A stretch of DNA of 64,000 nt from Salinicoccus sp. Bachu38 (GTDB lineage Bacteria; Bacillota; Bacilli; Staphylococcales; Salinicoccaceae), in assembly GCF_038561955.2 (NCBI RefSeq), contig NZ_CP138333.2, positions 372,001-436,000 on the forward strand. Reading direction: 5' to 3'. Both the position numbers and the translations under genes were made by a program. The notes beneath the pieces are model-generated. The model saw only the letters and a list, made by a program, of their open reading frames with translations. It was not told the origin of the DNA and made no database searches. Shown in pieces: positions 1-64,000 of this stretch (position 1 is the first letter of the stretch; each line of letters begins with the position of its first letter).

Positions 1-683
1 TCCAGGCGGCAGACCTGAATTTCCGTTATCCGAATGCATCGCTTGATGTCCTGAAGGACATTTCCGTGACATTCAGAAAAGGGGAAAAGCACGCTATCAT
101 CGGCAGCAGCGGTTCCGGCAAGACGACACTGATTGAACGCATCATCCATGCAGATCCTGCAGTCACCATCTATAATGGGGGCGAAGAAACAGATCACCCT
201 GCACTGAGGGCTGATGCGTCGATCATGCCGCAGCAGCTGGATTTCTACAATGCGACGGTGATGGATAATATCACCCTGTTCGGGCATGTCGACAGGTCGC
301 AGGCAGAAGTCGGGGCCGACCTGGAAGCATTGGGAATGGCGCACTATGCACCACAGACAGCCATCGAATTCACCGGCAGGCTGTCGGGCGGTGAGCAGAA
401 GCGGCTCCACTTCATCCGCATGCTGGCTGAAGACAAGCCGTGGTGGATCATGGACGAGCCGACGGCACGGCTGGATGATCGTCTGAAGCAGAAGATATGG
501 GACCGCATACTGTCGAAGCCGACCCTCATCATAAGCACCCATGATCTCAGCAGGCTCGAATCATTCGACTTCATCCATTACATGGAGCAGGGACGCATCA
601 TCGAGTCGGGTCCATATGAAGAACTGATGCAGCAGAAAGGTGCAGTATATCAGGCAGTCCAGCGCTTCAAAGACTTTTTATAG
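1..683 (+). CDS. ABC exporter ATP-binding domain, CydC-like (5' end missing)
   Basis: The frame is already open at base 3, so the start lies outside the window and 226 C-terminal residues are visible. They form a full ABC ATPase domain: Walker A GSSGSGKT at visible residues 34-41, signature LSGGE at about 127-131, Walker B with IMDEP at about 149-153, and an H-loop STHD. The H-loop is followed by LSRLESFD, which resembles the HRLxxLExFD pattern of CydC/CydD, the heterodimeric exporter of cysteine and glutathione needed for cytochrome bd assembly. The transmembrane domain would lie upstream and cannot be checked. CydC is therefore a family-based guess; another fused permease-ATPase exporter is possible. 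Codon use matches the neighbours. Confidence 0.7.
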   Translation, partial: QAADLNFRYPNASLDVLKDISVTFRKGEKHAIIGSSGSGKTTLIERIIHADPAVTIYNGGEETDHPALRADASIMPQQLDFYNATVMDNITLFGHVDRSQAEVGADLEALGMAHYAPQTAIEFTGRLSGGEQKRLHFIRMLAEDKPWWIMDEPTARLDDRLKQKIWDRILSKPTLIISTHDLSRLESFDFIHYMEQGRIIESGPYEELMQQKGAVYQAVQRFKDFL

Positions 684-746
684 TATTATATTCCAGTAAA
701 TGCTACACTGGTTGAAACATAACGTGGCACAAAGGAAGGGATTAAC

Positions 747-1598
747 ATGAAAAAGATAGCAGTGGTGACGGATTCCGCCTCTGGCGTCGATCAGGCATAC
801 AAGGAAAAGCATGATGTCAAAGTGCTGCCCATGTCTGTCATCATCAATGGTGTTGCCTATAGGGATGGCATTGATGCGACAACTGGGGAAATCTATGACA
901 TGCTGAAGGAAAGCGGGGAAGGGGCGAAAACCTCCCAGCCGACAATCGGTGAATTCATGGAAATATATGAAGCACTTGAAGCGGATGACGACTATGAAGC
1001 AGTCATAGCCATCCATGCATCGAGTGAGCTTACAGGAACCTACCAGAGTTCGATCAGTGCATCGGAAGGCATGTCAAAGCCCGTATATGTCATTGATTCC
1101 CGCATCGGCAGCTATCCGATGAAGCAGATGGTCGAACATGCAGTGGAGGCCAGGGAGTCGGATAGGGACATAGAGGAAGTCGTCGAGGAGATCAGGGAGA
1201 TGACTGAACAGACCCAGCTCTACCTCCTCCCGCAGAGCTTCAACCAGATGAGGAAGAGCGGACGGATATCCGCTTCCCAATCGATGCTCGCCTCCGTACT
1301 CAACATCCATCTGAAGCTTGAATTCGACGATGGCAAAGTTGTTGTCGGGGAAAAGCTGCGTACGAAAAAGAAGATATACAATGCAGTGCTTGCAAATCTC
1401 GAGGCGCACGTAAAAGAAGAATCGGTGAAGACACTCGGCATCGTACATGCGGGCAGTTCGAGCCTGGTGGATGAATGGAAGCAGAAGATTGAAGAGAGAT
1501 TGCCGCAGGTCGATCTGGTAGTGGAGCCCCTGGTTACTGTAGCCGGGGTGCATACGGGGCACGGCACAGTTGGATTTGGGTTTACAAAAGGCCGATAG
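747..1598 (+). CDS. DegV family fatty-acid-binding protein (FakB-like), copy 1
   Basis: This 283-residue protein begins MKKIAVVTDSASG and carries DegV family features: the early TDSASG motif, TSQPTIGEF at about residues 72-80, HASSELTGTYQSS, and a C-terminal THTGHGTVGFGF-like segment (here VHTGHGTVG). DegV/FakB proteins bind a fatty acid and present it to the kinase FakA for phosphorylation and entry into phospholipid synthesis. A ribosome-binding site AAAGGAAGGG precedes the ATG. A second, divergent DegV copy lies at 34615. A strong terminator follows directly, so it is probably the last gene of its transcript. Which fatty acid it prefers cannot be read from the sequence. Confidence 0.9.
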   Translation: MKKIAVVTDSASGVDQAYKEKHDVKVLPMSVIINGVAYRDGIDATTGEIYDMLKESGEGAKTSQPTIGEFMEIYEALEADDDYEAVIAIHASSELTGTYQSSISASEGMSKPVYVIDSRIGSYPMKQMVEHAVEARESDRDIEEVVEEIREMTEQTQLYLLPQSFNQMRKSGRISASQSMLASVLNIHLKLEFDDGKVVVGEKLRTKKKIYNAVLANLEAHVKEESVKTLGIVHAGSSSLVDEWKQKIEERLPQVDLVVEPLVTVAGVHTGHGTVGFGFTKGR

Positions 1599-1600
1599 GA

Positions 1601-1640
1601 AAAGCGATTCGGAATCAGTTCCGGATCGCTTTTTTCTTTT
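1601..1640 (+). terminator. Rho-independent terminator after degV copy 1
   Basis: An 11-bp near-perfect stem (GCGATTCGGAA / TTCCGGATCGC, one G-T pair) with loop TCAG is followed by TTTTTTCTTTT. Confidence 0.9.
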
Positions 1641-1739
1641 CAAGCCCGTAAACGGATAGTGCCGGGGATGGCACTTGGACATAAAACCTACATATTATAG
1701 TAAGAATAAAAGTGATTAGGAGTAGCAAGGGGAAAAGCC

Positions 1740-1925
1740 ATTATGGTAAAATGACTATAATTATTAACTTTTGGGAGGTGACTACAATTGGGAAGGCGGA
1801 TTTGAAATTTCATGTGCCGACTGAGATGTTAAAGAATAATCGTTACCCTGTTTCAGAAAGCACTTTACGCGAAAATTGTAGTCATATATTACCGGAGGTG
1901 AATCCCTTCTAGACAAGGGAACTAA
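1740..1925 (+). promoter_or_regulatory. Promoter and structured leader of the CNNM/CorC gene
   Basis: The 327 bases between the degV stop and the next gene hold no convincing gene. An extended -10 (TGGTAAAAT, 1745-1752; written TG-n-TAAAAT) has no clear -35. The leader then contains an 11-bp perfect inverted repeat, TGACTACAATT at 1779-1789 and AATTGTAGTCA at about 1874-1884, enclosing some 85 bases in which a CTGAGA/TTTCAG helix can also form. Two GGAGGTGA boxes lie at 1774-1781 and 1893-1900, and neither serves the downstream gene. A small hairpin TCCCTT-CTAGAC-AAGGGA (about 1903-1920) holds the likely ribosome-binding site AAGGGA of the CNNM gene in its 3' arm. It looks like a cis-acting RNA. 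I could not match it to M-box, yybP-ykoY, T-box or ydaO consensus motifs. Confidence 0.5.
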
Positions 1926-3257
1926 TTGGACATAACCACGATATGGAACTTAACTTTATTTGTAATTCTTATAGTACTCACAATGCTTTTTGTAGGATCT
2001 GAATTCGCACTCGTCAAAGCAAGGCTTTCCCGCATCGATCAGCTCATTGAAGAAGGAAACAGGAAAGCGCGCCGCGTGCGCAAGATGACGTTGGAACTCG
2101 ACTACTACCTGTCCGCATGCCAGCTGGGCATTACTGTAACTGCCCTTGGTCTCGGCTGGATCGGGGAGTCGACTTTCGAAGTCGTACTGCACCCTCTTTT
2201 TGAACTGGTGGGGATACCCGACCAGTTGACGACGGTATTGACCGTGGCGCTGGCATTCATCATCGTCACCTTCATCCATGTTGTCGTCGGCGAACTTGCA
2301 CCAAAGACAGTCGCAATCCAGTATGCTGAAAAATTGGCATTGATACTTTCAGGACCACTGTATTTCTTCGGAGTCATCATGAAACCACTGATCTGGACGA
2401 TGAACGGTGCAGCAAGATTCCTCGTCAGACTCGTCGGATTCAAGGATGTGCCCGTTGAACAGGCCCACTCGGAAGATGAGCTTAAGATTATAATGACACA
2501 AAGTTATCAAAGTGGAGAAATAAATCAGACAGAACTGGCATACATGCAGAACATCTTTTCCTTCGACGAAAGGCTGGCAAAGGATATCATGGTGCCAAGG
2601 ACACAGATGGTCACACTGACGGACCCTGTAAATATCGAGGATGTACTGGAGAACGTCAAGGAGCATAACTATACCCGCTATCCCGTTACGGAGGAAAGTG
2701 GGGACAAGGACCAGATCATAGGATTCCTGAATGTCAGGGAATTCCTGACAAACCACGTATCCGATGAGGAAGTCACTCCGGAGGATCACATACATGAAAT
2801 ACCGATGATCACCGAAGTCTCACGCATCAGTGATGCACTGGTCAAAATGCAGCGTGAGCGTGTGCATATCGCACTCATCATCGACGAGTACGGCGGTACA
2901 GCTGGTATGATCACGATGGAGGATATCCTTGAAGAGATCGTCGGAGAAATCAGGGACGAATTCGATGAGGACGAGGAACCTGATATCGTCAAGGTCGAGG
3001 ATGACATCTATCATATAAATGGACGCGTACTGCTCGATGACCTCAATGAGCAATTCGATATCACATTCGACAACAGTGATGACATCGATACCATCGGCGG
3101 ATGGCTGCAGAGCATCAATACCGATATCGAAACGGACGACTATGTCAACACGGACGAAGACAAATGGATCGTACTCGACATGGACAGCCACCTGATCAAA
3201 CAGGTGGCGCTGCTCAAAGGCTATAACCAGTCGAATGGTGATGAAGAAGAGGAATAA
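1926..3257 (+). CDS. CNNM/CorC family membrane protein with CBS pair (putative Mg2+ exporter)
   Basis: A 443-residue protein with an N-terminal CNNM (DUF21) membrane domain of about four helices (residues 1-190; [25 protein letters not shown]), a CBS pair (about 205-335; DIMVPRTQM and [23 protein letters not shown]) and a C-terminal CorC_HlyC domain (about 350-430; [20 protein letters not shown]). Family members such as MpfA of S. aureus and YhdP-type proteins of Bacillus are linked to Mg2+ or Co2+ efflux; the older name is hemolysin. The start is TTG at 1926, directly after an in-frame TAA, so no upstream start is possible. Its ribosome-binding site AAGGGA lies in a hairpin, which suggests translational control. 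Substrate and direction of transport are family inference. Confidence 0.9.
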
Positions 3258-3291
3258 AATAGAACCCCACAGAGTGGGGTTCTATTTTTAT
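3258..3291. terminator. Bidirectional terminator between CNNM gene and helicase gene
   Basis: Stem AGAACCCCAC / GTGGGGTTCT with loop AGA is followed by ATTTTTA on the plus strand and preceded by an A-run that serves the minus-strand gene. The minus-strand stop codon sits at its right edge. Confidence 0.9.
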
Positions 3292-6167
3292 ACATGCGTA
3301 CCGGATTCCAGGTATTTGTATAAATCATAATCGATTGCTCTTTCCATCATCATATTCATTGTCACTACAGGTTTGCCCGTTCCATCATTCATTCTGGCCT
3401 CCTCAAGTGTCCGATAATCGATATGGCCTTCCCCAAGGTAGTAGAATGTGGATCCCTCGTCATCGTCCTTCTTGACGAAAATATGGATGGGGACCCCCTG
3501 TTTGTGTGCTTGGAGTATGGCTTTGATCTCTTTGGACTCGAGTGTACGGTTGCTGCGGGTGAACCATTTGAGCGTATTCAGGTCGAGGAACTGGTCCTCG
3601 TATCTGATGGTGTCTTCAATCTCCTCGTCCTTGTGATAGGTGATGAATATCGGGCAGGTCCCGTGCTTGTATTTGTACCCGTACAATGTGGAGGACTCAT
3701 CTCTATCCCAGTTGAGGAGACGGCAGACATCCTTCCGGGAATATTTGCGATTGATTGTCAGAGGCTTCGACTGGTCATAGGTTTTGCTGAGGGCAAGGGA
3801 CAGTTCCACCACTTGAATGATGTGCTCCCTGATCACAGGGTTCTCCAGTGCACTGGAAAATGTACTGGAAGGGTGGATAAAGTCATCTGCAACTTCAATG
3901 AGCGGACCGCCATATTTCTTCAAATCCTGCTGTGTGTGGAAGGCGTGGGTGAGGGTGCTAAGGACCGAATGCATCGTATCATCGGTCATATGATAGCCCC
4001 GTCTATGCATATCCAGCTGAAACTCTTTCATATTGACCGGAGATTCAATGACCTGCTGCAGCAACAGGGTTTCATGGATACGCTTGCCATCGGCAACTTC
4101 CTTGGACAGGAAAGTCAGAACCTGATGGTCATTCTCTGAAATGGCCAGATCCCTTTCTTTGATCTTTACCAGAAACTCCAGATAATGGCTGTATTTATGC
4201 AGGATCACCAGTGGATCGATGACGTCCGTATCATCATGAAAATCGATGAGCGCCGGAAGTCTGCCGATCTTATTTTTCAGGTACAGGTGCATTTCCTTCA
4301 GGAAGCTCTGGTTATTGAGTGTCGTTGTACTGATGGAGCTGTATATCTTTTCTTTGGCGATCGATTCGAAGTTGATGGTGGAGACGCCGCTGATTGCATT
4401 ACGGTCTATCAGGGATTTCCTGAGCCTGTCCTTGTTGTAGGATCTGTCGCCTGTGAGGGCGATGGGAATCATGTAGTTGTTCCTGTAGTTGCCGATGAAG
4501 TCGATGACCGTCAGGTATTCCTTTTCATCATGCTTTCTGAGCCCCCGGCCAAGCTGCTGGATGAAGATGATGCTCGACTGCGTCTGGCGCAGCATGACCA
4601 CCTGGTTGATGGAAGGGATGTCGACGCCTTCATTGAATATGTCCACCGTAATGATGTAATCGAGCCGCCCATTTTCCAGTTCCCTGACCGTCTGCTGGCG
4701 CACTTGCTGGGAGTCATCACCGGTCAGTGCCCGCGTTCTGTATCCCCGCATATTCAGCGCCTGGCTGAGTTCTGCAGCTTCCCTTCTGTTGGACACGAAC
4801 ATCAGCCCCTTGAGTGCCTCGCCGGAATGTCCGTAGTATTCGATCTTTTCCATCAGATGTGCGACCCGTTCATTGCTCGTCAGCTGTCCGAGTGCAGTCG
4901 TATCGTCGATGACTATGCCGTCCTTTTCGTAGTCGGTGACGCCGAAGTAGTGGAAGGGTGCCAGAATCTCCTCTTCCAGTGCCTGCTGGAGGCGGATTTC
5001 ATAGGCGATGTTGTAGTCGAACAGACTGAATATCTCCATGTCGTCCGTCCGTTCAGGTGTAGCGGTCATGCCAAGCAGAAACCCAGGAGTAAAATGACTG
5101 AGGATTTTCGTATATGTCGTCGCACTGGAACGGTGCGCTTCGTCCACGATGATATAGTCGAAGTCATCCGGATTGAACTGCTCCAGATTGGCCGTTTTCG
5201 ATAATGTCTGTACAGTGGCGAAAAGATATTTCGCATCCTCTCTCTTGGTGCTGCCACTGTATATCCCGAATTCTGACGGCGATTCATCAAGAAGACTCGA
5301 AAAGTCGTTCATGGACTTCTCCAGAATCTGCTCCCGATGCGCCAGGAAAAGCATGCGCCCGGGTCTGTACTGCTGTACATCGAATGCCGCCAGGTATGTC
5401 TTCCCCGTCCCGGTGGCGGAGACCACAAGTCCTTTATCCTTCCTGGCTTTCCGCAGGTCGGCAAGCGCCATCAGCGCCTCCTTCTGCATGAGGTTCGGCT
5501 GGATGGCCTGGCCGGTCAGTGCCTTGTGCTGATATCTGGAGCGGTCTTCGATGACCTCCAGTACTTTCCGCTGTTCCGGCTGTTCAACATGGGTCTGTTC
5601 ATACTTCCGGATCCATTCGGCGTCTACAGCCGTGGACTCTTCCCATAACTTTTCGAACTGGCTGTTGAAATGCTGGATGATCGCGCCATTTTCAAGGCTT
5701 GTCAGTTTGAGATTGTATTCGTAGTTCTTTTTCAGTGCAGCATCCGTAAGGTTCGAACTGCCGATGAACATGGAGGAATAATGATCGTTTTGGAAGACAT
5801 ACCCTTTCGCGTGGAATCCTTCCTTATCGGCCACCCTGATTTCAAGGTTCGGTATGTTGAGCAGGGCTTTGAACACTTTGGGCCTATTGAAGTTCAAATA
5901 TGTAGAGGTGATGATCCGTCCGCCCCTGTTCCTTTTCGCAAGTTCGTAGAGTGCCGTCTTCAAAGTTGCCAGTCCGCCTTCAGTAATGAAGGCGACGGAT
6001 ATGGAAAAGGAAAGGCAGCCCTCCATTTCATCAAGCATGGAGGAGAGTACATTCTCCTCTTTGGAGTTGATGATCATACGTGGTGGATGATGGCCGATCT
6101 TGTGTGTGTCCTGGTCCAGGAAACCTCGTTCGTATGCATTCAATAAGTTATTTCTGTTCACTTCCAT
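3288..6167 (-). CDS. PLD-domain superfamily II helicase with DUF3427 C-terminus
   Basis: This 959-residue protein has three parts. A phospholipase D-like domain (about residues 30-180) carries one HxK(x)nD...GSxN motif (HAK at 119-121, then GSSNLTDAAL from 136), as in single-copy HKD nucleases. A DEAD/DEAH helicase core (about 225-600) shows Walker A ATGTGKT at 251-257, DEAH at 342-345, GMTATPERTD, and motif VI QQLGRGLRKHDEK. The remaining 350 residues match the position and style of DUF3427. The family is widespread and poorly characterised; roles in DNA repair or defence have been suggested from domain content only. It stands alone, without an adjacent methylase or specificity subunit, so a classical restriction system is not supported. 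The ATG start has GAGGTGT upstream and an inverted repeat over it. Confidence 0.85.
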   Translation of the reverse strand: MEVNRNNLLNAYERGFLDQDTHKIGHHPPRMIINSKEENVLSSMLDEMEGCLSFSISVAFITEGGLATLKTALYELAKRNRGGRIITSTYLNFNRPKVFKALLNIPNLEIRVADKEGFHAKGYVFQNDHYSSMFIGSSNLTDAALKKNYEYNLKLTSLENGAIIQHFNSQFEKLWEESTAVDAEWIRKYEQTHVEQPEQRKVLEVIEDRSRYQHKALTGQAIQPNLMQKEALMALADLRKARKDKGLVVSATGTGKTYLAAFDVQQYRPGRMLFLAHREQILEKSMNDFSSLLDESPSEFGIYSGSTKREDAKYLFATVQTLSKTANLEQFNPDDFDYIIVDEAHRSSATTYTKILSHFTPGFLLGMTATPERTDDMEIFSLFDYNIAYEIRLQQALEEEILAPFHYFGVTDYEKDGIVIDDTTALGQLTSNERVAHLMEKIEYYGHSGEALKGLMFVSNRREAAELSQALNMRGYRTRALTGDDSQQVRQQTVRELENGRLDYIITVDIFNEGVDIPSINQVVMLRQTQSSIIFIQQLGRGLRKHDEKEYLTVIDFIGNYRNNYMIPIALTGDRSYNKDRLRKSLIDRNAISGVSTINFESIAKEKIYSSISTTTLNNQSFLKEMHLYLKNKIGRLPALIDFHDDTDVIDPLVILHKYSHYLEFLVKIKERDLAISENDHQVLTFLSKEVADGKRIHETLLLQQVIESPVNMKEFQLDMHRRGYHMTDDTMHSVLSTLTHAFHTQQDLKKYGGPLIEVADDFIHPSSTFSSALENPVIREHIIQVVELSLALSKTYDQSKPLTINRKYSRKDVCRLLNWDRDESSTLYGYKYKHGTCPIFITYHKDEEIEDTIRYEDQFLDLNTLKWFTRSNRTLESKEIKAILQAHKQGVPIHIFVKKDDDEGSTFYYLGEGHIDYRTLEEARMNDGTGKPVVTMNMMMERAIDYDLYKYLESGTHV

Positions 6168-6218
6168 ATAATGACACCTCTTTCACTTCATTATATGGGA
6201 GTGGAGGACACTTTCCAA
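6164..6218 (-). promoter_or_regulatory. Promoter of the PLD-helicase gene with overlapping inverted repeat
   Basis: Read on the minus strand, -35 TTGGAA (6213-6218) and -10 TATAAT (6190-6195) are 17 bases apart. A perfect 10-bp inverted repeat, CCATATAATG (6164-6173) and CATTATATGG (6189-6198), has one arm over the -10 box and the other over the start codon, separated by 15 bases. This is the layout of a repressor operator. The predicted transcript starts inside the repeat, so an RNA hairpin is less likely than a DNA site. Confidence 0.65.
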
Positions 6219-6301
6219 GATCTCCCGTTTATTTTCAAAAATATTCAAAATGATTATGAGGGTATGATAAACTGTAACTAACAAACGAGGGTGGTGTCCA
6301 T

Positions 6302-6604
6302 ATGGGTATTTTTGAGTTCCTTGTCACAATCGTGCCTGTCGCACTTTTCTTTTCCATTCCGCTCTACGCCATCAACGTTGGACATAGGCAGAAGAAGGAG
6401 AAGCTTGAAATCCGGAGGCTCCAGGAGGAGAAGGAGCTGGAGCGGCTCAGGCAAGAGAATTTCCTCCTCGAGAACAAGCATATGCAGCTGGAGCTCGACC
6501 GCATGAAGGAAGAAAGTGAGCAGCGGCGTCTGAAAGATTCCAGGGAATCGCGTTGGCTGATAAAGGATACTAAAGGTGAAATCACAGAAAAAAAGACCTC
6601 GTAA
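6302..6604 (+). CDS. Small membrane-anchored coiled-coil protein
   Basis: A 100-residue protein: one N-terminal membrane helix (about residues 4-26, FEFLVTIVPVALFFSIPLYAI) followed by a highly charged helix (about 30-85) rich in E, K, R, L and Q with heptad spacing, expected to form a cytosolic coiled coil. The layout resembles PspB-type or small scaffold proteins, but I do not recognise the family and assign no function. The ribosome-binding site is GAGGGTGG upstream of the ATG. It is a single-gene unit, divergent from the helicase gene with about 130 bases between, and ends at a strong bidirectional terminator. Confidence 0.75.
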   Translation: MGIFEFLVTIVPVALFFSIPLYAINVGHRQKKEKLEIRRLQEEKELERLRQENFLLENKHMQLELDRMKEESEQRRLKDSRESRWLIKDTKGEITEKKTS

Positions 6605-6625
6605 AGTGAATTACGAGGTCTTTTT
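6589..6625. terminator. Bidirectional terminator
   Basis: Stem AAAAAGACCTCGTAA / TTACGAGGTCTTTTT with a short loop lies between two convergent genes and has an A-run on one side and a T-run on the other. Confidence 0.9.
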
Positions 6626-6630
6626 ACGTA

Positions 6631-6888
6631 TTATGCCCTGTTGCCGCCAAGTGCTTTCATAATGAATGAAACAATAAGAATTAAAATGATTGCACCGAGC
6701 AGGCCACCGATAATACTTACACCGCCGACTTCCGGTCCGAAGCTCAGGCCGAGTGCATTTGCAATGGCAGCACCGACAAGTCCTGCGATAATGTTTCCAA
6801 TGATACCGAATGGTACGTCTTTACCAATAATCAGTCCGGCGAGCCATCCGATGATGCCGCCTACGATCAATGTGATAATCCAACCCAT
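6631..6888 (-). CDS. GlsB/YeaQ/YmgE family stress membrane protein
   Basis: An 85-residue, very hydrophobic protein with three membrane segments and the glycine-rich repeat pattern of the transglycosylase-associated family: GGIIGWLAGLIIGKDVPFGIIGNIIAGLVGAAIAN, then GGLLGAIILILIVSFI. The family is small, found throughout bacteria, and in Gram-positives is usually induced by general stress. The ribosome-binding site AAGGAGGAATT precedes the ATG. A sigma-B promoter lies upstream, which fits that role. The molecular function is not known. Confidence 0.9.
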   Translation of the reverse strand: MGWIITLIVGGIIGWLAGLIIGKDVPFGIIGNIIAGLVGAAIANALGLSFGPEVGGVSIIGGLLGAIILILIVSFIMKALGGNRA

Positions 6889-6958
6889 GGATAATTCCTC
6901 CTTGTGTCCTGATTGTCTGTTTTAACATTAGAAATAAAACTTCGTTCTAGTAGAATAA

Positions 6959-6984
6959 ATACCCATGGATTGGCTTTTCTAAAC
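6959..6984 (-). promoter_or_regulatory. Sigma-B promoter of the glsB-like gene
   Basis: On the minus strand GTTTAG (6979-6984), 14 bases, then GGGTAT (6959-6964). This matches the sigma-B consensus GTTTAA-N12-15-GGGTAT with one mismatch. It sits in the short gap after the MFS gene and points at the stress protein gene. Confidence 0.75.
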
Positions 6985-6988
6985 AAAA

Positions 6989-8191
6989 TTATGAAATTTT
7001 TGCTGATTCCATTTCTTCTTTCCTATACCTTCTCATGATGAACAGGAAGAGGATGAGTGCCAGTGTGACACTGACCGCACTGGAGAAATAGATGGTGCTG
7101 TAGCCGAATGCTTCGGCAACGAATCCATAGCTGATGGCACCGAGTCCGACACCGAGGTCGAAGGCGGAAAAGAACGTTGCGTTGGCCATGCCGCGACGGT
7201 TGTTTTCGACACGGTTGACCGCCCAGGCCTGAAGTGCCGGCTGTACGCATCCGAACCCGAAGCCATAGAGTGCGGCTGCCACGAACAGGAAAATCGGGGT
7301 CGGCAGGAAGCCGAGCAGGATCATCGCTGCGATGATGGACAGGGAACCTGGAATGAATACGATGGTGATGCCATGCCTGTCGTACAGTCTGCCGGCGAGT
7401 ATGCGTGAGAGCATCAGGAATGCTGCATATATTACAAAATAGAACTGGATGTATGTGGAGTCGAACCCCTTTTCATACGTATAGACCGGCAGGAATGTGG
7501 CGATGCCGCCGAACGTCACAGTGATGAAGAAGAGCAGTGAGGCGGGTGCCAGTGCGCGCCGTTCCACAATGTCGAAGTGCGGGTAGGACTCCTTCTTCTT
7601 GCGCGTATCAGCAACTTTCTCCGGCTTGTCGTATTTGATGTTGGCAGCGAGTATGATTGCAGTGAGGCCGAGCAGACCGCATATCGAAAACAGCATCGTA
7701 AAGGAGATGTGGTTGACTAGAAACAGTCCGAGGGCCGGGCCGAAGGCAAGTGCAATGTTACCGCTCAGGCCATAGTACCCGAGCCCTTCCCCGCGGCGTT
7801 TTCTTGGCACGAGGTCCGTGGCGATCGTACCGGCGGAGGTGCTGGAGAGGCCCCACCCGACACCCTGGATGATCCTCACCATCAGCAGCATGAGGATGGT
7901 GAAGCTTGCGGCAAGCGAGAACATGGAAACGACGAAGAGTGCGAGCCCCGTCAGGAATACCGGTGCCCGGCCCTTCGTGTCCAGAAGCTTGCCCGCACTC
8001 GGCCGTATGAGCAGTGCAGAGAAAGTGAATATCCCCACAACGATTCCGATCCAGCGGTCGCTCGCTCCGATTTCCTGGACGAACAGCGGCAGGGTGGGCA
8101 GTGTCATCTGGAACGCGGTAAATATGAAGAAATTGACGATGACGATGAGTATAAAGTCTTTTGTCCATATTTTCTGGTTTTGATCCGACAT
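6989..8191 (-). CDS. MFS transporter (probable drug or metabolite efflux)
   Basis: A 400-residue major facilitator with twelve predicted membrane segments. The loop 2-3 motif is present as RPSAGKLLDTKGR (about residues 63-75), and VRIIQGVGWGLSSTSAGTIATDLVPRKRRGEGLGYYG (about 106-142) carries the segment-5-type pattern of drug/H+ antiporters with 12 helices. The C-terminal half contains the mirrored GRLYDRHG motif. The substrate cannot be told. The gene stands alone; a perfect palindrome about 50 bases upstream may be its operator. Confidence 0.85.
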   Translation of the reverse strand: MSDQNQKIWTKDFILIVIVNFFIFTAFQMTLPTLPLFVQEIGASDRWIGIVVGIFTFSALLIRPSAGKLLDTKGRAPVFLTGLALFVVSMFSLAASFTILMLLMVRIIQGVGWGLSSTSAGTIATDLVPRKRRGEGLGYYGLSGNIALAFGPALGLFLVNHISFTMLFSICGLLGLTAIILAANIKYDKPEKVADTRKKKESYPHFDIVERRALAPASLLFFITVTFGGIATFLPVYTYEKGFDSTYIQFYFVIYAAFLMLSRILAGRLYDRHGITIVFIPGSLSIIAAMILLGFLPTPIFLFVAAALYGFGFGCVQPALQAWAVNRVENNRRGMANATFFSAFDLGVGLGAISYGFVAEAFGYSTIYFSSAVSVTLALILFLFIMRRYRKEEMESAKIS

Positions 8192-8240
8192 GTAATTTCA
8201 ACCTTCTTACTTTTGATTGTTTTTTATGGAGATGATTTTA

Positions 8241-8255
8241 TTTCGAAATTCGAAA
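8241..8255. promoter_or_regulatory. Palindrome TTTCGAA-A-TTCGAAA, possible operator
   Basis: A perfect 7-1-7 palindrome lies in the divergent region between the MFS gene (start 8191) and pabA (start 8387). Its position fits an operator for the exporter. No regulator gene is next to it and I do not recognise the motif. Confidence 0.4.
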
Positions 8256-8386
8256 AAAAGTAATAATATTCATTCTACAACATTGAAATAATTTTTTCAT
8301 CCGTCATATAGAGTATATCCATATTTTCTTAAACAAACCCGAATGTGGTAGAATAATAGGAAACAAAAACAAAGGATAGACCTGTA

Positions 8387-8992
8387 ATGATGAAAATACT
8401 CATGATAGACAATTACGATTCTTTTACATATAACCTCGTCCATTACTTGGAGGATAACCCCGAGGTGAGGGAGGTTGTGGTCCGGACGCCGGACGAATTG
8501 ATGGAGGCATCTCTGAAGGGCATCTCGGGCATCATCATCTCACCGGGTCCTTCCCATCCGGCAGACCGTCAGGAAGTGATGGACTTCATTGAAGGATATT
8601 GGCACGCGTATCCTGTCCTCGGCATCTGCCTCGGCCATCAGATGCTCTGGCATATGGCTGGGGGAACGGTCGGACGCGGGGTGCGCCCGGTTCATGGCCA
8701 CGTGTCGGAAATCACCCATGATGGGCAGGGGCTGTTTCGGGGGCTGCCCGATGTCTTTACAGTCACCCGGTACCATTCGCTCATCTGCTCGGGGGAAGCG
8801 CCCCGCGGATTCATCGTCTCGGCCCGGACGGCAGACGGTGTTGTGATGGCAATACGCCACGAGCACTATCCGATCTACGGACTGCAGTATCATCCCGAGG
8901 CGATCCTCTCCGAGTACGGCAGGGAGCAGCTGGGACAGTTCATCAGTGCGCTGAAGGAAGGTGAAATGAATGCAGGTCCATGTAAAGTTTAA
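8387..8992 (+). CDS. pabA: Aminodeoxychorismate synthase, glutamine amidotransferase subunit
   Basis: A 201-residue class I amidotransferase: MILMIDNYDSFTYNLVHYL-type start, oxyanion motif SPGPSHP (about residues 52-58), nucleophile in GICLGHQM (Cys about 80), and catalytic HPE (YHPEAI, about 170). It releases ammonia from glutamine for PabB to make 4-amino-4-deoxychorismate, the precursor of p-aminobenzoate and folate. The same fold also serves anthranilate synthase (TrpG), but its partner here is a PabB-PabC fusion and no trp genes are near. The start is the first of two adjacent ATG codons after AAAGGAT. It overlaps the next gene by 23 bases, which suggests translational coupling. Confidence 0.92.
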   Translation: MMKILMIDNYDSFTYNLVHYLEDNPEVREVVVRTPDELMEASLKGISGIIISPGPSHPADRQEVMDFIEGYWHAYPVLGICLGHQMLWHMAGGTVGRGVRPVHGHVSEITHDGQGLFRGLPDVFTVTRYHSLICSGEAPRGFIVSARTADGVVMAIRHEHYPIYGLQYHPEAILSEYGREQLGQFISALKEGEMNAGPCKV

Positions 8993-10673
8993 AAAGGCAG
9001 GCAGGACGGAAGAACTTTATTTTACGAAACCGGTCGAAGTGATGACTGAACAGTACATGTCGCTGGACGAAGCACTGGAGAATGCCCAGAACCATGCTGA
9101 GGGGGGACGGTATGTGATCCCGGCCCTCAGCTATGAGGCGAAGGAGGGTGGACCGTTTGTCATCGGCGTCTTTGATGCTCCGGTGGACAGGGATGCGTTT
9201 CTGAAGGATTATGATGGGGACGGTGTCTACACGATGGGGGAGCCTGTCTTCACAGAGGCACCCGGGAAGATCATGACGGATATCGAAAAGATCCAAAACA
9301 GCATAAAGGACGGCCATACGTACCAGGTCAACTACACGACCCGGCTCAAAGGCAATTTTTCGGGAGATTCCCATGCGCTGTTCGAACAGCTCATCGCAAA
9401 GAACAATGGTGACTATACGATGTTCATCCATTGGAAGGAGAGGTCCATCGTGAGCTGCTCGCCGGAACTCTTTTTCGAAGTGGATGCAGCCGGAAAGATT
9501 TCGACCCGGCCGATGAAAGGTACGGCAAGGAGGTATGACGATCCGGTGAAGGACCAGGAAAGTTTCGACTTTCTGAATCATTCGGGAAAAGATCGGGCGG
9601 AGAACGTAATGATCGTCGATCTTCTGCGCAACGATCTGTCAAAAGTGGCCAGAAAAGGCAGCGTAAATGTGCCCGAACGCTTTACAATCGAGCGCTATGA
9701 CACGGTCTACCAGATGACTTCGACAGTCGAGGCGGAACTGGCAGCGGACACGGGGCTGCCGGACGTGATCGAAGCGCTCTTTCCATGCGGCTCGATCACC
9801 GGCGCGCCGAAGCAGTCGACGATGGACATCATCCGTGGGCTTGAGCGCACGCCCAGAGGCTTCTATTGCGGTACACTCGGCATCTTGCATCCAGACGGTT
9901 CCCAGGTATTCAACGTCCCCATCCGTACGCTGTATATCGAAGGGGGACGATATGAATATGGTACAGGCGGCGGCATTACCTATGATTCCATACCAGAAAA
10001 CGAGTATGATGAAATGGTCGCCAAGACCGCCTTCCTCGAAGACGGCAGATACAAGCTGATCGAGACGATGCGGCTTGAGTCCGGCACCGTCAGACGGTTC
10101 GGACTGCACGAGAAGCGCATTCTGAAATCAGCACGTGCACTTGCCTTCTCGCCGCCGGATTTCAGACGCGAAGTCATGGCGTACATCGAAAAGAACAGTC
10201 TGAATGAGGCAGGCGGCCTCTACAGGCTCCGTGCAGTCGCAGATGCCACAGGGCGGATGGTGCTCTCACATGGAGAAGTTGAAGAGGTGGAGCACGCAGA
10301 TGCCCGGCTCGCGGAAGGGGCGATCAAGGCGCCCCCGATGTTCCTGGCGAATAAAACGACGGTCAGGCACCATTATCATAGTGTGGGCGATGATTTCCCC
10401 ATCGTTTTATATTATAATGAGTATCAGCAACTGACCGAATTCAATATCGGCAACCTGGTCGTTGAAGAGGACGGGGGATTCCATACACCACCCGGCACCA
10501 GCGGTCTGCTTGATGGCGTGATGCGCCAGAGCCTAATGGCACAGGGGGTTTTGGAAGAACGGGACTATTCCCTGGAATCATTCCTTGAAAAGTATGAGAA
10601 CGGCAGCATAAAAATATATCTGATCAACAGCCTGAAAGAATGGGTGCGGATCAATCTGAATATTCCGGGGTGA
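8970..10673 (+). CDS. pabB: Fused aminodeoxychorismate synthase component I and aminodeoxychorismate lyase
   Basis: A 567-residue fusion. Residues 1 to about 350 are the chorismate-binding PabB domain, with STRPMKGTARR (the lysine motif of PabB), DLLRNDLSKVA, and GSITGAPKQSTMDII. Residues about 365-567 form a class IV aminotransferase-fold PabC domain: LIETMRLESG, the probable PLP lysine in LANKTTVRHHYH, and EFNIGNLVV followed by TPPGTSGLLDGVMRQ. The protein would convert chorismate plus ammonia to aminodeoxychorismate and then split it to p-aminobenzoate and pyruvate. With pabA this gives the whole pABA branch in two genes. The gene starts inside pabA. Assignment of the lyase domain is strong by motif, but activity is inferred. 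Confidence 0.92.
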   Translation: MQVHVKFKKAGRTEELYFTKPVEVMTEQYMSLDEALENAQNHAEGGRYVIPALSYEAKEGGPFVIGVFDAPVDRDAFLKDYDGDGVYTMGEPVFTEAPGKIMTDIEKIQNSIKDGHTYQVNYTTRLKGNFSGDSHALFEQLIAKNNGDYTMFIHWKERSIVSCSPELFFEVDAAGKISTRPMKGTARRYDDPVKDQESFDFLNHSGKDRAENVMIVDLLRNDLSKVARKGSVNVPERFTIERYDTVYQMTSTVEAELAADTGLPDVIEALFPCGSITGAPKQSTMDIIRGLERTPRGFYCGTLGILHPDGSQVFNVPIRTLYIEGGRYEYGTGGGITYDSIPENEYDEMVAKTAFLEDGRYKLIETMRLESGTVRRFGLHEKRILKSARALAFSPPDFRREVMAYIEKNSLNEAGGLYRLRAVADATGRMVLSHGEVEEVEHADARLAEGAIKAPPMFLANKTTVRHHYHSVGDDFPIVLYYNEYQQLTEFNIGNLVVEEDGGFHTPPGTSGLLDGVMRQSLMAQGVLEERDYSLESFLEKYENGSIKIYLINSLKEWVRINLNIPG

Positions 10674-10677
10674 AGGC

Positions 10678-10890
10678 ATGTTAACTCTCTTTTTAATAAT
10701 ATTGGTGATTGCGATTGTGATGTTTACCCACTTCGTAGTGACATACCTCATTGAAAATGACGTCAAGATCGTGGGGGTGCTCCTCGCTTTCGTCGGAGTC
10801 ATCGCAGCCATCATCATCGTACAGTTCATCATCAGTGGCGTCACCGATTTCGTTGCAGGTGAATTGGATATTTTCTACAGGGATAATTAG
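10678..10890 (+). CDS. Small membrane protein, two predicted helices
   Basis: A 70-residue protein with two membrane helices (about residues 3-24 and 31-56) and a short acidic tail ending GELDIFYRDN. It starts five bases after the pabB stop, with GGGGTGAAGGC as ribosome-binding site, so it is in the same transcript. I do not recognise the family and assign no function. Confidence 0.7.
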   Translation: MLTLFLIILVIAIVMFTHFVVTYLIENDVKIVGVLLAFVGVIAAIIIVQFIISGVTDFVAGELDIFYRDN

Positions 10891-10915
10891 GAGAACATTT
10901 TAGGAGGAACCAGTC

Positions 10916-11173
10916 ATGATTTTTGCAAATGGGGATTGCTATGTCACATATCAGCAGCCGGAACCGATCGATTCCACGAAGCGGGTGGAACTGGAGCAGG
11001 CATTTGAAGATGGGGACCACGTCTATCTGAGGGACATGGTCACGACCGAGCACACACTCACTTTCTACTATTCTCCCATCAAGGTGATGGAAGAGAAGAA
11101 CACCATCGAACCCGGTGATGTCGTCATAGAGGAAGTCGGGGAATTTCTCACAGGAATGGAGTTTTCAATATGA
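10916..11173 (+). CDS. Minimal KipI/PxpB-like (AHS1) N-terminal domain protein
   Basis: An 85-residue protein. Its layout, GD near the start, PEPIDSTKRVELEQAF, then TLTFYYSPIKV near residue 55, follows the N-terminal domain of KipI/PxpB (allophanate hydrolase subunit 1 family), where the corresponding parts are LGDSAMMIRFG, IEEAANQTV and SITVYYDP. Full-length members have about 220-240 residues, so the C-terminal cyclophilin-like domain is absent. The gene overlaps the next, KipA-like gene by ATGA, and partner genes of this family usually lie together. This supports a reduced partner rather than a random small protein. The match is remote and made by eye. AGGAGGAACC precedes the ATG. Confidence 0.6.
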   Translation: MIFANGDCYVTYQQPEPIDSTKRVELEQAFEDGDHVYLRDMVTTEHTLTFYYSPIKVMEEKNTIEPGDVVIEEVGEFLTGMEFSI

Positions 11174-12111
11174 GTCTAATCATACAGGACAGCGGGATGC
11201 TGACACTTCTGCAGACACTGGACCCCGAGGATTCTGCCAGGGGCAATGAATACAACGGGGCATGCGACCGTCTTGCCCACCAGCTGGCCAACCAGCTTGT
11301 AGGGAACAGCTCCGATCAGCCGACCATCGAAATGACGCTGCGCCCGGGGGCCATCAAATTCACGGAGCCCACCATCGTCGCCTTCTCAGGTGCGGAATTC
11401 AAGGCGAAGTCCGGAGACCGCAACATCTTCATCAACAGGATATATATGTTCGATCGTGGAGATGAGCTTGTATTCGGAGAATCCACCAGAGGGAACAGGG
11501 TCTATCTGGCTGTTGCCGGCGGCATTAAAGTTGAAGGCTCGAATGTTTTGCGCTCCGGTGATGAGGTCATCATGTGCCGCGACTATACTGCTCAGCATGA
11601 CGAGCTTTTCAATATGCTTAAACAGCAGAATGAAGTGAACTGGGGCGTGGACACCTACGCGCTCGTGGAAGTGTATCTTTCAGACACATATCACATGGTC
11701 AGGCGTCCGGATGTGCCGGAGGAAGTCTACCGGGCCATCGAAGCCAATGAGTATACGGTAAGGAATGAAAAATACCGTGCGGCCCTGTATCTTGAAGGCG
11801 CCGAGGTGGACATGGCTCCCGACGGCATTGAACATCCGGGCATCAAGGGTGGGGTGTACATTGCGGACGGCCAGCCTGTAATTGCATTGAACGACTTCAA
11901 TGACTATACGACTGCACCGCATGCCGGTACGATACCGTCCTATCATCTGCACAAGCTCGTCCAGAAGCGTGCAGGCTCCAAAATACGCTTCAAATGCATC
12001 GAGGCGGAAGATGCGCATGCGAACCTGTATGCCCATCACCTGTGGGTGAAAAGCCTGTTCAAGGCCATCGACTACAAGCTGTCGAAGGAACTTATCAAAG
12101 AGAAGATGTAG
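11170..12111 (+). CDS. KipA/PxpC-like (AHS2) biotin-dependent carboxyltransferase family protein
   Basis: A 313-residue protein of the AHS2 family, about the usual length. Family features are visible at the N-terminus: an equivalent of LFTTVQDxGRxG (MLTLLQTLDPEDSARGNEYNG), the segment CDRLAHQLANQLVGN matching MDxxALRLANxLVGN (about residues 33-47), the FSGAEFKAKSGDRN part, and VYLAVAGGIKV. Members are subunits of 5-oxoprolinase (PxpC) or of the KinA inhibitor/antagonist pair (KipI/KipA) in Bacillus. No pxpA gene (LamB/YcsF family) is near and the partner is reduced, so an oxoprolinase is not supported. Its actual role is unknown. A terminator follows. Confidence 0.8.
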   Translation: MSLIIQDSGMLTLLQTLDPEDSARGNEYNGACDRLAHQLANQLVGNSSDQPTIEMTLRPGAIKFTEPTIVAFSGAEFKAKSGDRNIFINRIYMFDRGDELVFGESTRGNRVYLAVAGGIKVEGSNVLRSGDEVIMCRDYTAQHDELFNMLKQQNEVNWGVDTYALVEVYLSDTYHMVRRPDVPEEVYRAIEANEYTVRNEKYRAALYLEGAEVDMAPDGIEHPGIKGGVYIADGQPVIALNDFNDYTTAPHAGTIPSYHLHKLVQKRAGSKIRFKCIEAEDAHANLYAHHLWVKSLFKAIDYKLSKELIKEKM

Positions 12112-12117
12112 AGTGCG

Positions 12118-12147
12118 ATTCCAGGGCGGCCGTCCTGGAATTTTTTT
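12118..12147 (+). terminator. Rho-independent terminator after the KipA-like gene
   Basis: Stem ATTCCAGG / CCTGGAAT is followed by seven T residues. It closes the pabA-to-kipA-like transcript. Confidence 0.9.
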
Positions 12148-12267
12148 GATGATTTCTACCGAAATTTAAATCGTCAGCAACAATTGGGGCGAAAAATAAG
12201 GTATAATGATGTATCAGAAATAATGGACTATTGGTAATGACCAGTGAACGGTGGGATCGGTTTCGAT

Positions 12268-14058
12268 ATGGAAAAAATTTTGAAACAGTATTTTGGATTT
12301 GAAAATTTCAGGCCTAAACAGAAGGAAATCATAGAATCGGTCGTGGGTGGCCATAATACTCTGGGTGTGCTGCCGACAGGATCCGGAAAGTCGATCTGTT
12401 TTCAGGTGCCCGGCCTGGAAATGGACGGCCTGACGCTTGTCATCTCCCCGCTGATCTCATTGATGAGGGATCAGGTGGAAACATTGAATGCTCAGAGCAT
12501 TCCGGCAGCCTACTTGAATTCGACCCTGAAAAAGAAGGAAATAGACACTGTGATGTCGGGTCTTGAATCGGGTCGGTACCAGTTTCTCTACGTGGCGCCG
12601 GAGCGGTTCAATAACGACGACTTCCGGCAGCTGATCAGCAGGTTGGATGTCTCCCTGATTGCATTCGACGAGGCGCACTGCATTTCAAAGTGGGGCCATG
12701 ACTTCAGACCGAGCTATCAGAACATCATTCCTGTATTGAAGGAGATCGTGCCGGAGGCGACTACGGTCGGGCTGACTGCCACAGCAACAGAGGAAGTCCA
12801 GGAAAACATCCAGGAGCTGCTGGATATCAAAGAGGCGCATGTCTATACGACAAGTGTGGCCCGGGAGAACCTGCACCTCAGCGTCAATCCGACATACCAG
12901 CGTGAACAGTTCATAGAATCCTACATCAAAGATCGTCCCGGTTCTCCAGGCATCGTCTATGCGGCCACACGTGCAGAAGTGGAGAAGATATCGCTCCATC
13001 TGGAAGAGCATGATATTGAAAATGTCATCTATCATGGCGGCCTCGGCAAAGAGGAGAGGAACCGCAACCAGCGGCTGTTCATTACAGGGGAAGTGGACAT
13101 CGCCGTGGCGACGAACGCTTTCGGCATGGGGATAGACAAGCCCGACATCCGCTTCATCATCCACCATAACCTGCCGGGCGACCTCGAGAGCTACTACCAG
13201 GAAATCGGTCGTGCCGGCCGGGATGGGAAAATCAGCGAATGCATCCTGCTGTCCAGTCCACGTGACGTCAACCTCCATCAGTTCTTCATCGACCGTTCAA
13301 GCTCGACGGAACAGTACAAGGATCACATGCGTGCAAAACTCGATCGGATGATCCAGTATAACCGGACGAACAAATGCCTGAGCAGCTTCATCATCAAATA
13401 CTTTGATGCAGATGAATATGTAGTGGAATGTGGACAGTGCTCAAACTGCCGGAATCCCGGACGCACCTATGATATGACGCTCGAAGCGAAACTTGTCCTG
13501 AACCTTCTGGCGCAGAGCGAGATGCCGGTGACAAAGGAGCAGGCCATCCAGATACTGCGGGGGGAGGCGGCTGAGAACGTCCTGGCATTCAACCTGGATA
13601 CACTGAGTGCATTCGGGACGATGGAGAGCTATCTGACGAGCGAAGTCAACCATATCCTGGAAGAGCTCATATACAGGGGCTACGTCCATCTGAGGGATGA
13701 GCAGCTCTACATTGTGGACCGGAGCAGGAAAGTGATGAATGGGTCGGCCACACTCCATACCGTGCCTTTCAGAAGATACTTCAACGAAAAGGTGGATATC
13801 AGCACAGCTTCCTCGCCGAATGAGATACTGTATGAAAAGCTGGTGGAGACAAGGCGCCGCCTTGCGCACAAGCATGATGTGGAGGAAGCGTCCATATTCA
13901 CGGACAATGTACTCAGGGATTTTGCCAAGAAGGTACCCGAAACCAAGCAGGACATGGTGCATATCCAGGGGGTCGGGAACTACAAACTGAAACACTACTG
14001 CCCGGATTTCCTGGAGACGATCAATGCATACAAGAGGCAGATGACTGAAACGGAATGA
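12268..14058 (+). CDS. recQ: ATP-dependent DNA helicase RecQ
   Basis: RecQ of 596 residues from the ATG at 12268; an in-frame GTG at 12244 would add eight residues, but the family starts close to the KILKQYFGFENFRPKQ motif. Helicase motifs: VLPTGSGKSICFQVP (Walker A), DEAHC, GLTATAT, and YQEIGRAGRDG (motif VI). The RQC zinc site is complete, with cysteines in NKC, VEC, GQC and SNC (about 100 residues after motif VI). A C-terminal HRDC domain follows (about 520-596). RecQ unwinds recombination and replication intermediates. It is a single-gene unit, with a -10 TATAAT at 12202. Confidence 0.95.
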   Translation: MEKILKQYFGFENFRPKQKEIIESVVGGHNTLGVLPTGSGKSICFQVPGLEMDGLTLVISPLISLMRDQVETLNAQSIPAAYLNSTLKKKEIDTVMSGLESGRYQFLYVAPERFNNDDFRQLISRLDVSLIAFDEAHCISKWGHDFRPSYQNIIPVLKEIVPEATTVGLTATATEEVQENIQELLDIKEAHVYTTSVARENLHLSVNPTYQREQFIESYIKDRPGSPGIVYAATRAEVEKISLHLEEHDIENVIYHGGLGKEERNRNQRLFITGEVDIAVATNAFGMGIDKPDIRFIIHHNLPGDLESYYQEIGRAGRDGKISECILLSSPRDVNLHQFFIDRSSSTEQYKDHMRAKLDRMIQYNRTNKCLSSFIIKYFDADEYVVECGQCSNCRNPGRTYDMTLEAKLVLNLLAQSEMPVTKEQAIQILRGEAAENVLAFNLDTLSAFGTMESYLTSEVNHILEELIYRGYVHLRDEQLYIVDRSRKVMNGSATLHTVPFRRYFNEKVDISTASSPNEILYEKLVETRRRLAHKHDVEEASIFTDNVLRDFAKKVPETKQDMVHIQGVGNYKLKHYCPDFLETINAYKRQMTETE

Positions 14059-14062
14059 TTCA

Positions 14063-14087
14063 AGCCGGCCGATGGCCGGCTCTTGTC
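14063..14087. terminator. Convergent hairpin after recQ
   Basis: Stem AGCCGGCC / GGCCGGCT with a three-base loop lies between recQ and the convergent permease gene. The T-rich tail (TCTTGTCGTT) is weak. Confidence 0.5.
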
Positions 14088-14088
14088 G

Positions 14089-14952
14089 TTACATGGTGGA
14101 ATGCTTTGGCGGCCTGTTCTTTATGAACATATAGAAACTGGCTGCAAAAATAATGATGTATCCGAAGATGGACAGCATGTCCGGCACCTCATTGAAGAAG
14201 ACGATGCTGAAGATTGCCGTGTAGAGTATCGTGGAATAGAAGAATATTGATATCTCCCGGGCCGGTGCATAGCTGTATGCGATGGTCAGACCGAACTGGC
14301 CGAATGCTGCAAACAGTCCGGAGGATATGAGCATCCAGAATTGCGGCGCAGTCATCGGTTCATACTGCCAGATGAAGAAAGGCAGCAGGACGACCGAGGA
14401 GAAGAAGGAGAAGTAAAAGACCACTGTATAGAATTTCTCCCGGCTGCCGAGTGCTCTGAGTACAGTATAGGCGCCTGCCGCCAAAAGGGCTCCGAGCACC
14501 CCGACCACGGCATACAGCGTCTCACTCGACATGGAGGGCCTGATGATGAATACGGCACCGATGAAGGCGACGATGATTGCAATCATCTGATATTTGCGGA
14601 TGTATTCCTTGAGGAAAACGGCACAGAGTATTATGGTGAAGAAGGGGCTCAGCTTGTTGAGTATGTCCGCATCGCTCAGCACCATCCTGTCGATGGCGAA
14701 GAAGTTGAGTACAACACCGGTAACCCCGAGTGTCGAACGCAGCATCAACAGCCCCTGGTTCTCCCGGCGGCCGAAAAGCTTCTCCTTATAGTACAATGCC
14801 AGGGAGAGGGAAACGGTCATCGCAACGAAATTCCTGAAGAATGCCTTCTGGACCGTCGGAAGATCCCCGCTGTATTTTACGAAAAGGGCCATGAGGCTGA
14901 AGCCCAATGATGAAATGAGAAGGGCAATAATGCCTTTTGTTGTATTGCTCAT
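14089..14952 (-). CDS. EamA/DMT family permease
   Basis: A 287-residue membrane protein with ten predicted helices in two EamA repeats, each about 140 residues; the second begins near VVGVLGALLAAGAYTVLRALG. It starts MSNTTKGIIALLISSLGFSLMALFVKYSGD, typical of the drug/metabolite transporter superfamily. Such permeases export amino acids, purines or other metabolites. The substrate cannot be read here. No regulator or related enzyme is adjacent. Confidence 0.88.
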   Translation of the reverse strand: MSNTTKGIIALLISSLGFSLMALFVKYSGDLPTVQKAFFRNFVAMTVSLSLALYYKEKLFGRRENQGLLMLRSTLGVTGVVLNFFAIDRMVLSDADILNKLSPFFTIILCAVFLKEYIRKYQMIAIIVAFIGAVFIIRPSMSSETLYAVVGVLGALLAAGAYTVLRALGSREKFYTVVFYFSFFSSVVLLPFFIWQYEPMTAPQFWMLISSGLFAAFGQFGLTIAYSYAPAREISIFFYSTILYTAIFSIVFFNEVPDMLSIFGYIIIFAASFYMFIKNRPPKHSTM

Positions 14953-15169
14953 TTAAATGCAGCTCCATAAAAAAATTTTTAAATGAAATTTTTATTTCAC
15001 AGTTATATGCAGACAGAGTTTTACCGAAAATTTTTTGGTGGAATTTTTGCTACAGTATAACATACATATGATGCGACTTCGGCTATATTTAAGTGAGATT
15101 ATTCCCAATGAAATGTCTTTTTATGCCATTGATAATTATGGATGATTATGTCATTATAGAACGTGCAAT

Positions 15170-15216
15170 ACACATATATTGTGTGTAAATTTTACATAGG
15201 GCACAATATATAGTGT
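15170..15216 (+). promoter_or_regulatory. Tandem NrdR boxes upstream of nrdIEF
   Basis: Two matches to the NrdR box (consensus near ACACTATATATTGTGT): ACACATATATTGTGTG at 15170-15185 and GCACAATATATAGTGT at 15201-15216. Their starts are 31 bases apart, three helical turns, which is the usual arrangement. NrdR represses ribonucleotide reductase genes when dATP is high. The rest of the 371-base gap (14953-15323) is AT-rich; I see no gene in it. Confidence 0.85.
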
Positions 15217-15323
15217 TTACTTACTTTAAGAAGCGTGTAAAGAGATAATAGATGCAACCCATGATTTTCGGACGAGAGTTCGATTATTTTATTTTGCAGG
15301 AGCAGGAATGAGGGGGCGATGGC

Positions 15324-15731
15324 ATGCTGATTGCATTCTATTCCATGACGGGAAATACCAGGCGCTTCATCAGGAACTCCGGGGTGGCCGAGCACTATGA
15401 TACCTATGAAATCAATGCTTCAAACAGCAGTGGGCAGATTCGGGAACCCTTCATACTCGTTACCGGAACCTATGGATTCGGCGGGGTGCCGGATGAAGTG
15501 AAGGCGTTTCTTGAAGTGAACCACGAATTGATGGTGGGTGTCGCCTCAAGCGGCAACCGGAACTGGGGGAACAATTTTGCGCGTGCCGGAGAGCACATCA
15601 GTGACGAATACGGAGTACCATTGCTGATGAAGTTTGAGCTTCATGGAAACCAGAAAGACAGAGAAGAATTCATTGAAAAGGCAGGGGCTATGCATGAAAG
15701 TCTTGGACGAGAAAAAATACAACCATATTGA
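15324..15731 (+). CDS. nrdI: Ribonucleotide reductase flavodoxin NrdI
   Basis: A 135-residue flavodoxin-like protein starting MLIAFYSMTGNTRRF, with the FMN phosphate loop in SMTGNTRR, the VTGTYGFGGVPDEV segment and the SSGNRNWGNNFARAG segment typical of NrdI. NrdI supplies the oxidant that builds the Mn(III)2-tyrosyl radical of NrdF. The start has GGGGGCG upstream. The gene overlaps nrdE by 38 bases. Confidence 0.93.
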   Translation: MLIAFYSMTGNTRRFIRNSGVAEHYDTYEINASNSSGQIREPFILVTGTYGFGGVPDEVKAFLEVNHELMVGVASSGNRNWGNNFARAGEHISDEYGVPLLMKFELHGNQKDREEFIEKAGAMHESLGREKIQPY

Positions 15732-17799
15732 ACTGAATAATGAAGTGACAAAACGCGATGAAACAGGTTTTTACCAGCTGCATAAAGATCAGGAGGCACT
15801 GGCGGTGTTCATGGAGGAGGTCAAGGACAAGACCATCCATTTCGACAGTGAGCTCGAACGTCTGCACTACCTCGTGGACAACGATTTCTACTATGACCTC
15901 TTCGCAGAGTATTCCGATGAGGATGTAATGGACATCGTCACCTATGCAGACAGCATTCCATTCCAGTTCAAAAGCTATATGGCAGCGAGCAAGTTCTTCA
16001 AGGACTATACATTGAAAACAAATGATAAGAAGCAGTATCTGGAGGACTACAAGCAGCATGTGGTAATTGTGAGCCTCTACCTGGCGAAGGGCAACAAGGA
16101 GCAGGCCAAACGCTTCATCGTGTCGATGATCGAGCAGCGCTATCAGCCTGCGACACCGACATTCCTGAATGCGGGCCGTGCCCGCCGTGGCGAAATGGTA
16201 TCCTGTTTCCTGCTTGAAGTCGATGACAGCCTGAATTCAATCAACTACATCGACTCCACAGCCAAACAGCTGAGCAAGATTGGTGGCGGTGTGGCAATCA
16301 ACTTGTCCAAGCTGCGTGCCCGTGGGGAAGCGATAAAAGGCATCGAAGGCGTGGCCAAAGGTGTACTTCCGGTGGCGAAAGCGCTGGAAGGCGGATTCGG
16401 CTATGCCGATCAGCTGGGTCAGAGACCGGGTGCCGGTGCAGTCTATCTGAACATCTTCCACTATGATCTGCCGGAATTCCTGGATACGAAGAAAGTGAAC
16501 GCGGACGAAGATATCCGTCTTGCAACGATCTCCACCGGGCTCGTCGTTCCTTCCAAATTCTTCGACCTGGCCAAGAACAACGACCCGTTCTACCTGTTCG
16601 CACCGCATACGGTCGAACGTGAATACGGCCAGTCACTGGATGATATGAACCTCGATGAGATGTACGATGAACTCGTTGCAAACGATAAGGTGAAAAAGCG
16701 CGAGATGGATGCACGTGAGATGCTCAATACGATTGCACAGACACAGCTGCAATCCGGCTATCCGTATATCATGTTCAAGGACAATGCAAACAAGGTCCAC
16801 CCATTGAAGGATATCGGACAGATCAAAATCAGCAACCTCTGCACAGAGATCTTCCAGCTTCAGGAGACATCCACGATCAATGACTACGGTACGGATGATG
16901 AAATCCGCCGTGACATCTCCTGCAACCTGGGATCGCTGAACATCGCCAATGTAATGGATTCCGGCAAGGTACGCGACTCCGTGCATGATGGCATCGAAGC
17001 ATTGACCGTCGTCAGTGATGATACTGCGATCGCGAACGCGCCGGGCGTCAAAAAGGCGAATGATGAACTGCATTCCGTAGGCCTCGGGGCGATGAACCTC
17101 CACGGCTACCTGGCGAAGAACAAGATCAGCTATGAATCCGAAGAGGCGAGGGACTTTGCCAATGTATTCTTCATGCTGCTCAACTTCTACTCCCTTGAAA
17201 AATCAATGCTGATCGCCAAGGAACGCGGAGAGACATTCAAGGATTTCGAGAAATCCGACTATGCGACAGGCAAATATTTCGAGCGCTACATTTCAGAAGC
17301 GGTGGAGCCGAAATTCGACAAGGTTGCGAGCCTGTTCTCCAACATCCACATCCCGAGCCAGCAAGATTGGGAGGCACTGCGTGATGAAGTGATGGAAAAT
17401 GGACTGTTCCACGCATACCGCCTGGCAATTGCGCCGACACAGAGCATCTCCTATGTACAGAACGCAACAAGTTCCGTAATGCCGATTGTGGATACGATCG
17501 AGCGCCGGACCTATGGCAATTCCGAAACATTCTATCCAATGCCTTTCCTCTCTCCGGAGACGATGTGGTACTACAAGAGCGCATTCAATACAGATCAGAC
17601 GAAGCTGCTCGATATGATTGCGACAATCCAGCAGCATATCGACCAGGGAATCAGCACGATCCTGTACGTGAATTCCGACATCTCTACAAGAGAGCTGGCA
17701 AGACTGTATATATACGCACACCATAAAGGGTTGAAATCCCTCTATTACACAAGGAACAAACTGCTCAGCGTAGAAGAGTGCACAAGCTGTTCCGTGTAA
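15694..17799 (+). CDS. nrdE: Class Ib ribonucleotide reductase alpha subunit
   Basis: A 701-residue alpha subunit from the ATG at 15694 (MKVLDEKKYNHIELNNEVTKR). The frame is open further upstream inside nrdI, but the family start fits 15694. Catalytic features are ATPTFLNAG, the cysteine in EMVSCFLLE, the SNLCTEIFQ active-site cysteine and glutamate, SCNLGSLNI, and the C-terminal redox pair in ECTSCSV. It reduces ribonucleoside diphosphates to deoxy forms, with NrdF supplying the radical and a thioredoxin or glutaredoxin-like protein supplying electrons. It has no N-terminal ATP cone, as expected for class Ib, so allosteric activity control is absent. Confidence 0.96.
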   Translation: MKVLDEKKYNHIELNNEVTKRDETGFYQLHKDQEALAVFMEEVKDKTIHFDSELERLHYLVDNDFYYDLFAEYSDEDVMDIVTYADSIPFQFKSYMAASKFFKDYTLKTNDKKQYLEDYKQHVVIVSLYLAKGNKEQAKRFIVSMIEQRYQPATPTFLNAGRARRGEMVSCFLLEVDDSLNSINYIDSTAKQLSKIGGGVAINLSKLRARGEAIKGIEGVAKGVLPVAKALEGGFGYADQLGQRPGAGAVYLNIFHYDLPEFLDTKKVNADEDIRLATISTGLVVPSKFFDLAKNNDPFYLFAPHTVEREYGQSLDDMNLDEMYDELVANDKVKKREMDAREMLNTIAQTQLQSGYPYIMFKDNANKVHPLKDIGQIKISNLCTEIFQLQETSTINDYGTDDEIRRDISCNLGSLNIANVMDSGKVRDSVHDGIEALTVVSDDTAIANAPGVKKANDELHSVGLGAMNLHGYLAKNKISYESEEARDFANVFFMLLNFYSLEKSMLIAKERGETFKDFEKSDYATGKYFERYISEAVEPKFDKVASLFSNIHIPSQQDWEALRDEVMENGLFHAYRLAIAPTQSISYVQNATSSVMPIVDTIERRTYGNSETFYPMPFLSPETMWYYKSAFNTDQTKLLDMIATIQQHIDQGISTILYVNSDISTRELARLYIYAHHKGLKSLYYTRNKLLSVEECTSCSV

Positions 17800-17831
17800 T
17801 ATAATCGAGCGACGATAAAGGAGCCATTAAA

Positions 17832-18806
17832 ATGATTGCAGTAAACTGGAATAAAGAAGACGACATGACGAATGTCTTTTGGCGTCAGAACATCTCACAG
17901 ATGTGGGTGGAATCGGAATTCAAGGTTTCCAAGGACCTGAGCTCATGGTCAGGCCTTACAGAGGATGAAAAGGACACATTCAAAAAAGTGCTTGCGGGGC
18001 TTACGGGGCTGGATACACACCAGGCCGATGACGGCATGCCGCTCATCATGCTCCATACGGAGGACCTCCGTAAAAAAGCAGTGTATTCCTTCATGGGAAT
18101 GATGGAGCAGATCCATGCGAAATCCTATTCCCATATATTCACGACACTCCTGTCATCCAAGGAGACGAACGAACTGCTGGATGTCTGGGTGATTGAAAAT
18201 GAACAGCTCAAGTACAAGTCGGAAAAGATAGTTGCATACTACCATAAACTATATGGCAAGGAAGCTTCCGTATATGACCAGTACATGGCGCGTGTCGCCA
18301 GTGTATTCCTTGAGTCTTTCCTATTCTATTCCGGATTCTACTATCCGCTGTACCTTGCCGGCCAGGGCAAGATGACGACAAGTGGTGAGATCGTCAGGAA
18401 AATTCTTCTGGATGAATCGATCCATGGCGTGTTTACAGGCCTGGATGCACAGTCCCTCAGAGGCGAGCTCTCGGCTGAAGAGAAGGCACATGCAGACAAG
18501 GAGATGTATGAACTGCTCAAGGCGCTCTACGCCAACGAGGAAGTTTATACAAAAGCCCTCTATGACAATCTGGGTCTGACGGAAGATGTGCTGAACTATG
18601 TCCAGTACAATGCGAACAAGGCACTTTCAAATCTTGGTTTCGATGCCTATTTCGAAGAGAAGTCATTCAACCCGATCATCGAAAATGCCCTCGATACGAC
18701 AACGAAGAACCATGATTTCTTCAGCGTCAAAGGTGACGGCTATGTGATTGCGCTCAATGTCGAGCCGATCCAGGATGAGGATTTCATCTTTGATGAGGTA
18801 AAATAG
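17832..18806 (+). CDS. nrdF: Class Ib ribonucleotide reductase beta subunit
   Basis: A 324-residue beta subunit. Metal-site and radical residues are visible: D in TGLDTHQADDG, E and H in MMEQIHAKSYSHIF together with the radical tyrosine in KSYSH, E in FLESFLFYSGFYYP, and E and H in LLDESIHGVF. It carries the Mn or Fe tyrosyl radical for NrdE. GGAG lies upstream of the ATG, 32 bases after nrdE, and a strong terminator follows. Confidence 0.96.
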   Translation: MIAVNWNKEDDMTNVFWRQNISQMWVESEFKVSKDLSSWSGLTEDEKDTFKKVLAGLTGLDTHQADDGMPLIMLHTEDLRKKAVYSFMGMMEQIHAKSYSHIFTTLLSSKETNELLDVWVIENEQLKYKSEKIVAYYHKLYGKEASVYDQYMARVASVFLESFLFYSGFYYPLYLAGQGKMTTSGEIVRKILLDESIHGVFTGLDAQSLRGELSAEEKAHADKEMYELLKALYANEEVYTKALYDNLGLTEDVLNYVQYNANKALSNLGFDAYFEEKSFNPIIENALDTTTKNHDFFSVKGDGYVIALNVEPIQDEDFIFDEVK

Positions 18807-18815
18807 AAAACACCA

Positions 18816-18860
18816 GGCTCCAGGTCCGATTTTTCGGATCCGGAGCCTTTTTATTTTTTT
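18816..18860 (+). terminator. Rho-independent terminator of nrdIEF
   Basis: Stem GGCTCC-A-GGTCCGA / TCGGATCCGGAGCC with loop TTTT is followed by a long T-rich run. Confidence 0.9.
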
Positions 18861-18876
18861 AATATAGGCAATTGTC

Positions 18877-18904
18877 TTGACAATTCATATGAATGGCATA
18901 TGAT
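18877..18904 (+). promoter_or_regulatory. Promoter of the riboflavin operon
   Basis: TTGACA (18877-18882), 16 bases, TATGAT (18899-18904). It lies just upstream of the FMN riboswitch. Confidence 0.75.
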
Positions 18905-18933
18905 AAGGGTAGAGTTTTTCAACTGAATACAAT

Positions 18934-19071
18934 CATTCTTTCGGGGCAGGGTGGAATTCCCAACCGGCGGTAAGCTTTGAAGCAAGCCCGCGACCTGCAT
19001 CGTCCCTGACGATGTGGCTGATCCAGTGGAAGTCTGGAGCCGACAGTGAGAGTCTGGATGGGAGAAAGAAT
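18934..19071 (+). ncRNA. FMN riboswitch (RFN element) aptamer
   Basis: The conserved RFN blocks are all present in order: TCGGGGCAGGGTGGAATTCC (from 18941), CAACCGGCGGTAAG, AGCCCGCGA, CCAGTGGAAGTCTGGAG, CCGACAGTGAGAGTCTGGAT and GGGAGAAAGAA. It lies in the 418-base gap before ribD. FMN binding is expected to favour the downstream terminator and shut off the rib operon. Confidence 0.96.
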
Positions 19072-19171
19072 TGCAGAGCGTACTATGGAGACAGGACTAT
19101 TTTTCATGCCTCCATACGGTAGTGCTTATTCAGCATTGTCAGCAATGCTTATTTCTGCATACATTTTTACA

Positions 19172-19206
19172 GCGCCGATGGATATTCTATTCATCGGCGT
19201 TTTTTA
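19172..19206 (+). terminator. Riboswitch-controlled terminator before ribD
   Basis: Stem CGCCGATG / CATCGGCG with loop GATATTCTATT is followed by TTTTTT. Two further hairpins lie between aptamer and terminator: TATGGAG / CTCCATA (19084-19116) and AGCATTG-TCAG-CAATGCT (19132-19149). Confidence 0.85.
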
Positions 19207-19224
19207 TGTTCAGGAGGGAAAAAC

Positions 19225-20259
19225 TTGAATCGATATATGAAGATGGCGTTTGATCTGGCCCGCATGACAGTGGGGCAGACGGGGAAGAACCCCGCAGTAG
19301 GCGCCGTCATTGTCAAAGAAGGAAAAGTGATCGGCATGGGGGCACACCTCGGCTACGGCAAGCCGCACGCAGAGCGGCAGGCACTGTCGAGCTGCAGCGA
19401 GGATCCGGCGGGTGCAGACATCTACGTCACACTGGAGCCGTGTTCCCATCATGGCAAGACACCCCCGTGCACTGAAGCAATTATGGAAGCGGGCATCAGC
19501 AATGTCCATTACGCAGCCAGGGACCTGAATCCGAAGGTGAGCGGCCATCAGGTGCTTGCCGATGCCGGGTTGAATGTGGTCCATCAGCCGGATGAGGCCA
19601 TCGACCGGCTCTATGCGCCTTTCTTTGCACATCTCGAGAGGCGTCAGCCGACCGTGACCCTGAAATGTGCCATGAGCCTGGATGGCAGGCTCGCACTCGA
19701 TGACGGGACGAGCACTTGGATTACCGGCGAAGCGGCACGGGCCGATGTCCATCAGGAGCGGCATGTCCATGATGCGATACTCGTGGGAGGAGGCACACTC
19801 ATCGATGATGATCCGAAGCTCACCGCAAGAATCGAAGGCGGTGGAGCGTCCCCGGCGCCGGTGGTGCTGGCTGGAGGCCGGGAACTGCCTGATGGCCTGA
19901 AAATTTTTGAACACCCGAAACAGGCGATCATCTATACGACGAATGAAGCGAACTTGAAGCATGATGGAAAATGTGAAGTGAAAGTGGGGGACTGGTCCCC
20001 CGCAGCCATACTGGACGACCTTTATGGCAAAGGCATCTCATCCCTTTTTGTGGAAGGGGGCGCGCGCGTCCTGACTTCCTTCATAAAAGAGGGATTATAC
20101 GACCGGATATTGACATACGTTGCCCCGAAGATATTTGGTGAATCGAGACACACATTATACAAGGAACAGCCTTCTTCGATGGAAGCGGCCGTTCAGCTTG
20201 AAATGGTTGATGTTGAAAAGCTCGGGTCTGACCTTAAATTAACTTACAGAAAGGCTTGA
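19225..20259 (+). CDS. ribD: Bifunctional riboflavin deaminase/reductase
   Basis: A 344-residue protein. The N-terminal zinc deaminase (1 to about 145) has HAE at 48-50 and PCSHHGKTPPC with zinc cysteines at 73 and 82. The C-terminal reductase (about 148-344) has TLKCAMSLDGRLA, VGGGTLIDDDP and LFVEGGARVLTSF. It performs two steps of riboflavin synthesis: deamination of the diaminopyrimidine and NADPH reduction of the ribosyl group. The start is TTG with AGGAGGG upstream. The operon order D-E-BA-H is the Bacillales order. Confidence 0.95.
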   Translation: MNRYMKMAFDLARMTVGQTGKNPAVGAVIVKEGKVIGMGAHLGYGKPHAERQALSSCSEDPAGADIYVTLEPCSHHGKTPPCTEAIMEAGISNVHYAARDLNPKVSGHQVLADAGLNVVHQPDEAIDRLYAPFFAHLERRQPTVTLKCAMSLDGRLALDDGTSTWITGEAARADVHQERHVHDAILVGGGTLIDDDPKLTARIEGGGASPAPVVLAGGRELPDGLKIFEHPKQAIIYTTNEANLKHDGKCEVKVGDWSPAAILDDLYGKGISSLFVEGGARVLTSFIKEGLYDRILTYVAPKIFGESRHTLYKEQPSSMEAAVQLEMVDVEKLGSDLKLTYRKA

Positions 20260-20264
20260 GCATA

Positions 20265-20906
20265 ATGTTTACAGGAATAATCGAACAGATCGGCGAAGTG
20301 AAGAAAGCGGCGGATACAGGAGAACATACGGTATTTGAAATATTTACGGGTACATTCGATGATTTGAAACTTGGAGATTCGGTCAGTGTGAACGGGACGT
20401 GCCTGACGGTGACCGGACTCGATGAGGACAGCTTCACCGTCGAGATGGTCAACGAGACGAAGCGTGTAACGAGCCTTGACAAGGTGGAAGCGGGAATGTC
20501 CGTCAATCTCGAGCGGGCACTGACACTAGCCACACGGCTCGGGGGGCATATCGTTTCCGGTCATGTGGACAGTACGGGTGAAATCGCCTCCGTTCATAAC
20601 GACGGCAGTGCACTTGTGATGCATATCACATGCCCGTCCTCCCTGATGAAATACATGGTGAAGAAAGGGTCTGTCGCAATTGACGGCATCAGCCTGACAC
20701 TGTTCGATGTCGATCCGGAAGCGTCCGAAATCATCCTCAATCTGATCCCGGAGACACAGGAACGTACAACGCTTGCACGAAAGGGCACGGGTGCCCGCGT
20801 CAATATCGAGGCGGATATGCTGATGAAGCATGTGGATCATCTGCTCCACTCTTCCGGCTCGTTGAATATCGAAGCGCTCGAGGAAGTGGGTGAACGCCAT
20901 GTTTGA
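20265..20906 (+). CDS. ribE: Riboflavin synthase, alpha subunit
   Basis: From the ATG at 20265 it has 213 residues, starting MFTGIIEQIGEV, the invariant family start; a TTG three codons upstream overlaps the ribD stop and is less likely. Two lumazine-binding repeats are visible: NGTCLTVTG with VNLERALTLATRLGGHIVSGHVD, and the second with KGSVAIDGISLTLF. It dismutates two lumazine molecules to riboflavin and the pyrimidine precursor. It overlaps ribBA by eight bases. Confidence 0.95.
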   Translation: MFTGIIEQIGEVKKAADTGEHTVFEIFTGTFDDLKLGDSVSVNGTCLTVTGLDEDSFTVEMVNETKRVTSLDKVEAGMSVNLERALTLATRLGGHIVSGHVDSTGEIASVHNDGSALVMHITCPSSLMKYMVKKGSVAIDGISLTLFDVDPEASEIILNLIPETQERTTLARKGTGARVNIEADMLMKHVDHLLHSSGSLNIEALEEVGERHV

Positions 20907-22071
20907 TACGATTGAAGCTGCAGTTGAAGATTTGAAGCAGGGGAAGCTGGTCATCGTTGTGGATGACGAGGACCGTGAAAATGAAGGGGACCTGGTAGGT
21001 GTCGCAGAATATATCACAGCCCGTGAAGTGAACTTCATGGCGACCCACGGACGCGGGCTGATCTGTACACCAGTGAGCGGAGAAATTGCAGAAAAGGCAG
21101 GTCTCGGTCCAATGGTCAACAACAACAGCGATCCCCACGGCACGGCTTTTACAGCTTCCATCGACCATGTCTCCACAACAACCGGCATCAGCGCCCATGA
21201 ACGGTACGACACAATCCGTGCGCTGACGGATGAGGGTGTCGAACCCGCCCATTTCAATGCGCCCGGCCATATATTCCCGCTGGTCGCCAAGGACGGCGGT
21301 GTGCTTGAACGCATGGGGCATACCGAGGCATCAACCGACCTCGCCCGCCTGGCGGGGGCGGTGCCGGTCGGAGTGATATGTGAAATCATGAATGATGACG
21401 GCACGATGGCGCGTGTGGATGACCTGGAAATCTACAGGAAGAAGCATAATCTGAAGATGATTACGATAGAAGATCTGAAGCGGTATATGCAGAAATTCAC
21501 AGGCGTCACCCTGGAAAGCACCGTCCAGTTGCCGACGGACTATGGCAGGTTCAAAATGTACGGATTCGTCGACAATGACACGGGCAAGGAACACCTTGCG
21601 CTTGTCCACGGGGAACTGAAGAACAATATGACGGTGAGAATCCACTCCGAATGCCTGACTGGAGACGTGTTCCATAGCCAGCGCTGCGATTGCGGGGAAC
21701 AGCTGGAACGTGCGATGCGCATCATCAACGACCAGGATGGCATTATCCTGTACATGAGACAGGAAGGCCGTGGCATCGGCCTGATCAACAAGCTCAAAGC
21801 CTATGAACTGATCGAGCAGGGATATGATACAGTGAGTGCAAACGAGCATCTCGGCTTTGACGCCGACCTGAGGAAATATGATGTGGCGGCAGACATGCTC
21901 CATCAGCTCGGGCTGGATGAGGTGACACTGCTCAGCAACAATCCAAGAAAAATCAGGGGATTGGAAGAGGAAGGCATCAAGGTGAACCGGCAGAGCCACA
22001 TCGTTCAGGCGAATGTCGTCAACCAGGATTATTTGAAAACCAAAAAAGAAAAACTCGGACATCTGCTCTAG
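20899..22071 (+). CDS. ribBA: Bifunctional DHBP synthase / GTP cyclohydrolase II
   Basis: From the ATG at 20899 it has 390 residues; a GTG three codons upstream is also open. The N-terminal DHBP synthase domain shows [12 protein letters not shown] (about residues 23-34), [13 protein letters not shown] and [11 protein letters not shown]-type segments. The C-terminal GTP cyclohydrolase II domain shows [21 protein letters not shown] with the three zinc cysteines, then RQEGRGIGL and SNNPRKI. The two halves feed both branches of riboflavin synthesis, from ribulose 5-phosphate and from GTP. Confidence 0.96.
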
Positions 22072-22084
22072 GAGGCATAAACAT

Positions 22085-22549
22085 ATGAATAGAATAGACA
22101 CAAAACTGATTGGTACAGACCTTAAGATTGCCATTGTGGCAGGAAGGTTCAATGACTTCATCACATCGCAGCTTGTCAGTGGAGCGGAAGGGGCGCTCGT
22201 CAGCCACGATGTGGATACTGAAGACATCGACCTGATCTACGTTCCAGGTGCATTTGAAATCCCGCTTGCTGCCAAGACGCTGGCGGAGTCGGGCAATTAT
22301 GACGCGGTGGTGGCACTCGGCTGTGTCATCCGCGGCAGTACGACGCATTACGACTATGTCTGTAATGAAGCGGCCAAGGGCATTTCCCAGGCAGGCCTCA
22401 CCACAGGCGTCCCCGTCATGTTCGGCATCGTCACCACTGAAAATATCGAGCAGGCAATTGAACGGGCGGGGACCAAGGCCGGGAACAAAGGCGCGGAAAC
22501 CGCAACCGGCGCCATTGAAATGGCCAACCTCATGAAAAAGATACGATGA
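22085..22549 (+). CDS. ribH: 6,7-dimethyl-8-ribityllumazine synthase
   Basis: A 154-residue lumazine synthase with [40 protein letters not shown] (catalytic histidine region), [35 protein letters not shown]. It condenses the pyrimidine with 3,4-dihydroxybutanone phosphate in an icosahedral shell in many Firmicutes. Last gene of the riboswitch-controlled operon; AGGAGGCATAAACAT precedes the ATG. Confidence 0.96.
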
Positions 22550-22550
22550 T

Positions 22551-22580
22551 CAGAAAGCCGATGAAAATCGGCTTTCTGTC
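22551..22580 (+). terminator. Hairpin after ribH
   Basis: Stem CAGAAAGCCGAT / ATCGGCTTTCTG with loop GAAA. The tail TCATTTCTTT is only moderately T-rich. Confidence 0.65.
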
Positions 22581-22674
22581 ATTTCTTTGCCATACAACCG
22601 TCAATAATGGAAAAACAGGATGAGGGAAATTCGTGCTATCATTTCATGTATAGAAGAATAAAGGAGAAATACCC

Positions 22675-23085
22675 ATGAAACTGAAATTTTTGATGTTTGC
22701 AATGATACTGGCCCTGAGCGCCCTTTCCGCCTGTGGGAACGGTGGGGAGATGGAAGCCGAAATGAACCATGACCAGTCGGGTGAGGACGAGGTAAGGTCA
22801 CTCGAAGTCGACCTGGAAGTGCCGGAGACAGCGGGCACCGGTGAAGCCGTCGAGTTTACGGCTCACGTACATTCGAACGGTGAGAATGTTACAGACGCAG
22901 ACAAGGTCATGTTCGAAGTGCTGCAGGGTAAGGAAAGCCTTGAGATGATAGAGGCGGAGCATGATCAAAATGGAGTGTACTCGATCGAGTATACATTTGA
23001 TGAAGCAGGGACATTCACCGTCATTTCGCATGTGGACGCACTGCAGCTGCATACGATGCCACAAGCCGAGATTACTGTAGAGTAG
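22675..23085 (+). CDS. FixH/YtkA-like domain lipoprotein
   Basis: A 136-residue lipoprotein. The signal peptide MKLKFLMFAMILALSALSACG ends in a lipobox (LSAC, lipid-linked Cys about residue 20), followed by a short acidic linker and a single immunoglobulin-like domain (about 42-136) whose pattern (LEVDLEVPETAGTGEAVEFTAHV and YSIEYTFDEAGTFTVISHVDA) fits the YtkA/FixH family. Such proteins lie outside the membrane and are often linked to copper or cytochrome oxidase work, but that is uncertain. AAAGGAGAAA precedes the ATG. It has no operon partner. Confidence 0.75.
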   Translation: MKLKFLMFAMILALSALSACGNGGEMEAEMNHDQSGEDEVRSLEVDLEVPETAGTGEAVEFTAHVHSNGENVTDADKVMFEVLQGKESLEMIEAEHDQNGVYSIEYTFDEAGTFTVISHVDALQLHTMPQAEITVE

Positions 23086-23113
23086 TCCGCGGTCCTCATG
23101 CAGATACTGCTGT

Positions 23114-23142
23114 TTGTAAAGTGGCCTCTTAAGGTTTACAAT
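23114..23142 (+). promoter_or_regulatory. Promoter of the SDR-like gene
   Basis: TTGTAA (23114-23119), 17 bases, TACAAT (23137-23142). The two boxes also form an inverted repeat TTGTAAA / TTTACAA with a 14-base gap. Confidence 0.55.
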
Positions 23143-23178
23143 ATATATAGATTGGAAGCTTGAAATCAGGAGGAAACC

Positions 23179-23856
23179 ATGAATTTGCAGGATAAAACTT
23201 ATATCGTATCGAGTGCTGTCACACCGCTCGGCAAGGAACTGTCCATGCATCTGGCAGAGCAGGGTGCAAATGTCATTCTTGCAGGGCTTGAACACGTGGA
23301 GCTGGACAATCTTCTGAAAGCGCTCCAGGAGCGTTCGGAAGGCAATCATAAGGTGGTCCTTCTGGAGCAGTCGAAAGAGATCGACTGGGTCGCTACCGTT
23401 GAGGAGATTCAGCAGGATTACAATACATTGAATGGAATCATACTTGTCCATACCATTTTTACAGAAAACCGGTCTGTATATGATGTGTCGTTTGATGAAT
23501 TCAACCAGGTGATGTATGAGCACGTATGGGGAACCTACCTGGGCATCCGTACACTCAGGCCCATGCTCAAGGACGAAAGAGATGCCAAGATCATCAATGT
23601 CATCGAACCGTCGTTCGAAGATGTATTTGAACGGAACCTGTATTATACAGTGACCGGAGCCATTGAGGCACTCACGCATTCCACCGCTGCAGAGCTGAGG
23701 AAAGAGGACGTGGATGTATATGCACTGAGCTACAGGCCTTCCATCAAGTATGAGGAATCACCGCAACGTTCGAATTCTGAAGCAATCAGTACGGTCATGT
23801 CGATCCTTTCAGGTTCCGAAGATGCGCCGAATGGCAATACAATCATCATCAACTAA
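23179..23856 (+). CDS. Short-chain dehydrogenase-like protein, probably inactive
   Basis: A 225-residue protein with an SDR Rossmann layout. The N-terminal TGxxxGIG cofactor loop is replaced by SSAVTPLGKEL (about residues 12-22), and the active-site YxxxK is replaced by YTVTG (in YYTVTGAIEALTHSTAAEL, about 155-173), so the catalytic lysine is missing. The usual catalytic serine strand reads NVIEPSFEDVF. The fold and length are those of an SDR, but the enzyme motifs are lost. It may bind a ligand or partner. AGGAGGAAACC precedes the ATG. It lies between the rib genes and the sst operon with its own promoter. Confidence 0.75.
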   Translation: MNLQDKTYIVSSAVTPLGKELSMHLAEQGANVILAGLEHVELDNLLKALQERSEGNHKVVLLEQSKEIDWVATVEEIQQDYNTLNGIILVHTIFTENRSVYDVSFDEFNQVMYEHVWGTYLGIRTLRPMLKDERDAKIINVIEPSFEDVFERNLYYTVTGAIEALTHSTAAELRKEDVDVYALSYRPSIKYEESPQRSNSEAISTVMSILSGSEDAPNGNTIIIN

Positions 23857-23921
23857 TACTGTCCCACGCCATCTGATGCCCATTGGATGGCTTTATTTTT
23901 TTGTTGGAACCGTTTAATTGC

Positions 23922-23982
23922 TTGAAAATACAAACTTTCAGTGTATAATTGTAACTGTGATTATCGGTGATAATCATTATCA
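23922..23982 (+). promoter_or_regulatory. Fur-controlled promoter of the sst operon
   Basis: TTGAAA (23922-23927), 16 bases, TATAAT (23944-23949). A Fur box follows with a perfect 7-1-7 core, TGATAAT-C-ATTATCA at 23968-23982. Its position over the early transcript fits iron-dependent repression of siderophore uptake. Confidence 0.88.
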
Positions 23983-23998
23983 ATTAAGGTGGATTAAT

Positions 23999-24967
23999 AT
24001 GATACATAAACTATTCAGACTGGACATCATGATTCTATTATTGGTCGTGCTATCAATCATTTCGATGTTTGTAGGTGTCGTCGACCTTTCTCCTGGCGAC
24101 CTGTTCGACTTGAGTGACAACCAGAAGAACATCATCATGGAGAGCCGGTTTCCAAGGACTGTAGCCATCATCATCGCAGGTGCGTCACTGAGTGTATGTG
24201 GTCTGATCATGCAGCAGCTGACCCGAAACAAATTCGTTTCCCCCACCACTGCGGGAACGATGGATTGGGCACGGCTCGGCATATTGATCGCACTGATGTT
24301 TTTTCCGACAGCAAGCCTTCTTGTAAAACTGCTTTTCGCTTCTGCATTGAGCCTGGCAGGCACGCTGCTGTTCATGCAGATCATCCAGCGTGTACAGTTC
24401 AAGGATGTCGTCTTCGTCCCACTGATCGGGCTGATGCTCGGGAACGTGGTTTCCAGCGTAGCGACATTCCTCAGTCTGAGGACGAATTCGATCCAGTCGC
24501 TATCCAGCTGGCTGCAGGGGGATTTTTCAATCATCATTTCAGGACGGTACGAAGTCCTATACATAAGCATTCCATTCCTGATTGTTGCTCTGCTCTATGC
24601 CAATCAATTTACAATTGCAGGGATGGGACAGGATTTCTCGAAAAATCTTGGGCTCAACTACAGACGGGTGATAAACATAGGTCTGCTTATTACTGCAGTG
24701 ATTACAGCACTTGTAGTCGTCACTGTGGGAATGCTGCCATTCCTTGGGCTGATCATTCCGAATATCATTTCAATATTCCGGGGAGACCATCTGAAGAATA
24801 CGATTCTTCTGACAGCAGTACTTGGGGCAGTATTTGTAATGATATGTGATATTCTGGGACGTCTGATCATATTTCCCTATGAAATCTCCATCGGGCTGAT
24901 GATCGGTGTCATAGGAAGTTTCATCTTCTTGATCATGATATTCAGGAGGGTGAAATCAAATGCATAA
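23999..24967 (+). CDS. sstA: Siderophore ABC transporter permease 1 (FecCD family)
   Basis: From the ATG at 23999 (AAGGTGG upstream) it has 322 residues with about nine membrane helices. The FecCD signatures are visible: SRFPRTVAIIIAGASLSVCGLIMQQLTRNKFVSPTTAG (about residues 50-88) and the ATPase-contact region with GLNYRRV...GMLPFLGLIIPNI. With sstBCD it forms an iron-siderophore importer. The order permease-permease-ATPase-binding protein next to murB is that of S. aureus sstABCD (catechol siderophore uptake), and of yclNOPQ in Bacillus. The gene overlaps sstB by eight bases. Confidence 0.85.
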   Translation: MIHKLFRLDIMILLLVVLSIISMFVGVVDLSPGDLFDLSDNQKNIIMESRFPRTVAIIIAGASLSVCGLIMQQLTRNKFVSPTTAGTMDWARLGILIALMFFPTASLLVKLLFASALSLAGTLLFMQIIQRVQFKDVVFVPLIGLMLGNVVSSVATFLSLRTNSIQSLSSWLQGDFSIIISGRYEVLYISIPFLIVALLYANQFTIAGMGQDFSKNLGLNYRRVINIGLLITAVITALVVVTVGMLPFLGLIIPNIISIFRGDHLKNTILLTAVLGAVFVMICDILGRLIIFPYEISIGLMIGVIGSFIFLIMIFRRVKSNA

Positions 24968-25919
24968 TGGAAAGAACAACCGCCTGCTTCTCATATTGAC
25001 AATCGCAACATTGGCCATCGCAGGCTTCTACATCCTCTATCAGTTGAATTTCGACATATTGTTCTATCAGCTTCCTTCGCGGGTGAACCGGGTGGTGACC
25101 ATGCTGATCGTCGGCATAGCGATTGCGGTTTCGACAGTCATCTTCCAGACGATCACCAAGAACCGCATTCTGACCCCATCAATCATGGGACTCGATTCGG
25201 TCTATCTCTTCATACAGACCATCATCGTATTCATAGTCGGGACAAGTTCTCCACTGCTGACCAATGATTTTGTCAACTATCTGGTCAGCATGCTCGGTCT
25301 CGTCGTCTTTACCGTCCTGGTCTTCAAGTATCTTTTCAAGCTCACCGGCAGCCATGTATTCCTGCTGCTGCTGATCGGCATCATACTGGGAACGTTTTTC
25401 AACAGCCTGTCGACGTTCATGCAGATGCTGATCAACCCGGATGATTTCCTGATCCTGCAGAATTCGATGTTTGCATCATTCAATGCCATCAATGATTCCC
25501 TGATCTGGATCACCGGAGCGATTGTTCTCCTCATGCTGATCATAGTGCTCAGGGACTTCCATTCCCTGGATGTGATTGCGCTCGGCCGGGATCATGCGAT
25601 AAACTTGGGTATAAACTACGATAGAAAAGTTTCCCAGCTTCTGCTCATCATTGCAGTTCTGGTATCGGTCTCGACCGCACTCGTCGGACCCATCATGTTT
25701 CTCGGCCTGCTCGTCGTCAACCTGGCGCATGAAATGTTCAAAACGTTCAAGCACCGCTACCTGCTCCTCGGGAGTACATTGCTTGCGGTGATTACATTGC
25801 TTCTCGGTCAGATGCTGACCCAGTATGTGTTCAACCAGGCGGTTGAAATCAGTGTAATCATCAATCTTGTCGGTGGGGTGTACTTCATCATACTAATGCT
25901 TAAGGAGAGTCGAAGATGA
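24960..25919 (+). CDS. sstB: Siderophore ABC transporter permease 2 (FecCD family)
   Basis: A 319-residue FecCD permease, the second half of the heterodimeric channel: LPSRVNRVVTMLIVGIAIAVSTVIFQTITKNRILTPSIMGLDSVY (about residues 38-82) matches the family N-terminal signature, and GRDHAINLGINYDRKVSQ, then ALVGPIMFLGLLVVNLAH, match the ATPase-contact region. Eight or nine membrane helices. It overlaps sstC by ATGA, so translation is coupled. Heterodimeric permeases of this type take up ferric siderophores across the cell membrane. Confidence 0.85.
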   Translation: MHNGKNNRLLLILTIATLAIAGFYILYQLNFDILFYQLPSRVNRVVTMLIVGIAIAVSTVIFQTITKNRILTPSIMGLDSVYLFIQTIIVFIVGTSSPLLTNDFVNYLVSMLGLVVFTVLVFKYLFKLTGSHVFLLLLIGIILGTFFNSLSTFMQMLINPDDFLILQNSMFASFNAINDSLIWITGAIVLLMLIIVLRDFHSLDVIALGRDHAINLGINYDRKVSQLLLIIAVLVSVSTALVGPIMFLGLLVVNLAHEMFKTFKHRYLLLGSTLLAVITLLLGQMLTQYVFNQAVEISVIINLVGGVYFIILMLKESRR

Positions 25920-26725
25920 TCGATCTTAAAGGTATATCAAAAATTTACGGCCAAAAGAAAGTAGTCAATGACGTATCCGTTTCAATTGCCAAAGGGAAAG
26001 TCACATCCTTCATCGGACCGAACGGAGCCGGAAAGAGTACGCTGCTGTCCATGATCACGCGTCTGCTCGACCAGGACAGTGGGGATGTACTGCTTGAAGG
26101 GAAGAACATCCTCCAGGCACCGAGCGATGCCCTTGCCAAGAAAATTGCCATCCTGAAGCAGTCCAATCACATGGACTTGAAGATCACGGTACGTGAACTG
26201 ATCAGTTTCGGACGCTTCCCCTACTCAAAGGGAAGGCTGAATGAAAGGGACCATGAGATCATCGACGAGGCAATCAGCTATATGGAACTCGAGGAGTTCG
26301 AGGACCGCTACATCGATGAACTGTCCGGCGGGCAGAGGCAGCGTGTATATATCGCCATGACGATCGCCCAGGACACGGAATACATCTTTCTGGACGAGCC
26401 GCTGAACAATCTTGATATGAAGCACTCCGTACAGATCATGCAGATTTTGAGAAGGCTTGTAAGGGAACGCAATAAGACAATCATCATCGTCATCCATGAC
26501 ATCAATTTTGCTTCCTGCTATTCCGACAACATCGTTGCAATGAAAGACGGAAAAGTGGCGATCAGCGGCAAAAAGGATGATGTCATCAAGAAGGAGATCC
26601 TTGAGGACATCTACGAAATGGACATCAACATAGAATGTATCTATGGACAGCAGATATGCGTGTACTTTGATGAGCATGAAGATGCTTCGGTGGATGATTT
26701 CATCGAAGATCAGGTGCAGGCATAG
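25916..26725 (+). CDS. sstC: Siderophore ABC transporter ATPase
   Basis: A 269-residue ABC ATPase with Walker A GPNGAGKST (about residues 35-43), Q-loop ILKQSNH, signature LSGGQRQRVYIAMTIAQ (about 138), Walker B YIFLDEPLNNLD and switch histidine VIHDINFAS. It powers sstAB. The gene is directly coupled to sstB. The gap after it holds an inverted repeat and a strong ribosome-binding site without a start codon. Confidence 0.92.
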   Translation: MIDLKGISKIYGQKKVVNDVSVSIAKGKVTSFIGPNGAGKSTLLSMITRLLDQDSGDVLLEGKNILQAPSDALAKKIAILKQSNHMDLKITVRELISFGRFPYSKGRLNERDHEIIDEAISYMELEEFEDRYIDELSGGQRQRVYIAMTIAQDTEYIFLDEPLNNLDMKHSVQIMQILRRLVRERNKTIIIVIHDINFASCYSDNIVAMKDGKVAISGKKDDVIKKEILEDIYEMDINIECIYGQQICVYFDEHEDASVDDFIEDQVQA

Positions 26726-26734
26726 TCTGCGGAC

Positions 26735-26780
26735 TCCATATACATTTAAGGAGGTGATGGGGACTTATCGGATATATGGA
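26735..26780 (+). promoter_or_regulatory. Orphan Shine-Dalgarno box within an inverted repeat, sstC-sstD gap
   Basis: TCCATATA (26735-26742) and TATATGGA (26773-26780) flank AAGGAGGTGATG (26748-26759), a near-perfect anti-16S match. No gene starts at a workable distance; the ATG inside the box opens only ten codons. sstD has its own weaker site (GAGGA) 50 bases further on. This resembles ribosome-stalling STAB-SD elements that protect the downstream mRNA, which would give more SstD than permease. The function is inferred. Confidence 0.45.
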
Positions 26781-26826
26781 TGTTTTTAGTGGGGGCTGAA
26801 AACACTAATTGGAAAGAGGAATGGAA

Positions 26827-27873
26827 ATGAAGAAATTTTACTTATTGTTTACTGTAATGGTGCTCATGGTCCTTGCAGCATGTGGAAATACCGAGAGTGC
26901 ATCCGAAAATGCGGAATCCGAGAGCGAAGCGGCGGAGACTGGAGGCAGTGAAACTATCGAAGTGGAGAACCAGTTCACGATTTCTGATGAATCTGCTGAA
27001 GGCGAAGAAGCAAGTGAAGAAGTTTCGGAAACGGTGGGAGTGCCGGTAAATCCGGAGAAAGTCGCAGTATTCGATTACGGGGCACTCTCCACAATCCACG
27101 AGCTTGGTGAATCGGATAGTGTTGTCGGACTGCCAAAAGGACAGAGTTCAAGTACCCTGCCTGATGAGCTTGAAGAATTTCAGGGAGAGGAGTACGCAAA
27201 CCTTGGTACACTGAAAGACCCGGACTTTGAAAAAGTTGCTGAACTGCAGCCTGAAGTCATCATGATTTCAGGACGTCAGGCGACTTCCGCAATCATCAGT
27301 GAGTTTGAGAAAGCGGCACCGGATGCCCAGGTGCTCTATGTCGCACCTTCAAATGAAAATTATTTTGAAGAAGTCAAACACTACACTCAGATGCTCGGGG
27401 ACATTTACGACAAGTCTTCTGAAGCGGAGGCACTGATTGCAGATTTCGACAGCAAGATCGAAGAAGTGAAGCAGAAAGTGGCGGATACTGATGAAACAAT
27501 GCTGTTCGTCATGGCAAACGAAGGTGAGCTTTCAGCGCACGGACCAGGCGGACGTTACGGATTCCTTTTTGACGACCTGGGCTTTGAACCGGTAGATGAA
27601 GAGATTTCGACTACAAGACATGGCCAGGCCATCAGTTACGAATATATCAATGATAGGAACCCAGGCATCATCCTTGCCCTCGACAGGGGCAGTGCGATTG
27701 GTGGAGAATCCTCCTCCAGCACAGTCCTTGATAATAATGTCATCCAGGATGTGGACGCAATCAAGAACGACAGAATCGTCGATCTCGATGCCAAACTCTG
27801 GTACCTCGCTTCCGGAGGCGTGATGACGACAATCGGCCAGCTGGAAGAGATCGAGCAGGCTTTGGAACAATAG
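26827..27873 (+). CDS. sstD: Siderophore-binding lipoprotein
   Basis: From the ATG at 26827 it has 348 residues. A signal peptide MKKFYLLFTVMVLMVLAACG ends in the lipobox LAAC. An acidic, serine-rich linker (about residues 20-70) follows, then a class III periplasmic-binding fold: VAVFDYGALSTIHELGE, DPDFEKVAELQPEVIMISGRQA, the single backbone helix region, and a C-terminal YLASGGVMTTIGQLEEIEQAL. It binds the ferric siderophore at the outer face of the membrane and delivers it to SstAB. Two upstream in-frame ATG codons (26809, 26821) sit too close to GAGGA to be used. Confidence 0.9.
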   Translation: MKKFYLLFTVMVLMVLAACGNTESASENAESESEAAETGGSETIEVENQFTISDESAEGEEASEEVSETVGVPVNPEKVAVFDYGALSTIHELGESDSVVGLPKGQSSSTLPDELEEFQGEEYANLGTLKDPDFEKVAELQPEVIMISGRQATSAIISEFEKAAPDAQVLYVAPSNENYFEEVKHYTQMLGDIYDKSSEAEALIADFDSKIEEVKQKVADTDETMLFVMANEGELSAHGPGGRYGFLFDDLGFEPVDEEISTTRHGQAISYEYINDRNPGIILALDRGSAIGGESSSSTVLDNNVIQDVDAIKNDRIVDLDAKLWYLASGGVMTTIGQLEEIEQALEQ

Positions 27874-27879
27874 AAAAAG

Positions 27880-27910
27880 AAAGACCCATCAAAAAATTGA
27901 TGGGTCTTTT
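27880..27910. terminator. Bidirectional terminator between sstD and murB
   Basis: Stem AAAGACCCATCAA / TTGATGGGTCTTT with an AAAA loop, A-run on the left and TTTT on the right; serves two convergent genes. Confidence 0.88.
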
Positions 27911-27923
27911 GCTGTATGGAATA

Positions 27924-28865
27924 TCATTTTTGGCGTTCCGCCCGCTTATAGACAGGTTCCCCGATGATGCGGACTTCACGGTTGAGGGTGACGCCAAAGA
28001 GAGTGTAGACTTTTTTCTGAACGTATTCGATCAATGCTTCATAATCACCCGCTGTGCCACCGTCCACATTCACCATGAAGCCGGCATGCTTTTTCGAGAC
28101 TTCGACGCCACCGATGCGGTGGCCCTGAAGACCGGCCTCCTGGATGAGCTTACCCGCAAAATTGCCGGGCGGTCTCTGAAAGACACTTCCGCATGACGGA
28201 TACTCCAGAGGCTGTTTGGATGACCGGCGTTCTGTCAGGTCCTCCATCATTTTCTGGATATCTTCCGGTTTCCCTGGCTTCAGCCTGAACTTGGCTTCCA
28301 CCACGGCATAGTCATTTTCCTGGACCATGCTTTTCCTGTACTCGAGTCCCAGTTCTTCATTTCTTAGCGTGATTCTTTCACCTGTTTCGTCCAAAACAGT
28401 GACTTCCAACAGGCAGTCCTTGATTTCCCCGCCATAGGCACCCGCATTCATATATACGGCACCCCCGACACTCCCGGGGATGCCACAGGCAAATTCCATG
28501 CCGGTCAGTGACAGGTCCCTCGCGTAGTTGGAGACATCAATGATGGCACGGCCGCTGCCCACTGTAACGATATCGTCCGACTCGTATAAATAATTCAACT
28601 CGAGCAGATTCAATACAATACCACGGATTCCGCCATCCCGTATGATGATGTTCGAGCCGTTCCCCAAGTATGTCACGGGAATACGGTTCTCGTAACTGTA
28701 CTGGAGGACGCGGGAGGCATCTTCAATATCATGGACAGTGATATAGAAATCCGCCGGTCCCCCGGTTCTGGTATATGTATAATTTTTTAGGGGTTCGTAT
28801 GTTTTGATTTCTGAGTGGTCCAACAGGGACCTTAAATCTTCTTCGATTTGAGTATGGTTCACCAT
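27924..28865 (-). CDS. murB: UDP-N-acetylenolpyruvoylglucosamine reductase
   Basis: From the ATG at 28865 (AAAGGAAACGTT upstream) it has 313 residues, starting [15 protein letters not shown]. The frame is open for 58 more codons upstream but lacks family similarity there. Features: FAD-binding [11 protein letters not shown] and [37 protein letters not shown], and the catalytic serine in [11 protein letters not shown]. It makes UDP-MurNAc for peptidoglycan. A type II MurB by the absence of the long extra domain of E. coli MurB. Monocistronic, divergent from the EMYY lipoprotein gene. Confidence 0.95.
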
Positions 28866-28898
28866 AACGTTTCCTTTCAAGAGAAAATACTTATCACC

Positions 28899-28973
28899 AT
28901 TATAATGGAATCTTCGCCCCTTTGCCAATCCAATATGCATTCCGTTGTGATGATTTATGATGTGTGCTATATT
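28899..28973. promoter_or_regulatory. Divergent promoters for murB and the EMYY lipoprotein
   Basis: Minus strand: TTGGCA (28923-28928), 18 bases, TATAAT (28899-28904), reading into murB. Plus strand: TTGTGA (28945-28950), 17 bases, TATATT (28968-28973), reading into the lipoprotein gene. The -35 boxes are only 16 bases apart. Confidence 0.6.
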
Positions 28974-29033
28974 TTGTTTAGCAATTGGAGCAGGCGCAGT
29001 CCTCACTATAACAATATGAAAGTGTGACCTTCT

Positions 29034-29933
29034 TTGCATAATACAAAAAAATCAATCAGTACATTCGTATTGTTGTCGGTCTTCCTGTTGGTAGGATGCA
29101 CTTCCGGGTTCCGTGCGGATTTTGAAAGCTATATGACAGGCATGGAAGATGTCCATGCACTGGATTCGGAATATGATGAGAAGATGAGCCAACTGGAGAT
29201 TGGTGATCTGCCGGAGGAACTCTCTCCGAGAAACCAGGATATTGATATGGAAAGACTTGCTTCCCTGAGCGAAGCGCTCGATCAGGAAATCATGCCCCTT
29301 GTCACGCGAATGGAAGATGCAATGGGAGATGTCGAGGTTTCCAACGAAGAGTTGGTGGAGCTTCACGATTCATACATTGAGAGTCTGGACCTGAAGCAGA
29401 GTTTCGTCCAGCAGCTGAATGATTATATAGAAACATATTATATGTCTGTCCGTTCCAATGAAGCACTTATCCAGCTGAGCCAGACGTTCATGGAAAATCA
29501 GGAAGAAAGGGACGCCGTGATCGATTCCATCAGCAGTGAGGATGAAACGGAAGAGATAGATGCGCTCGTTGCCCAGATCAATGAAAACAGTGCCGAGCTG
29601 GAAGAGGAGTCCGAAGTGCTGCAGCAGGATGAATCAAGGGTTGAAAAGATGGAGCATATCGATGAAGTCATGCTTCCCCTCATCAATGACCATATACAGT
29701 CATTGAACCAGATGAATCTCGAGACAGACAGGGGCGTGCGTGTCCGGAGCCTGACACTTGAGATGTACTACGGTTTCGAAAAGTACTATCAGGAACGCAA
29801 AAATACGATGCAGTATAATGAACGGCTTCAGGAACTGCAGCTCCAGAACATACTGCCATTGCGGGAGACCTATCAGCAGCTGGACAAGGAATACTATCAG
29901 CAGCTGAACGAAATAGAGAGCGAACTGTCATAG
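29034..29933 (+). CDS. EMYY-motif lipoprotein
   Basis: A 299-residue lipoprotein with signal [14 protein letters not shown] (lipid-linked Cys about residue 22), then an almost fully helical, glutamate-rich body. The motif [10 protein letters not shown] (about residues 245-254) matches the staphylococcal EMYY-motif lipoproteins, a family of unknown function. Long amphipathic helices suggest a coiled-coil bundle outside the membrane. The start is taken as TTG at 29034, since no ATG or GTG gives the signal peptide, and the ribosome-binding site is weak. A promoter lies about 60 bases upstream. Confidence 0.8.
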
Positions 29934-29944
29934 TTCGCTCTCTA
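29914..29944. terminator. Bidirectional terminator overlapping the EMYY stop codon
   Basis: Stem TAGAGAGCGAACT / AGTTCGCTCTCTA with loop GTCAT; the TAG stop lies in the loop and 3' arm. Confidence 0.8.
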
Positions 29945-30184
29945 TTTATCTTCTCCCTTGTCCGACTGCTGTCTGTGCATCGGATGGTTGGGATCCTTTT
30001 CAATTTTGGAGATGAAGAGGTTCCTCAGGATTACGGTCGTAATCCAGAATGCAAATACAGCAAGCAGGATGATCGATACAGCTCTGTTATTCTCGAAATC
30101 GAGCATAAACAGCAGTACGACGATCAGCAGGGCTGCATTGATAGTATCCAGGAACGTCCATCTTTTAAGTGGTTTGTTATTCAT
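29942..30184 (-). CDS. Small membrane protein with two helices
   Basis: An 80-residue protein with two membrane helices (about residues 13-31 and 35-55), a basic loop and a polar tail ending SDKGEDK. Nothing in it identifies a function. GGAGGAATGAC precedes the ATG. It lies between two convergent transcription units and is monocistronic. Confidence 0.7.
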   Translation of the reverse strand: MNNKPLKRWTFLDTINAALLIVVLLFMLDFENNRAVSIILLAVFAFWITTVILRNLFISKIEKDPNHPMHRQQSDKGEDK

Positions 30185-30287
30185 GTCATTCCTCCAATCC
30201 TTGCCATTATAGCATAGTAGGGAAGGGGATTTGCTAAATCTGGCAATAAATGATAAGTTATTAACAGTTTAATGAGAAGGTGATGAA

Positions 30288-30608
30288 ATGCTAACGAAAA
30301 CAACATCGATTGAAGCTTTTCAAAAGTTGTTGCAGGATAACAAGGATTTCTTTTTTATGAAGCATAGCAGTACATGTCCGATTTCAGCCGATGCCTTCGA
30401 CGAATTCCAGAAGTTCCATTATGAACGGGATATGGATGGATACTATCTGGTAGTTCAGGACCACCGGAAACTTTCCGACTATATCGCTGAACATTTTGAT
30501 ATCAAACATGAATCTCCCCAGGCTTTCTATTTTGAGGGTGGAAAGCTGAAGTGGAGTGACTCACATCATAATATTACACTTAAGAACCTCTCCTCAGTGG
30601 AAGACTAG
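30288..30608 (+). CDS. YtxJ-type bacillithiol-system thioredoxin-like protein
   Basis: A 106-residue thioredoxin-fold protein with a single active-site cysteine in STCPIS (about residues 29-34). This monothiol CPIS motif and length match YtxJ, a bacilliredoxin-like protein thought to remove bacillithiol from mixed disulfides. GAGAAGGTGATGAA precedes the ATG. It is monocistronic and ends at a strong terminator. It fits a bacillithiol-making Firmicute. Confidence 0.85.
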   Translation: MLTKTTSIEAFQKLLQDNKDFFFMKHSSTCPISADAFDEFQKFHYERDMDGYYLVVQDHRKLSDYIAEHFDIKHESPQAFYFEGGKLKWSDSHHNITLKNLSSVED

Positions 30609-30641
30609 ACCGGGATTGCCATATGCAATCCTGGTTTTTTT
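30609..30641. terminator. Bidirectional terminator after the ytxJ-like gene
   Basis: Stem ACCGGGATTGC / GCAATCCTGGT (one G-T pair) with loop CATAT and seven T residues; the minus-strand gene ends at its right edge. Confidence 0.88.
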
Positions 30642-31686
30642 ATATTGGATTGAACATGACGCGGTTCTGTCCCTGTTTTTTGGCTGCATGGACCATGTCA
30701 TCCGCTTCTTTGAGCAGCCGGCCTTTTGTAGCGGGGGTTACAAACTGGTAGCCGACACCGATTGAAACTGTAAGATGCACGGTTTCTGTATCATTGACAT
30801 GGAAGTTTGAACGTTCGACACTGTTGCGGATCGCCTCGGCCAGCCTGACCGTCTTGTCAAAGGACAAGTCCGGTATGAGCATGGAGAATTCCTCTCCGCT
30901 GCTCCTGAACAGCATGCCGCCGGTCGGTACATGGTTGTTCAGAAGGTGGGCCATCTGTCTGATCAGTGCATCCCCTGAAGTATGGCTGTGCTCATCATTG
31001 ACCAGGCTGAAATTGTCGATATCGATGAGCAGAAGGCTGAGCGTGTCACTGTCATCCAAAAGGTGGACGACGGCATTGTCGAGGGCCTTTACATTTCCCA
31101 GCTGGGTGAGGAAATCCTTATACTCCTCCTCCTCATAGCGTTTCAGCAGCCTGAGTATCATATTGATATCCTCATACATCATCATCGCAAAGAACATTAC
31201 GATGGTGCTTGCCAGGACGAACACAAGCATCTGGAAGGGATTGAGTGCCTGGACAAAGAAATGGATATTGATGACATACAGCGAAGTGAAGATGATGCTT
31301 GCTGCAGTGAGCTCCTTAAGCTTCTGAAATTTCAGGAAAGGCAATATCATCATGATCAGGATATACAGGATGAAAAATATGAGATAGAGCTGCCAGTCAA
31401 AGCTGAAGATCATGTGGTGGAACATGAAGACGATCAATACCGAACCGATGATCAGGTAGGGCACGCTATATTTCACCAAAATCAGCAGTGGGATGAAATA
31501 GAGGCTGAAGACCATGTCATACATATGGATGGGCACCATCAGCAGCAATACGGACAGGGTGGTCATCAGCAGTGCCTGAAAGAATTCCGAATCGATGAAC
31601 CTCCGGTCTTCCAGGTACTGGAGCCGGTGGAACAAGTATATGCCGGTGATGGTGATTGATATATTCAGTACGAAGTCAATGAGCAT
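30640..31686 (-). CDS. gdpS: GdpS-like membrane GGDEF protein
   Basis: A 348-residue protein with six or seven N-terminal membrane helices (about residues 1-175, 5TM-5TMR_LYT style) and a GGDEF domain (about 185-345): FLTQLGNVKALDNAV, LLLIDIDNFSLVNDEHSH, the signature loop SGEEF, and TVSIGVGY. Staphylococci usually have one GGDEF protein, GdpS, in this position between murB and tagO. In published work GdpS affects biofilm without making c-di-GMP. Here the signature reads S-G-E-E-F, so the first glycine of GG(D/E)EF is changed. Activity is uncertain. Confidence 0.85.
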   Translation of the reverse strand: MLIDFVLNISITITGIYLFHRLQYLEDRRFIDSEFFQALLMTTLSVLLLMVPIHMYDMVFSLYFIPLLILVKYSVPYLIIGSVLIVFMFHHMIFSFDWQLYLIFFILYILIMMILPFLKFQKLKELTAASIIFTSLYVINIHFFVQALNPFQMLVFVLASTIVMFFAMMMYEDINMILRLLKRYEEEEYKDFLTQLGNVKALDNAVVHLLDDSDTLSLLLIDIDNFSLVNDEHSHTSGDALIRQMAHLLNNHVPTGGMLFRSSGEEFSMLIPDLSFDKTVRLAEAIRNSVERSNFHVNDTETVHLTVSIGVGYQFVTPATKGRLLKEADDMVHAAKKQGQNRVMFNPI

Positions 31687-31711
31687 ATACTTCCCCCCTC
31701 CAGTGTATCTG

Positions 31712-32668
31712 TTATTCCAGTTCCAAGTTTTCGCGCAGTTCTCTTCTCAACTGGTTGTATGATTCGTCATTCGGAAGGAAGTACCATAGACCATCATCCA
31801 GTCTCTGGTCTGTACCTTCCAGTGTAAGGCGTTCCATATTCTGTGCAGACTCCTGGTAGTCCGAACGGAGTGCGTTAAGCTCACCAAATGGAATATCGGT
31901 CTTTACATTGTCGCTCAATACATTCAATACAGAGTTGAAGTTGGTGATCGTCTGCAGGCTCATGATTTCCTGGGCAATGCCCTGGACCACCTGCTGCTGT
32001 CTATGCTGTCGGCCCGAGTCGCCGCCGGCACCTTCCGCTTTCCTGCTTCGTGAGAAGGCGAGGGCCATATCTCCGTCCATTTCGTAGGTCTCCCCTGCTG
32101 TGAACTGGTAGCCCGACTGCTGGAATGTATCCTGGCTTGTTATGGTGACGCCGCCGATTTCATCGATGATCGTGGTGAAACCGTCCATGTTGATGGACAC
32201 GAAATGGTCGATGGGCAGATCCAGGAAATTCTCGACAGTGCGTTTCGCCATCTCAGGACCACCGTAGGCATATGCATGGTTTATCTTCTCCACCGTGCCC
32301 CGTTCTGCGATTTCTGTACGTGTATCCCGGGGTATGCTGACAATTCTTCCTTCGTCCGTATTGGGATTCAGGGTGACAACCATTATCGTGTCGGAACGCT
32401 GGCCCATCCCGCTTTCGTTGCGCTCCTGATCATCATCCGTGCCGAATAGTACGACAGAGACGGGGTCTCCGTTCCGGAAGCTGACGTCCGTTTCCCGGAG
32501 TTCCGAAGTGGCATTGGAAAAATCTTCATCAAATACCTGGCCGGCAGTACCTTTAAGCTGGAAGTAAACATAGGCGATAAGCCCCGCAAAAACGATGACT
32601 GATATCAGGATGACAGCAAGCAGTACTTTTATTGCAGGATGCATCCGTCTTTTTTCTGTTCTTTTCAT
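31712..32668 (-). CDS. LytR-CpsA-Psr family wall polymer ligase
   Basis: From the ATG at 32668 (AAAGGAGAT upstream) it has 318 residues: a short basic cytosolic tail, one membrane helix (about 14-36), and an extracellular LCP domain. LCP motifs: VVLFGTDD, QRSDTIMVVTLNP, IVSIPRDTRTEI, KINHAYAYGG, and AFSRSRK with GDSGRQHRQQQVVQGI. LCP enzymes move wall teichoic acid or capsule from undecaprenyl carriers onto peptidoglycan. The divergent neighbour is tagO, the first enzyme of teichoic acid linkage synthesis, which supports the role. Confidence 0.92.
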   Translation of the reverse strand: MKRTEKRRMHPAIKVLLAVILISVIVFAGLIAYVYFQLKGTAGQVFDEDFSNATSELRETDVSFRNGDPVSVVLFGTDDDQERNESGMGQRSDTIMVVTLNPNTDEGRIVSIPRDTRTEIAERGTVEKINHAYAYGGPEMAKRTVENFLDLPIDHFVSINMDGFTTIIDEIGGVTITSQDTFQQSGYQFTAGETYEMDGDMALAFSRSRKAEGAGGDSGRQHRQQQVVQGIAQEIMSLQTITNFNSVLNVLSDNVKTDIPFGELNALRSDYQESAQNMERLTLEGTDQRLDDGLWYFLPNDESYNQLRRELRENLELE

Positions 32669-32812
32669 TAAAAATCTCCTTTGGCATAGTGACATAATTA
32701 TACAACGAAACCCATGATATTGAAAAATATAAATGTGCAAAAATGGGTGCGCGTTCCATAAATAAAGTGGAATGTGATATAGTGAATTGGAAATATTTAA
32801 GACGGTGATGAT

Positions 32813-33865
32813 ATGTATACTCTATTTCTATTGACGGTGTCATTCTTGATTTCTTTGATTCTGATGCCGATTTTCATATGGGGAAGCCGGAAGTTCGGCT
32901 TTGTCGACTATCCAAACAGCAGAAAAGTTCATTTAAAACCTATACCATACCTCGGAGGTGTGGCAATTCTGATCTCCTTTGCGATCGGCGTGCTCATCTC
33001 CCGTCCGATCGAGGCTGAATACAAAGCGATCATCCTCGGGGGGATCGTCATCGTCATTGTGGGCATCATTGATGACAAGTACGATCTGAGGCCGGGCCTC
33101 AAGCTCATCGGCCAGATAGCGGCCAGCCTGGTGCCGGTCTCCTATGGCATCCTCATCGACCGCATCACACCGTTCGGCATCGAAATCGAATTTGGCATAC
33201 TGGCCATCCCGATTACGATCCTCTGGATGGTGGGCATCATCAATGCCATCAACCTGGTTGACGGACTGGATGGGCTGGCGACGGGCGTTTCCATCATTGC
33301 GTTGACCAGCATCGGCTTTATCACCATTCTGCAGGGCAACATCTTTGTCATGATGATATGTGTCATCCTCATCGGCGCCTGTCTTGGCTTTCTGGTGTAC
33401 AACTTCCATCCTGCCAAGATATTCCTCGGGGACAACGGGGCGATGCTGCTCGGTTTCATCATCAGCGTCGTCTCCCTGATGGGCTTCAAGAACATTACCC
33501 TGATTTCACTGTTCTTCCCGATCATCATTCTGGCGGTGCCTTTCATAGACATGTTCTTTGCTGCATTGCGGCGCTACCGCAGCAATGTCTCACTGGTAAA
33601 GGCGGACCGCAGCCATCTCCACCACCGGCTGCAGAACCTGGGATACACGCACGCTGAAAGTGTCGTGCTGATCTATTTCATCGCTGCACTTTATTCTGGC
33701 GCAAGCATCATCCTCTATCTGTCCACAATTCCGGGATCGGTCATCATCATTCTGCTGCTGATCCTTACGACGGAGATCATTGTTGAGGCGACCAACCTCA
33801 TCGACAGTGACAAAAAGCCCGTCCTGGACTTTGCCAGAAGACTGTTCCACCGCATATTCCCATAG
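32813..33865 (+). CDS. tagO: Undecaprenyl-phosphate GlcNAc-1-phosphate transferase
   Basis: A 350-residue integral membrane protein with about eleven helices and all MraY/WecA motifs: DDKYDLRPGLK (about residues 84-94), NLVDGLDGLATG (about 146-157), FLGDNGAMLLGF (about 205-216) and the HxHH motif in SHLHHRL (about 263). It starts the wall teichoic acid linkage unit by adding GlcNAc-1-P to the lipid carrier. GGTGATGAT precedes the ATG. It lies divergent from an LCP ligase and convergent to yigZ, as in Bacillales. Confidence 0.93.
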   Translation: MYTLFLLTVSFLISLILMPIFIWGSRKFGFVDYPNSRKVHLKPIPYLGGVAILISFAIGVLISRPIEAEYKAIILGGIVIVIVGIIDDKYDLRPGLKLIGQIAASLVPVSYGILIDRITPFGIEIEFGILAIPITILWMVGIINAINLVDGLDGLATGVSIIALTSIGFITILQGNIFVMMICVILIGACLGFLVYNFHPAKIFLGDNGAMLLGFIISVVSLMGFKNITLISLFFPIIILAVPFIDMFFAALRRYRSNVSLVKADRSHLHHRLQNLGYTHAESVVLIYFIAALYSGASIILYLSTIPGSVIIILLLILTTEIIVEATNLIDSDKKPVLDFARRLFHRIFP

Positions 33866-34498
33866 TCACTCCACGGCACTTTCGGCCTGGATCATCTCCA
33901 GTTCCTCCAGGCTGGCAGTGTCTTTTGTGATTTCCTGGACCCGGGCGAGGAATGCTTCCCGGCCGTCTTCACGGACATGGACCAGGTAGGAGACCTTGTC
34001 TGTATAGGCCGTATCCCTGATGGTGATGTCGGAACCTTCCAGTTCGTGTTCAAAGCGGCTCGTATACGTATAATCCATCGTAATCCTGTATGGGACGACA
34101 TCGATTTCGACCACTTTTCCTGCTTCATTCACAACGTCGGATGCAGCGCCGGAGTAGGCCCGGATCAGCCCGCCGGCACCGAGCTTGATGCCGCCGAAAT
34201 ATCTGGTGACCACGACGGTCACATTATACAGCCCCTCCCGTTTGAGCACTTCAAGGATCGGGACCCCCGCCGTGCCGGAAGGTTCTCCATCATCATCCGC
34301 TTTCTGGATCAGGGCGCTTGGCGTGATGATGTATGCACTGCAGTTGTGGTTGGCGTCCTTGTGCTGCGATTTGACGGAATTTATGAAGGCTTTTGCCGCT
34401 TCTTCGGAATCCGTCCGCTGAATGTATGCAATGAAGCGCGATTTACTGATGATCTTTTCGGCGGTCGTATCTATTCTGTTCATATACTGCTGTTCCAT
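33866..34498 (-). CDS. yigZ: YigZ/YvyE family (IMPACT-like) protein
   Basis: A 210-residue protein of the UPF0029 family: the N-terminal IMPACT-like domain has SRFIAYIQRTDSEEAAKAFI, HNCSAYIITP, DDDGEPSGTAGVPILEVL and VTRYFGGIKLGAGGLIRAYSGA; a small ferredoxin-like domain (about residues 140-210) follows. Homologues of mammalian IMPACT bind ribosomes or regulate translation factors; the bacterial role is not settled. The location between tagO and degV is that of Bacillus yvyE. It ends against tagO with no visible terminator between. Confidence 0.9.
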   Translation of the reverse strand: MEQQYMNRIDTTAEKIISKSRFIAYIQRTDSEEAAKAFINSVKSQHKDANHNCSAYIITPSALIQKADDDGEPSGTAGVPILEVLKREGLYNVTVVVTRYFGGIKLGAGGLIRAYSGAASDVVNEAGKVVEIDVVPYRITMDYTYTSRFEHELEGSDITIRDTAYTDKVSYLVHVREDGREAFLARVQEITKDTASLEELEMIQAESAVE

Positions 34499-34566
34499 AT
34501 ATGCTCACCTCTAGAAACATAGTAACACATGGACGGAATCCATAGGAATGTAGTAAACTATATATC

Positions 34567-34603
34567 AAGTGTGAATGGGAAATTGAAGTGTGAATGGAAA
34601 TTG
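34567..34603 (+). repeat. Tandem 19/18-bp direct repeat in the leader of degV copy 2
   Basis: AAGTGTGAATGGGAAATTG (34567-34585) is followed at once by AAGTGTGAATGGAAATTG (34586-34603), one base shorter. The second copy runs into the ribosome-binding site GGAGG. Likely a local duplication. Confidence 0.85.
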
Positions 34604-34614
34604 GAGGAACCAGT

Positions 34615-35487
34615 ATGAAGATAGCGGTAGTAGTGGATTCAACGTCTTATCTGCCCAAAGGGCTGAAAGAAAAATATGATATCCGTACCATCCCGCTCAA
34701 CGTCATCATGGGTGAACAGTCATATAAAGAGGATGAAGACATCGGTGATGATGCATTTTTCGAAGAAATGCGCCAGATGGACAAGCTGCCGAGAACGAGC
34801 CAGCCGTCGATCGGTGACTATATCCTGCTCCTCGAATCTTTGAGGAGCGAGGGATTTACGGACGTGATCAGCGTCCACCTCTCAAGCCGGCTCAGTGGCA
34901 CCTACCAGAATGCGATGGCTGCAGGCCAGAGTGTGGAAGGAATCGAGATGCATGCAGTCGACTCTGAGATTGCCTGCTATGTCGAGGGGTTCCTGGCGCT
35001 CTATGCAGCACAGAATAAGGACAGGCTGCCACTCGATACGTTGCTTGAGCGGCTGGAAGAGATGAAGCGCAAGAAGAATACGAACGCATATCTTATCGTC
35101 GACACCCTGTCAAACCTTCAGAAGGGCGGGCGTCTGTCTAATGCCCAGGCGATTGTCGGCAGCATGCTCAAGGTCAAGCCGATACTCGAATTCGAAGAGG
35201 GGAAGATTGTGCCGTTCGAAAAGATACGGACGAAGAAGAAGGCGATGAACCGGGTGGAGGAAGTGTTTGCCAAAGAGATGGAACGTCACAAGGGCAAACC
35301 GGTGACAGCCGTCGTCATCCACAGCAATGCAGAAGAAGAGGGCAGGCAATGGATGGGAAGTCTGCAGGCGGACTACCCGGAAATTACATTCAGGTTGAGC
35401 TACTTCGGCCCGGTAATCGCAACGCATCTTGGTGAGGGTGCGCTCGGGCTCGGTTATACGACCTACGAAATTGATACAGACTACTGA
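34615..35487 (+). CDS. DegV family fatty-acid-binding protein (FakB-like), copy 2
   Basis: From the ATG at 34615 (TTGGAGGAACCAGT upstream) it has 290 residues; an in-frame ATG seven codons earlier has no ribosome-binding site. DegV motifs: VVDSTSYLPKGL, RTSQPSIGDY, SVHLSSRLSGTYQNA, LSNLQKGGRLS and the C-terminal ATHLGEGALGLGY. It corresponds in position to Bacillus yviA, between yigZ and comFA. The two DegV proteins in this window may bind fatty acids of different saturation, as FakB1 and FakB2 do; this is an inference. Confidence 0.92.
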   Translation: MKIAVVVDSTSYLPKGLKEKYDIRTIPLNVIMGEQSYKEDEDIGDDAFFEEMRQMDKLPRTSQPSIGDYILLLESLRSEGFTDVISVHLSSRLSGTYQNAMAAGQSVEGIEMHAVDSEIACYVEGFLALYAAQNKDRLPLDTLLERLEEMKRKKNTNAYLIVDTLSNLQKGGRLSNAQAIVGSMLKVKPILEFEEGKIVPFEKIRTKKKAMNRVEEVFAKEMERHKGKPVTAVVIHSNAEEEGRQWMGSLQADYPEITFRLSYFGPVIATHLGEGALGLGYTTYEIDTDY

Positions 35488-35499
35488 TTATAGGATCAG

Positions 35500-35531
35500 G
35501 GACGCAGCCATCTTTGCTGCGTCCTTTTTTA
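35500..35531 (+). terminator. Rho-independent terminator after degV copy 2
   Basis: Stem GGACGCAGC / GCTGCGTCC with loop CATCTTT and six T residues. Confidence 0.9.
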
Positions 35532-35554
35532 TTTTCATATAAAGGAGACGATCG

Positions 35555-36805
35555 ATGATACTGGACCATAGAGGGGACATCATATACAAATCCGCGGGCG
35601 TGGATGCGGCGCAGCCGCTATGCCACCGTTGCGGGAACAGGGACAGACGGTATTTCTACACCTACTATGCAGCATTTCATGAATCAAGGGTCATGTACTG
35701 CATGAAATGCGTCAGCCTGGGGCGCTCGGACAGCATGACACCACTGAAATTCAAAGACACTGAAAGGCTGGCGGAGTCGAGCCCCTATGGACTCGACTTC
35801 GAGCTCAGCGGGCAGCAGTCCCGTGCTTCAGAGCGGATTCTGGAGACAGTAAAGAAGGGCGGGGCACTGCTGCTCTATGCGGTGACGGGAGCTGGCAAGA
35901 CGGAAATGACTTTTGAGAGTATCAGGTGGGCGCGGGGGGAGGGTCTGAATGTGGCCTTCGTCTCCCCGAGGATCGATGTGGTGAAAGAAGTGCATATGCG
36001 CCTTTGTGGAGCGTTCCAATCAAGCGAGATCGATCTGATGTACGATGGTGTCAAACAAGTATACAACCATCATTTTACGGTATGTACAGTCCATCAGCTG
36101 TACAACTTCGTCGACCACTTCGATTGCATTATCGTGGATGAAACGGATGCATTCCCGTTGCCGCAGGATCCGCTCCTCATGCATGCAATCCGTCGCGCAG
36201 CCACCGGACGGGCTTCTTTCATATTCATGACGGCGACGCCTTCCAGACAGCTGATCAGGGAGGTGGGCCAAGGAAACATCATCACACTGCCAAGGAGGTA
36301 TCATGGCCATGACCTGGCAGTGCCGAAACTGGTCTGGCATAATGTCGCCCGGGATGTCAGCCGCAGACGTCTCCCCAAAAAGCTGATGATACTCATCAGG
36401 AGCATCCTGGCAGAAGAAAGGCGTGCACTCATATTCATACCGGAAATCGCCATGATGGATGCGCTCTTCAATCTCGTCAAAGTCCATTTCCCGGCATCCG
36501 CATCGGTTCATAGCGGCGACCCCGAGAGAAGCGGGAAAGTGGAACGGATGCGCACGGGGGAAATAGAAGTGATGCTGACGACGACGATCCTCGAGCGGGG
36601 CGTCACTTTCGACCGGCTCGATGCCATAATCGTCCATGCGGAAAGGTTCAATACTGAAAGCCTCATCCAGATGTGCGGCCGGGTGGGGAGGAAAACGACG
36701 GATCCGGTCGGCAGCATCTGGTTCATCGCCCACCATCAGAGTGCCGGAATCAGACGCACCCTCCGCACGATCCGTGATTTCAACCGCAGGGGGGTGGAGG
36801 GATGA
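35555..36805 (+). CDS. comFA: Competence helicase ComFA
   Basis: A 416-residue DEAD/DEAH-like ATPase. An N-terminal four-cysteine zinc site is present (CHRCGN at about residues 23-28, CMKC at about 49-52). Helicase motifs: YAVTGAGKTEMTF (Walker A), VDETDAFP (DEAD-type Walker B reads DETD), FMTATPSR, and QMCGRVGRK (motif VI). ComFA drives single-stranded DNA uptake during natural transformation, with ComFC and DprA. AAAGGAGACGATCG precedes the ATG, and the gene overlaps comFC by ATGA. Confidence 0.92.
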   Translation: MILDHRGDIIYKSAGVDAAQPLCHRCGNRDRRYFYTYYAAFHESRVMYCMKCVSLGRSDSMTPLKFKDTERLAESSPYGLDFELSGQQSRASERILETVKKGGALLLYAVTGAGKTEMTFESIRWARGEGLNVAFVSPRIDVVKEVHMRLCGAFQSSEIDLMYDGVKQVYNHHFTVCTVHQLYNFVDHFDCIIVDETDAFPLPQDPLLMHAIRRAATGRASFIFMTATPSRQLIREVGQGNIITLPRRYHGHDLAVPKLVWHNVARDVSRRRLPKKLMILIRSILAEERRALIFIPEIAMMDALFNLVKVHFPASASVHSGDPERSGKVERMRTGEIEVMLTTTILERGVTFDRLDAIIVHAERFNTESLIQMCGRVGRKTTDPVGSIWFIAHHQSAGIRRTLRTIRDFNRRGVEG

Positions 36806-37470
36806 TCTGTTATTTCTGCCATGAAGCATTGATGGAAGAGGTGGATATCGCCAACCTCTTCAAGAGGCAAGGGCCACTGTGCCATAAATGCCGGGGAGAA
36901 CTCTCCCGGTGGCGTGCAGGAAGACGCTGCGATTTTTGCCACAGATTGATGGAGGAGCAGGAAACAAAGTGTCTGGACTGCTTGTTCCTCTCCGGGCGAT
37001 TCCAACCGCCAAACAGCATTACCTGTCTGCTCGACTATCACGGGACGGCAAAAATGCTTTTCCACCGCTACAAGTTTACAGGGGACTGCGCCCTTGCTGA
37101 AGTGCTCGCGATGTTTCTCGACAGGCGTTTTGGGGAATATGAAGTAATCATACCAATACCCATTTCCAGGACCCGGATGAAGGAGCGGGGCTACAATCAG
37201 ACCACCATGGTGCTTGATGCGAAAGGCTTAAGGTACAGCGATTTTCTCGAGACAGACGAAAGACAGCGGCAGTCCGGCCTCGGCAAGGTGGCGCGGGCCC
37301 AAGGAGAAAACCCGTTCCATCTGAATTGCCGCCGTGAGGGACTGGCAGACAAGCGGATTCTTGTGATTGATGACATCTATACGACGGGCATGACGGTGCA
37401 TCAGGCATTGGAGAAACTATACACCTTTTCCCCCGCCTCCATCGATGTGTTAACGTTTTCAAAAGCCTGA
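36802..37470 (+). CDS. comFC: Competence phosphoribosyltransferase-like protein ComFC
   Basis: A 222-residue protein with N-terminal cysteine pairs (CYFCHE, CHKCRGE, CDFCHR, CLDC) forming a zinc ribbon, and a C-terminal phosphoribosyltransferase fold with [16 protein letters not shown] and the PRPP loop [11 protein letters not shown] (about residues 190-200). Required with ComFA for DNA uptake in transformable Firmicutes. Both com genes look intact, so the uptake machinery has not decayed at this locus. Confidence 0.92.
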
Positions 37471-37485
37471 ACGGTTTGGTATAAT
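37457..37485 (+). promoter_or_regulatory. Promoter of hpf inside the 3' end of comFC
   Basis: TTTCAA (37457-37462), 17 bases, TATAAT (37480-37485), just upstream of the hpf ribosome-binding site. Confidence 0.65.
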
Positions 37486-37525
37486 GGAAATAGGAAGAAT
37501 AACGTACTTAAGGAGGGGTTTCACC

Positions 37526-38095
37526 ATGATCAGATGTGAAATTCGTGGAGAAAATATCGAAGTGACGGACGCCATCAGAAGCCACATTGAGGAGAAAGTG
37601 GGCAAGCTGGAACGTTACTTCACAAATGCTCCAAACACACACGCCCATGTCAACATCAAGACTTATGGCAACAAGAAGGGCAAAGTTGAAATCACTATCC
37701 CTATGAAAGACCTGACATTACGTGCCGAGGAGAGGCATGATGATCTATATGCGGCTGTCGACCTCATCATAGACAAGCTGGAGAGGCAGATCAGAAAGCA
37801 TAAGACGAAGATCAACCGTAAATTCAGGGAAAGGAACCCGGAACAGGAATTCTTTGCAGCCCTGGAAGCGGGCGCGAATGGCACGCAGGAAGAAGAGAGT
37901 GATGAAGGCATCGATATCGTGCGTTCCAAGCAGTTCCAGCTGAAGCCGATGGATTCCGAAGAGGCGGTATTGCAGATGAACATGCTCGGCCATGACTTCT
38001 TTATCTTCAACGATAGGGAGACGGAAGGCACAAGCATTGTCTATAGACGCAATGACGGCAAATATGGCCTGATTGAAACGAACGAAGGAATCTGA
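37526..38095 (+). CDS. hpf: Long ribosome hibernation promoting factor
   Basis: From the ATG at 37526 (AAGGAGGGG upstream) it has 189 residues: the N-terminal S30AE domain (1 to about 100; [32 protein letters not shown]), a linker, and a C-terminal dimerisation domain (about 130-187; [48 protein letters not shown]). The long form pairs 70S ribosomes into inactive 100S dimers in stationary phase and stress. The order comFC-hpf-secA-prfB is conserved in Bacillales. Confidence 0.95.
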
Positions 38096-38119
38096 TGAAC
38101 AATTTCCATCCATATTGAT

Positions 38120-38155
38120 AAGGAATCCCTGGCTGCGTGCAGCCAGGGATTCCTT
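38120..38155 (+). terminator. Perfect 17-bp hairpin between hpf and secA
   Basis: AAGGAATCCCTGGCTGC, a GT centre, then its exact complement. There is no T-run directly after it (GTGATTGG follows), so it may be an RNase III site or 3'-end stabiliser rather than a normal terminator. Confidence 0.55.
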
Positions 38156-38175
38156 GTGATTGGATTCATTTTATT

Positions 38176-38204
38176 TTTACCCTATTTAGTGATATTATTA
38201 TGAA
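38176..38204 (+). promoter_or_regulatory. Possible promoter of secA-prfB
   Basis: TTTACC (38176-38181), 17 bases, TATGAA (38199-38204), about 40 bases before the secA start. Confidence 0.45.
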
Positions 38205-38242
38205 ATGAATTAACAGTGAGATAGAGCGAGGGAGAGAAATCC

Positions 38243-40765
38243 ATGAGTATTTTGGATAAGATCTATGACGGCAATAAACGGGAGCTGAAATCTCTCCGTA
38301 AGGTTGCCGATAAAGTGGAAGACTATAAAGCGGATTTCACCAAGATGAGCGACGAACAGCTCAGGACGAAGACGGAAGAATTCAAAGCGAGACTCGAAGA
38401 TGCCAAGGATGAGAAGCAGCAGGAGAAGATGCTGGATGACATCCTGCCTGAAGCATTTGCAACAGTACGGGAAGCATCGAAGCGTACACTGGGGCTGGAA
38501 CCTTATCCTGTACAGATCATGGGTGGTGTGACCCTTCATAAGGGGGATATCGCCGAGATGAAGACAGGGGAAGGCAAGACCCTTACGGCGACGATGCCGG
38601 TGTACCTGAATGCCCTGACCGGGAAGGGCGTCCATGTCATCACGGTCAACGAATACCTTTCCGCAACGCAGATGGAGGAAATGTCGATTCTGTATAATTT
38701 CCTTGGCCTCAGTGTCGGACTGAACCTGAATGCGAAGAGCAGCGAAGAGAAGCGTGAAGCATTTGCTGCCGATATCACCTATACGACCAACAATGAACTT
38801 GGTTTCGACTACTTGAGGGACAACATGGTCACCTATAAGAAGGACCGGGTGCTCAGGGGACTGAACTATGCCATCATCGATGAGGTCGACTCCATCCTGA
38901 TAGACGAAGCGCGTACACCGCTCATCATTTCAGGCAAGGCCGACCAGTCGAATACGCAGTACATCCAGGCAAATGCCTTTGTTAAAATGCTCAAGGAAGA
39001 CGAAGATTTCACCTACGATGTCAAAACGAAGAATATCCAGCTCAATGATGAAGGGATGGAGAAGGCGGAGAAATGGTTTAAGGTGGACAACCTCTATGAT
39101 GTGAAGCATGTGAATCTCCTGCATCACATCAATCAGGCGTTGAAGGCGCATTTCTCCATGCAGCGCGATATCGACTATGTGGTCGAAGAGGAGAAGATCG
39201 TCATCGTCGATCAGTTCACAGGCCGCAAGATGAAAGGACGGCGCTTCTCGGATGGGTTGCACCAGGCAATCGAAGCCAAGGAAGGTGTGGACATCCAGAA
39301 CGAGTCGAAGACGATGGCATCCATCACATTCCAGAACTTCTTCAGACAGTTCAATAAGCTGTCGGGTATGACAGGTACAGCGAAAACCGAAGAGGAAGAG
39401 TTCCTGAACATATACAACATGAAAGTCACCGTCATCCCGACGAACAGGCCAATCGCAAGGATCGACCGTACGGATAAGATCTATTCGACGAAGGAATATA
39501 AATTCAAGCATGTCATCGATGAAGTGGCGGAAAGATACCGCAACGGCCAGCCGGTACTCATCGGTACGGTGGCTGTCGAAACAAGTGAGTATATCTCAGA
39601 GATGCTGCGCAAAAAGGGCATCCGCCATAACGTACTCAATGCGAAGAACCATGAAAGGGAAGCGGAGATCATCGCGAATGCAGGCAAGAAGGGCGCGGTG
39701 ACCATCGCCACGAACATGGCCGGGCGTGGTACGGACATCAAGCTCGGCGAAGGCGTCAAAGATGCCGGCGGACTCGCGGTCATCGGTACCGAACGGCATG
39801 AGTCGAGACGTATAGACGACCAGCTCCGTGGACGTGCAGGCCGCCAGGGGGATGTCGGCATCAGTACATTCTACCTGTCCCTTGAAGATGATCTGATGAG
39901 GCGCTTCGGTTCCGAACGCATGCAGAATACGATGCAGCGGCTCGGGATGGCCGAGGAGGAACTGACTTCCAAGATGATAGCCAGGGCGGTCGAATCCGCA
40001 CAGAAGCGTGTCGAAGGAAACAACTTCGACGCCCGGAAGAAACTGCTTGAATATGATGATGTGCTGAGACGCCAACGGGAGATCATCTACGAAGAGAGAA
40101 ATGAAATCATCGACAAGGAAGATGTGCGCGAGCAGCTCATGGGCATGATGGAATCTTCAGTCGAACGTACGACCAACTATTATATACTGGATGATGAGGA
40201 ACTGACGGACTATGAGCAGTTCATCAGGACGGTCGAAGATATGTATCTGACTGAGGAATCCATTGAAATCAGCGATGTCAGGGGCAAGGAGAGTGAGGAG
40301 ATCGTTGCACTCATTCTCGAAAAGATTGAAAATGAACTGGCAGCGAAGGAAGAAAGACTGGGCTCTGATAAAATGAGGTTGTTCGAACGCATGATGATGC
40401 TGCGGACGATCGACCAGAAGTGGGTCGAGCATATCGACAGCATGGACCAGCTTAGGACAGGCATCCACCTCCGTTCCTATGGACAGATCAACCCGCTTCG
40501 GGAATATCAGAATGAAGGCCTTCAGATGTTCGAGGACATGCTTGTATCCATTGAAGATGATACTGCGAAGTATGTCATGAAGACGGAAGTGAAGTCCGAT
40601 GAAGAGATCAGGCGCGAGCAGGTCATCGACAAGGGTGAAATGCATGCAGGAGACAGCAAGGAAAAGGTTGGGAAAGGACCGGTCAAAAAAGAAATGAAAG
40701 TCGGTCGCAACGATCCCTGCCCATGCGGCTCAGGGAAGAAATACAAAAATTGCCACGGTAAATAG
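38243..40765 (+). CDS. secA: Preprotein translocase ATPase SecA
   Basis: An 840-residue SecA. Walker A is [20 protein letters not shown] (about residues 101-120), Walker B lies in [21 protein letters not shown] (about 210-230), and the second nucleotide domain has [16 protein letters not shown] and [11 protein letters not shown]. The C-terminal zinc and SecB/lipid-binding motif is intact ([15 protein letters not shown]). SecA pushes unfolded proteins through SecYEG. Length and motifs match the main, housekeeping SecA1. GAGGGAGAGAAATCC precedes the ATG. Confidence 0.97.
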
Positions 40766-40782
40766 ATGAAAGAGGGATATTT

Positions 40783-41893
40783 ATGGAATTGTATGAAGTA
40801 AGGAATTTCATTGCCGATATGCACGGGAAACTTGATGACTTCAGGGGGTCTCTTTGACTTAGAGGAAAAAGAGATCCAAATCAGGGAGTATGAGGAAAGG
40901 ATGACCGATCCGGGCTTCTGGGACAACCAGGAGGAGGCACAGCAGGTCATCGACAGCAACAACAATCTTAAAAGAGTGGTGGATGAATTCCATAACATCG
41001 AAGCCGCTGTCGAAGATATTGAAGTTTCACACGAACTGCTCAAAGAGGAAAATGATGAAGATATGTACCGTACACTGGAAGAGAATGTTTCCCAGGTCCG
41101 GGCGCAGATCGAGGCATTCGAACTCAATATGCTGCTGAACAACGAGCATGATGAACTGAACGCAATCCTCGAACTCCACCCTGGAGCGGGTGGCACCGAA
41201 TCCCAGGACTGGGCGGAAATGCTGCTCCGGATGTATCAGCGTTATGCCGACCAGCAGGGCTTCAAAGTCGAGACGCTCGACTATCAGGCGGGGGATGAGG
41301 CCGGCGTCAAAAGTGTCGCACTGCTGATCAAGGGTCTCAACAGCTATGGGCTGTTGAAAGCCGAGAAGGGCGTCCATCGTCTGGTGCGCATCTCCCCATT
41401 CGATTCATCAGGCAGACGCCACACTTCCTTTGTTTCATGTGAAGTCACACCACAGTTCGAGAACCAGGATATCAAGATAGAAGTGAAGCCGGAAGAGATC
41501 AGCGTCGATACTTACCGTGCAAGCGGCGCCGGCGGTCAGCACGTCAATACAACCGATTCGGCAGTACGTATCACCCACCATCCGACCGGCATCGTCGTCA
41601 CGTGCCAGAATGAACGCTCGCAGATCAAAAACCGCGACCAGGCGATGACGATGCTGAAATCCAAGCTGTATCAGAGACAGCTTGAAGAGCAGCGGGCAGA
41701 AATCGATGCCATCAAGGGCGAACAGAAGGAAATCGGATGGGGAAGCCAGATCCGTTCCTACGTGTTCCACCCTTACTCCATGGTCAAGGACCATCGTACG
41801 AACATGGAGGTCGGCAATACCGACAAGGTCATGGATGGCGACATCGGCCCATTCATCGATGCCTATCTCCGGATGACAATGGACGATGAATGA
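40783..41893 (+). CDS. prfB: Peptide chain release factor 2 with programmed +1 frameshift
   Basis: Translation starts at ATG 40783 (GAGGGATAT upstream) and reads 24 codons ending DDFRGSL to an in-frame TGA at 40855-40857. The site is the canonical AGGGGG TCT CTT TGA C: an internal ribosome-binding box, slippery CTT and a TGA stop. A +1 shift continues at GAC 40856 as LDLEEKEIQ, giving 369 residues. The catalytic GGQ is in [20 protein letters not shown]2 reads UGA and UAA; low RF2 favours the shift, so the protein controls its own synthesis. Confidence 0.96.
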
Positions 41894-41906
41894 TAATGAC
41901 TGGAGC

Positions 41907-41939
41907 GCCTGTTCCCTCTCTTGGGGGACAGGCTTTTTT
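41907..41939 (+). terminator. Rho-independent terminator of secA-prfB
   Basis: Stem GCCTGTTCCC / GGGGGACAGGC with loop TCTCTT and six T residues. The rest of the gap to the cytochrome gene (41940-42168) shows no gene. Confidence 0.9.
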
Positions 41940-42168
41940 ATGCCGAATAGACCGCCTGCCTTGCCACTGTTTTTGTGTAATGCCATGGAGGTGCGGGCGT
42001 AACTGCACTGCGCTCGAGATGTAATGGTGAATTTGCAGATTTGCCGGCAGGGACATGAATGCAAAAAGTCAGAATCCTGCGTCAATTTTGCGGAATGGTG
42101 TTTGAATACTCATTGGCCTGGGGTATGGTGCTAATATAAACAATTATATTGGTAAAGGAGACAGGCTG

Positions 42169-42597
42169 ATGAAGAAGTTCTGGTTACTTATGAGTTTCGC
42201 GATGGTGCTTGTACTTGGCGCTTGTGGGGGAGATTCCGGCGGAGATTCGGAAGAATCGACTGAAGAAGCGACAACAGAGGAGACGACCGAAGAGGCAACT
42301 GAGGAGACTACTGAGGAATCAACTGAAGAAAGTACAGAGGAATCCGATAGCGCAGACGCGGGAGATTCCGAACTCGCCCAGGAAGCCTTCCAGCAGAACA
42401 ACTGCATGAGCTGTCACGGTGAAAATCTGGAAGGTGCGAGCGGTCCGGCACTGACAGATGTAGGCAGCCGACTTTCAGAAGATGAGATCCGTACGACGAT
42501 CGAAGAGGGCGGCAATGGTATGCCAGCCGGTCTGGTAAGTGATGAAGAGGAATTGGATGCACTTGTACAGTGGCTGTCCTCCCAGACAGGAGAATAA
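42169..42597 (+). CDS. cccB: Cytochrome c551-like lipoprotein
   Basis: A 142-residue lipoprotein. The signal MKKFWLLMSFAMVLVLGAC ends in a lipobox (LGAC, Cys about residue 19). A low-complexity linker of Glu, Thr and Ser (about 23-62; repeats of TEEATEE/STEES) leads to a single class I cytochrome c domain (about 65-142) with CMSCH haem-binding motif (about 80-84) and an axial Met in NGMPAGLV. Such proteins carry electrons to cytochrome oxidase on the outside of the membrane. The symbol follows the Bacillus c551 name and is by family similarity. Confidence 0.88.
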   Translation: MKKFWLLMSFAMVLVLGACGGDSGGDSEESTEEATTEETTEEATEETTEESTEESTEESDSADAGDSELAQEAFQQNNCMSCHGENLEGASGPALTDVGSRLSEDEIRTTIEEGGNGMPAGLVSDEEELDALVQWLSSQTGE

Positions 42598-42661
42598 AAA
42601 TATTACATTCCCACCTGGATGGCTGAAAATTTGGATCGATTGAATATCCATAGACATAATG

Positions 42662-42699
42662 AAAACAGGCTAAGCATGGGGCTTAGCCTGTTTTGTTTT
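42662..42699 (+). terminator. Rho-independent terminator after the cytochrome gene
   Basis: Stem AAAACAGGCTAAGC / GCTTAGCCTGTTTT with loop ATGGG, followed by a T-rich tail. Confidence 0.9.
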
Positions 42700-42754
42700 G
42701 TTAATGGTATTCAAAACACTGTATATTACAGCGTATTTCACTCATTTCGTTTAC

Positions 42755-42804
42755 ATTACAAGTCAATTACAAACGCCCAAAAAGGATTTTTTGTGTGCTA
42801 TAGT
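42755..42804 (+). promoter_or_regulatory. WalR box and -10 of the LysM-NlpC/P60 gene
   Basis: ATTACA-AGTCA-ATTACA (42755-42771) is, on the minus strand, TGTAAT-N5-TGTAAT, a perfect WalR (YycF) box. A -10 TATAGT follows at 42799-42804 with no good -35, as expected for an activated promoter. WalRK controls autolysins and wall hydrolases. The rest of the 333-base gap before the gene holds a terminator and a leader of about 125 bases without a gene. Confidence 0.75.
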
Positions 42805-42930
42805 GTGCAACGTAGTCAAAAGGGCACACCTGAAGACAATCCAACATTATAAAACTTACCCGGTCGGGGACATATATAAACACTAAAATCTAAATTAAGG
42901 TTCAAAAGAAACTAGGAGGATTTACTTATA

Positions 42931-44046
42931 ATGAAGAAGACACTATTATCAGTCGCAACTGTAACAGCACTTACAGGAATTGCATCCCATAATATATCAG
43001 CAGCAGAGTACACGGTAGAGAGCGGAGATACACTGTGGAGCCTGGCAAATGAAAGCGGCACTTCCGTATCCAGCCTTAAGGAAGTCAATGGACTTTCCGG
43101 AGATCTCATCATCCCTGGGGATGTAATTGAACTTGATGCAGAAGCAGAAGCTTCTGAAGAAGCCACTCAGGAAAATGACGGTACATACGTCATCAAATCT
43201 GGCGACACACTCTTTGAAATCGGCCAGAAATTCAATGTAGACTATCAAAAGATCATGGAGTGGAACAACCTTTCCTCCGACCTGATCTATGCAGGCAAGA
43301 CACTGATCGTAGCTGCAAGTGCAGCACCGGCTACTGAAACTGTAGAAGAAGCTCCAGCAGTACAGGAAGCACCAGCAGTTGAAGAAGCTCCGGCAGTACA
43401 GGAAGCACCAGCAGTTGAAGAACAGGCAGAAGTTGTAGAGGAAGCTCCAGCAGTTGAAGAGACTGTACAGGACCAGCCTTCTGCACCAGCAGCCGAGCAA
43501 AATAATAATCAAGCAGCAGAGCAAAGAGCGGCAGAACAGGCTGCAGCAGAGCAAAGAGCGGCAGAACAAGCTGCAGCAGAACAGCGTGCGGCAGAACAGG
43601 CAGAAGCTGAGCGTCAGGAAAGAATCCAGCAGCGTGAAGCCGAGCAGGCCCAAGCTGAGCAGCAGCAGGCTCAACAGGCACAGTCCCAGCAGGTTTCCAC
43701 TGGCGGCGGCAATGCAGCATCCGTTGCACGTTCCGTAGCGGCAGGCAAGTCCTACGTCTATGGCGGCAACTCTGCTTCAGCAGTGGACTGCTCCGCACTG
43801 GCTCAGCAGTTCATGAAGGCCTATAAAGGCAAAAGCATCCCGAGAACAGCTGCATCCCAGATGGCAGCAGGCACACAAGTATCCAACCCACAGGCTGGGG
43901 ACCTTGTATTCTTCAACGGTGGTTCCCACGTTGGGATCTACATCGGCAACGGTCAGATGATCGATGCACTCAACCCTTCCGAAGGTGTTGGCCAGCGTTC
44001 TGTAAGCTATGTACACGGTACAGTAGACGGATACTTCAGGTACTAA
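42931..44046 (+). CDS. Secreted LysM - NlpC/P60 cell wall endopeptidase
   Basis: A 371-residue secreted protein. A signal peptide (about 1-25, cut near ISAAE) precedes two LysM domains (about 26-68, YTVESGDTLWSLA; and about 86-130, YVIKSGDTLFEIG). A repetitive linker (about 135-255) has EAPAVQEAPAVE repeats, then AAEQRAAEQA repeats. The C-terminal NlpC/P60 domain (about 262-371) has YVYGGNSASAVDCSALAQ with the catalytic Cys, SHVGIYIGNGQMIDA with the catalytic His, and ends YFRY. It binds peptidoglycan through LysM and cuts stem peptides. ACTAGGAGGATTTACTTATA precedes the ATG. Confidence 0.93.
   Translation: MKKTLLSVATVTALTGIASHNISAAEYTVESGDTLWSLANESGTSVSSLKEVNGLSGDLIIPGDVIELDAEAEASEEATQENDGTYVIKSGDTLFEIGQKFNVDYQKIMEWNNLSSDLIYAGKTLIVAASAAPATETVEEAPAVQEAPAVEEAPAVQEAPAVEEQAEVVEEAPAVEETVQDQPSAPAAEQNNNQAAEQRAAEQAAAEQRAAEQAAAEQRAAEQAEAERQERIQQREAEQAQAEQQQAQQAQSQQVSTGGGNAASVARSVAAGKSYVYGGNSASAVDCSALAQQFMKAYKGKSIPRTAASQMAAGTQVSNPQAGDLVFFNGGSHVGIYIGNGQMIDALNPSEGVGQRSVSYVHGTVDGYFRY
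43345..43416 (+). repeat. Two 36-bp tandem repeats in the hydrolase linker
   Basis: Copies at 43345-43380 and 43381-43416 encode EEAPAVQEAPAV twice; they differ by one base. Confidence 0.85.
43513..43602 (+). repeat. Three 30-bp tandem repeats in the hydrolase linker
   Basis: Copies at 43513-43542, 43543-43572 and 43573-43602 encode AAEQRAAEQA three times. The third copy is more diverged. Confidence 0.85.
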
Positions 44047-44062
44047 TATATTTGAAATTTTC

Positions 44063-44091
44063 AAGGCCAGAACTTTGTTCTGGCCTTTTTT
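44063..44091 (+). terminator. Rho-independent terminator after the LysM-NlpC/P60 gene
   Basis: Stem AAGGCCAGAAC / GTTCTGGCCTT with loop TTT and a T-run. Confidence 0.92.
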
Positions 44092-44117
44092 GCATGCTTA
44101 AAACAATGTAAGCATGC
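44092..44117. promoter_or_regulatory. Inverted repeat upstream of the ResA-like gene, possible operator
   Basis: GCATGCTTA (44092-44100) and TAAGCATGC (44109-44117) with an eight-base gap lie about 45 bases before the start codon. The repeat could be an operator or a second hairpin of the terminator before it; I do not recognise the motif. Confidence 0.4.
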
Positions 44118-44162
44118 GCCTATTATGTTAAACTAATCTAAATAAATCATAAGGTATGTTGA

Positions 44163-44753
44163 ATGATGAAAATGAAAAATATAATCATAATTGCGTTACT
44201 GGCAGTATTCTTTTTCCTGGTCGGTGCAGGTATTGCGGCGGTGGTGAACATGTCCGAGGAAGGGCTCAAGGAGCAGTCGCTTCAGACGCTCCAGGATTCG
44301 GAAGGGCGTGACAACCATCATGCGGTCGGCATGAACATCGTCGGAGAACCGGTGGAGGGCGTCCGAAATGATACGGAGTCGCTGGAATCGATCATCCAGT
44401 CGAACGAGGTGACGGTCATCAACTTCTTCGCCTCCTGGTGCGATCCATGCCGGAGGGAAACGCCGGAACTGAATGAATTCCATGCAGCCAATCAGGAGAA
44501 GCCGGTTGGGATCGTCGGCATCAATGTCGATGACAGGGCGGATAATAGGGATGCCTTTCTGGAGGAGTTCGAAGTGGCATATCCGGTATTCGAATTTGCG
44601 GACGAGTCCGGGTCCATTGAAGAATATAATATCCATCTCATGCCGACCACCTTCTTTGTGGATAGTGAGGGGGAAATCATCAGGGCGTATGTCGGCGAAG
44701 TGGAGCAGAATCTGATCAATAACTACATCAATTACGTCAAGGAGGCATCCTAA
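44163..44753 (+). CDS. ResA/TlpA-like membrane-anchored thiol-disulfide oxidoreductase
   Basis: A 196-residue protein with one N-terminal membrane helix (about residues 5-28) and an extracellular thioredoxin-fold domain. The active site is FFASWCDPCRRETPEL (about residues 89-104), CDPC where ResA has CEPC, and the cis-proline is in HLMPTTFFVD. ResA-type proteins reduce apocytochrome c before haem attachment, and a cytochrome c lipoprotein gene lies 1.6 kb upstream. AAGGTATGTTGA precedes the ATG. Its stop overlaps the start of the next gene by one base. Confidence 0.88.
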   Translation: MMKMKNIIIIALLAVFFFLVGAGIAAVVNMSEEGLKEQSLQTLQDSEGRDNHHAVGMNIVGEPVEGVRNDTESLESIIQSNEVTVINFFASWCDPCRRETPELNEFHAANQEKPVGIVGINVDDRADNRDAFLEEFEVAYPVFEFADESGSIEEYNIHLMPTTFFVDSEGEIIRAYVGEVEQNLINNYINYVKEAS

Positions 44754-45391
44754 TGGGAGTTCATCAGTATTTTAAAAGTTTGAATGATCTGGAGAAGCTG
44801 GTCAGATGTCCGGGTAAATTCAAATACCAGGAGCATAATGTCGCTGCCCACTCATTCAAAGTGACGAAGATTGCACAGTATCTTGGAACGGTGGAAGAGC
44901 ATCATGGCAGCGAAATCGATTGGAAGAGCCTATATGAAAAAGCATTGAACCATGATTATCCGGAAATTTTCACGGGGGATATCAAGACGCCTGTCAAATA
45001 TGCCTCCGGAGAGCTCAATATGCTCTTCAAGGAAGTCGAGGAAAGCATGACGACACGGTTTATAGAAGAAGAATTCCCGCCTGAATATCAGGATATCTAT
45101 CTCAAGCGTCTCCGCGAGGGCAAGGATGGGACCCTTGAGGGGCAGATTCTTTCAGTGGCGGATAAGATCGACCTTCTGTATGAATCGTTCGGGGAGATAC
45201 AGAAGCGGAACCCGGAACCCCTGTTCTTCGAAATATACGAGATGTCCCTCCTCACCATCAAAAAGTTCTCCCATCTCATGTGCGTACAGGACTTTCTCGA
45301 GAACATACTGACGGATATGCTGAAAGAGCGGTTCATACCAAAAACCGAACTGATGGATATTACAGAGTCCATCATGAACAAGGAGACCTGA
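44753..45391 (+). CDS. HD domain hydrolase, YfbR-like
   Basis: A 212-residue HD-domain protein with metal ligands in EHNVAAHSFKV (His about residues 27 and 32) and NHDYPEIFTGDIKTPVKYA (His-Asp about 67-68), and a later D in VADKIDLLYESFGE. This pattern matches YfbR-type 5'-deoxynucleotidases, which cleave deoxynucleoside monophosphates. Substrate is a family inference. AAGGAGGCATCC lies at the end of the preceding gene, so translation is coupled. Confidence 0.8.
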   Translation: MGVHQYFKSLNDLEKLVRCPGKFKYQEHNVAAHSFKVTKIAQYLGTVEEHHGSEIDWKSLYEKALNHDYPEIFTGDIKTPVKYASGELNMLFKEVEESMTTRFIEEEFPPEYQDIYLKRLREGKDGTLEGQILSVADKIDLLYESFGEIQKRNPEPLFFEIYEMSLLTIKKFSHLMCVQDFLENILTDMLKERFIPKTELMDITESIMNKET

Positions 45392-45394
45392 TGG

Positions 45395-45631
45395 ATGGCG
45401 CTTTACTGGTACATGATGGCAATGGTCGTTCCGGCAATTACCGTTGTTGTATTTGCACGGTTGACACGCAACAAGTTTCTGGCCGTCCTTTTGACATTCG
45501 TCATTTTCGGCGTGTCGATATACCGTGGATTCTATCATTCCGAATGGGTCATTTTCATCGATGCCATCTCCATAGTCATCGGCTATATGCTGGTGGAAAT
45601 ATACAGTTTAGATCAAGTAGACGAGGAATAG
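45395..45631 (+). CDS. csbA: CsbA family small membrane protein
   Basis: A 78-residue protein with two or three membrane helices (VPAITVVVFARLT, FLAVLLTFVIFGVSIYRGFY, FIDAISIVIGYMLVEIYSL). It matches Bacillus CsbA in length, in the pattern ARxT...AVxLT...YxxGY and in lying just upstream of uvrB. CsbA is a sigma-B-controlled protein of unknown function. AAGGAGACCTGATGG precedes the ATG; it is co-transcribed with the two genes before it. Confidence 0.8.
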   Translation: MALYWYMMAMVVPAITVVVFARLTRNKFLAVLLTFVIFGVSIYRGFYHSEWVIFIDAISIVIGYMLVEIYSLDQVDEE

Positions 45632-45638
45632 AAATAAC

Positions 45639-45678
45639 CGAACAAATGTTTGTTATTTCTATTTTTATTTTGTAGAAT
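45639..45678 (+). promoter_or_regulatory. LexA (SOS) box and promoter of uvrBA
   Basis: CGAACAAATGTTTG (45639-45652) matches the Gram-positive LexA/DinR consensus CGAACRNRYGTTYG except where GTTC reads GTTT. TTGTTA (45650-45655), 17 bases, TAGAAT (45673-45678) form the promoter, so the box overlaps the -35. The outer arms AGAAATAAC / GTTATTTCT extend it into a hairpin that can also end the csbA transcript. Confidence 0.85.
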
Positions 45679-45710
45679 AGTGTTTGAGTAAAAAATGGGG
45701 GAAGAGTTGA

Positions 45711-47690
45711 ATGGCAAAATTTGAAGTCGTTTCCAAGTTCAAGCCAGCAGGCGATCAGCCAAAAGCGATAAAAGAGATAAGCGAACAGATCAAGTCCGGC
45801 AACAGGCACCAGACGCTGCTCGGAGCCACGGGTACGGGCAAGACATATACGATGAGCAAGGTGATCCAGGAGGTCGGCAAACCGACACTGATCATCGCCC
45901 ATAACAAGACGCTTGCAGGCCAGCTGTACAGCGAATTCAAGGAATTTTTCCCGAACAACCGGGTAGAGTACTTCGTCAGCTACTATGACTATTATCAGCC
46001 GGAGGCCTATGTGCCTCAGACGGATACATTCATAGAGAAGGACGCACAGATCAATGATGAAATCGACAAGCTGCGACACTCTGCGACAAGTTCCCTGTTC
46101 GAGCGCGATGACGTCATCATCATCGCTTCGGTCAGCTGCATCTACGGTCTCGGTAATCCGGAAGAATACAAGGATATGGTTGTGAGTGCGCGGGTCGGTA
46201 TGCAGATGGACCGCAATGAATTCCTCCGCAAACTGGTCGATGTGCAGTATGCGCGCAACGACATCGATTTTAAAAGGGGGACATTCCGGGTAAGGGGAGA
46301 TATAGTGGAAGTGTTTCCGGCTTCGAGGGATGAACAGTGCATCCGTGTTGAATTCTTCGGAGACGAGATCGACCGCATCAGGGAAGTGAACTACCTCACA
46401 GGAGAAGTGCTCGCCGAAAGGGAACACTTCGCCATCTTCCCGGCATCCCACTTCGTCACGCGTGAAGAGAAGATGAAAGTGGCGATCGAACGGATAGAGC
46501 GCGAGCTTGAAGAGCAGCTCCAGATCCTCCGTGAGGAAAATAAACTGCTGGAAGCTCAGCGCCTTGAACAGCGGACGAACTACGACCTTGAAATGATGCG
46601 GGAGATGGGATTCTGCTCGGGCATTGAAAACTATTCCGTCCATCTGACACTCCGTCCGATGGGCTCGACCCCGTATACACTCCTCGACTATTTTGATGAT
46701 TTTCTCGTCATGATTGATGAGTCCCATGTCACGCTGCCACAGATACGCGGCATGTACAACGGCGACCAGGCGAGGAAGAAAGTGCTGGTCGACCACGGTT
46801 TCAGGCTGCCGAGTGCACTTGACAACCGCCCGCTGAAGTTCGAAGAGTTCGAAGAGAAGACCCAGCAGCTGCTCTATGTCTCCGCAACGCCGGGACCATT
46901 TGAAATAGAGCATACGGAAAAGATGGTCGAACAGATCATCCGGCCGACAGGGCTGCTCGACCCTACCATCGATGTGCGTCCGACGGAGCACCAGATCGAT
47001 GATCTGCTCGAGGAGATCGTCACACGGTCGGAGCGGAATGAACGTGTACTGATCACTACGCTTACAAAGAAGATGTCGGAAGACCTCACGGACTACCTCA
47101 AGGAATCCGGCGTCAAGGTCCAGTACCTCCATTCCGAAATCAAGACCCTGGAGCGCATAGAAATCCTAAGGGAGCTGCGCATGGGTACCTACGATGTACT
47201 CGTGGGCATCAACCTGCTCAGGGAAGGTTTGGACATTCCGGAAGTCTCCCTTGTGGCGATACTCGATGCCGACAAGGAAGGGTTTCTGCGCTCCAGCCGC
47301 TCCCTCGTCCAGACGATCGGCCGTGCGGCACGTAACAGCAATGGGCATGTCATCATGTACGGCGACAAGATCACCGATTCCATGCGGTATGCTTTGGATG
47401 AGACACAGCGGCGGCGCGACACACAGATTGCCTACAATGAAGAGCATGGCATCACCCCGCAGACCATCCAGAAGGAAATCCGCGACACCATCAGCGCCCA
47501 GGTCGATTTGAAAGAGGACGGCAGGAAGAAAGATGGCAAGAAGACGAAGAAAGGCAAGTTGACGAAGAAGGAAAGAGAAAAAATAATGGCTCAGTTGGAA
47601 GCAGATATGAAAAAGGCAGCCAAGGAACTCGATTTCGAGACTGCCTCAGAGTTGAGAGATGCATTGTTTGAGCTGAAAGCAGAAGGGTGA
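45711..47690 (+). CDS. uvrB: Excinuclease ABC subunit B
   Basis: A 659-residue UvrB. Walker [12 protein letters not shown] (about residues 37-47), damage-binding beta-hairpin [11 protein letters not shown] (about 93-103), DESHVT (about 335), and helicase motifs [23 protein letters not shown] and [12 protein letters not shown]. The C-terminal UVR domain (about 620-655; [27 protein letters not shown]) contacts UvrC. With UvrA it locates bulky DNA damage for nucleotide excision repair. GGGGGAAGAGTTGA precedes the ATG. Confidence 0.97.
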
Positions 47691-47696
47691 TCATTT

Positions 47697-50537
47697 TTGA
47701 AAAATAAGAATATCAGCATCAGAGGTGCAAGACAGCATAATCTCAAGGATATCAATGTCGATATTCCGCGGGATCAGCTGGTGGTGATGACAGGCCTGTC
47801 CGGCTCCGGCAAGTCTTCGCTTGCCTTCGACACCATCTATGCAGAAGGACAGCGGCGATATGTCGAGTCGTTGAGCGCATATGCCAGGCAGTTCCTGGGA
47901 CAGATGGAGAAGCCGGATGTCGATTCGATCGAGGGCCTGTCTCCGGCGATTTCCATAGACCAGAAGACGACAAGCAACAATCCGCGTTCCACCGTATCGA
48001 CGATTACGGAAATCTACGATTATCTGCGCCTGCTCTATGCACGTGCCGGAACCCCATACTGTCCGATCCATAACATAGAGATCACTTCGCAGACGATCCA
48101 GGAGATGGTGGACCGTGTCATGGAACTGCCCGATAGGGCAAAGGTCCAGCTTTTCGCCCCCGTCATCAAGGGACGCAAAGGCATGCATGAAAAGCTCTTC
48201 GAAGAGCTGGCGAAGGAAGGGTATGCCCGCGTCATCGTCGACGGCGAGATGTATGACATCGAATCTGTGCCGGAACTTGAAAAGAACAAGAAGCACGATA
48301 TAGATGTCGTCGTCGATCGCCTCGCCGTGAGGGAAGGCATCGAATCGCGCCTGAGTGATTCGATGCAGACTGCGCTCGTAAAAGGGGAAGGCAACGTCAC
48401 AGTCAATGTGATCGATGGGGATGACATGCACTTCTCAGAGCATTTCTCATGCCCGGAATGTGGATTTACATTATCTGAAATGGAACCAAGGCTGTTTTCA
48501 TTCAATGCACCTTATGGTGCCTGTCCCGACTGTGATGGGCTCGGGATGAAGATGGCCGTGGATGAGCGGCTGGTCATTCCTGATGACTCCCTCACCCTCG
48601 AAGGCGGGGCCTTCGCTCCATGGCAGCCGATCAGTTCGGACTATTATCCGACTTTACTCAGGCGGACATGCGAACATTTTGGCATCGATATGAAGAAGCC
48701 CTACAAGGAGCTGTCGAAGAAGGAAAAAAACCTGCTTCTATATGGTTCGAAAGGTGAGATGGTCAACTATGAATTCAGGCAGAGCAATGGCATTGTCCGC
48801 CAGCGCAGGATGCCGTATGAAGGTCTCATCAACAATATCGAACGGAGGTACAAGGAGAGCCCTTCCGAGTATACACGGGGCATCATGAGCACGTACATGA
48901 GAGAAATCGAATGCAAGACATGTTCGGGATACCGTCTGAACGAAGAGGCGCTGGCTGTCCGGATTGAGGACCGTCATATCGGAGCGGCGGTCGACGAGCC
49001 TGTCAAGGAGGCGTTGGAGTTCTTTACAGGCCTCGAACTGTCTCCTAAGAACAGGCAGATTGCAGCTCCGATCCTGAAGGAGATCAATGAACGGCTGACG
49101 TTCCTTTACAATGTGGGGCTCGACTACCTGACACTCAACCGGCGCAGTGGTACGCTCTCCGGCGGCGAGGCCCAGCGTATCCGCCTGGCAACCCAGATCG
49201 GCTCGAGGCTGAGCGGGGTACTGTATATACTCGACGAACCGTCGATCGGCCTGCATCAGAGGGATAACGACCGGCTGATCAATACTCTGAAGGACATGCG
49301 GGACCTCGGCAATACACTGATTGTCGTAGAGCACGATGAAGATACGATGCTTGCAAGCGACCATCTCATCGATATCGGCCCGGGAGCGGGGGAGCACGGC
49401 GGCCGTGTCATGGCCCAGGGCACCCCACAGGAAGTGATGGAGGATGACAACTCCATCACCGGACAGTATCTCAGTGGCAAAAAGGAGATACCGCTGCCTG
49501 AGAGCTACCGCAAGCCCAACATGAAACGCGTGCTTGAAGTGCGCGGCGCCAAGGAGAACAACCTGAAGAACCTCAATGTAAAGGTGCCGCTGTCCGTAAT
49601 GAATGTCGTGACAGGAGTGTCCGGTTCCGGCAAGAGTACTCTGATTAATGAGATCCTGTATAAGGGGCTGCATTCAAAACTTTATAAGACGAAGCAGATA
49701 CCAGGGAAGCACAAGGAAATCAAAGGTGCCGAAAATATAGAGAAGATCATCGATATCGACCAGTCCCCAATCGGTCGGACGCCGCGGAGCAACCCGGCGA
49801 CCTACACAGGAGTGTTCGATAATATCCGTGATGTCTTCGCCCAGACCAACGAGGCGAAAGTGCGCGGCTATCAGAAGGGGCGTTTCAGTTTCAACGTCAA
49901 GGGCGGCCGCTGTGAGGCGTGCAAAGGCGATGGCATCATCAAGATTGAAATGCATTTCCTCCCTGATGTGTTCGTACCATGTGAAGTCTGTGATGGAAAG
50001 CGTTATAATAGAGAGACACTGGAAGTCAAATACAAGGACAAGAGCATTGCGGATGTACTCGCGATGACAGTTGAAGAATCATACTATTTCTTTGAGAACA
50101 TCCCGAAAATCAAGCGCAAGATCAAGACACTGCTCGATGTAGGTCTCGGCTATGTCAAGCTTGGCCAGCCAGCGACGACGCTGTCCGGCGGGGAGGCCCA
50201 GCGTGTCAAACTGGCCTCCGAGCTTCACAGGCGTTCCGACGGCAAGTCGCTCTATATACTCGATGAACCGACGACGGGGCTGCATTCCGAAGACATCGGC
50301 AAACTGATCACCGTCATACAGAGGCTCGTCGACAATGGAGACACCGTCATTGTGATCGAGCATAATCTCGATGTCATCAAAGTCGCAGACCATATCATCG
50401 ACCTGGGTCCTGAAGGCGGCGATGGCGGCGGCACAGTCGTCGTCGAAGGATCCGTTCAGGATGTCATGGCCGAAACAGGCAGCTACACGGGCTATCATCT
50501 AAAAAAATGGTTGGACAGAAACCACCAGGGGGATTGA
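47697..50537 (+). CDS. uvrA: Excinuclease ABC subunit A
   Basis: A 946-residue UvrA with two ABC modules: the first Walker A is [15 protein letters not shown] (about residues 31-45) and the second [14 protein letters not shown] (about 640-653). Zinc modules are visible: [28 protein letters not shown] and [27 protein letters not shown]. Signatures [17 protein letters not shown] and [16 protein letters not shown]. The start is TTG at 47697, six bases after the uvrB stop, with AGAAGGGTGATC upstream. It is damage-inducible with uvrB through the LexA box. Confidence 0.97.
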
Positions 50538-50538
50538 A

Positions 50539-51693
50539 ATGGATAACAAAGACCGTATTCTAAAAATGTTGGAAGAGGGCAAGATTACATCCGAGGAAGC
50601 AGTACGTCTTCTCGACGCGATAGAGTCCAAGCCGGACAGGGAAGAGACGACGCAGCATGACAGCAGCACCCGCCAGAAACAGAGCCGGGACTCTGCAGAT
50701 GAGGATTCGAAGGACGTCTTCCAGCAGTTCATGAACGAATTCCAGAGATACGTCAACACCGACAAGGCGAATCAGGCCTTCAATCAGGTGAAAAGCAGAC
50801 TGGAAGGCCAGAAGCAGACGGCGCAGGTCTATAAGACCTTTGAAAAAGCGTTCGACAATGTCAAGAACAGCACAATCGATTCCATGTTCACCCAGGGGTC
50901 GAAGAACCGTCTGATTGAAACGGTCGAAGACAGCTATTCGAACATCTCACTCGACATTACGAACGGCAATGTCAAAGTGGTGCCGACGGACAGGGTGACG
51001 ACGGCGAAATTCGAAGTGACACCGTTCTACCGCAAACTCGATAAACAGAGGAACTATTTCCAGGACATCATCTGCGAAGTCAAAAATGATGAACTCATCA
51101 TCGTCTCCGATATCCGGACGGCACGGGTGAATGTCGAACTCCAGGTGAATCCATCCATCGTCAACCGGTTGATCGTGTCCGGGTCGAACGGCAACGTCAG
51201 CATCGAGGGACAGGAATTCAATGATCTGACTGTGGATCTGCTGAACGGCAACATCACTCTGGACAACACGGCCAGCAACAGTGCCTTCGTACGGACATCC
51301 AGAGGCAACGTCAACGTCAAGGGCGGTGCACACGGTGCCCTCGAACTGATTTCAATGGTCGGTACGATCAATACTGAAACGCTCAATGCCCAGGATGTCA
51401 CCGTGTCATCGAATGGTTCGGTAAACATCTCCCTGCAGGGTCAGACCGAGTCGGCGACGATCAATGCGAACATGGGCAGCATCAATATAAATGTGCCGCA
51501 TGACCGCGCGCTCGAAGGTCGCCTGAGTACAGTCGTCGGACAGATCAACTACCCGCCGGACCTTGATGTCAGGTTCATGAAATCGCAGGACATCGGCTTC
51601 AAGGAGCTCATGCTCGTCAATGACAGTGAAGAGAAGGCGCTCCTGCTGGAAGTGGGAACCAAGTTCGGCAGCGTAACGCTGCATCGCAGCTGA
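50539..51693 (+). CDS. YvlB-like DUF4097 protein with SHOCT-like N-terminus
   Basis: A 384-residue protein. Residues about 4-30 (RILKMLEEGKITSEEAVRLLDAIE) form the short SHOCT-like helix pair found at the N-terminus of YvlB. A charged linker follows, then a long right-handed beta-solenoid-like DUF4097 region (about 135-380) with repeated strands such as NISLDITNGNVKVV, LTVDLLNGNITLD and RTSRGNVNVKGG. Bacillus yvlB lies in the same place downstream of uvrA and is linked to cell envelope stress. GGGGGATTGAA precedes the ATG; it is probably in the uvrBA transcript. Confidence 0.85.
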   Translation: MDNKDRILKMLEEGKITSEEAVRLLDAIESKPDREETTQHDSSTRQKQSRDSADEDSKDVFQQFMNEFQRYVNTDKANQAFNQVKSRLEGQKQTAQVYKTFEKAFDNVKNSTIDSMFTQGSKNRLIETVEDSYSNISLDITNGNVKVVPTDRVTTAKFEVTPFYRKLDKQRNYFQDIICEVKNDELIIVSDIRTARVNVELQVNPSIVNRLIVSGSNGNVSIEGQEFNDLTVDLLNGNITLDNTASNSAFVRTSRGNVNVKGGAHGALELISMVGTINTETLNAQDVTVSSNGSVNISLQGQTESATINANMGSININVPHDRALEGRLSTVVGQINYPPDLDVRFMKSQDIGFKELMLVNDSEEKALLLEVGTKFGSVTLHRS

Positions 51694-51708
51694 ATAGGAT
51701 GAATTCAT

Positions 51709-51736
51709 GGCCCGGCATCCATATGCCGGGCCTTGT
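51709..51736 (+). terminator. Rho-independent terminator after the yvlB-like gene
   Basis: Stem GGCCCGGCAT / ATGCCGGGCC with loop CCAT; the T-run is short (TTGTTC). Confidence 0.7.
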
Positions 51737-51890
51737 TCATTCTGCATACCGCTCCCCAAATGCTTCAAATGTGGCCGCCATGTGAAGGAATGGAAGACGC
51801 CGGTCATTTTGTCCCCCTTTATAACCCGATTTATTGAAAATGATTTTCCGATTCTTTATAGTTGAAGTAATAAACAGCCGAGGTGACAAG

Positions 51891-52829
51891 ATGCTTACAG
51901 TAAAAAAGATAATAGATAAATTCAATTTAAAACTCATCTCCGGTAATGAAGGGATAGACAAGGAGATCGAGAACATCGATGTATCCCGTCCAGGCCTTGA
52001 AGTGGCAGGCTACTTTTCCCACTATTCCTCCGACCGTGTCCAGGTGCTCGGCATGACGGAATCCTCATTTTTCGAACGCATGCTCACCGAGGAGGAGAGG
52101 GAGGACAGGTCGAAACGGCTATGCCGGAAAGAGACCCCATGCATCATCATTACACGCAATCTGGGTGCGCCCCTTGAACTGATCGAAGCATGCAACCAGA
52201 CCCATACGCCGCTGATGATCACGGAGGACAATACGACGAACTTCATCAGCCGCATGTCGAACTTCCTTGAAAAGGCGCTGGCGCCCGAGACGAACATGCA
52301 TGGCGTGCTGGTCGACATATACGGCATCGGTGTGCTCATCACGGGGGAAAGCGGCATCGGCAAAAGCGAGACGGCACTCGAACTGGTGAAGAACGGCCAT
52401 CGTCTCGTAGCCGACGACAATGTTGAGATAAAGGAAGTATCCAAAAATGTCCTGATGGGCTCGGCGCCGCCGCTCATCCGTAATCTGCTCGAGATTCGCG
52501 GGCTCGGCATCATCAATGTGATGACCCTGTTCGGAGCCGGGAGCATCCTCGAGGAGAAACGGATCATGCTGAACGTCAATCTGGAGACTTGGGAGCCCGG
52601 AAAGACTTACGAACGTCTGGGACTCGACCAGAAGCGGATGCGCATACTCGATGCTGAGATAGACCAGAAGACGATTCCAATCCGTCCAGGGCGGAGTCTT
52701 GCAGGAATCATAGAAGTTGCAGCAATGAACTACCGTATGCAGTACATGGGGTATGACGCTGCCCAGGAATTCAACGACCGTCTGAACCGCCAGATCCAGG
52801 TCAACGGAGGTATGATCGATGATCTTTAA
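51891..52829 (+). CDS. hprK: HPr kinase/phosphorylase
   Basis: From the ATG at 51891 (GAGGTGACAAG upstream) it has 312 residues. The P-loop [15 protein letters not shown] (about residues 152-166) and the signature [16 protein letters not shown] (about 202-217) are intact. HprK phosphorylates Ser46 of HPr and so controls carbon catabolite repression through CcpA. The order hprK-lgt-yvoF is that of Bacillales. It overlaps lgt by eleven bases. Confidence 0.96.
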
Positions 52830-53643
52830 TGCCCCGCTCAGCCCGGTCGCTTTCGAGCTGGGCCCGCTCAGCATCTACTGGTATGGCGTCATCATCGCCT
52901 CCGGCATGCTCCTCGGATACTTCATTGCCGACCGTGAAGCGAACCGCAAGGGTCTGCCGGAAGGCCTGTTCATGGACTTGATGTTCTACATCATCATCGC
53001 CTCGATTGTCGGGGCCAGGCTGTACTATGTCGTATTCCAATGGGAGTACTACAGCCAGAACCCGATTGATATCATCATGGTGAACGAAGGCGGAATGGCG
53101 ATTCACGGCGGCCTCATCGGCGGATTTCTGGCCGGCATCATCTACTGCCGCGTAAAAGGCTTCAGCTTCTTTCAGCTCGCGGACATTGCAGCGCCGAGCC
53201 TCATACTCGGCCAGGCGATCGGACGCTGGGGGAACTTCATGAACCAGGAGGCCCATGGCGGCGAAGTATCGAGAGGGTTCCTGGAGTCCCTGATGCTGCC
53301 GGAATGGATCATCAACCAGATGTACATAGACGGTGCCTACTACCACCCGACATTCCTCTATGAATCCGTGTGGAACATCATCGGCTTCATCCTGCTGCTC
53401 CTGCTCCGTCCCAAGCTGAAGATAGGGCAGACCATACTGCTCTACCTGATCTATTATTCGATCGGCCGGTTCTTCATAGAAGGCATGCGGACGGACAGCC
53501 TGATGATCGGGGAGAGCCTGCGTACAGCACAGTTCATTTCCATCCTGCTGATTGTTGCAGCGGCTGCAGTATGGATATACCGTGAAATGAAATACAGATT
53601 GCCGAAATACAAGGATACAGAAGGCGTATATAAAGGGAGGTGA
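52819..53643 (+). CDS. lgt: Prolipoprotein diacylglyceryl transferase
   Basis: A 274-residue membrane enzyme with seven predicted helices and the Lgt signature [14 protein letters not shown] (about residues 134-147), plus HGGLIGGF (about 94-101). It adds diacylglycerol to the lipobox cysteine of lipoproteins; at least five candidate lipoproteins lie in this window. GGAGGTATGATCG inside hprK precedes the ATG. Confidence 0.95.
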
Positions 53644-53646
53644 ATC

Positions 53647-54135
53647 ATGAGAAGATTGAAGAAGATCAAAGCGGCCGGGGTCAATCCCCTCTGGAACATG
53701 TACCAGACCATCTCCCGCTTCAAAATCATCAGAAATTTCATCGTGATCGAAATCGGCCGCTACTGCCCATCGACGAAATGGAAGCACAAGCTGTACAGGA
53801 ACTTTCTTGGAATGAAGCTTGCGGACAATGTCTCCCTGGCATTCAGGGCCATGCCGGACCTGATGCATCCCGAACGCATCCACATTGGCAAAAACAGTAT
53901 AATCGGGTATAATACAGTAATATTGACGCATGAATATCTGGTGGATGAGTACAGGATCGGAGACGTGCGCATCGGCCATGATACTATGGTGGGGGCGAAT
54001 GTGACCATTCTGCCGGGTGTGGTGATTGGAGATCATGCAGTCATCGGTGCGGGAAGTGTGGTCTCCAAAGATGTTCCCGACCATTCAATCTGCTACGGCA
54101 ACCCGCTTATAGTAAGGAGTAGGAATAATGAATAG
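53647..54135 (+). CDS. Left-handed beta-helix acyltransferase, YvoF-like
   Basis: A 162-residue acyltransferase with hexapeptide repeats (IHIGKNSIIGYNTVILTHE, RIGDVRIGHDTMVGANVTILPGVVIGDHAVIGAGSVVSKD), matching the LbH family and Bacillus YvoF in length and position after lgt. Substrate unknown; O-acetyltransfer to a sugar or small molecule is typical. GGGAGGTGAATC spans the lgt stop. The gene overlaps the next by eight bases. Confidence 0.85.
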   Translation: MRRLKKIKAAGVNPLWNMYQTISRFKIIRNFIVIEIGRYCPSTKWKHKLYRNFLGMKLADNVSLAFRAMPDLMHPERIHIGKNSIIGYNTVILTHEYLVDEYRIGDVRIGHDTMVGANVTILPGVVIGDHAVIGAGSVVSKDVPDHSICYGNPLIVRSRNNE

Positions 54136-55546
54136 GAAAGTGATCCCTTTCGATCAGAATGGAGAATTCCATTTTAATCAGGGCTTGAAAAAAACAGAAC
54201 AGAATAAGAAGCAGGCGGCACTGAAAAGCTTTCACAAGGCCTTCGAGCTCGATCAGAACAACTTGGCATACCTTTCCCAGTACGCATACCTGCTTGCTGA
54301 AAATGGACGCGGAGCAGAAGCTGAACATATATTGATTAATGCCTTCATTCAGCATCAGTATGATGCTGAATTTTATTTTATACTAAGCCAGCTCTATATC
54401 ATCATGAACGATCCGAACAAGGCGTTCCTCTTCGGCGTACAGTATGTACAGCACGAACCGGATTCCGGTTATGACGAAGAGCTCGAGCAGATGTTCGAGG
54501 TGAGCATCCAGGATGAGGATGAGGTGGAACGGGAAGCGATACGGTTCACCGGCCAGCACCTGTTCCAGCACTTGTTCATGAATGCACGGATAGAGGAGGC
54601 GCTGGACTTCCTTTCCACCATCCCCGAATCGATTCAGGAGGAGCGGGAGTTCCGCAACCAGAAAGCGATGGCGGCACTGTTCCTGAACCGGTATGAAGAG
54701 GCGCATGAACTGCTTGAGCAGCTGCTGCAGGAAGACCGGACGGACATGCATGCGCTCAGCCATATGACCCTCCTGTACTATCATACAGGGGAGGAGGAGA
54801 AGTACCGGACATTCCTCAAGAAGCTTGAGGTCGTCCAGCCGCTCGATGACGATGACCGTTTCAAGGTCGGTCTTGTACTCAACTTCCTCCAGCAGTACGA
54901 GCGGTCCTACGAGCTGCTCTTTCCACTCTTCAAGAAGCAGGCGTTCGTCAGCTTCCAGCTGCTTCATGCCCTCAGTCATGCGAGCTATCATATCGGTCAT
55001 TTGGAGGAATCCCAGATGTTCTGGGAACGAATGCAGACATTCCATCAGGTGAATGAACTCTACAGCCCGTGGAAGCGTCATGAAGCGACACAGAGGATTG
55101 CGGACCTCGAGGTGTTCTACCTGAAGGATGACGACCCCTATATGCGGCTCCTCGGCCTATACAAGATCTATAACGTCGTGCCGCGCGATGCCATACTGGG
55201 CCATGAAGTCTGGGAGACGATAGAGTCTCTTGAAGACTATGAAAAGCTCTATATCTCCTTCCTTTTCCAAGGACTGAAGCTTGTCAGGCTCGGCCGCATG
55301 CACAAGGGGCTCGAAGCCATGCGCCGTGCAGGGTATGAAGAGGAAGAGGACCAGCTGGCATGGATAGAGACGTTCCATGCACTCTATGAAAACAAGGTGG
55401 AACTGGAAGATATCGGTGCGTTCGCAGCAGCGACCCTGTACTTCCATCAGCGCGGCAGGAGGATCACCAAGAAGTCGCTCGTCGATGATTTCGATACGAG
55501 CCTCTACCGTCTGAATAAGGCACTCGATAAGGTCAAGCAGATTTGA
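54128..55546 (+). CDS. TPR-repeat protein, YvcD-like
   Basis: A 472-residue soluble helical protein. The N-terminal half carries tetratricopeptide-like repeats (HFNQGLKKTEQNKKQAALKSFHKAFELDQNN, LAENGRGAEAEHILINAF, NRYEEAHELLEQLLQEDRTDMHAL). The C-terminal half is also helical and rich in E and L. The position between the YvoF-like gene and trxB matches Bacillus yvcD. Likely a protein-protein scaffold in the cytosol; no partner can be named. Confidence 0.82.
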   Translation: MNRKVIPFDQNGEFHFNQGLKKTEQNKKQAALKSFHKAFELDQNNLAYLSQYAYLLAENGRGAEAEHILINAFIQHQYDAEFYFILSQLYIIMNDPNKAFLFGVQYVQHEPDSGYDEELEQMFEVSIQDEDEVEREAIRFTGQHLFQHLFMNARIEEALDFLSTIPESIQEEREFRNQKAMAALFLNRYEEAHELLEQLLQEDRTDMHALSHMTLLYYHTGEEEKYRTFLKKLEVVQPLDDDDRFKVGLVLNFLQQYERSYELLFPLFKKQAFVSFQLLHALSHASYHIGHLEESQMFWERMQTFHQVNELYSPWKRHEATQRIADLEVFYLKDDDPYMRLLGLYKIYNVVPRDAILGHEVWETIESLEDYEKLYISFLFQGLKLVRLGRMHKGLEAMRRAGYEEEEDQLAWIETFHALYENKVELEDIGAFAAATLYFHQRGRRITKKSLVDDFDTSLYRLNKALDKVKQI

Positions 55547-56557
<1,011 letters not shown>

Positions 56558-56562
56558 CAGTT

Positions 56563-56591
56563 TCCCCAGGGGATGCCCTGGGGATTTTTTT
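56563..56591 (+). terminator. Rho-independent terminator after trxB
   Basis: Stem TCCCCAGGG / CCCTGGGGA with loop GATG and seven T residues. Confidence 0.93.
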
Positions 56592-56681
56592 GAGCCATTC
56601 GATTGAAAACACCGTTTATGGAGCGTATCATATAATATTGCTACAAAGCTTCTGGCATGGTTTAATTGAGGGAAAAGAGAG

Positions 56682-57593
56682 ATGAAAATAACAAGAGGAT
56701 GTGGAGCAATGAAGCAGCTGATTATTGTAACGGGAATGAGCGGTGCAGGTAAGTCCGTAGCTATCGAAGCACTGGAGGATATGGGGTATTTCTGCATTGA
56801 CAACCTGCCGCCGATTCTCCTGCAGAAGGTTGTGGAACTCATGGAGACGACGGATGGCCAGATGGAGCGTGTCGGTCTTGGCATCGACCTGAGGGGCAAA
56901 GAGTTCTTCGACCATCTCGTGGCTGAAATCGAAAAGCTCAGGGACCATCCCGACCTGGCACTCGAAATCATTTTCATAGACGCTGCCGACGACCGTCTCG
57001 TCACGCGCTATAAGGAGACCCGAAGGGCGCATCCTCTGGACAATGAGGCGAACCTTCTGGATTCCATCACCAAGGAGAGGGAACTGCTGAACGATCTGAA
57101 GGGGCGTGCAACCCATCTCATCGATACGACACATACGACCCCGAAAGAGCTCAGGGGCATGGTGTTCGACATGTCTGCCGGTGAGAACCGCTCCGTCTTC
57201 AACGTCAATGTGATGAGCTTCGGCTTCAAGCACGGCATACCGATCGACGCGGATCTTGTATTCGATGTGAGATTCCTGCCGAACCCGCACTATGTCGATG
57301 CACTCAGACCCTATACCGGTCTCGACAAGCCTGTGGCCGACTATGTCATGAAGTGGAAGGAAACGAAGACCTTCTATGCCAAGTTCTATGACCTCATCAA
57401 ATACATGCTCCCCCAGTTCATGAAGGAAGGGAAGTCCCAGCTTGTCATCGCAATCGGATGTACAGGCGGTCAGCATCGTTCGGTGACGCTTGCTGAAAAA
57501 CTGGTCAGGGACCTCAGCGATGATTTTGATTTCACCATCCGCGCGGTGCACCGGGATGCACCGGTTGAAGGTACGGAAAATGAAGAAGATTAG
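56682..57593 (+). CDS. rapZ: RNase adapter / nucleotide-binding protein RapZ (YvcJ)
   Basis: Walker A GMSGAGKSVAIEALEDMGYFCIDNLPP is at the N-terminus, IDLRGKEFF and YKETRRAHPL follow, and the C-terminal domain has SFGFKHGIPIDADLVFDVRFLPNPHY and IGCTGGQHRSV. The length is 303 residues from the ATG at 56682 or 294 from 56709 (MKQLIIVTG); both have plausible ribosome-binding sites, and the internal one is closer to the family start. In E. coli RapZ guides RNase E to a small RNA; Firmicute YvcJ hydrolyses GTP and its target is less clear. Overlaps yvcK. Confidence 0.93.
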   Translation: MKITRGCGAMKQLIIVTGMSGAGKSVAIEALEDMGYFCIDNLPPILLQKVVELMETTDGQMERVGLGIDLRGKEFFDHLVAEIEKLRDHPDLALEIIFIDAADDRLVTRYKETRRAHPLDNEANLLDSITKERELLNDLKGRATHLIDTTHTTPKELRGMVFDMSAGENRSVFNVNVMSFGFKHGIPIDADLVFDVRFLPNPHYVDALRPYTGLDKPVADYVMKWKETKTFYAKFYDLIKYMLPQFMKEGKSQLVIAIGCTGGQHRSVTLAEKLVRDLSDDFDFTIRAVHRDAPVEGTENEED

Positions 57594-58560
57594 GATCACG
57601 CTGGTCGGGGGCGGCACAGGCCTGAGCGTACTGGCCAGGGGACTGAGGAAATACCCAGTGGATATTTCCGCCATAGTATCCGTAGCCGATGATGGGGGTT
57701 CGACGGGACTGATACGCGACCAGATTGATATGCCTGCACCGGGGGATATCAGGAATGTGCTGACCGCCCTCAGTGATGTGGAGACGAAACTCGAGAACCT
57801 GTTTGCCTACCGTTTCAAGAAGGAGGCGCTTGGCGGCCATGCGCTCGGCAACCTGATGCTGGCTGCCATGTATGACATGACCGGTGATTTTGCCGTGGCA
57901 GTAAAGGAATTGAGCAAGATATTGAATGTGAAGGGCACGGTGATTCCCTCCACCAACATCAGTCCGAAGCTCGCAGCACGTATGGAGGACAATTCGATTA
58001 TCGTAGGCGAAAGCTATATTCCTGAAGTGAAGCAGAAGATAGAGGAGGTCTATCTTATACCGAATGACACGGTAGCGACACCGGAAGCCATCAAAGCCAT
58101 CAAGGCTTCGGATGTCATCGTCTTCGGGCCGGGAAGCCTGTATACCAGCATCATTCCGAACCTGCTACCGGAAGGGATGAGGGAAGCGGTTGAAAATGCC
58201 AAAGGCATCAAGGTCTATGTATCCAACATCATGACACAGGTGGGGGAGACGCTCGGCTATTCTGCAGCCGATCATTTGGAAGCGATCAACAGGCATATGG
58301 GCAGCAGTGTCATTGATTTCATCATCCTGAATGAAGAGGACATCAAAGGGCGGATATCCGAGTACTACGACCGGAATGACATGACGATCGTTGAAAGTGA
58401 CAGGGACCGTCTGAAGGAAATGGGGACGACCGTGATTACGGACGACCACCTGGTCCAGATCGATGAAGAGGGCGCTGTGCGCCATAACAACAAAGTGCTG
58501 GCAGAAATCATATATGATATTGCACTCAAGGAAATCAGCACGTTACAGTACAAGAAATAA
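57580..58560 (+). CDS. yvcK: YvcK/MgfK-type gluconeogenesis and wall-morphogenesis factor
   Basis: From the ATG at 57580, inside the end of rapZ, it has 326 residues, starting MKKIRITLVGGGTGLSVLARGLRKY. Family motifs: VADDGGSTGLIRDQ, PAPGDIRNVLTAL, GHALGNLMLAAMY, FGPGSLYTSIIPNLL. It belongs to the CofD-like family but in Firmicutes binds UDP-sugars and is needed for growth on gluconeogenic carbon sources and normal shape. The overlap with rapZ and the tight spacing to whiA make a coupled operon. Confidence 0.94.
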   Translation: MKKIRITLVGGGTGLSVLARGLRKYPVDISAIVSVADDGGSTGLIRDQIDMPAPGDIRNVLTALSDVETKLENLFAYRFKKEALGGHALGNLMLAAMYDMTGDFAVAVKELSKILNVKGTVIPSTNISPKLAARMEDNSIIVGESYIPEVKQKIEEVYLIPNDTVATPEAIKAIKASDVIVFGPGSLYTSIIPNLLPEGMREAVENAKGIKVYVSNIMTQVGETLGYSAADHLEAINRHMGSSVIDFIILNEEDIKGRISEYYDRNDMTIVESDRDRLKEMGTTVITDDHLVQIDEEGAVRHNNKVLAEIIYDIALKEISTLQYKK

Positions 58561-58579
58561 ACGATAAGGGCGTGATCGC

Positions 58580-59527
58580 ATGTCATTTGCTTCCGAGATG
58601 AAGAATGAATTGACAAGAATCGAAGTGGATACGTGCTGCATGAAAAGCGAACTTTCCGCACTCATCAAGATGAATGGGGCACTCAGCCATTTCAATGGGG
58701 AATGGATCATCAACATACAGACCGAAAATGCCGCCATTGCAAGACGGATCTTCTCGCTGATCCGCACCCTCTATGGAGTGGAGATAGAGCTGCTTGTACG
58801 CAGGAAGATGAAACTGAAGAAGAATAATGTCTACATCTCCCGCATAAAGAAGGACAGCAGGAAGGTGCTCGAGGACCTGGACATTATGAAGGAGGGCGTG
58901 CTTTCCCATGAAATCAGCGATACGGTCAAGGAGAAGGAATGCTGCATCCGCAGCTATCTGCGGGGTGCCTTCCTGGCAGGCGGCTCTGTGAACAATCCTG
59001 AAACATCGGCCTATCACCTGGAGATATTCTCACTGTATGAAGAACACGCCCAAAGCCTGACCGAGCTGATGAACGGATACCAGCTCAATGCAAAATTCAT
59101 CGAGCGCAAGCGTGGCTATATCACGTATCTTAAGGAAGCGGAGAAGATTGCGGAATTTCTGAGCCTGATCGGCGGCTACCAGGCCCTCCTCAAATTTGAG
59201 GATATACGGATTGTCAGGGATATGAGAAATTCGGTCAACCGGCTCGTCAATTGTGAAACGGCGAATCTGAACAAGACGATCAGTGCAGCGATGCGGCAGG
59301 TCGAGAACATCCAGTTCATCGACGAGGAGATCGGCCTTGAGGAATTGCCGGAGAGGCTGAGGGAAATAGCAAGGCTGCGTGTCGAACATCAGGATGTTTC
59401 CCTGAAGGAGCTAGGGGAAATGATGTCCACCGGCGTCATTTCAAAGTCAGGTGTGAACCACCGGCTCAGGAAGCTCGACCGGATTGCGGATAAGCTTAGA
59501 AGCGGGGAAGAGGTCACCTTCAAATAA
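58580..59527 (+). CDS. whiA: DNA-binding protein WhiA
   Basis: A 315-residue protein: two N-terminal LAGLIDADG-like repeats (about 1-90 and 105-190; [23 protein letters not shown]) without nuclease residues, and a C-terminal helix-turn-helix (about 225-310; [37 protein letters not shown]). In Bacillus it influences division and chromosome segregation. Third gene of the rapZ-yvcK-whiA operon; AAGGGCGTGATCGC precedes the ATG. Confidence 0.95.
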
Positions 59528-59564
59528 AATAGCGTGTACTCCCAATGAGTACACGCTATTTTTT
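59528..59564. terminator. Bidirectional terminator after whiA
   Basis: Stem AATAGCGTGTACTC / GAGTACACGCTATT with loop CCAAT and a T-run; also lies at the end of the minus-strand pspC-like gene. Confidence 0.92.
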
Positions 59565-59570
59565 GGCGGA

Positions 59571-59819
59571 TCAGAATGAATCGGAATCGAATGGTTCATG
59601 GGGACGCTCGGTTGTGCGGTCGACTTCGTTGTCAGTCGGCATGATGAAGCCGACGATGAAGTACAGTACGACGAGGAAGATGTTCATGGTAGCCACTGTG
59701 AGTACCACAAAGATGATCCGCAGTATCGTTGAGTCGATGCCGGTTCTTTCGCCAAGGCCGCCGAATACTCCCATCAGGTAGGAATCGGTTGAGGAGCGTA
59801 CGAGTTTCTTGTTATTCAT
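59571..59819 (-). CDS. PspC domain protein
   Basis: An 82-residue protein: PspC motif KLVRSSTDSYLMGVFGGLGERTGIDSTILRIIFVVL, two membrane segments (about residues 15-30 and 35-60) and a charged C-terminal tail. Phage-shock family proteins of this kind sense or answer membrane stress. AAAGGAGACTGTAT precedes the ATG. Monocistronic; no pspA gene is near. Confidence 0.9.
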   Translation of the reverse strand: MNNKKLVRSSTDSYLMGVFGGLGERTGIDSTILRIIFVVLTVATMNIFLVVLYFIVGFIMPTDNEVDRTTERPHEPFDSDSF

Positions 59820-59890
59820 ATACAGTCTCCTTTCTATACAGTTTAATTATACACTTAATGGAAGAGCAATAAAAAGAATAGGCACACTCG

Positions 59891-60829
59891 TCAGCCGACG
59901 GTCTTCTTTTTATCCTCAAGGTCGAATATGTCCTCCAGTGCGATTTCAAGCGTCGGGAAGAGGAACTTGAAATCATTTTCCATCAGCACTTCAGGCAATA
60001 CATATTGGCCTTTCAGTATCAGCAGGGACTGTTCCCCAAGTATCTTCTCGACCAGGAATGCGGGTGTTTTGAAGAAATCCGGACGGCCGAGGGCAGAACT
60101 CAAATATTTTGAGAACTGCTTCTGTCTGAGCGGCATGGGTGCCGTGAGATTGACCGGTCCTGAAATTTCGGAGTGCACCGCCACATAGAGGAGTGCATTG
60201 AGCAGGTCGTCGATATGGATCCAGCTGTACCACTGCTCTCCACTTCCCAGGGGACCTCCGGCACCGAGCCTGTAGGGAATGCTCATCTTCGGGAGGGCCC
60301 CTTCTTTCGCATCCAGGATGAGACCAAAGCGTGCACATACGACCCGGATACCGAGGTCCTCGAATTTCTTCGCTTCACCTTCCCATGCCACAACCGCCCT
60401 GGACAGGAAATCATGTGGGGCAAACTGGTCCGCTTCCGTATAGCGCACACTTTTGCTTACAGGGTAATAGCCGATGGCACTTGCATTGACGAGCACTTTG
60501 GGGGTGATGTCCGCCTGTTCCACCCAGCGTCTGAGCATGCGTGTTACAGCCACCCTCGAATCGAGGATCTCTTCCTTGTGCTCATCGGTCCACTTCTCTT
60601 CAAGGGAGGCACCGGCAAGATTGTAGATGACATCCACCTTGAGCGGCATGTCCTTCATCCATGAGTCATCCTCCGGACGATCCGGATCATACTTTATATA
60701 ATGGACGAATGGATGGTCTGAATCGTCTTCACTCCGGCTAAGTATATAGACGTGATCCTGCTCCTGCCTCAATATATCCGTAAGCCTGGAACCGACAAAA
60801 CCTGATCCGCCTGTTATCAATACATTCAT
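59891..60829 (-). CDS. TIGR01777 family NAD-dependent epimerase-like protein
   Basis: A 312-residue extended SDR protein: Rossmann motif ITGGSGFVGSRLTDIL (about residues 5-20), YNLAGASLEEKWTDEHKEEILDSRV, NASAIGYYPVSK, and VVCARFGLILDAKEGALPKM; the C-terminal DUF1731 (about 255-305) is present. The substrate of this family (YfcH, SDR39U1) is unknown. AAGGAGCGTGAT precedes the ATG. It lies next to clpP, as in S. aureus. Confidence 0.9.
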   Translation of the reverse strand: MNVLITGGSGFVGSRLTDILRQEQDHVYILSRSEDDSDHPFVHYIKYDPDRPEDDSWMKDMPLKVDVIYNLAGASLEEKWTDEHKEEILDSRVAVTRMLRRWVEQADITPKVLVNASAIGYYPVSKSVRYTEADQFAPHDFLSRAVVAWEGEAKKFEDLGIRVVCARFGLILDAKEGALPKMSIPYRLGAGGPLGSGEQWYSWIHIDDLLNALLYVAVHSEISGPVNLTAPMPLRQKQFSKYLSSALGRPDFFKTPAFLVEKILGEQSLLILKGQYVLPEVLMENDFKFLFPTLEIALEDIFDLEDKKKTVG

Positions 60830-60890
60830 ATCATCACGCTCCTTAGTGTCATTATATCCTTTAAGGTGCGTACATAATCAGATTTCAACC

Positions 60891-60930
60891 AAAAAAAGAA
60901 AGCCGGGGGAAATTTTTCTCCCGGCTTTCT
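60891..60930 (-). terminator. Rho-independent terminator of clpP
   Basis: On the minus strand, stem AGAAAGCCGGGAG / CCCCCGGCTTTCT, then a run of seven or more T residues. Confidence 0.9.
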
Positions 60931-60942
60931 GTTATGAAGGGA

Positions 60943-61536
60943 TCAGCCCTGAAGCTTTTCAGGCTCCATCACTTCGTCCACAAGACCGTATTCCTTGGCT
61001 TCTTCCGCTGTCATGAAGAAGTCGCGGTCCGTATCCGTTTCAATCTTATCCAGTGGCTGGTCGGTACGTTCAGCCAGAATCTTATTGAGCTTTTCCCGTG
61101 TTCTCAGGATATGCTTGGCTGCAATCTCTATTTCTGTCGCCTGTCCCTGTGCACCACCGAGCGGCTGGTGGATCATCACTTCGGCATTAGGAAGTGCGAA
61201 CCTTTTGCCTTTGGTACCGGCAGCAAGAAGGAATGAGCCCATGGATGCCGCCATGCCGAGGCAGATCGTCTGTACATCCGGTTTGATGTGCTGGATTGTA
61301 TCATAGATCGCCATGCCGGCCGTAACACTGCCGCCCGGGGAATTGATGTAGAGGAATATATCCTTTTCCGGATCCTGGGCCTGCAGGAAGAGCAGCTGGC
61401 TGACGACGGAGTTGGCCACGTTGTCATCGATGCCTGTGCCGATCATGATGATCCTGTCCTTCAGCAGTCTTGAGTAGATATCATAGGCACGTTCTCCGCG
61501 ATTCGTCTGTTCAATAACTGTAGGTATTAAATTCAT
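60943..61536 (-). CDS. clpP: ATP-dependent Clp protease proteolytic subunit
   Basis: From the ATG at 61536 (AGGAGGTAATACA upstream) it has 197 residues, starting [25 protein letters not shown]. The catalytic triad is visible: Ser in [14 protein letters not shown] (about 98), His in [11 protein letters not shown] (about 123), Asp in [16 protein letters not shown] (about 172). With ClpX and ClpC it degrades damaged and regulatory proteins. Controlled by CtsR. Confidence 0.97.
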
Positions 61537-61580
61537 TGTATTACCTCCTGGGAATATGATTGCTATCATTCACTAATTTA

Positions 61581-61610
61581 TTTATACCACATTAGTCAAA
61601 TAAGGTCAAA
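61581..61610 (-). promoter_or_regulatory. clpP promoter with overlapping CtsR operator
   Basis: Minus strand: TTGACC (61604-61609), 17 bases, TATAAA (61581-61586). On the plus strand AGTCAAATAAGGTCAAA (61594-61610) matches the CtsR consensus RGTCAAANANRGTCAAA at every position, over the -35. Confidence 0.93.
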
Positions 61611-61715
61611 AGAAAAACATCTGCTATAAAGAGTAAAATTAAGCCTTTAATTCATTTGTAATTATTGTTATACTTGTATATGCTTTATTAGGAAATACGA
61701 ATATGATTTTATCAT

Positions 61716-61787
61716 ACCCCCGTGGTGTAATGGATAACACGTAAGATTCCGGTTCTTGAGATGGGAGTTCGATTCTCTCCGGGGGTG
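61716..61787 (+). tRNA. tRNA-Arg (anticodon CCG)
   Basis: A 72-base cloverleaf: acceptor ACCCCCG / CGGGGGT (61716-61722 and 61780-61786), D-arm GTGT / ACAC, anticodon arm TAAGA-TTCCGGT-TCTTG with anticodon CCG, T-arm GGGAG-TTCGATT-CTCTC, discriminator G at 61787. The 3' CCA is not encoded. It reads CGG arginine codons. The nearest gene downstream, thrE, begins 18 bases later. Confidence 0.93.
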
Positions 61788-61805
61788 TCAATCGAGGTGG
61801 GCCGT

Positions 61806-62591
61806 GTGAGTGGCGAACTTGAGGTTATAGAAGCTCCAGATGAAGTCCTTAGCGAAGATTTTGTACGCGATGTATTCTACATTGCGATCAATTGTGGCAA
61901 GATGCTGTTGGAGAGTGGAGCGGAAACATACCGCATTGAGGATACGATGCTGCGCATCGCTTCCAATTACGGTATTGAAAATGCCCAGGTGTTCGTTACT
62001 CCCACGGTCATTATTTTTTCTTTGAACGATTATGCGCTGACACAGACACTCCGCATCGAAGAGCGCTCCAATAATCTGGAGAAGGTGATGGTCGTCAATG
62101 AGCTGTCCAGAAGCATCTCTGACGGGCTGACCCTGAAGCAGGCAATCAGAGGAATGGAAAAGATACATAACACCCGCTTTTTCCCTTTGTGGCTGCTCGT
62201 CCTTTCAGGGGGTGTCATCGGCACCATGTTCCTCCTGCTTTTCGAGGGGGTGGCGCGGGATTTCCCCGCCGCCTTCATCGGAGGGGCCGGTGGTGTATTT
62301 CTGATGGAGGGCATACAGCGCTATACGCGGGTGAAGTTCTTCACCGAGTTCTTTGCTGCCCTGTACATTGCGGTCATCTCGATCGCATTTGTCGAAACCG
62401 GCTATGGCCTCATGCTTGATACGATCATCATCGCAAGCGTCATGCCACTCGTCCCGGGTGTCCTCATCACGAATGCAATCAGGGAAATGATCCGGGGGCA
62501 TCTGATGGCAGGCATCATGAAGGGTGCAGAAGCTGGATTGACGGCAATTGCCATCGGTGCAGGCGTAGGTCTTGTGTTCATGCTGGTATAG
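61806..62591 (+). CDS. Threonine/serine exporter, ThrE domain 1 (DUF1212)
   Basis: A GTG start at 61806 with GAGGTGG at 61794-61800 gives 261 residues. The frame is open further upstream, but that part is tRNA. The N-terminal cytosolic part has CGKMLLESGAETYRIEDTM (about residues 30-48), and VFVTPTVIIFSL; five membrane helices follow, including GGVIGTMFLLLFEG and IIIASVMPLVPGVLITNAIREMIRGHLMAG. It pairs with the next gene, which carries the other half of ThrE; in actinobacteria both halves are one protein. Together they would export threonine or serine. Confidence 0.85.
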   Translation: MSGELEVIEAPDEVLSEDFVRDVFYIAINCGKMLLESGAETYRIEDTMLRIASNYGIENAQVFVTPTVIIFSLNDYALTQTLRIEERSNNLEKVMVVNELSRSISDGLTLKQAIRGMEKIHNTRFFPLWLLVLSGGVIGTMFLLLFEGVARDFPAAFIGGAGGVFLMEGIQRYTRVKFFTEFFAALYIAVISIAFVETGYGLMLDTIIIASVMPLVPGVLITNAIREMIRGHLMAGIMKGAEAGLTAIAIGAGVGLVFMLV

Positions 62592-62602
62592 GGGGGAGGC
62601 AT

Positions 62603-63055
62603 TTGGTCTATCTTTATCAATTCGTGTTCAGTTTTTTTGCATCTGCAGGCTTCGGTGTGCTGTTCAATGCACCAAGGAGCGCCCTGGCCAGCTGCGGGAC
62701 GACAGGGGCATTCGGCTGGATTGTCTTCTACCTGTTCAGGGAAGGTGGGACGGATCTCGTCCTCGCCTCTTTCCTGGGTGCCCTCACCCTGTCTGCCATC
62801 GCCATCCTGAATTCTAGGCGCAAGAAGATGCCGATCATCCTCTTCATCACGTGTGGAATCATTCCGCTGGTCCCCGGCGGGTTGGCGTATGACGCGATGC
62901 GTCACGTAGTATTGAACGAATATATGACCGCTTTGGAGTATGGATTCGAAGCTGCCCTGATTTCGCTTGCCATCGCCATGGGCATCATCAGTACCGAGAT
63001 GGCCGATCAGGTCCTGCAGACGATCAGAAAGAAATTGAAGAGAGAAGAGGTATAA
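62603..63055 (+). CDS. Threonine/serine exporter, ThrE domain 2 (DUF3815)
   Basis: A 150-residue membrane protein with about five helices: FVFSFFASAGFGVLFNAPR, GTTGAFGWIVFYLF, LVLASFLGALTLSAIAIL, and MPIILFITCGIIPLVPGGLAYDAM. This is the second half of the split ThrE exporter. The start is TTG with GGGAGGCA upstream, 11 bases after the first half. Confidence 0.85.
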   Translation: MVYLYQFVFSFFASAGFGVLFNAPRSALASCGTTGAFGWIVFYLFREGGTDLVLASFLGALTLSAIAILNSRRKKMPIILFITCGIIPLVPGGLAYDAMRHVVLNEYMTALEYGFEAALISLAIAMGIISTEMADQVLQTIRKKLKREEV

Positions 63056-63057
63056 AT

Positions 63058-63315
63058 GTGCTTGAGCTGACATATTATACAAGAGAACGCTGTCCTTTAT
63101 GCGATGAAGGAAAAGAGCAGATAAAGCTTGCCCTGTCGGAACTCAGATACAGCGATGTCAAGATGCGGACCATCGATATCGACCAGGACGATGCGCTCCA
63201 GGAGGAGTATATGATCCGGGTGCCGGTACTCGTGCATGAAGGTCGGGTCGTACAGGAGGGCATCATAGATTTTGTCTACGTCTATGATTACCTTAAGGAC
63301 ATCCTGGGTAAATAA
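63058..63315 (+). CDS. Glutaredoxin-like (DUF836) protein
   Basis: An 85-residue thioredoxin-fold protein with CPLC (YYTRERCPLCDEG, Cys about residues 12 and 15) and a cis-proline in RVPVLVHEG (about 55-63). The family is the short glutaredoxin-like type. Redox partner unknown. The start is GTG, three bases after the preceding stop, with GAGGTATAAAT upstream, so it belongs to the thrE transcript. In S. aureus a similar gene lies just before the cggR-gapA operon. Confidence 0.82.
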   Translation: MLELTYYTRERCPLCDEGKEQIKLALSELRYSDVKMRTIDIDQDDALQEEYMIRVPVLVHEGRVVQEGIIDFVYVYDYLKDILGK

Positions 63316-63337
63316 TAGAATAACGCGATAGAAATAA

Positions 63338-63400
63338 TTGCATTATTTAATATTTATGATATATTAAATTGTGTAATTATTTTTTGTCCCTGGTGGGACA
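63338..63400 (+). promoter_or_regulatory. Promoter and CggR operator of the central glycolytic operon
   Basis: TTGCAT (63338-63343), 16 bases, TATATT (63360-63365). Downstream is the inverted repeat TGTCCC-TGGT-GGGACA (63385-63400). The stretch TTTTTTGTC then GGGACATAAT closely follows the Bacillus cggR operator. CggR bound here would block transcription without fructose-1,6-bisphosphate. Confidence 0.75.
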
Positions 63401-63436
63401 TAATACGTCTCACTTTGGCGAGAGGTGTTGAGTCTC

Positions 63437-64000
63437 ATGTGGCAGAAATTATTGGACATCCAGAAACGCATCGCTCCGGAAGTCGTCCTGGAATTGCAGA
63501 AGCGCTCCAGCATACTCAAGCAGATTGAATCCCATCAGCCGATTGGACGGCGGACGCTTTCGAGGAAACTGAATATGACGGAAAGAGTCCTACGGAAAGA
63601 AGTGGACTCGCTTCATTCCCTGGGTCTGATTGATATCGACAAAAAGGGCATATCCATCTCCCAATCGGGTATTGAAGTATTGCGGGATTTATCCCCATAC
63701 ATGACCACATTGGATCGAAGAACGGATCTTGCACGCAGGCTCAGGGACAAATACGGCCTGCAGGATTTCTTCATCATCCGTGGTGATGCGGATGAAAGTC
63801 CTGAACTTCAACAGGAACTGTCGAAACTCATGGCTGAAGAATTTCAGAAGATGCTCTTCGACGATGCAATCATTTCCGTGACGGGCGGTTCTACGATGGC
63901 AAACGTCGGGAACTACCTGAATCCTGTGGATGAACACCTGCTGTTCGTTCCGGCTCGGGGAGGGCTCGGGGAGGAGCTGGGAAACCAGGCGAATTCCATA
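63437..64000 (+). CDS. cggR: Central glycolytic genes regulator CggR (3' end outside the window)
   Basis: The frame opens at ATG 63437 (AGAGGTGTTGAGTCTC upstream) and runs to the end of the window with 188 residues visible. An N-terminal winged helix (about residues 15-80; RSSILKQIESHQPIGRRTLSRKLNMTERVLRKEVDSLHSLGLI) is followed by the start of a SorC-type sugar-phosphate-binding domain (DAIISVTGGSTMANVGNYL, about 148-166; ARGGLGEE). CggR represses its own operon, which in Bacillales continues with gapA-pgk-tpi-pgm-eno. Family length is about 335-340, so roughly 150 residues are missing. Confidence 0.93.
   Translation, partial: MWQKLLDIQKRIAPEVVLELQKRSSILKQIESHQPIGRRTLSRKLNMTERVLRKEVDSLHSLGLIDIDKKGISISQSGIEVLRDLSPYMTTLDRRTDLARRLRDKYGLQDFFIIRGDADESPELQQELSKLMAEEFQKMLFDDAIISVTGGSTMANVGNYLNPVDEHLLFVPARGGLGEELGNQANSI

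Follow-up and report, generated by a model that had tools for sequence, protein, structure and literature searches.

A proposed translated leader with a second reading frame kept open and a hairpin-shortened ribosome-binding site upstream of CNNM/CorC exporter genes in Bacilli

What does a structured stretch of RNA do in front of a metal transporter gene when it resembles no known riboswitch? This question was raised by positions 1740-1925 of the window, the 64,000-nucleotide stretch of Salinicoccus sp. Bachu38 (contig NZ_CP138333.2) that was analysed; coordinates are those of the window, and features lie on the plus strand unless otherwise stated. The gene that follows (1926-3257) starts with UUG and encodes a protein with the Pfam domain order CNNM-CBS-CorC (PF01595, 7.4e-51; CBS; PF03471). 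It is an orthologue of MpfA of Staphylococcus aureus, which protects against, and is needed at, high Mg2+ (PMC5122736, PMC6711546), and S. aureus mpfA (SA0657) and the CNNM paralogues of Bacillus subtilis have been described as orthologous (PMC5122736, PMC8844918). A link of the leader to metals is reasonable because the S. aureus orthologues protect against high Mg2+, while metal sensing by the leader itself would be conjecture. On the far side of the exporter gene, the minus strand encodes a large helicase/nuclease-like protein of 959 residues (3288-6167) with PLD-like, ResIII, helicase C and DUF3427 domains.

The region was re-read to check each sequence feature that the sequence-only reading had named. 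Its 11-bp perfect inverted repeat was found at 1779-1789 and 1874-1884 with 84 nt separating the arms, its two GGAGGTGA boxes at 1774-1781 and 1894-1901, its TCCCTT/AAGGGA pairing at 1903-1908 and 1915-1920, and its five-codon frame from TTG 1788 as TTG GGA AGG CGG ATT TGA. It had overlooked that, between the leader and the second box, the -1 frame relative to this small frame stays open (1790-1912). Upstream of these features, TATGGTAAAAT (1742-1752) is a likely extended -10 promoter element, as TATGrTArAAT recurs at the same position upstream of most Staphylococcales leaders, and the transcript would likely begin near 1759, about 15 nt before the first box.

For comparison, CNNM upstream regions were gathered by protein searches, so that sampling was independent of the presence of the leader. 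Sampling at the levels of genus, family and order, together with a class-wide sample of 78 loci, gave 149 loci in total. Codon statistics of the leader were based on 90 distinct leaders, and the openness of reading frames on 57 distinct Staphylococcales leaders from 10 genera, which are related and do not represent 57 independent events. In addition, 84,980 genomes were scanned for a pattern representing one version of the unit around the second box, and 398 Bacilli genomes were searched for the MerR frame described below.

We found that both boxes have a gene to serve, contrary to the sequence-only reading. The second box (SD2, 1894-1901) is the Shine-Dalgarno (SD) sequence of the exporter gene and is conserved upstream of CNNM genes across Bacilli. 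It is a full match to the anti-SD sequence, and its end at 1901 lies 25 nt from UUG 1926. The hairpin TCCCTT-CTAGAC-AAGGGA (1903-1920), which had been thought to hold the ribosome-binding site, sits instead between the SD and the start codon and shortens the effective distance to about 9 nt. Comparison showed the same unit of a GGAGG-type SD, a spacer-filling hairpin and a start codon at 138 of the 149 CNNM loci and at 70 of the 78 loci in the class-wide sample, with UUG as the start codon in 132 of the 138 units. Among 95 distinct spacers, the linear length ranged from 20 to 49 nt (sd 6.5), while the effective spacing after subtraction of the hairpin averaged 9.7 nt (sd 1.5); 92 of the 95 folded better than their shuffles at P<=0.05. 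The 89 distinct hairpin sequences at the 138 loci were mutually unrelated, as illustrated by TCCCTTCTAGACAAGGGA, CCCCTGTTTAGGGG, AGTCTTACTTTAGTAAGACT and ACCTTAATTCAGCGATGGATTAAGGT beside 85 others, and native arms formed 4.9 of 5 outer pairs compared with 3.0 after arm swapping (38 distinct arm pairs). AAGGGA was also considered as the SD of the exporter gene and was ruled out; relatives carry GGGG, CGGG, GTAAGACT, ATTAAGGT and others in its place, and it is kept only as the 3' arm of a pairing.

Nearly all matches of the pattern scan were upstream of CNNM genes, and in tandem pairs both copies were often preceded by a match. Among other ORFs of the same DNA, manual inspection showed a chance arrangement of SD, hairpin and start at about 10 of some 880 (about 1%). 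Nine of the sampled loci hold tandem CNNM genes with one SD-hairpin-TTG unit each (L103, L104, L109, L125, L138, L141, L144, L146 and L150). At three loci from another family of the same order (f3; L093-L095), the CNNM genes start with ATG and have no spacer hairpin. Because the unit recurs before CNNM genes with a constant effective spacing and with its pairing, not its sequence, maintained, the second box is almost certainly the SD of the exporter and the hairpin an element that shortens the spacer, as in genes 38 and 25 of phage T4. The CNNM sites share the features that define the split sites of these two genes: an SD too distant in the linear sequence, a spacer occupied by a hairpin, and an effective spacing near the optimum.

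The first box (SD1, 1774-1781) ends 6 nt before TTG 1788, and a GGAGG-type core lay 6-10 nt from the leader start codon among the 90 distinct leaders. The frame that it serves (1788-1805) encodes MGRRI and was present in all 12 genomes of the genus, with synonymous changes (AGA, CGA/CGT, ATC). Comparison with further genera showed an MGR-x(-x) frame closed by TGA, TAA or TAG: MGRRF, MGRQF and MGRCI in other Salinicoccaceae, and MGRI, MGRM, MGRS, MGRP, MGRR and MGRL in Staphylococcus, Mammaliicoccus and Macrococcus, including MGRR in S. schweitzeri (L179), which is close to S. aureus. In the 57 Staphylococcales leaders this zero frame ends at codon index 4-5, or at 9 in a single case, and longer MGR forms occur in genera beyond those just named. 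Of the 90 distinct leaders, 84 have GGA as codon 2 and 89 have AGG as codon 3; therefore, even silent positions are nearly fixed. At ten Paenibacillus loci (L233-L236, L238-L240, L115, L149 and L164), many of which read TTG GGT AGG with a -1 frame that stops at once, a zero-frame peptide of 13-16 codons, MGRRYCKLSKWRI(KVE), is kept instead.

The leader and the split site do not always occur together. In two Salinicoccaceae genera (g2 and g5) and one Macrococcus lineage, the leader is missing while SD2 and the hairpin are retained. The MGR leader is likewise absent, with SD2 and the spacer hairpin kept, at L071, L072, L119, L147, L166 (Macrococcus bovicus group), L063, L064 and L066, so the two elements are separable. 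Such loci, and the full anti-SD match of SD2, are what would be expected if the leader were a vestige without a present regulatory role, CNNM translation needed only SD2 and its hairpin, and SD1 and the stem described next at most tuned mRNA stability. We consider this improbable, as the zero-frame ORF, its codons 2 and 3, the stem and the openness of the -1 frame have been kept across 10 genera whose leaders are otherwise unalignable.

The inverted repeat forms a stem, P1, with TGACTACAATT (1779-1789) as its 5' arm and AATTGTAGTCA (1874-1884) as its 3' arm; the 5' arm overlaps SD1, and P1 covers the leader start codon. An inverted repeat of 11 bp arose in none of 500 shuffles of 1740-1925, whereas the folding energy of the whole leader was unremarkable (MFE z = -1.3). 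When compared across genera, native arms paired with a mean energy of -18.2 kcal/mol against -13.8 with the 3' arms of other genera. When each genus was represented by a single sequence, deranged pairings had a mean of -15.2 and a best value of -17.3, never reaching the native range (worst -17.6). We take P1 to be maintained by evolution because native arms outpair arms exchanged between genera. The claim of a structured leader before the CNNM/CorC gene was thus borne out in that the leader is conserved among relatives, contains covarying pairing, lies outside Rfam and includes a five-codon ORF.

The further suggestion, that the leader is a metal-binding riboswitch or holds another aptamer, did not hold up in the same way. 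P1 is conserved and adjoins a metal-transporter gene, and a hairpin (P2) competes for the 3' arm of P1 in five genera (g6, g7, g10, g12 and g14). The leader, however, had no Rfam match at gathering or at permissive thresholds, and none of 4227 Rfam families, M-box, yybP-ykoY, ydaO and T-box among them, matched it by covariance models at or near the gathering score; the search there gave only a chance miRNA match (E = 0.17) at 1600-1632 on the other strand. Moreover, the part enclosed by P1 varies in length and is conserved not as RNA but as an open reading frame, and sequestration of SD2 is not conserved. The riboswitch idea is not supported by these results and we regard it as very improbable, while the idea of a leader peptide was partly right. 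An FMN riboswitch (Rfam RF00050, 113.8 bits) is present elsewhere in the window (18933-19073).

Alternative structures were also considered. P2 was rejected as a universal competitor of P1, being missing in the genus of the window (P about 0.7). MFE prediction showed a possible extension of P1 in which ACTTTTGG (1767-1774) pairs with CCGGAGGT (1892-1899), a lineage-specific arrangement found in part of the genus and in g4 and missing in other genera. In the species of the window, this modelled helix would mask SD2 and would be opened by translation of the leader. A switch that sequesters SD2, whether through P1 and P2 or through the upstream ACTTTTGG, was rejected as lineage-specific only. When folding was repeated for 10 genera with a ribosome on the leader, SD2 accessibility did not change consistently (mean 0.43 to 0.42). 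As the accessibility is inconsistent and the masking helix lineage-specific, no conserved SD2 switch is claimed. No terminator was predicted in the leader on the plus strand.

We then compared the three reading frames between the leader and SD2, and it was the -1 frame that proved to be kept open. It was free of stops from the leader to SD2 in 51 of the 57 distinct Staphylococcales leaders, and the other six stop just before SD2; frames 0 and +1 were open to SD2 in 0/57 and 1/57, and shuffles led us to expect about 0.1 per leader. In the window, this frame encodes GKADLKFHVPTEMLKNNRYPVSESTLRENCSHILPEVNPF* (1790-1912) and ends at a stop (1910-1912) in the loop of the hairpin that occupies the SD2-start spacer. 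The peptide sequence is not conserved among Staphylococcales leaders, and openness alone is kept. The frame was also open where it has no evident start of its own: 26 leaders from 7 genera lack ATG, GTG and TTG in the first 8 codons, and in 26/26 the frame was open up to the first possible start (expected 0.25 each).

The -1 frame might be entered by termination and reinitiation, with ribosomes finishing MGR-x and restarting at a start codon that overlaps or lies near the stop (TTTGA, ATGA, TAATG). Suitable overlaps were found in Salinicoccus (TTG/TGA, TTTGA), in g3 (ATG or CTG/TGA) and in Planococcus (TAATG, TGATG), and reinitiation could serve in Planococcus and Salinicoccus, which counts against frameshifting there. 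They are missing, however, in Staphylococcus, Mammaliicoccus, Macrococcus and g6 (TTTAG, CATAA and TTTAA contexts), and six of the 26 leaders have no ATG, GTG or TTG anywhere in the open frame. Reinitiation as the general route is therefore unlikely, and the genus g55, described below, presents it with a further difficulty. Two other ways of starting the -1 frame were rejected. The codon one position upstream is ATT, GTT, CTT, TTT or AAT depending on the taxon, with no common start; an upstream -1-frame ATG or GTG in Domibacillus, Jeotgalibacillus and one other lies only 1-2 nt past the SD and is missing in g55.

What the frame probably once encoded was indicated by loci outside the genus of the window. 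In Planococcus, Planomicrobium, Domibacillus and Jeotgalibacillus, at a second CNNM locus of a Macrococcus genus (L096, in g10) and elsewhere, reading on in the -1 frame from GGG AAG gives a MerR-family regulator of about 124-133 codons that ends at the SD of the CNNM gene. Its product matched MerR_1 (PF13411) at 1.8e-17 in Domibacillus and 9.7e-17 at the Macrococcus paralogue locus. In the Planococcus group, the ATG of merR overlaps the leader stop (TAATG/TGATG). A palindrome, AAACCATnACGTnATGGTTT, or its half, ACTGTATGGTTT, lies just upstream of MerR-type leaders (L096 at about 1038-1065, L158 upstream of the CNNM gene, and the L102-L210 group) and is a candidate operator of this MerR protein. 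Decay of merR with the frame still largely open was seen at L226 and L194. At a locus of Aquibacillus koreensis (L189, 6062, minus strand), the MerR frame is interrupted after 32 codons in an apparently decaying copy. Seen in this series, the leaders of Staphylococcales appear to stand at the end of a path of merR decay. The ORF of the window appears to be only a positional remnant of a merR gene because its 41-residue product had no Pfam match.

The most informative case was the genus g55 (family f19), represented by nine genomes. Comparison showed that its MerR frame has no start of its own. A TGA within the SD of the leader (GGAGG-TGA), 9 nt upstream, closes the frame; no ATG, GTG or TTG appears in it before codon 40 or 55, which is past the DNA-binding domain, and all 128 codons are intact. 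The pN/pS ratio was 0.18 in the -1 frame (0.095 in its first 30 codons) and 1.5 in frame 0; the MerR frame is under purifying selection and the overlapping zero frame is not. The sole initiation site within reach is the SD followed by UUG GGA AGG, which opens the zero frame. The g55 locus thus presents what characterises a programmed -1 frameshift, namely a conserved frame without its own start that overlaps an initiated frame. A -1 shift at GGA-AGG is predicted to yield Met-Gly-Lys-Ala-Leu-Leu-Arg-Ile-Gly..., a normal MerR N-terminus. Reinitiation accounts poorly for this locus, where the zero frame continues for 30 codons and merR offers no start codon for 40-55 codons.

The MerR overlap also bears on whether the MGRxx peptide itself stalls as a nascent chain, in the manner of an attenuator, with the open -1 frame a by-product of merR ancestry. 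MGR is conserved, and long versions of the type MGRRYC-L-KWRN occur in Paenibacillus and Domibacillus. The conserved long peptide was nevertheless rejected as a stalling peptide, since MerR coding in the other frame overlaps and accounts for it in Domibacillus, Jeotgalibacillus and similar genomes. In Staphylococcales, merR has decayed beyond recognition and openness persists. We strongly doubt this explanation and favour entry into the -1 frame by slippage.

The putative shift site is G_GGA_AGG (1790-1796), where pairing would move from GGA to GGG and the next codon would be AAG. The motif (A/T)TG-GGA-AGG was near-invariant among the 90 distinct leaders, and the SD core lies 9-13 nt from codon 2, as for an upstream SD that stimulates shifting (about 10 nt). 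G_GGA_AGG does not, however, match the recognised efficient slippery motifs (Z_ZZN or X_XXZ_ZZN), and it is not a known good -1 site because G_GGN tetramers are barely or not prone to frameshifting in Escherichia coli (PMC4066793). Several Paenibacillus leaders have GGT AGG at the site with a -1 frame that closes at once, which counts against frameshifting, and in several long leaders outside Staphylococcales the -1 frame is not open all the way to SD2.

Taken together, we favour a translated two-frame leader joined to a split ribosome-binding site, in which the -1 frame is entered by slipping and the leader outlived the merR gene, and we give this reading a probability of roughly 0.6. Ribosomes would initiate at SD1 on UUG 1788. 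Those that remain in the zero frame would make MGRRI and stop, whereas a fraction, on reaching GGA-AGG (codons 2-3) about 9-12 nt beyond SD1, would shift by -1 and translate about 40 codons through P1, up to the stop at 1910-1912 in the spacer between SD2 and the CNNM gene. SD2 and the spacer hairpin would then position a ribosome, either this one or a new one, on UUG 1926. The -1 product would be the MerR-family regulator in related Bacilli; in Staphylococcales, including the genome of the window, merR would have been lost and the open frame would stay to carry ribosomes to SD2. That the frame stayed open after the loss of merR would most likely be explained by a coupling of -1 translation to initiation on the CNNM gene, and we infer that the arrangement serves control of the exporter. 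A bolder version, in which Mg2+ or polyamines would modulate slippage at GGA-AGG and thereby exporter levels through the split site, and through MerR where it is kept, is tentative and on balance unlikely. The mRNA of mpfA is raised in S. aureus without the RNA helicase CshB, an effect that would fit, but does not prove, a step involving RNA structure.

In the literature covered, to which subscription journals contributed little, no leader or frameshift for mpfA or CNNM genes was found, and text searches of mpfA papers showed mention of neither a leader, nor a frameshift, nor a split ribosome-binding site. Neither the class-wide spacer-hairpin site of CNNM genes nor the predicted -1 frameshift leader, which would make MerR in some Bacilli, was found described before. 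The control of Mg2+ exporter expression is a largely unknown field. Our reading predicts a programmed -1 frameshift at codons 2-3 that is spread over Bacilli and lies upstream of mpfA in staphylococci. It also predicts a family of regulator genes that gene finders would be expected to mis-start or miss because there is no in-frame start codon. To our knowledge, a site of the SD-hairpin-start type has so far been known only from phage T4, and the CNNM genes would provide a natural example across a whole class.

In dnaX, a -1 frameshift is stimulated by an upstream SD. Like dnaX and IS elements (PMC4066793, PMC5009743), the leader would combine a -1 product from an overlapping frame with an early zero-frame stop as the alternative, and it has a purine-rich SD about 10 nt upstream. 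It differs in that the shift would occur at codons 2-3, right after initiation, so that the stimulating SD is the initiating SD, and in that G_GGA_AGG is outside the efficient E. coli motifs. With mgtQ of Salmonella and other leader ORFs of Mg2+ transporters, it shares a very short ORF that overlaps alternative stems. However, mgtQ acts at low Mg2+ to promote an importer by way of acidic codons that destabilise the ribosome (PMC8092293), whereas MGRxx has no acidic codons, the downstream gene is that of an exporter, and openness is maintained in a second frame. Antizyme is a conceptual analogue, in which frameshifting could control cation balance (PMC5009743), and a cation-responsive leader would be its bacterial counterpart in logic; antizyme, however, uses a +1 shift and is a eukaryotic polyamine sensor (PMC5009743), and sensing by the CNNM leader would be conjecture. 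The closest likeness of the split site is to T4 genes 38 and 25, in which a hairpin between the SD and the start codon cuts an over-long spacing from 22 to 5 nt and from 27 to 11 nt, respectively, and is required for efficient initiation (PMC3014915). Among T4-like phages, the gene 25 hairpin is found only in close T-even relatives (PMC3014915). The predicted CNNM unit differs in belonging to a chromosomal gene family, in using UUG starts and in recurring class-wide with 89 hairpin sequences.
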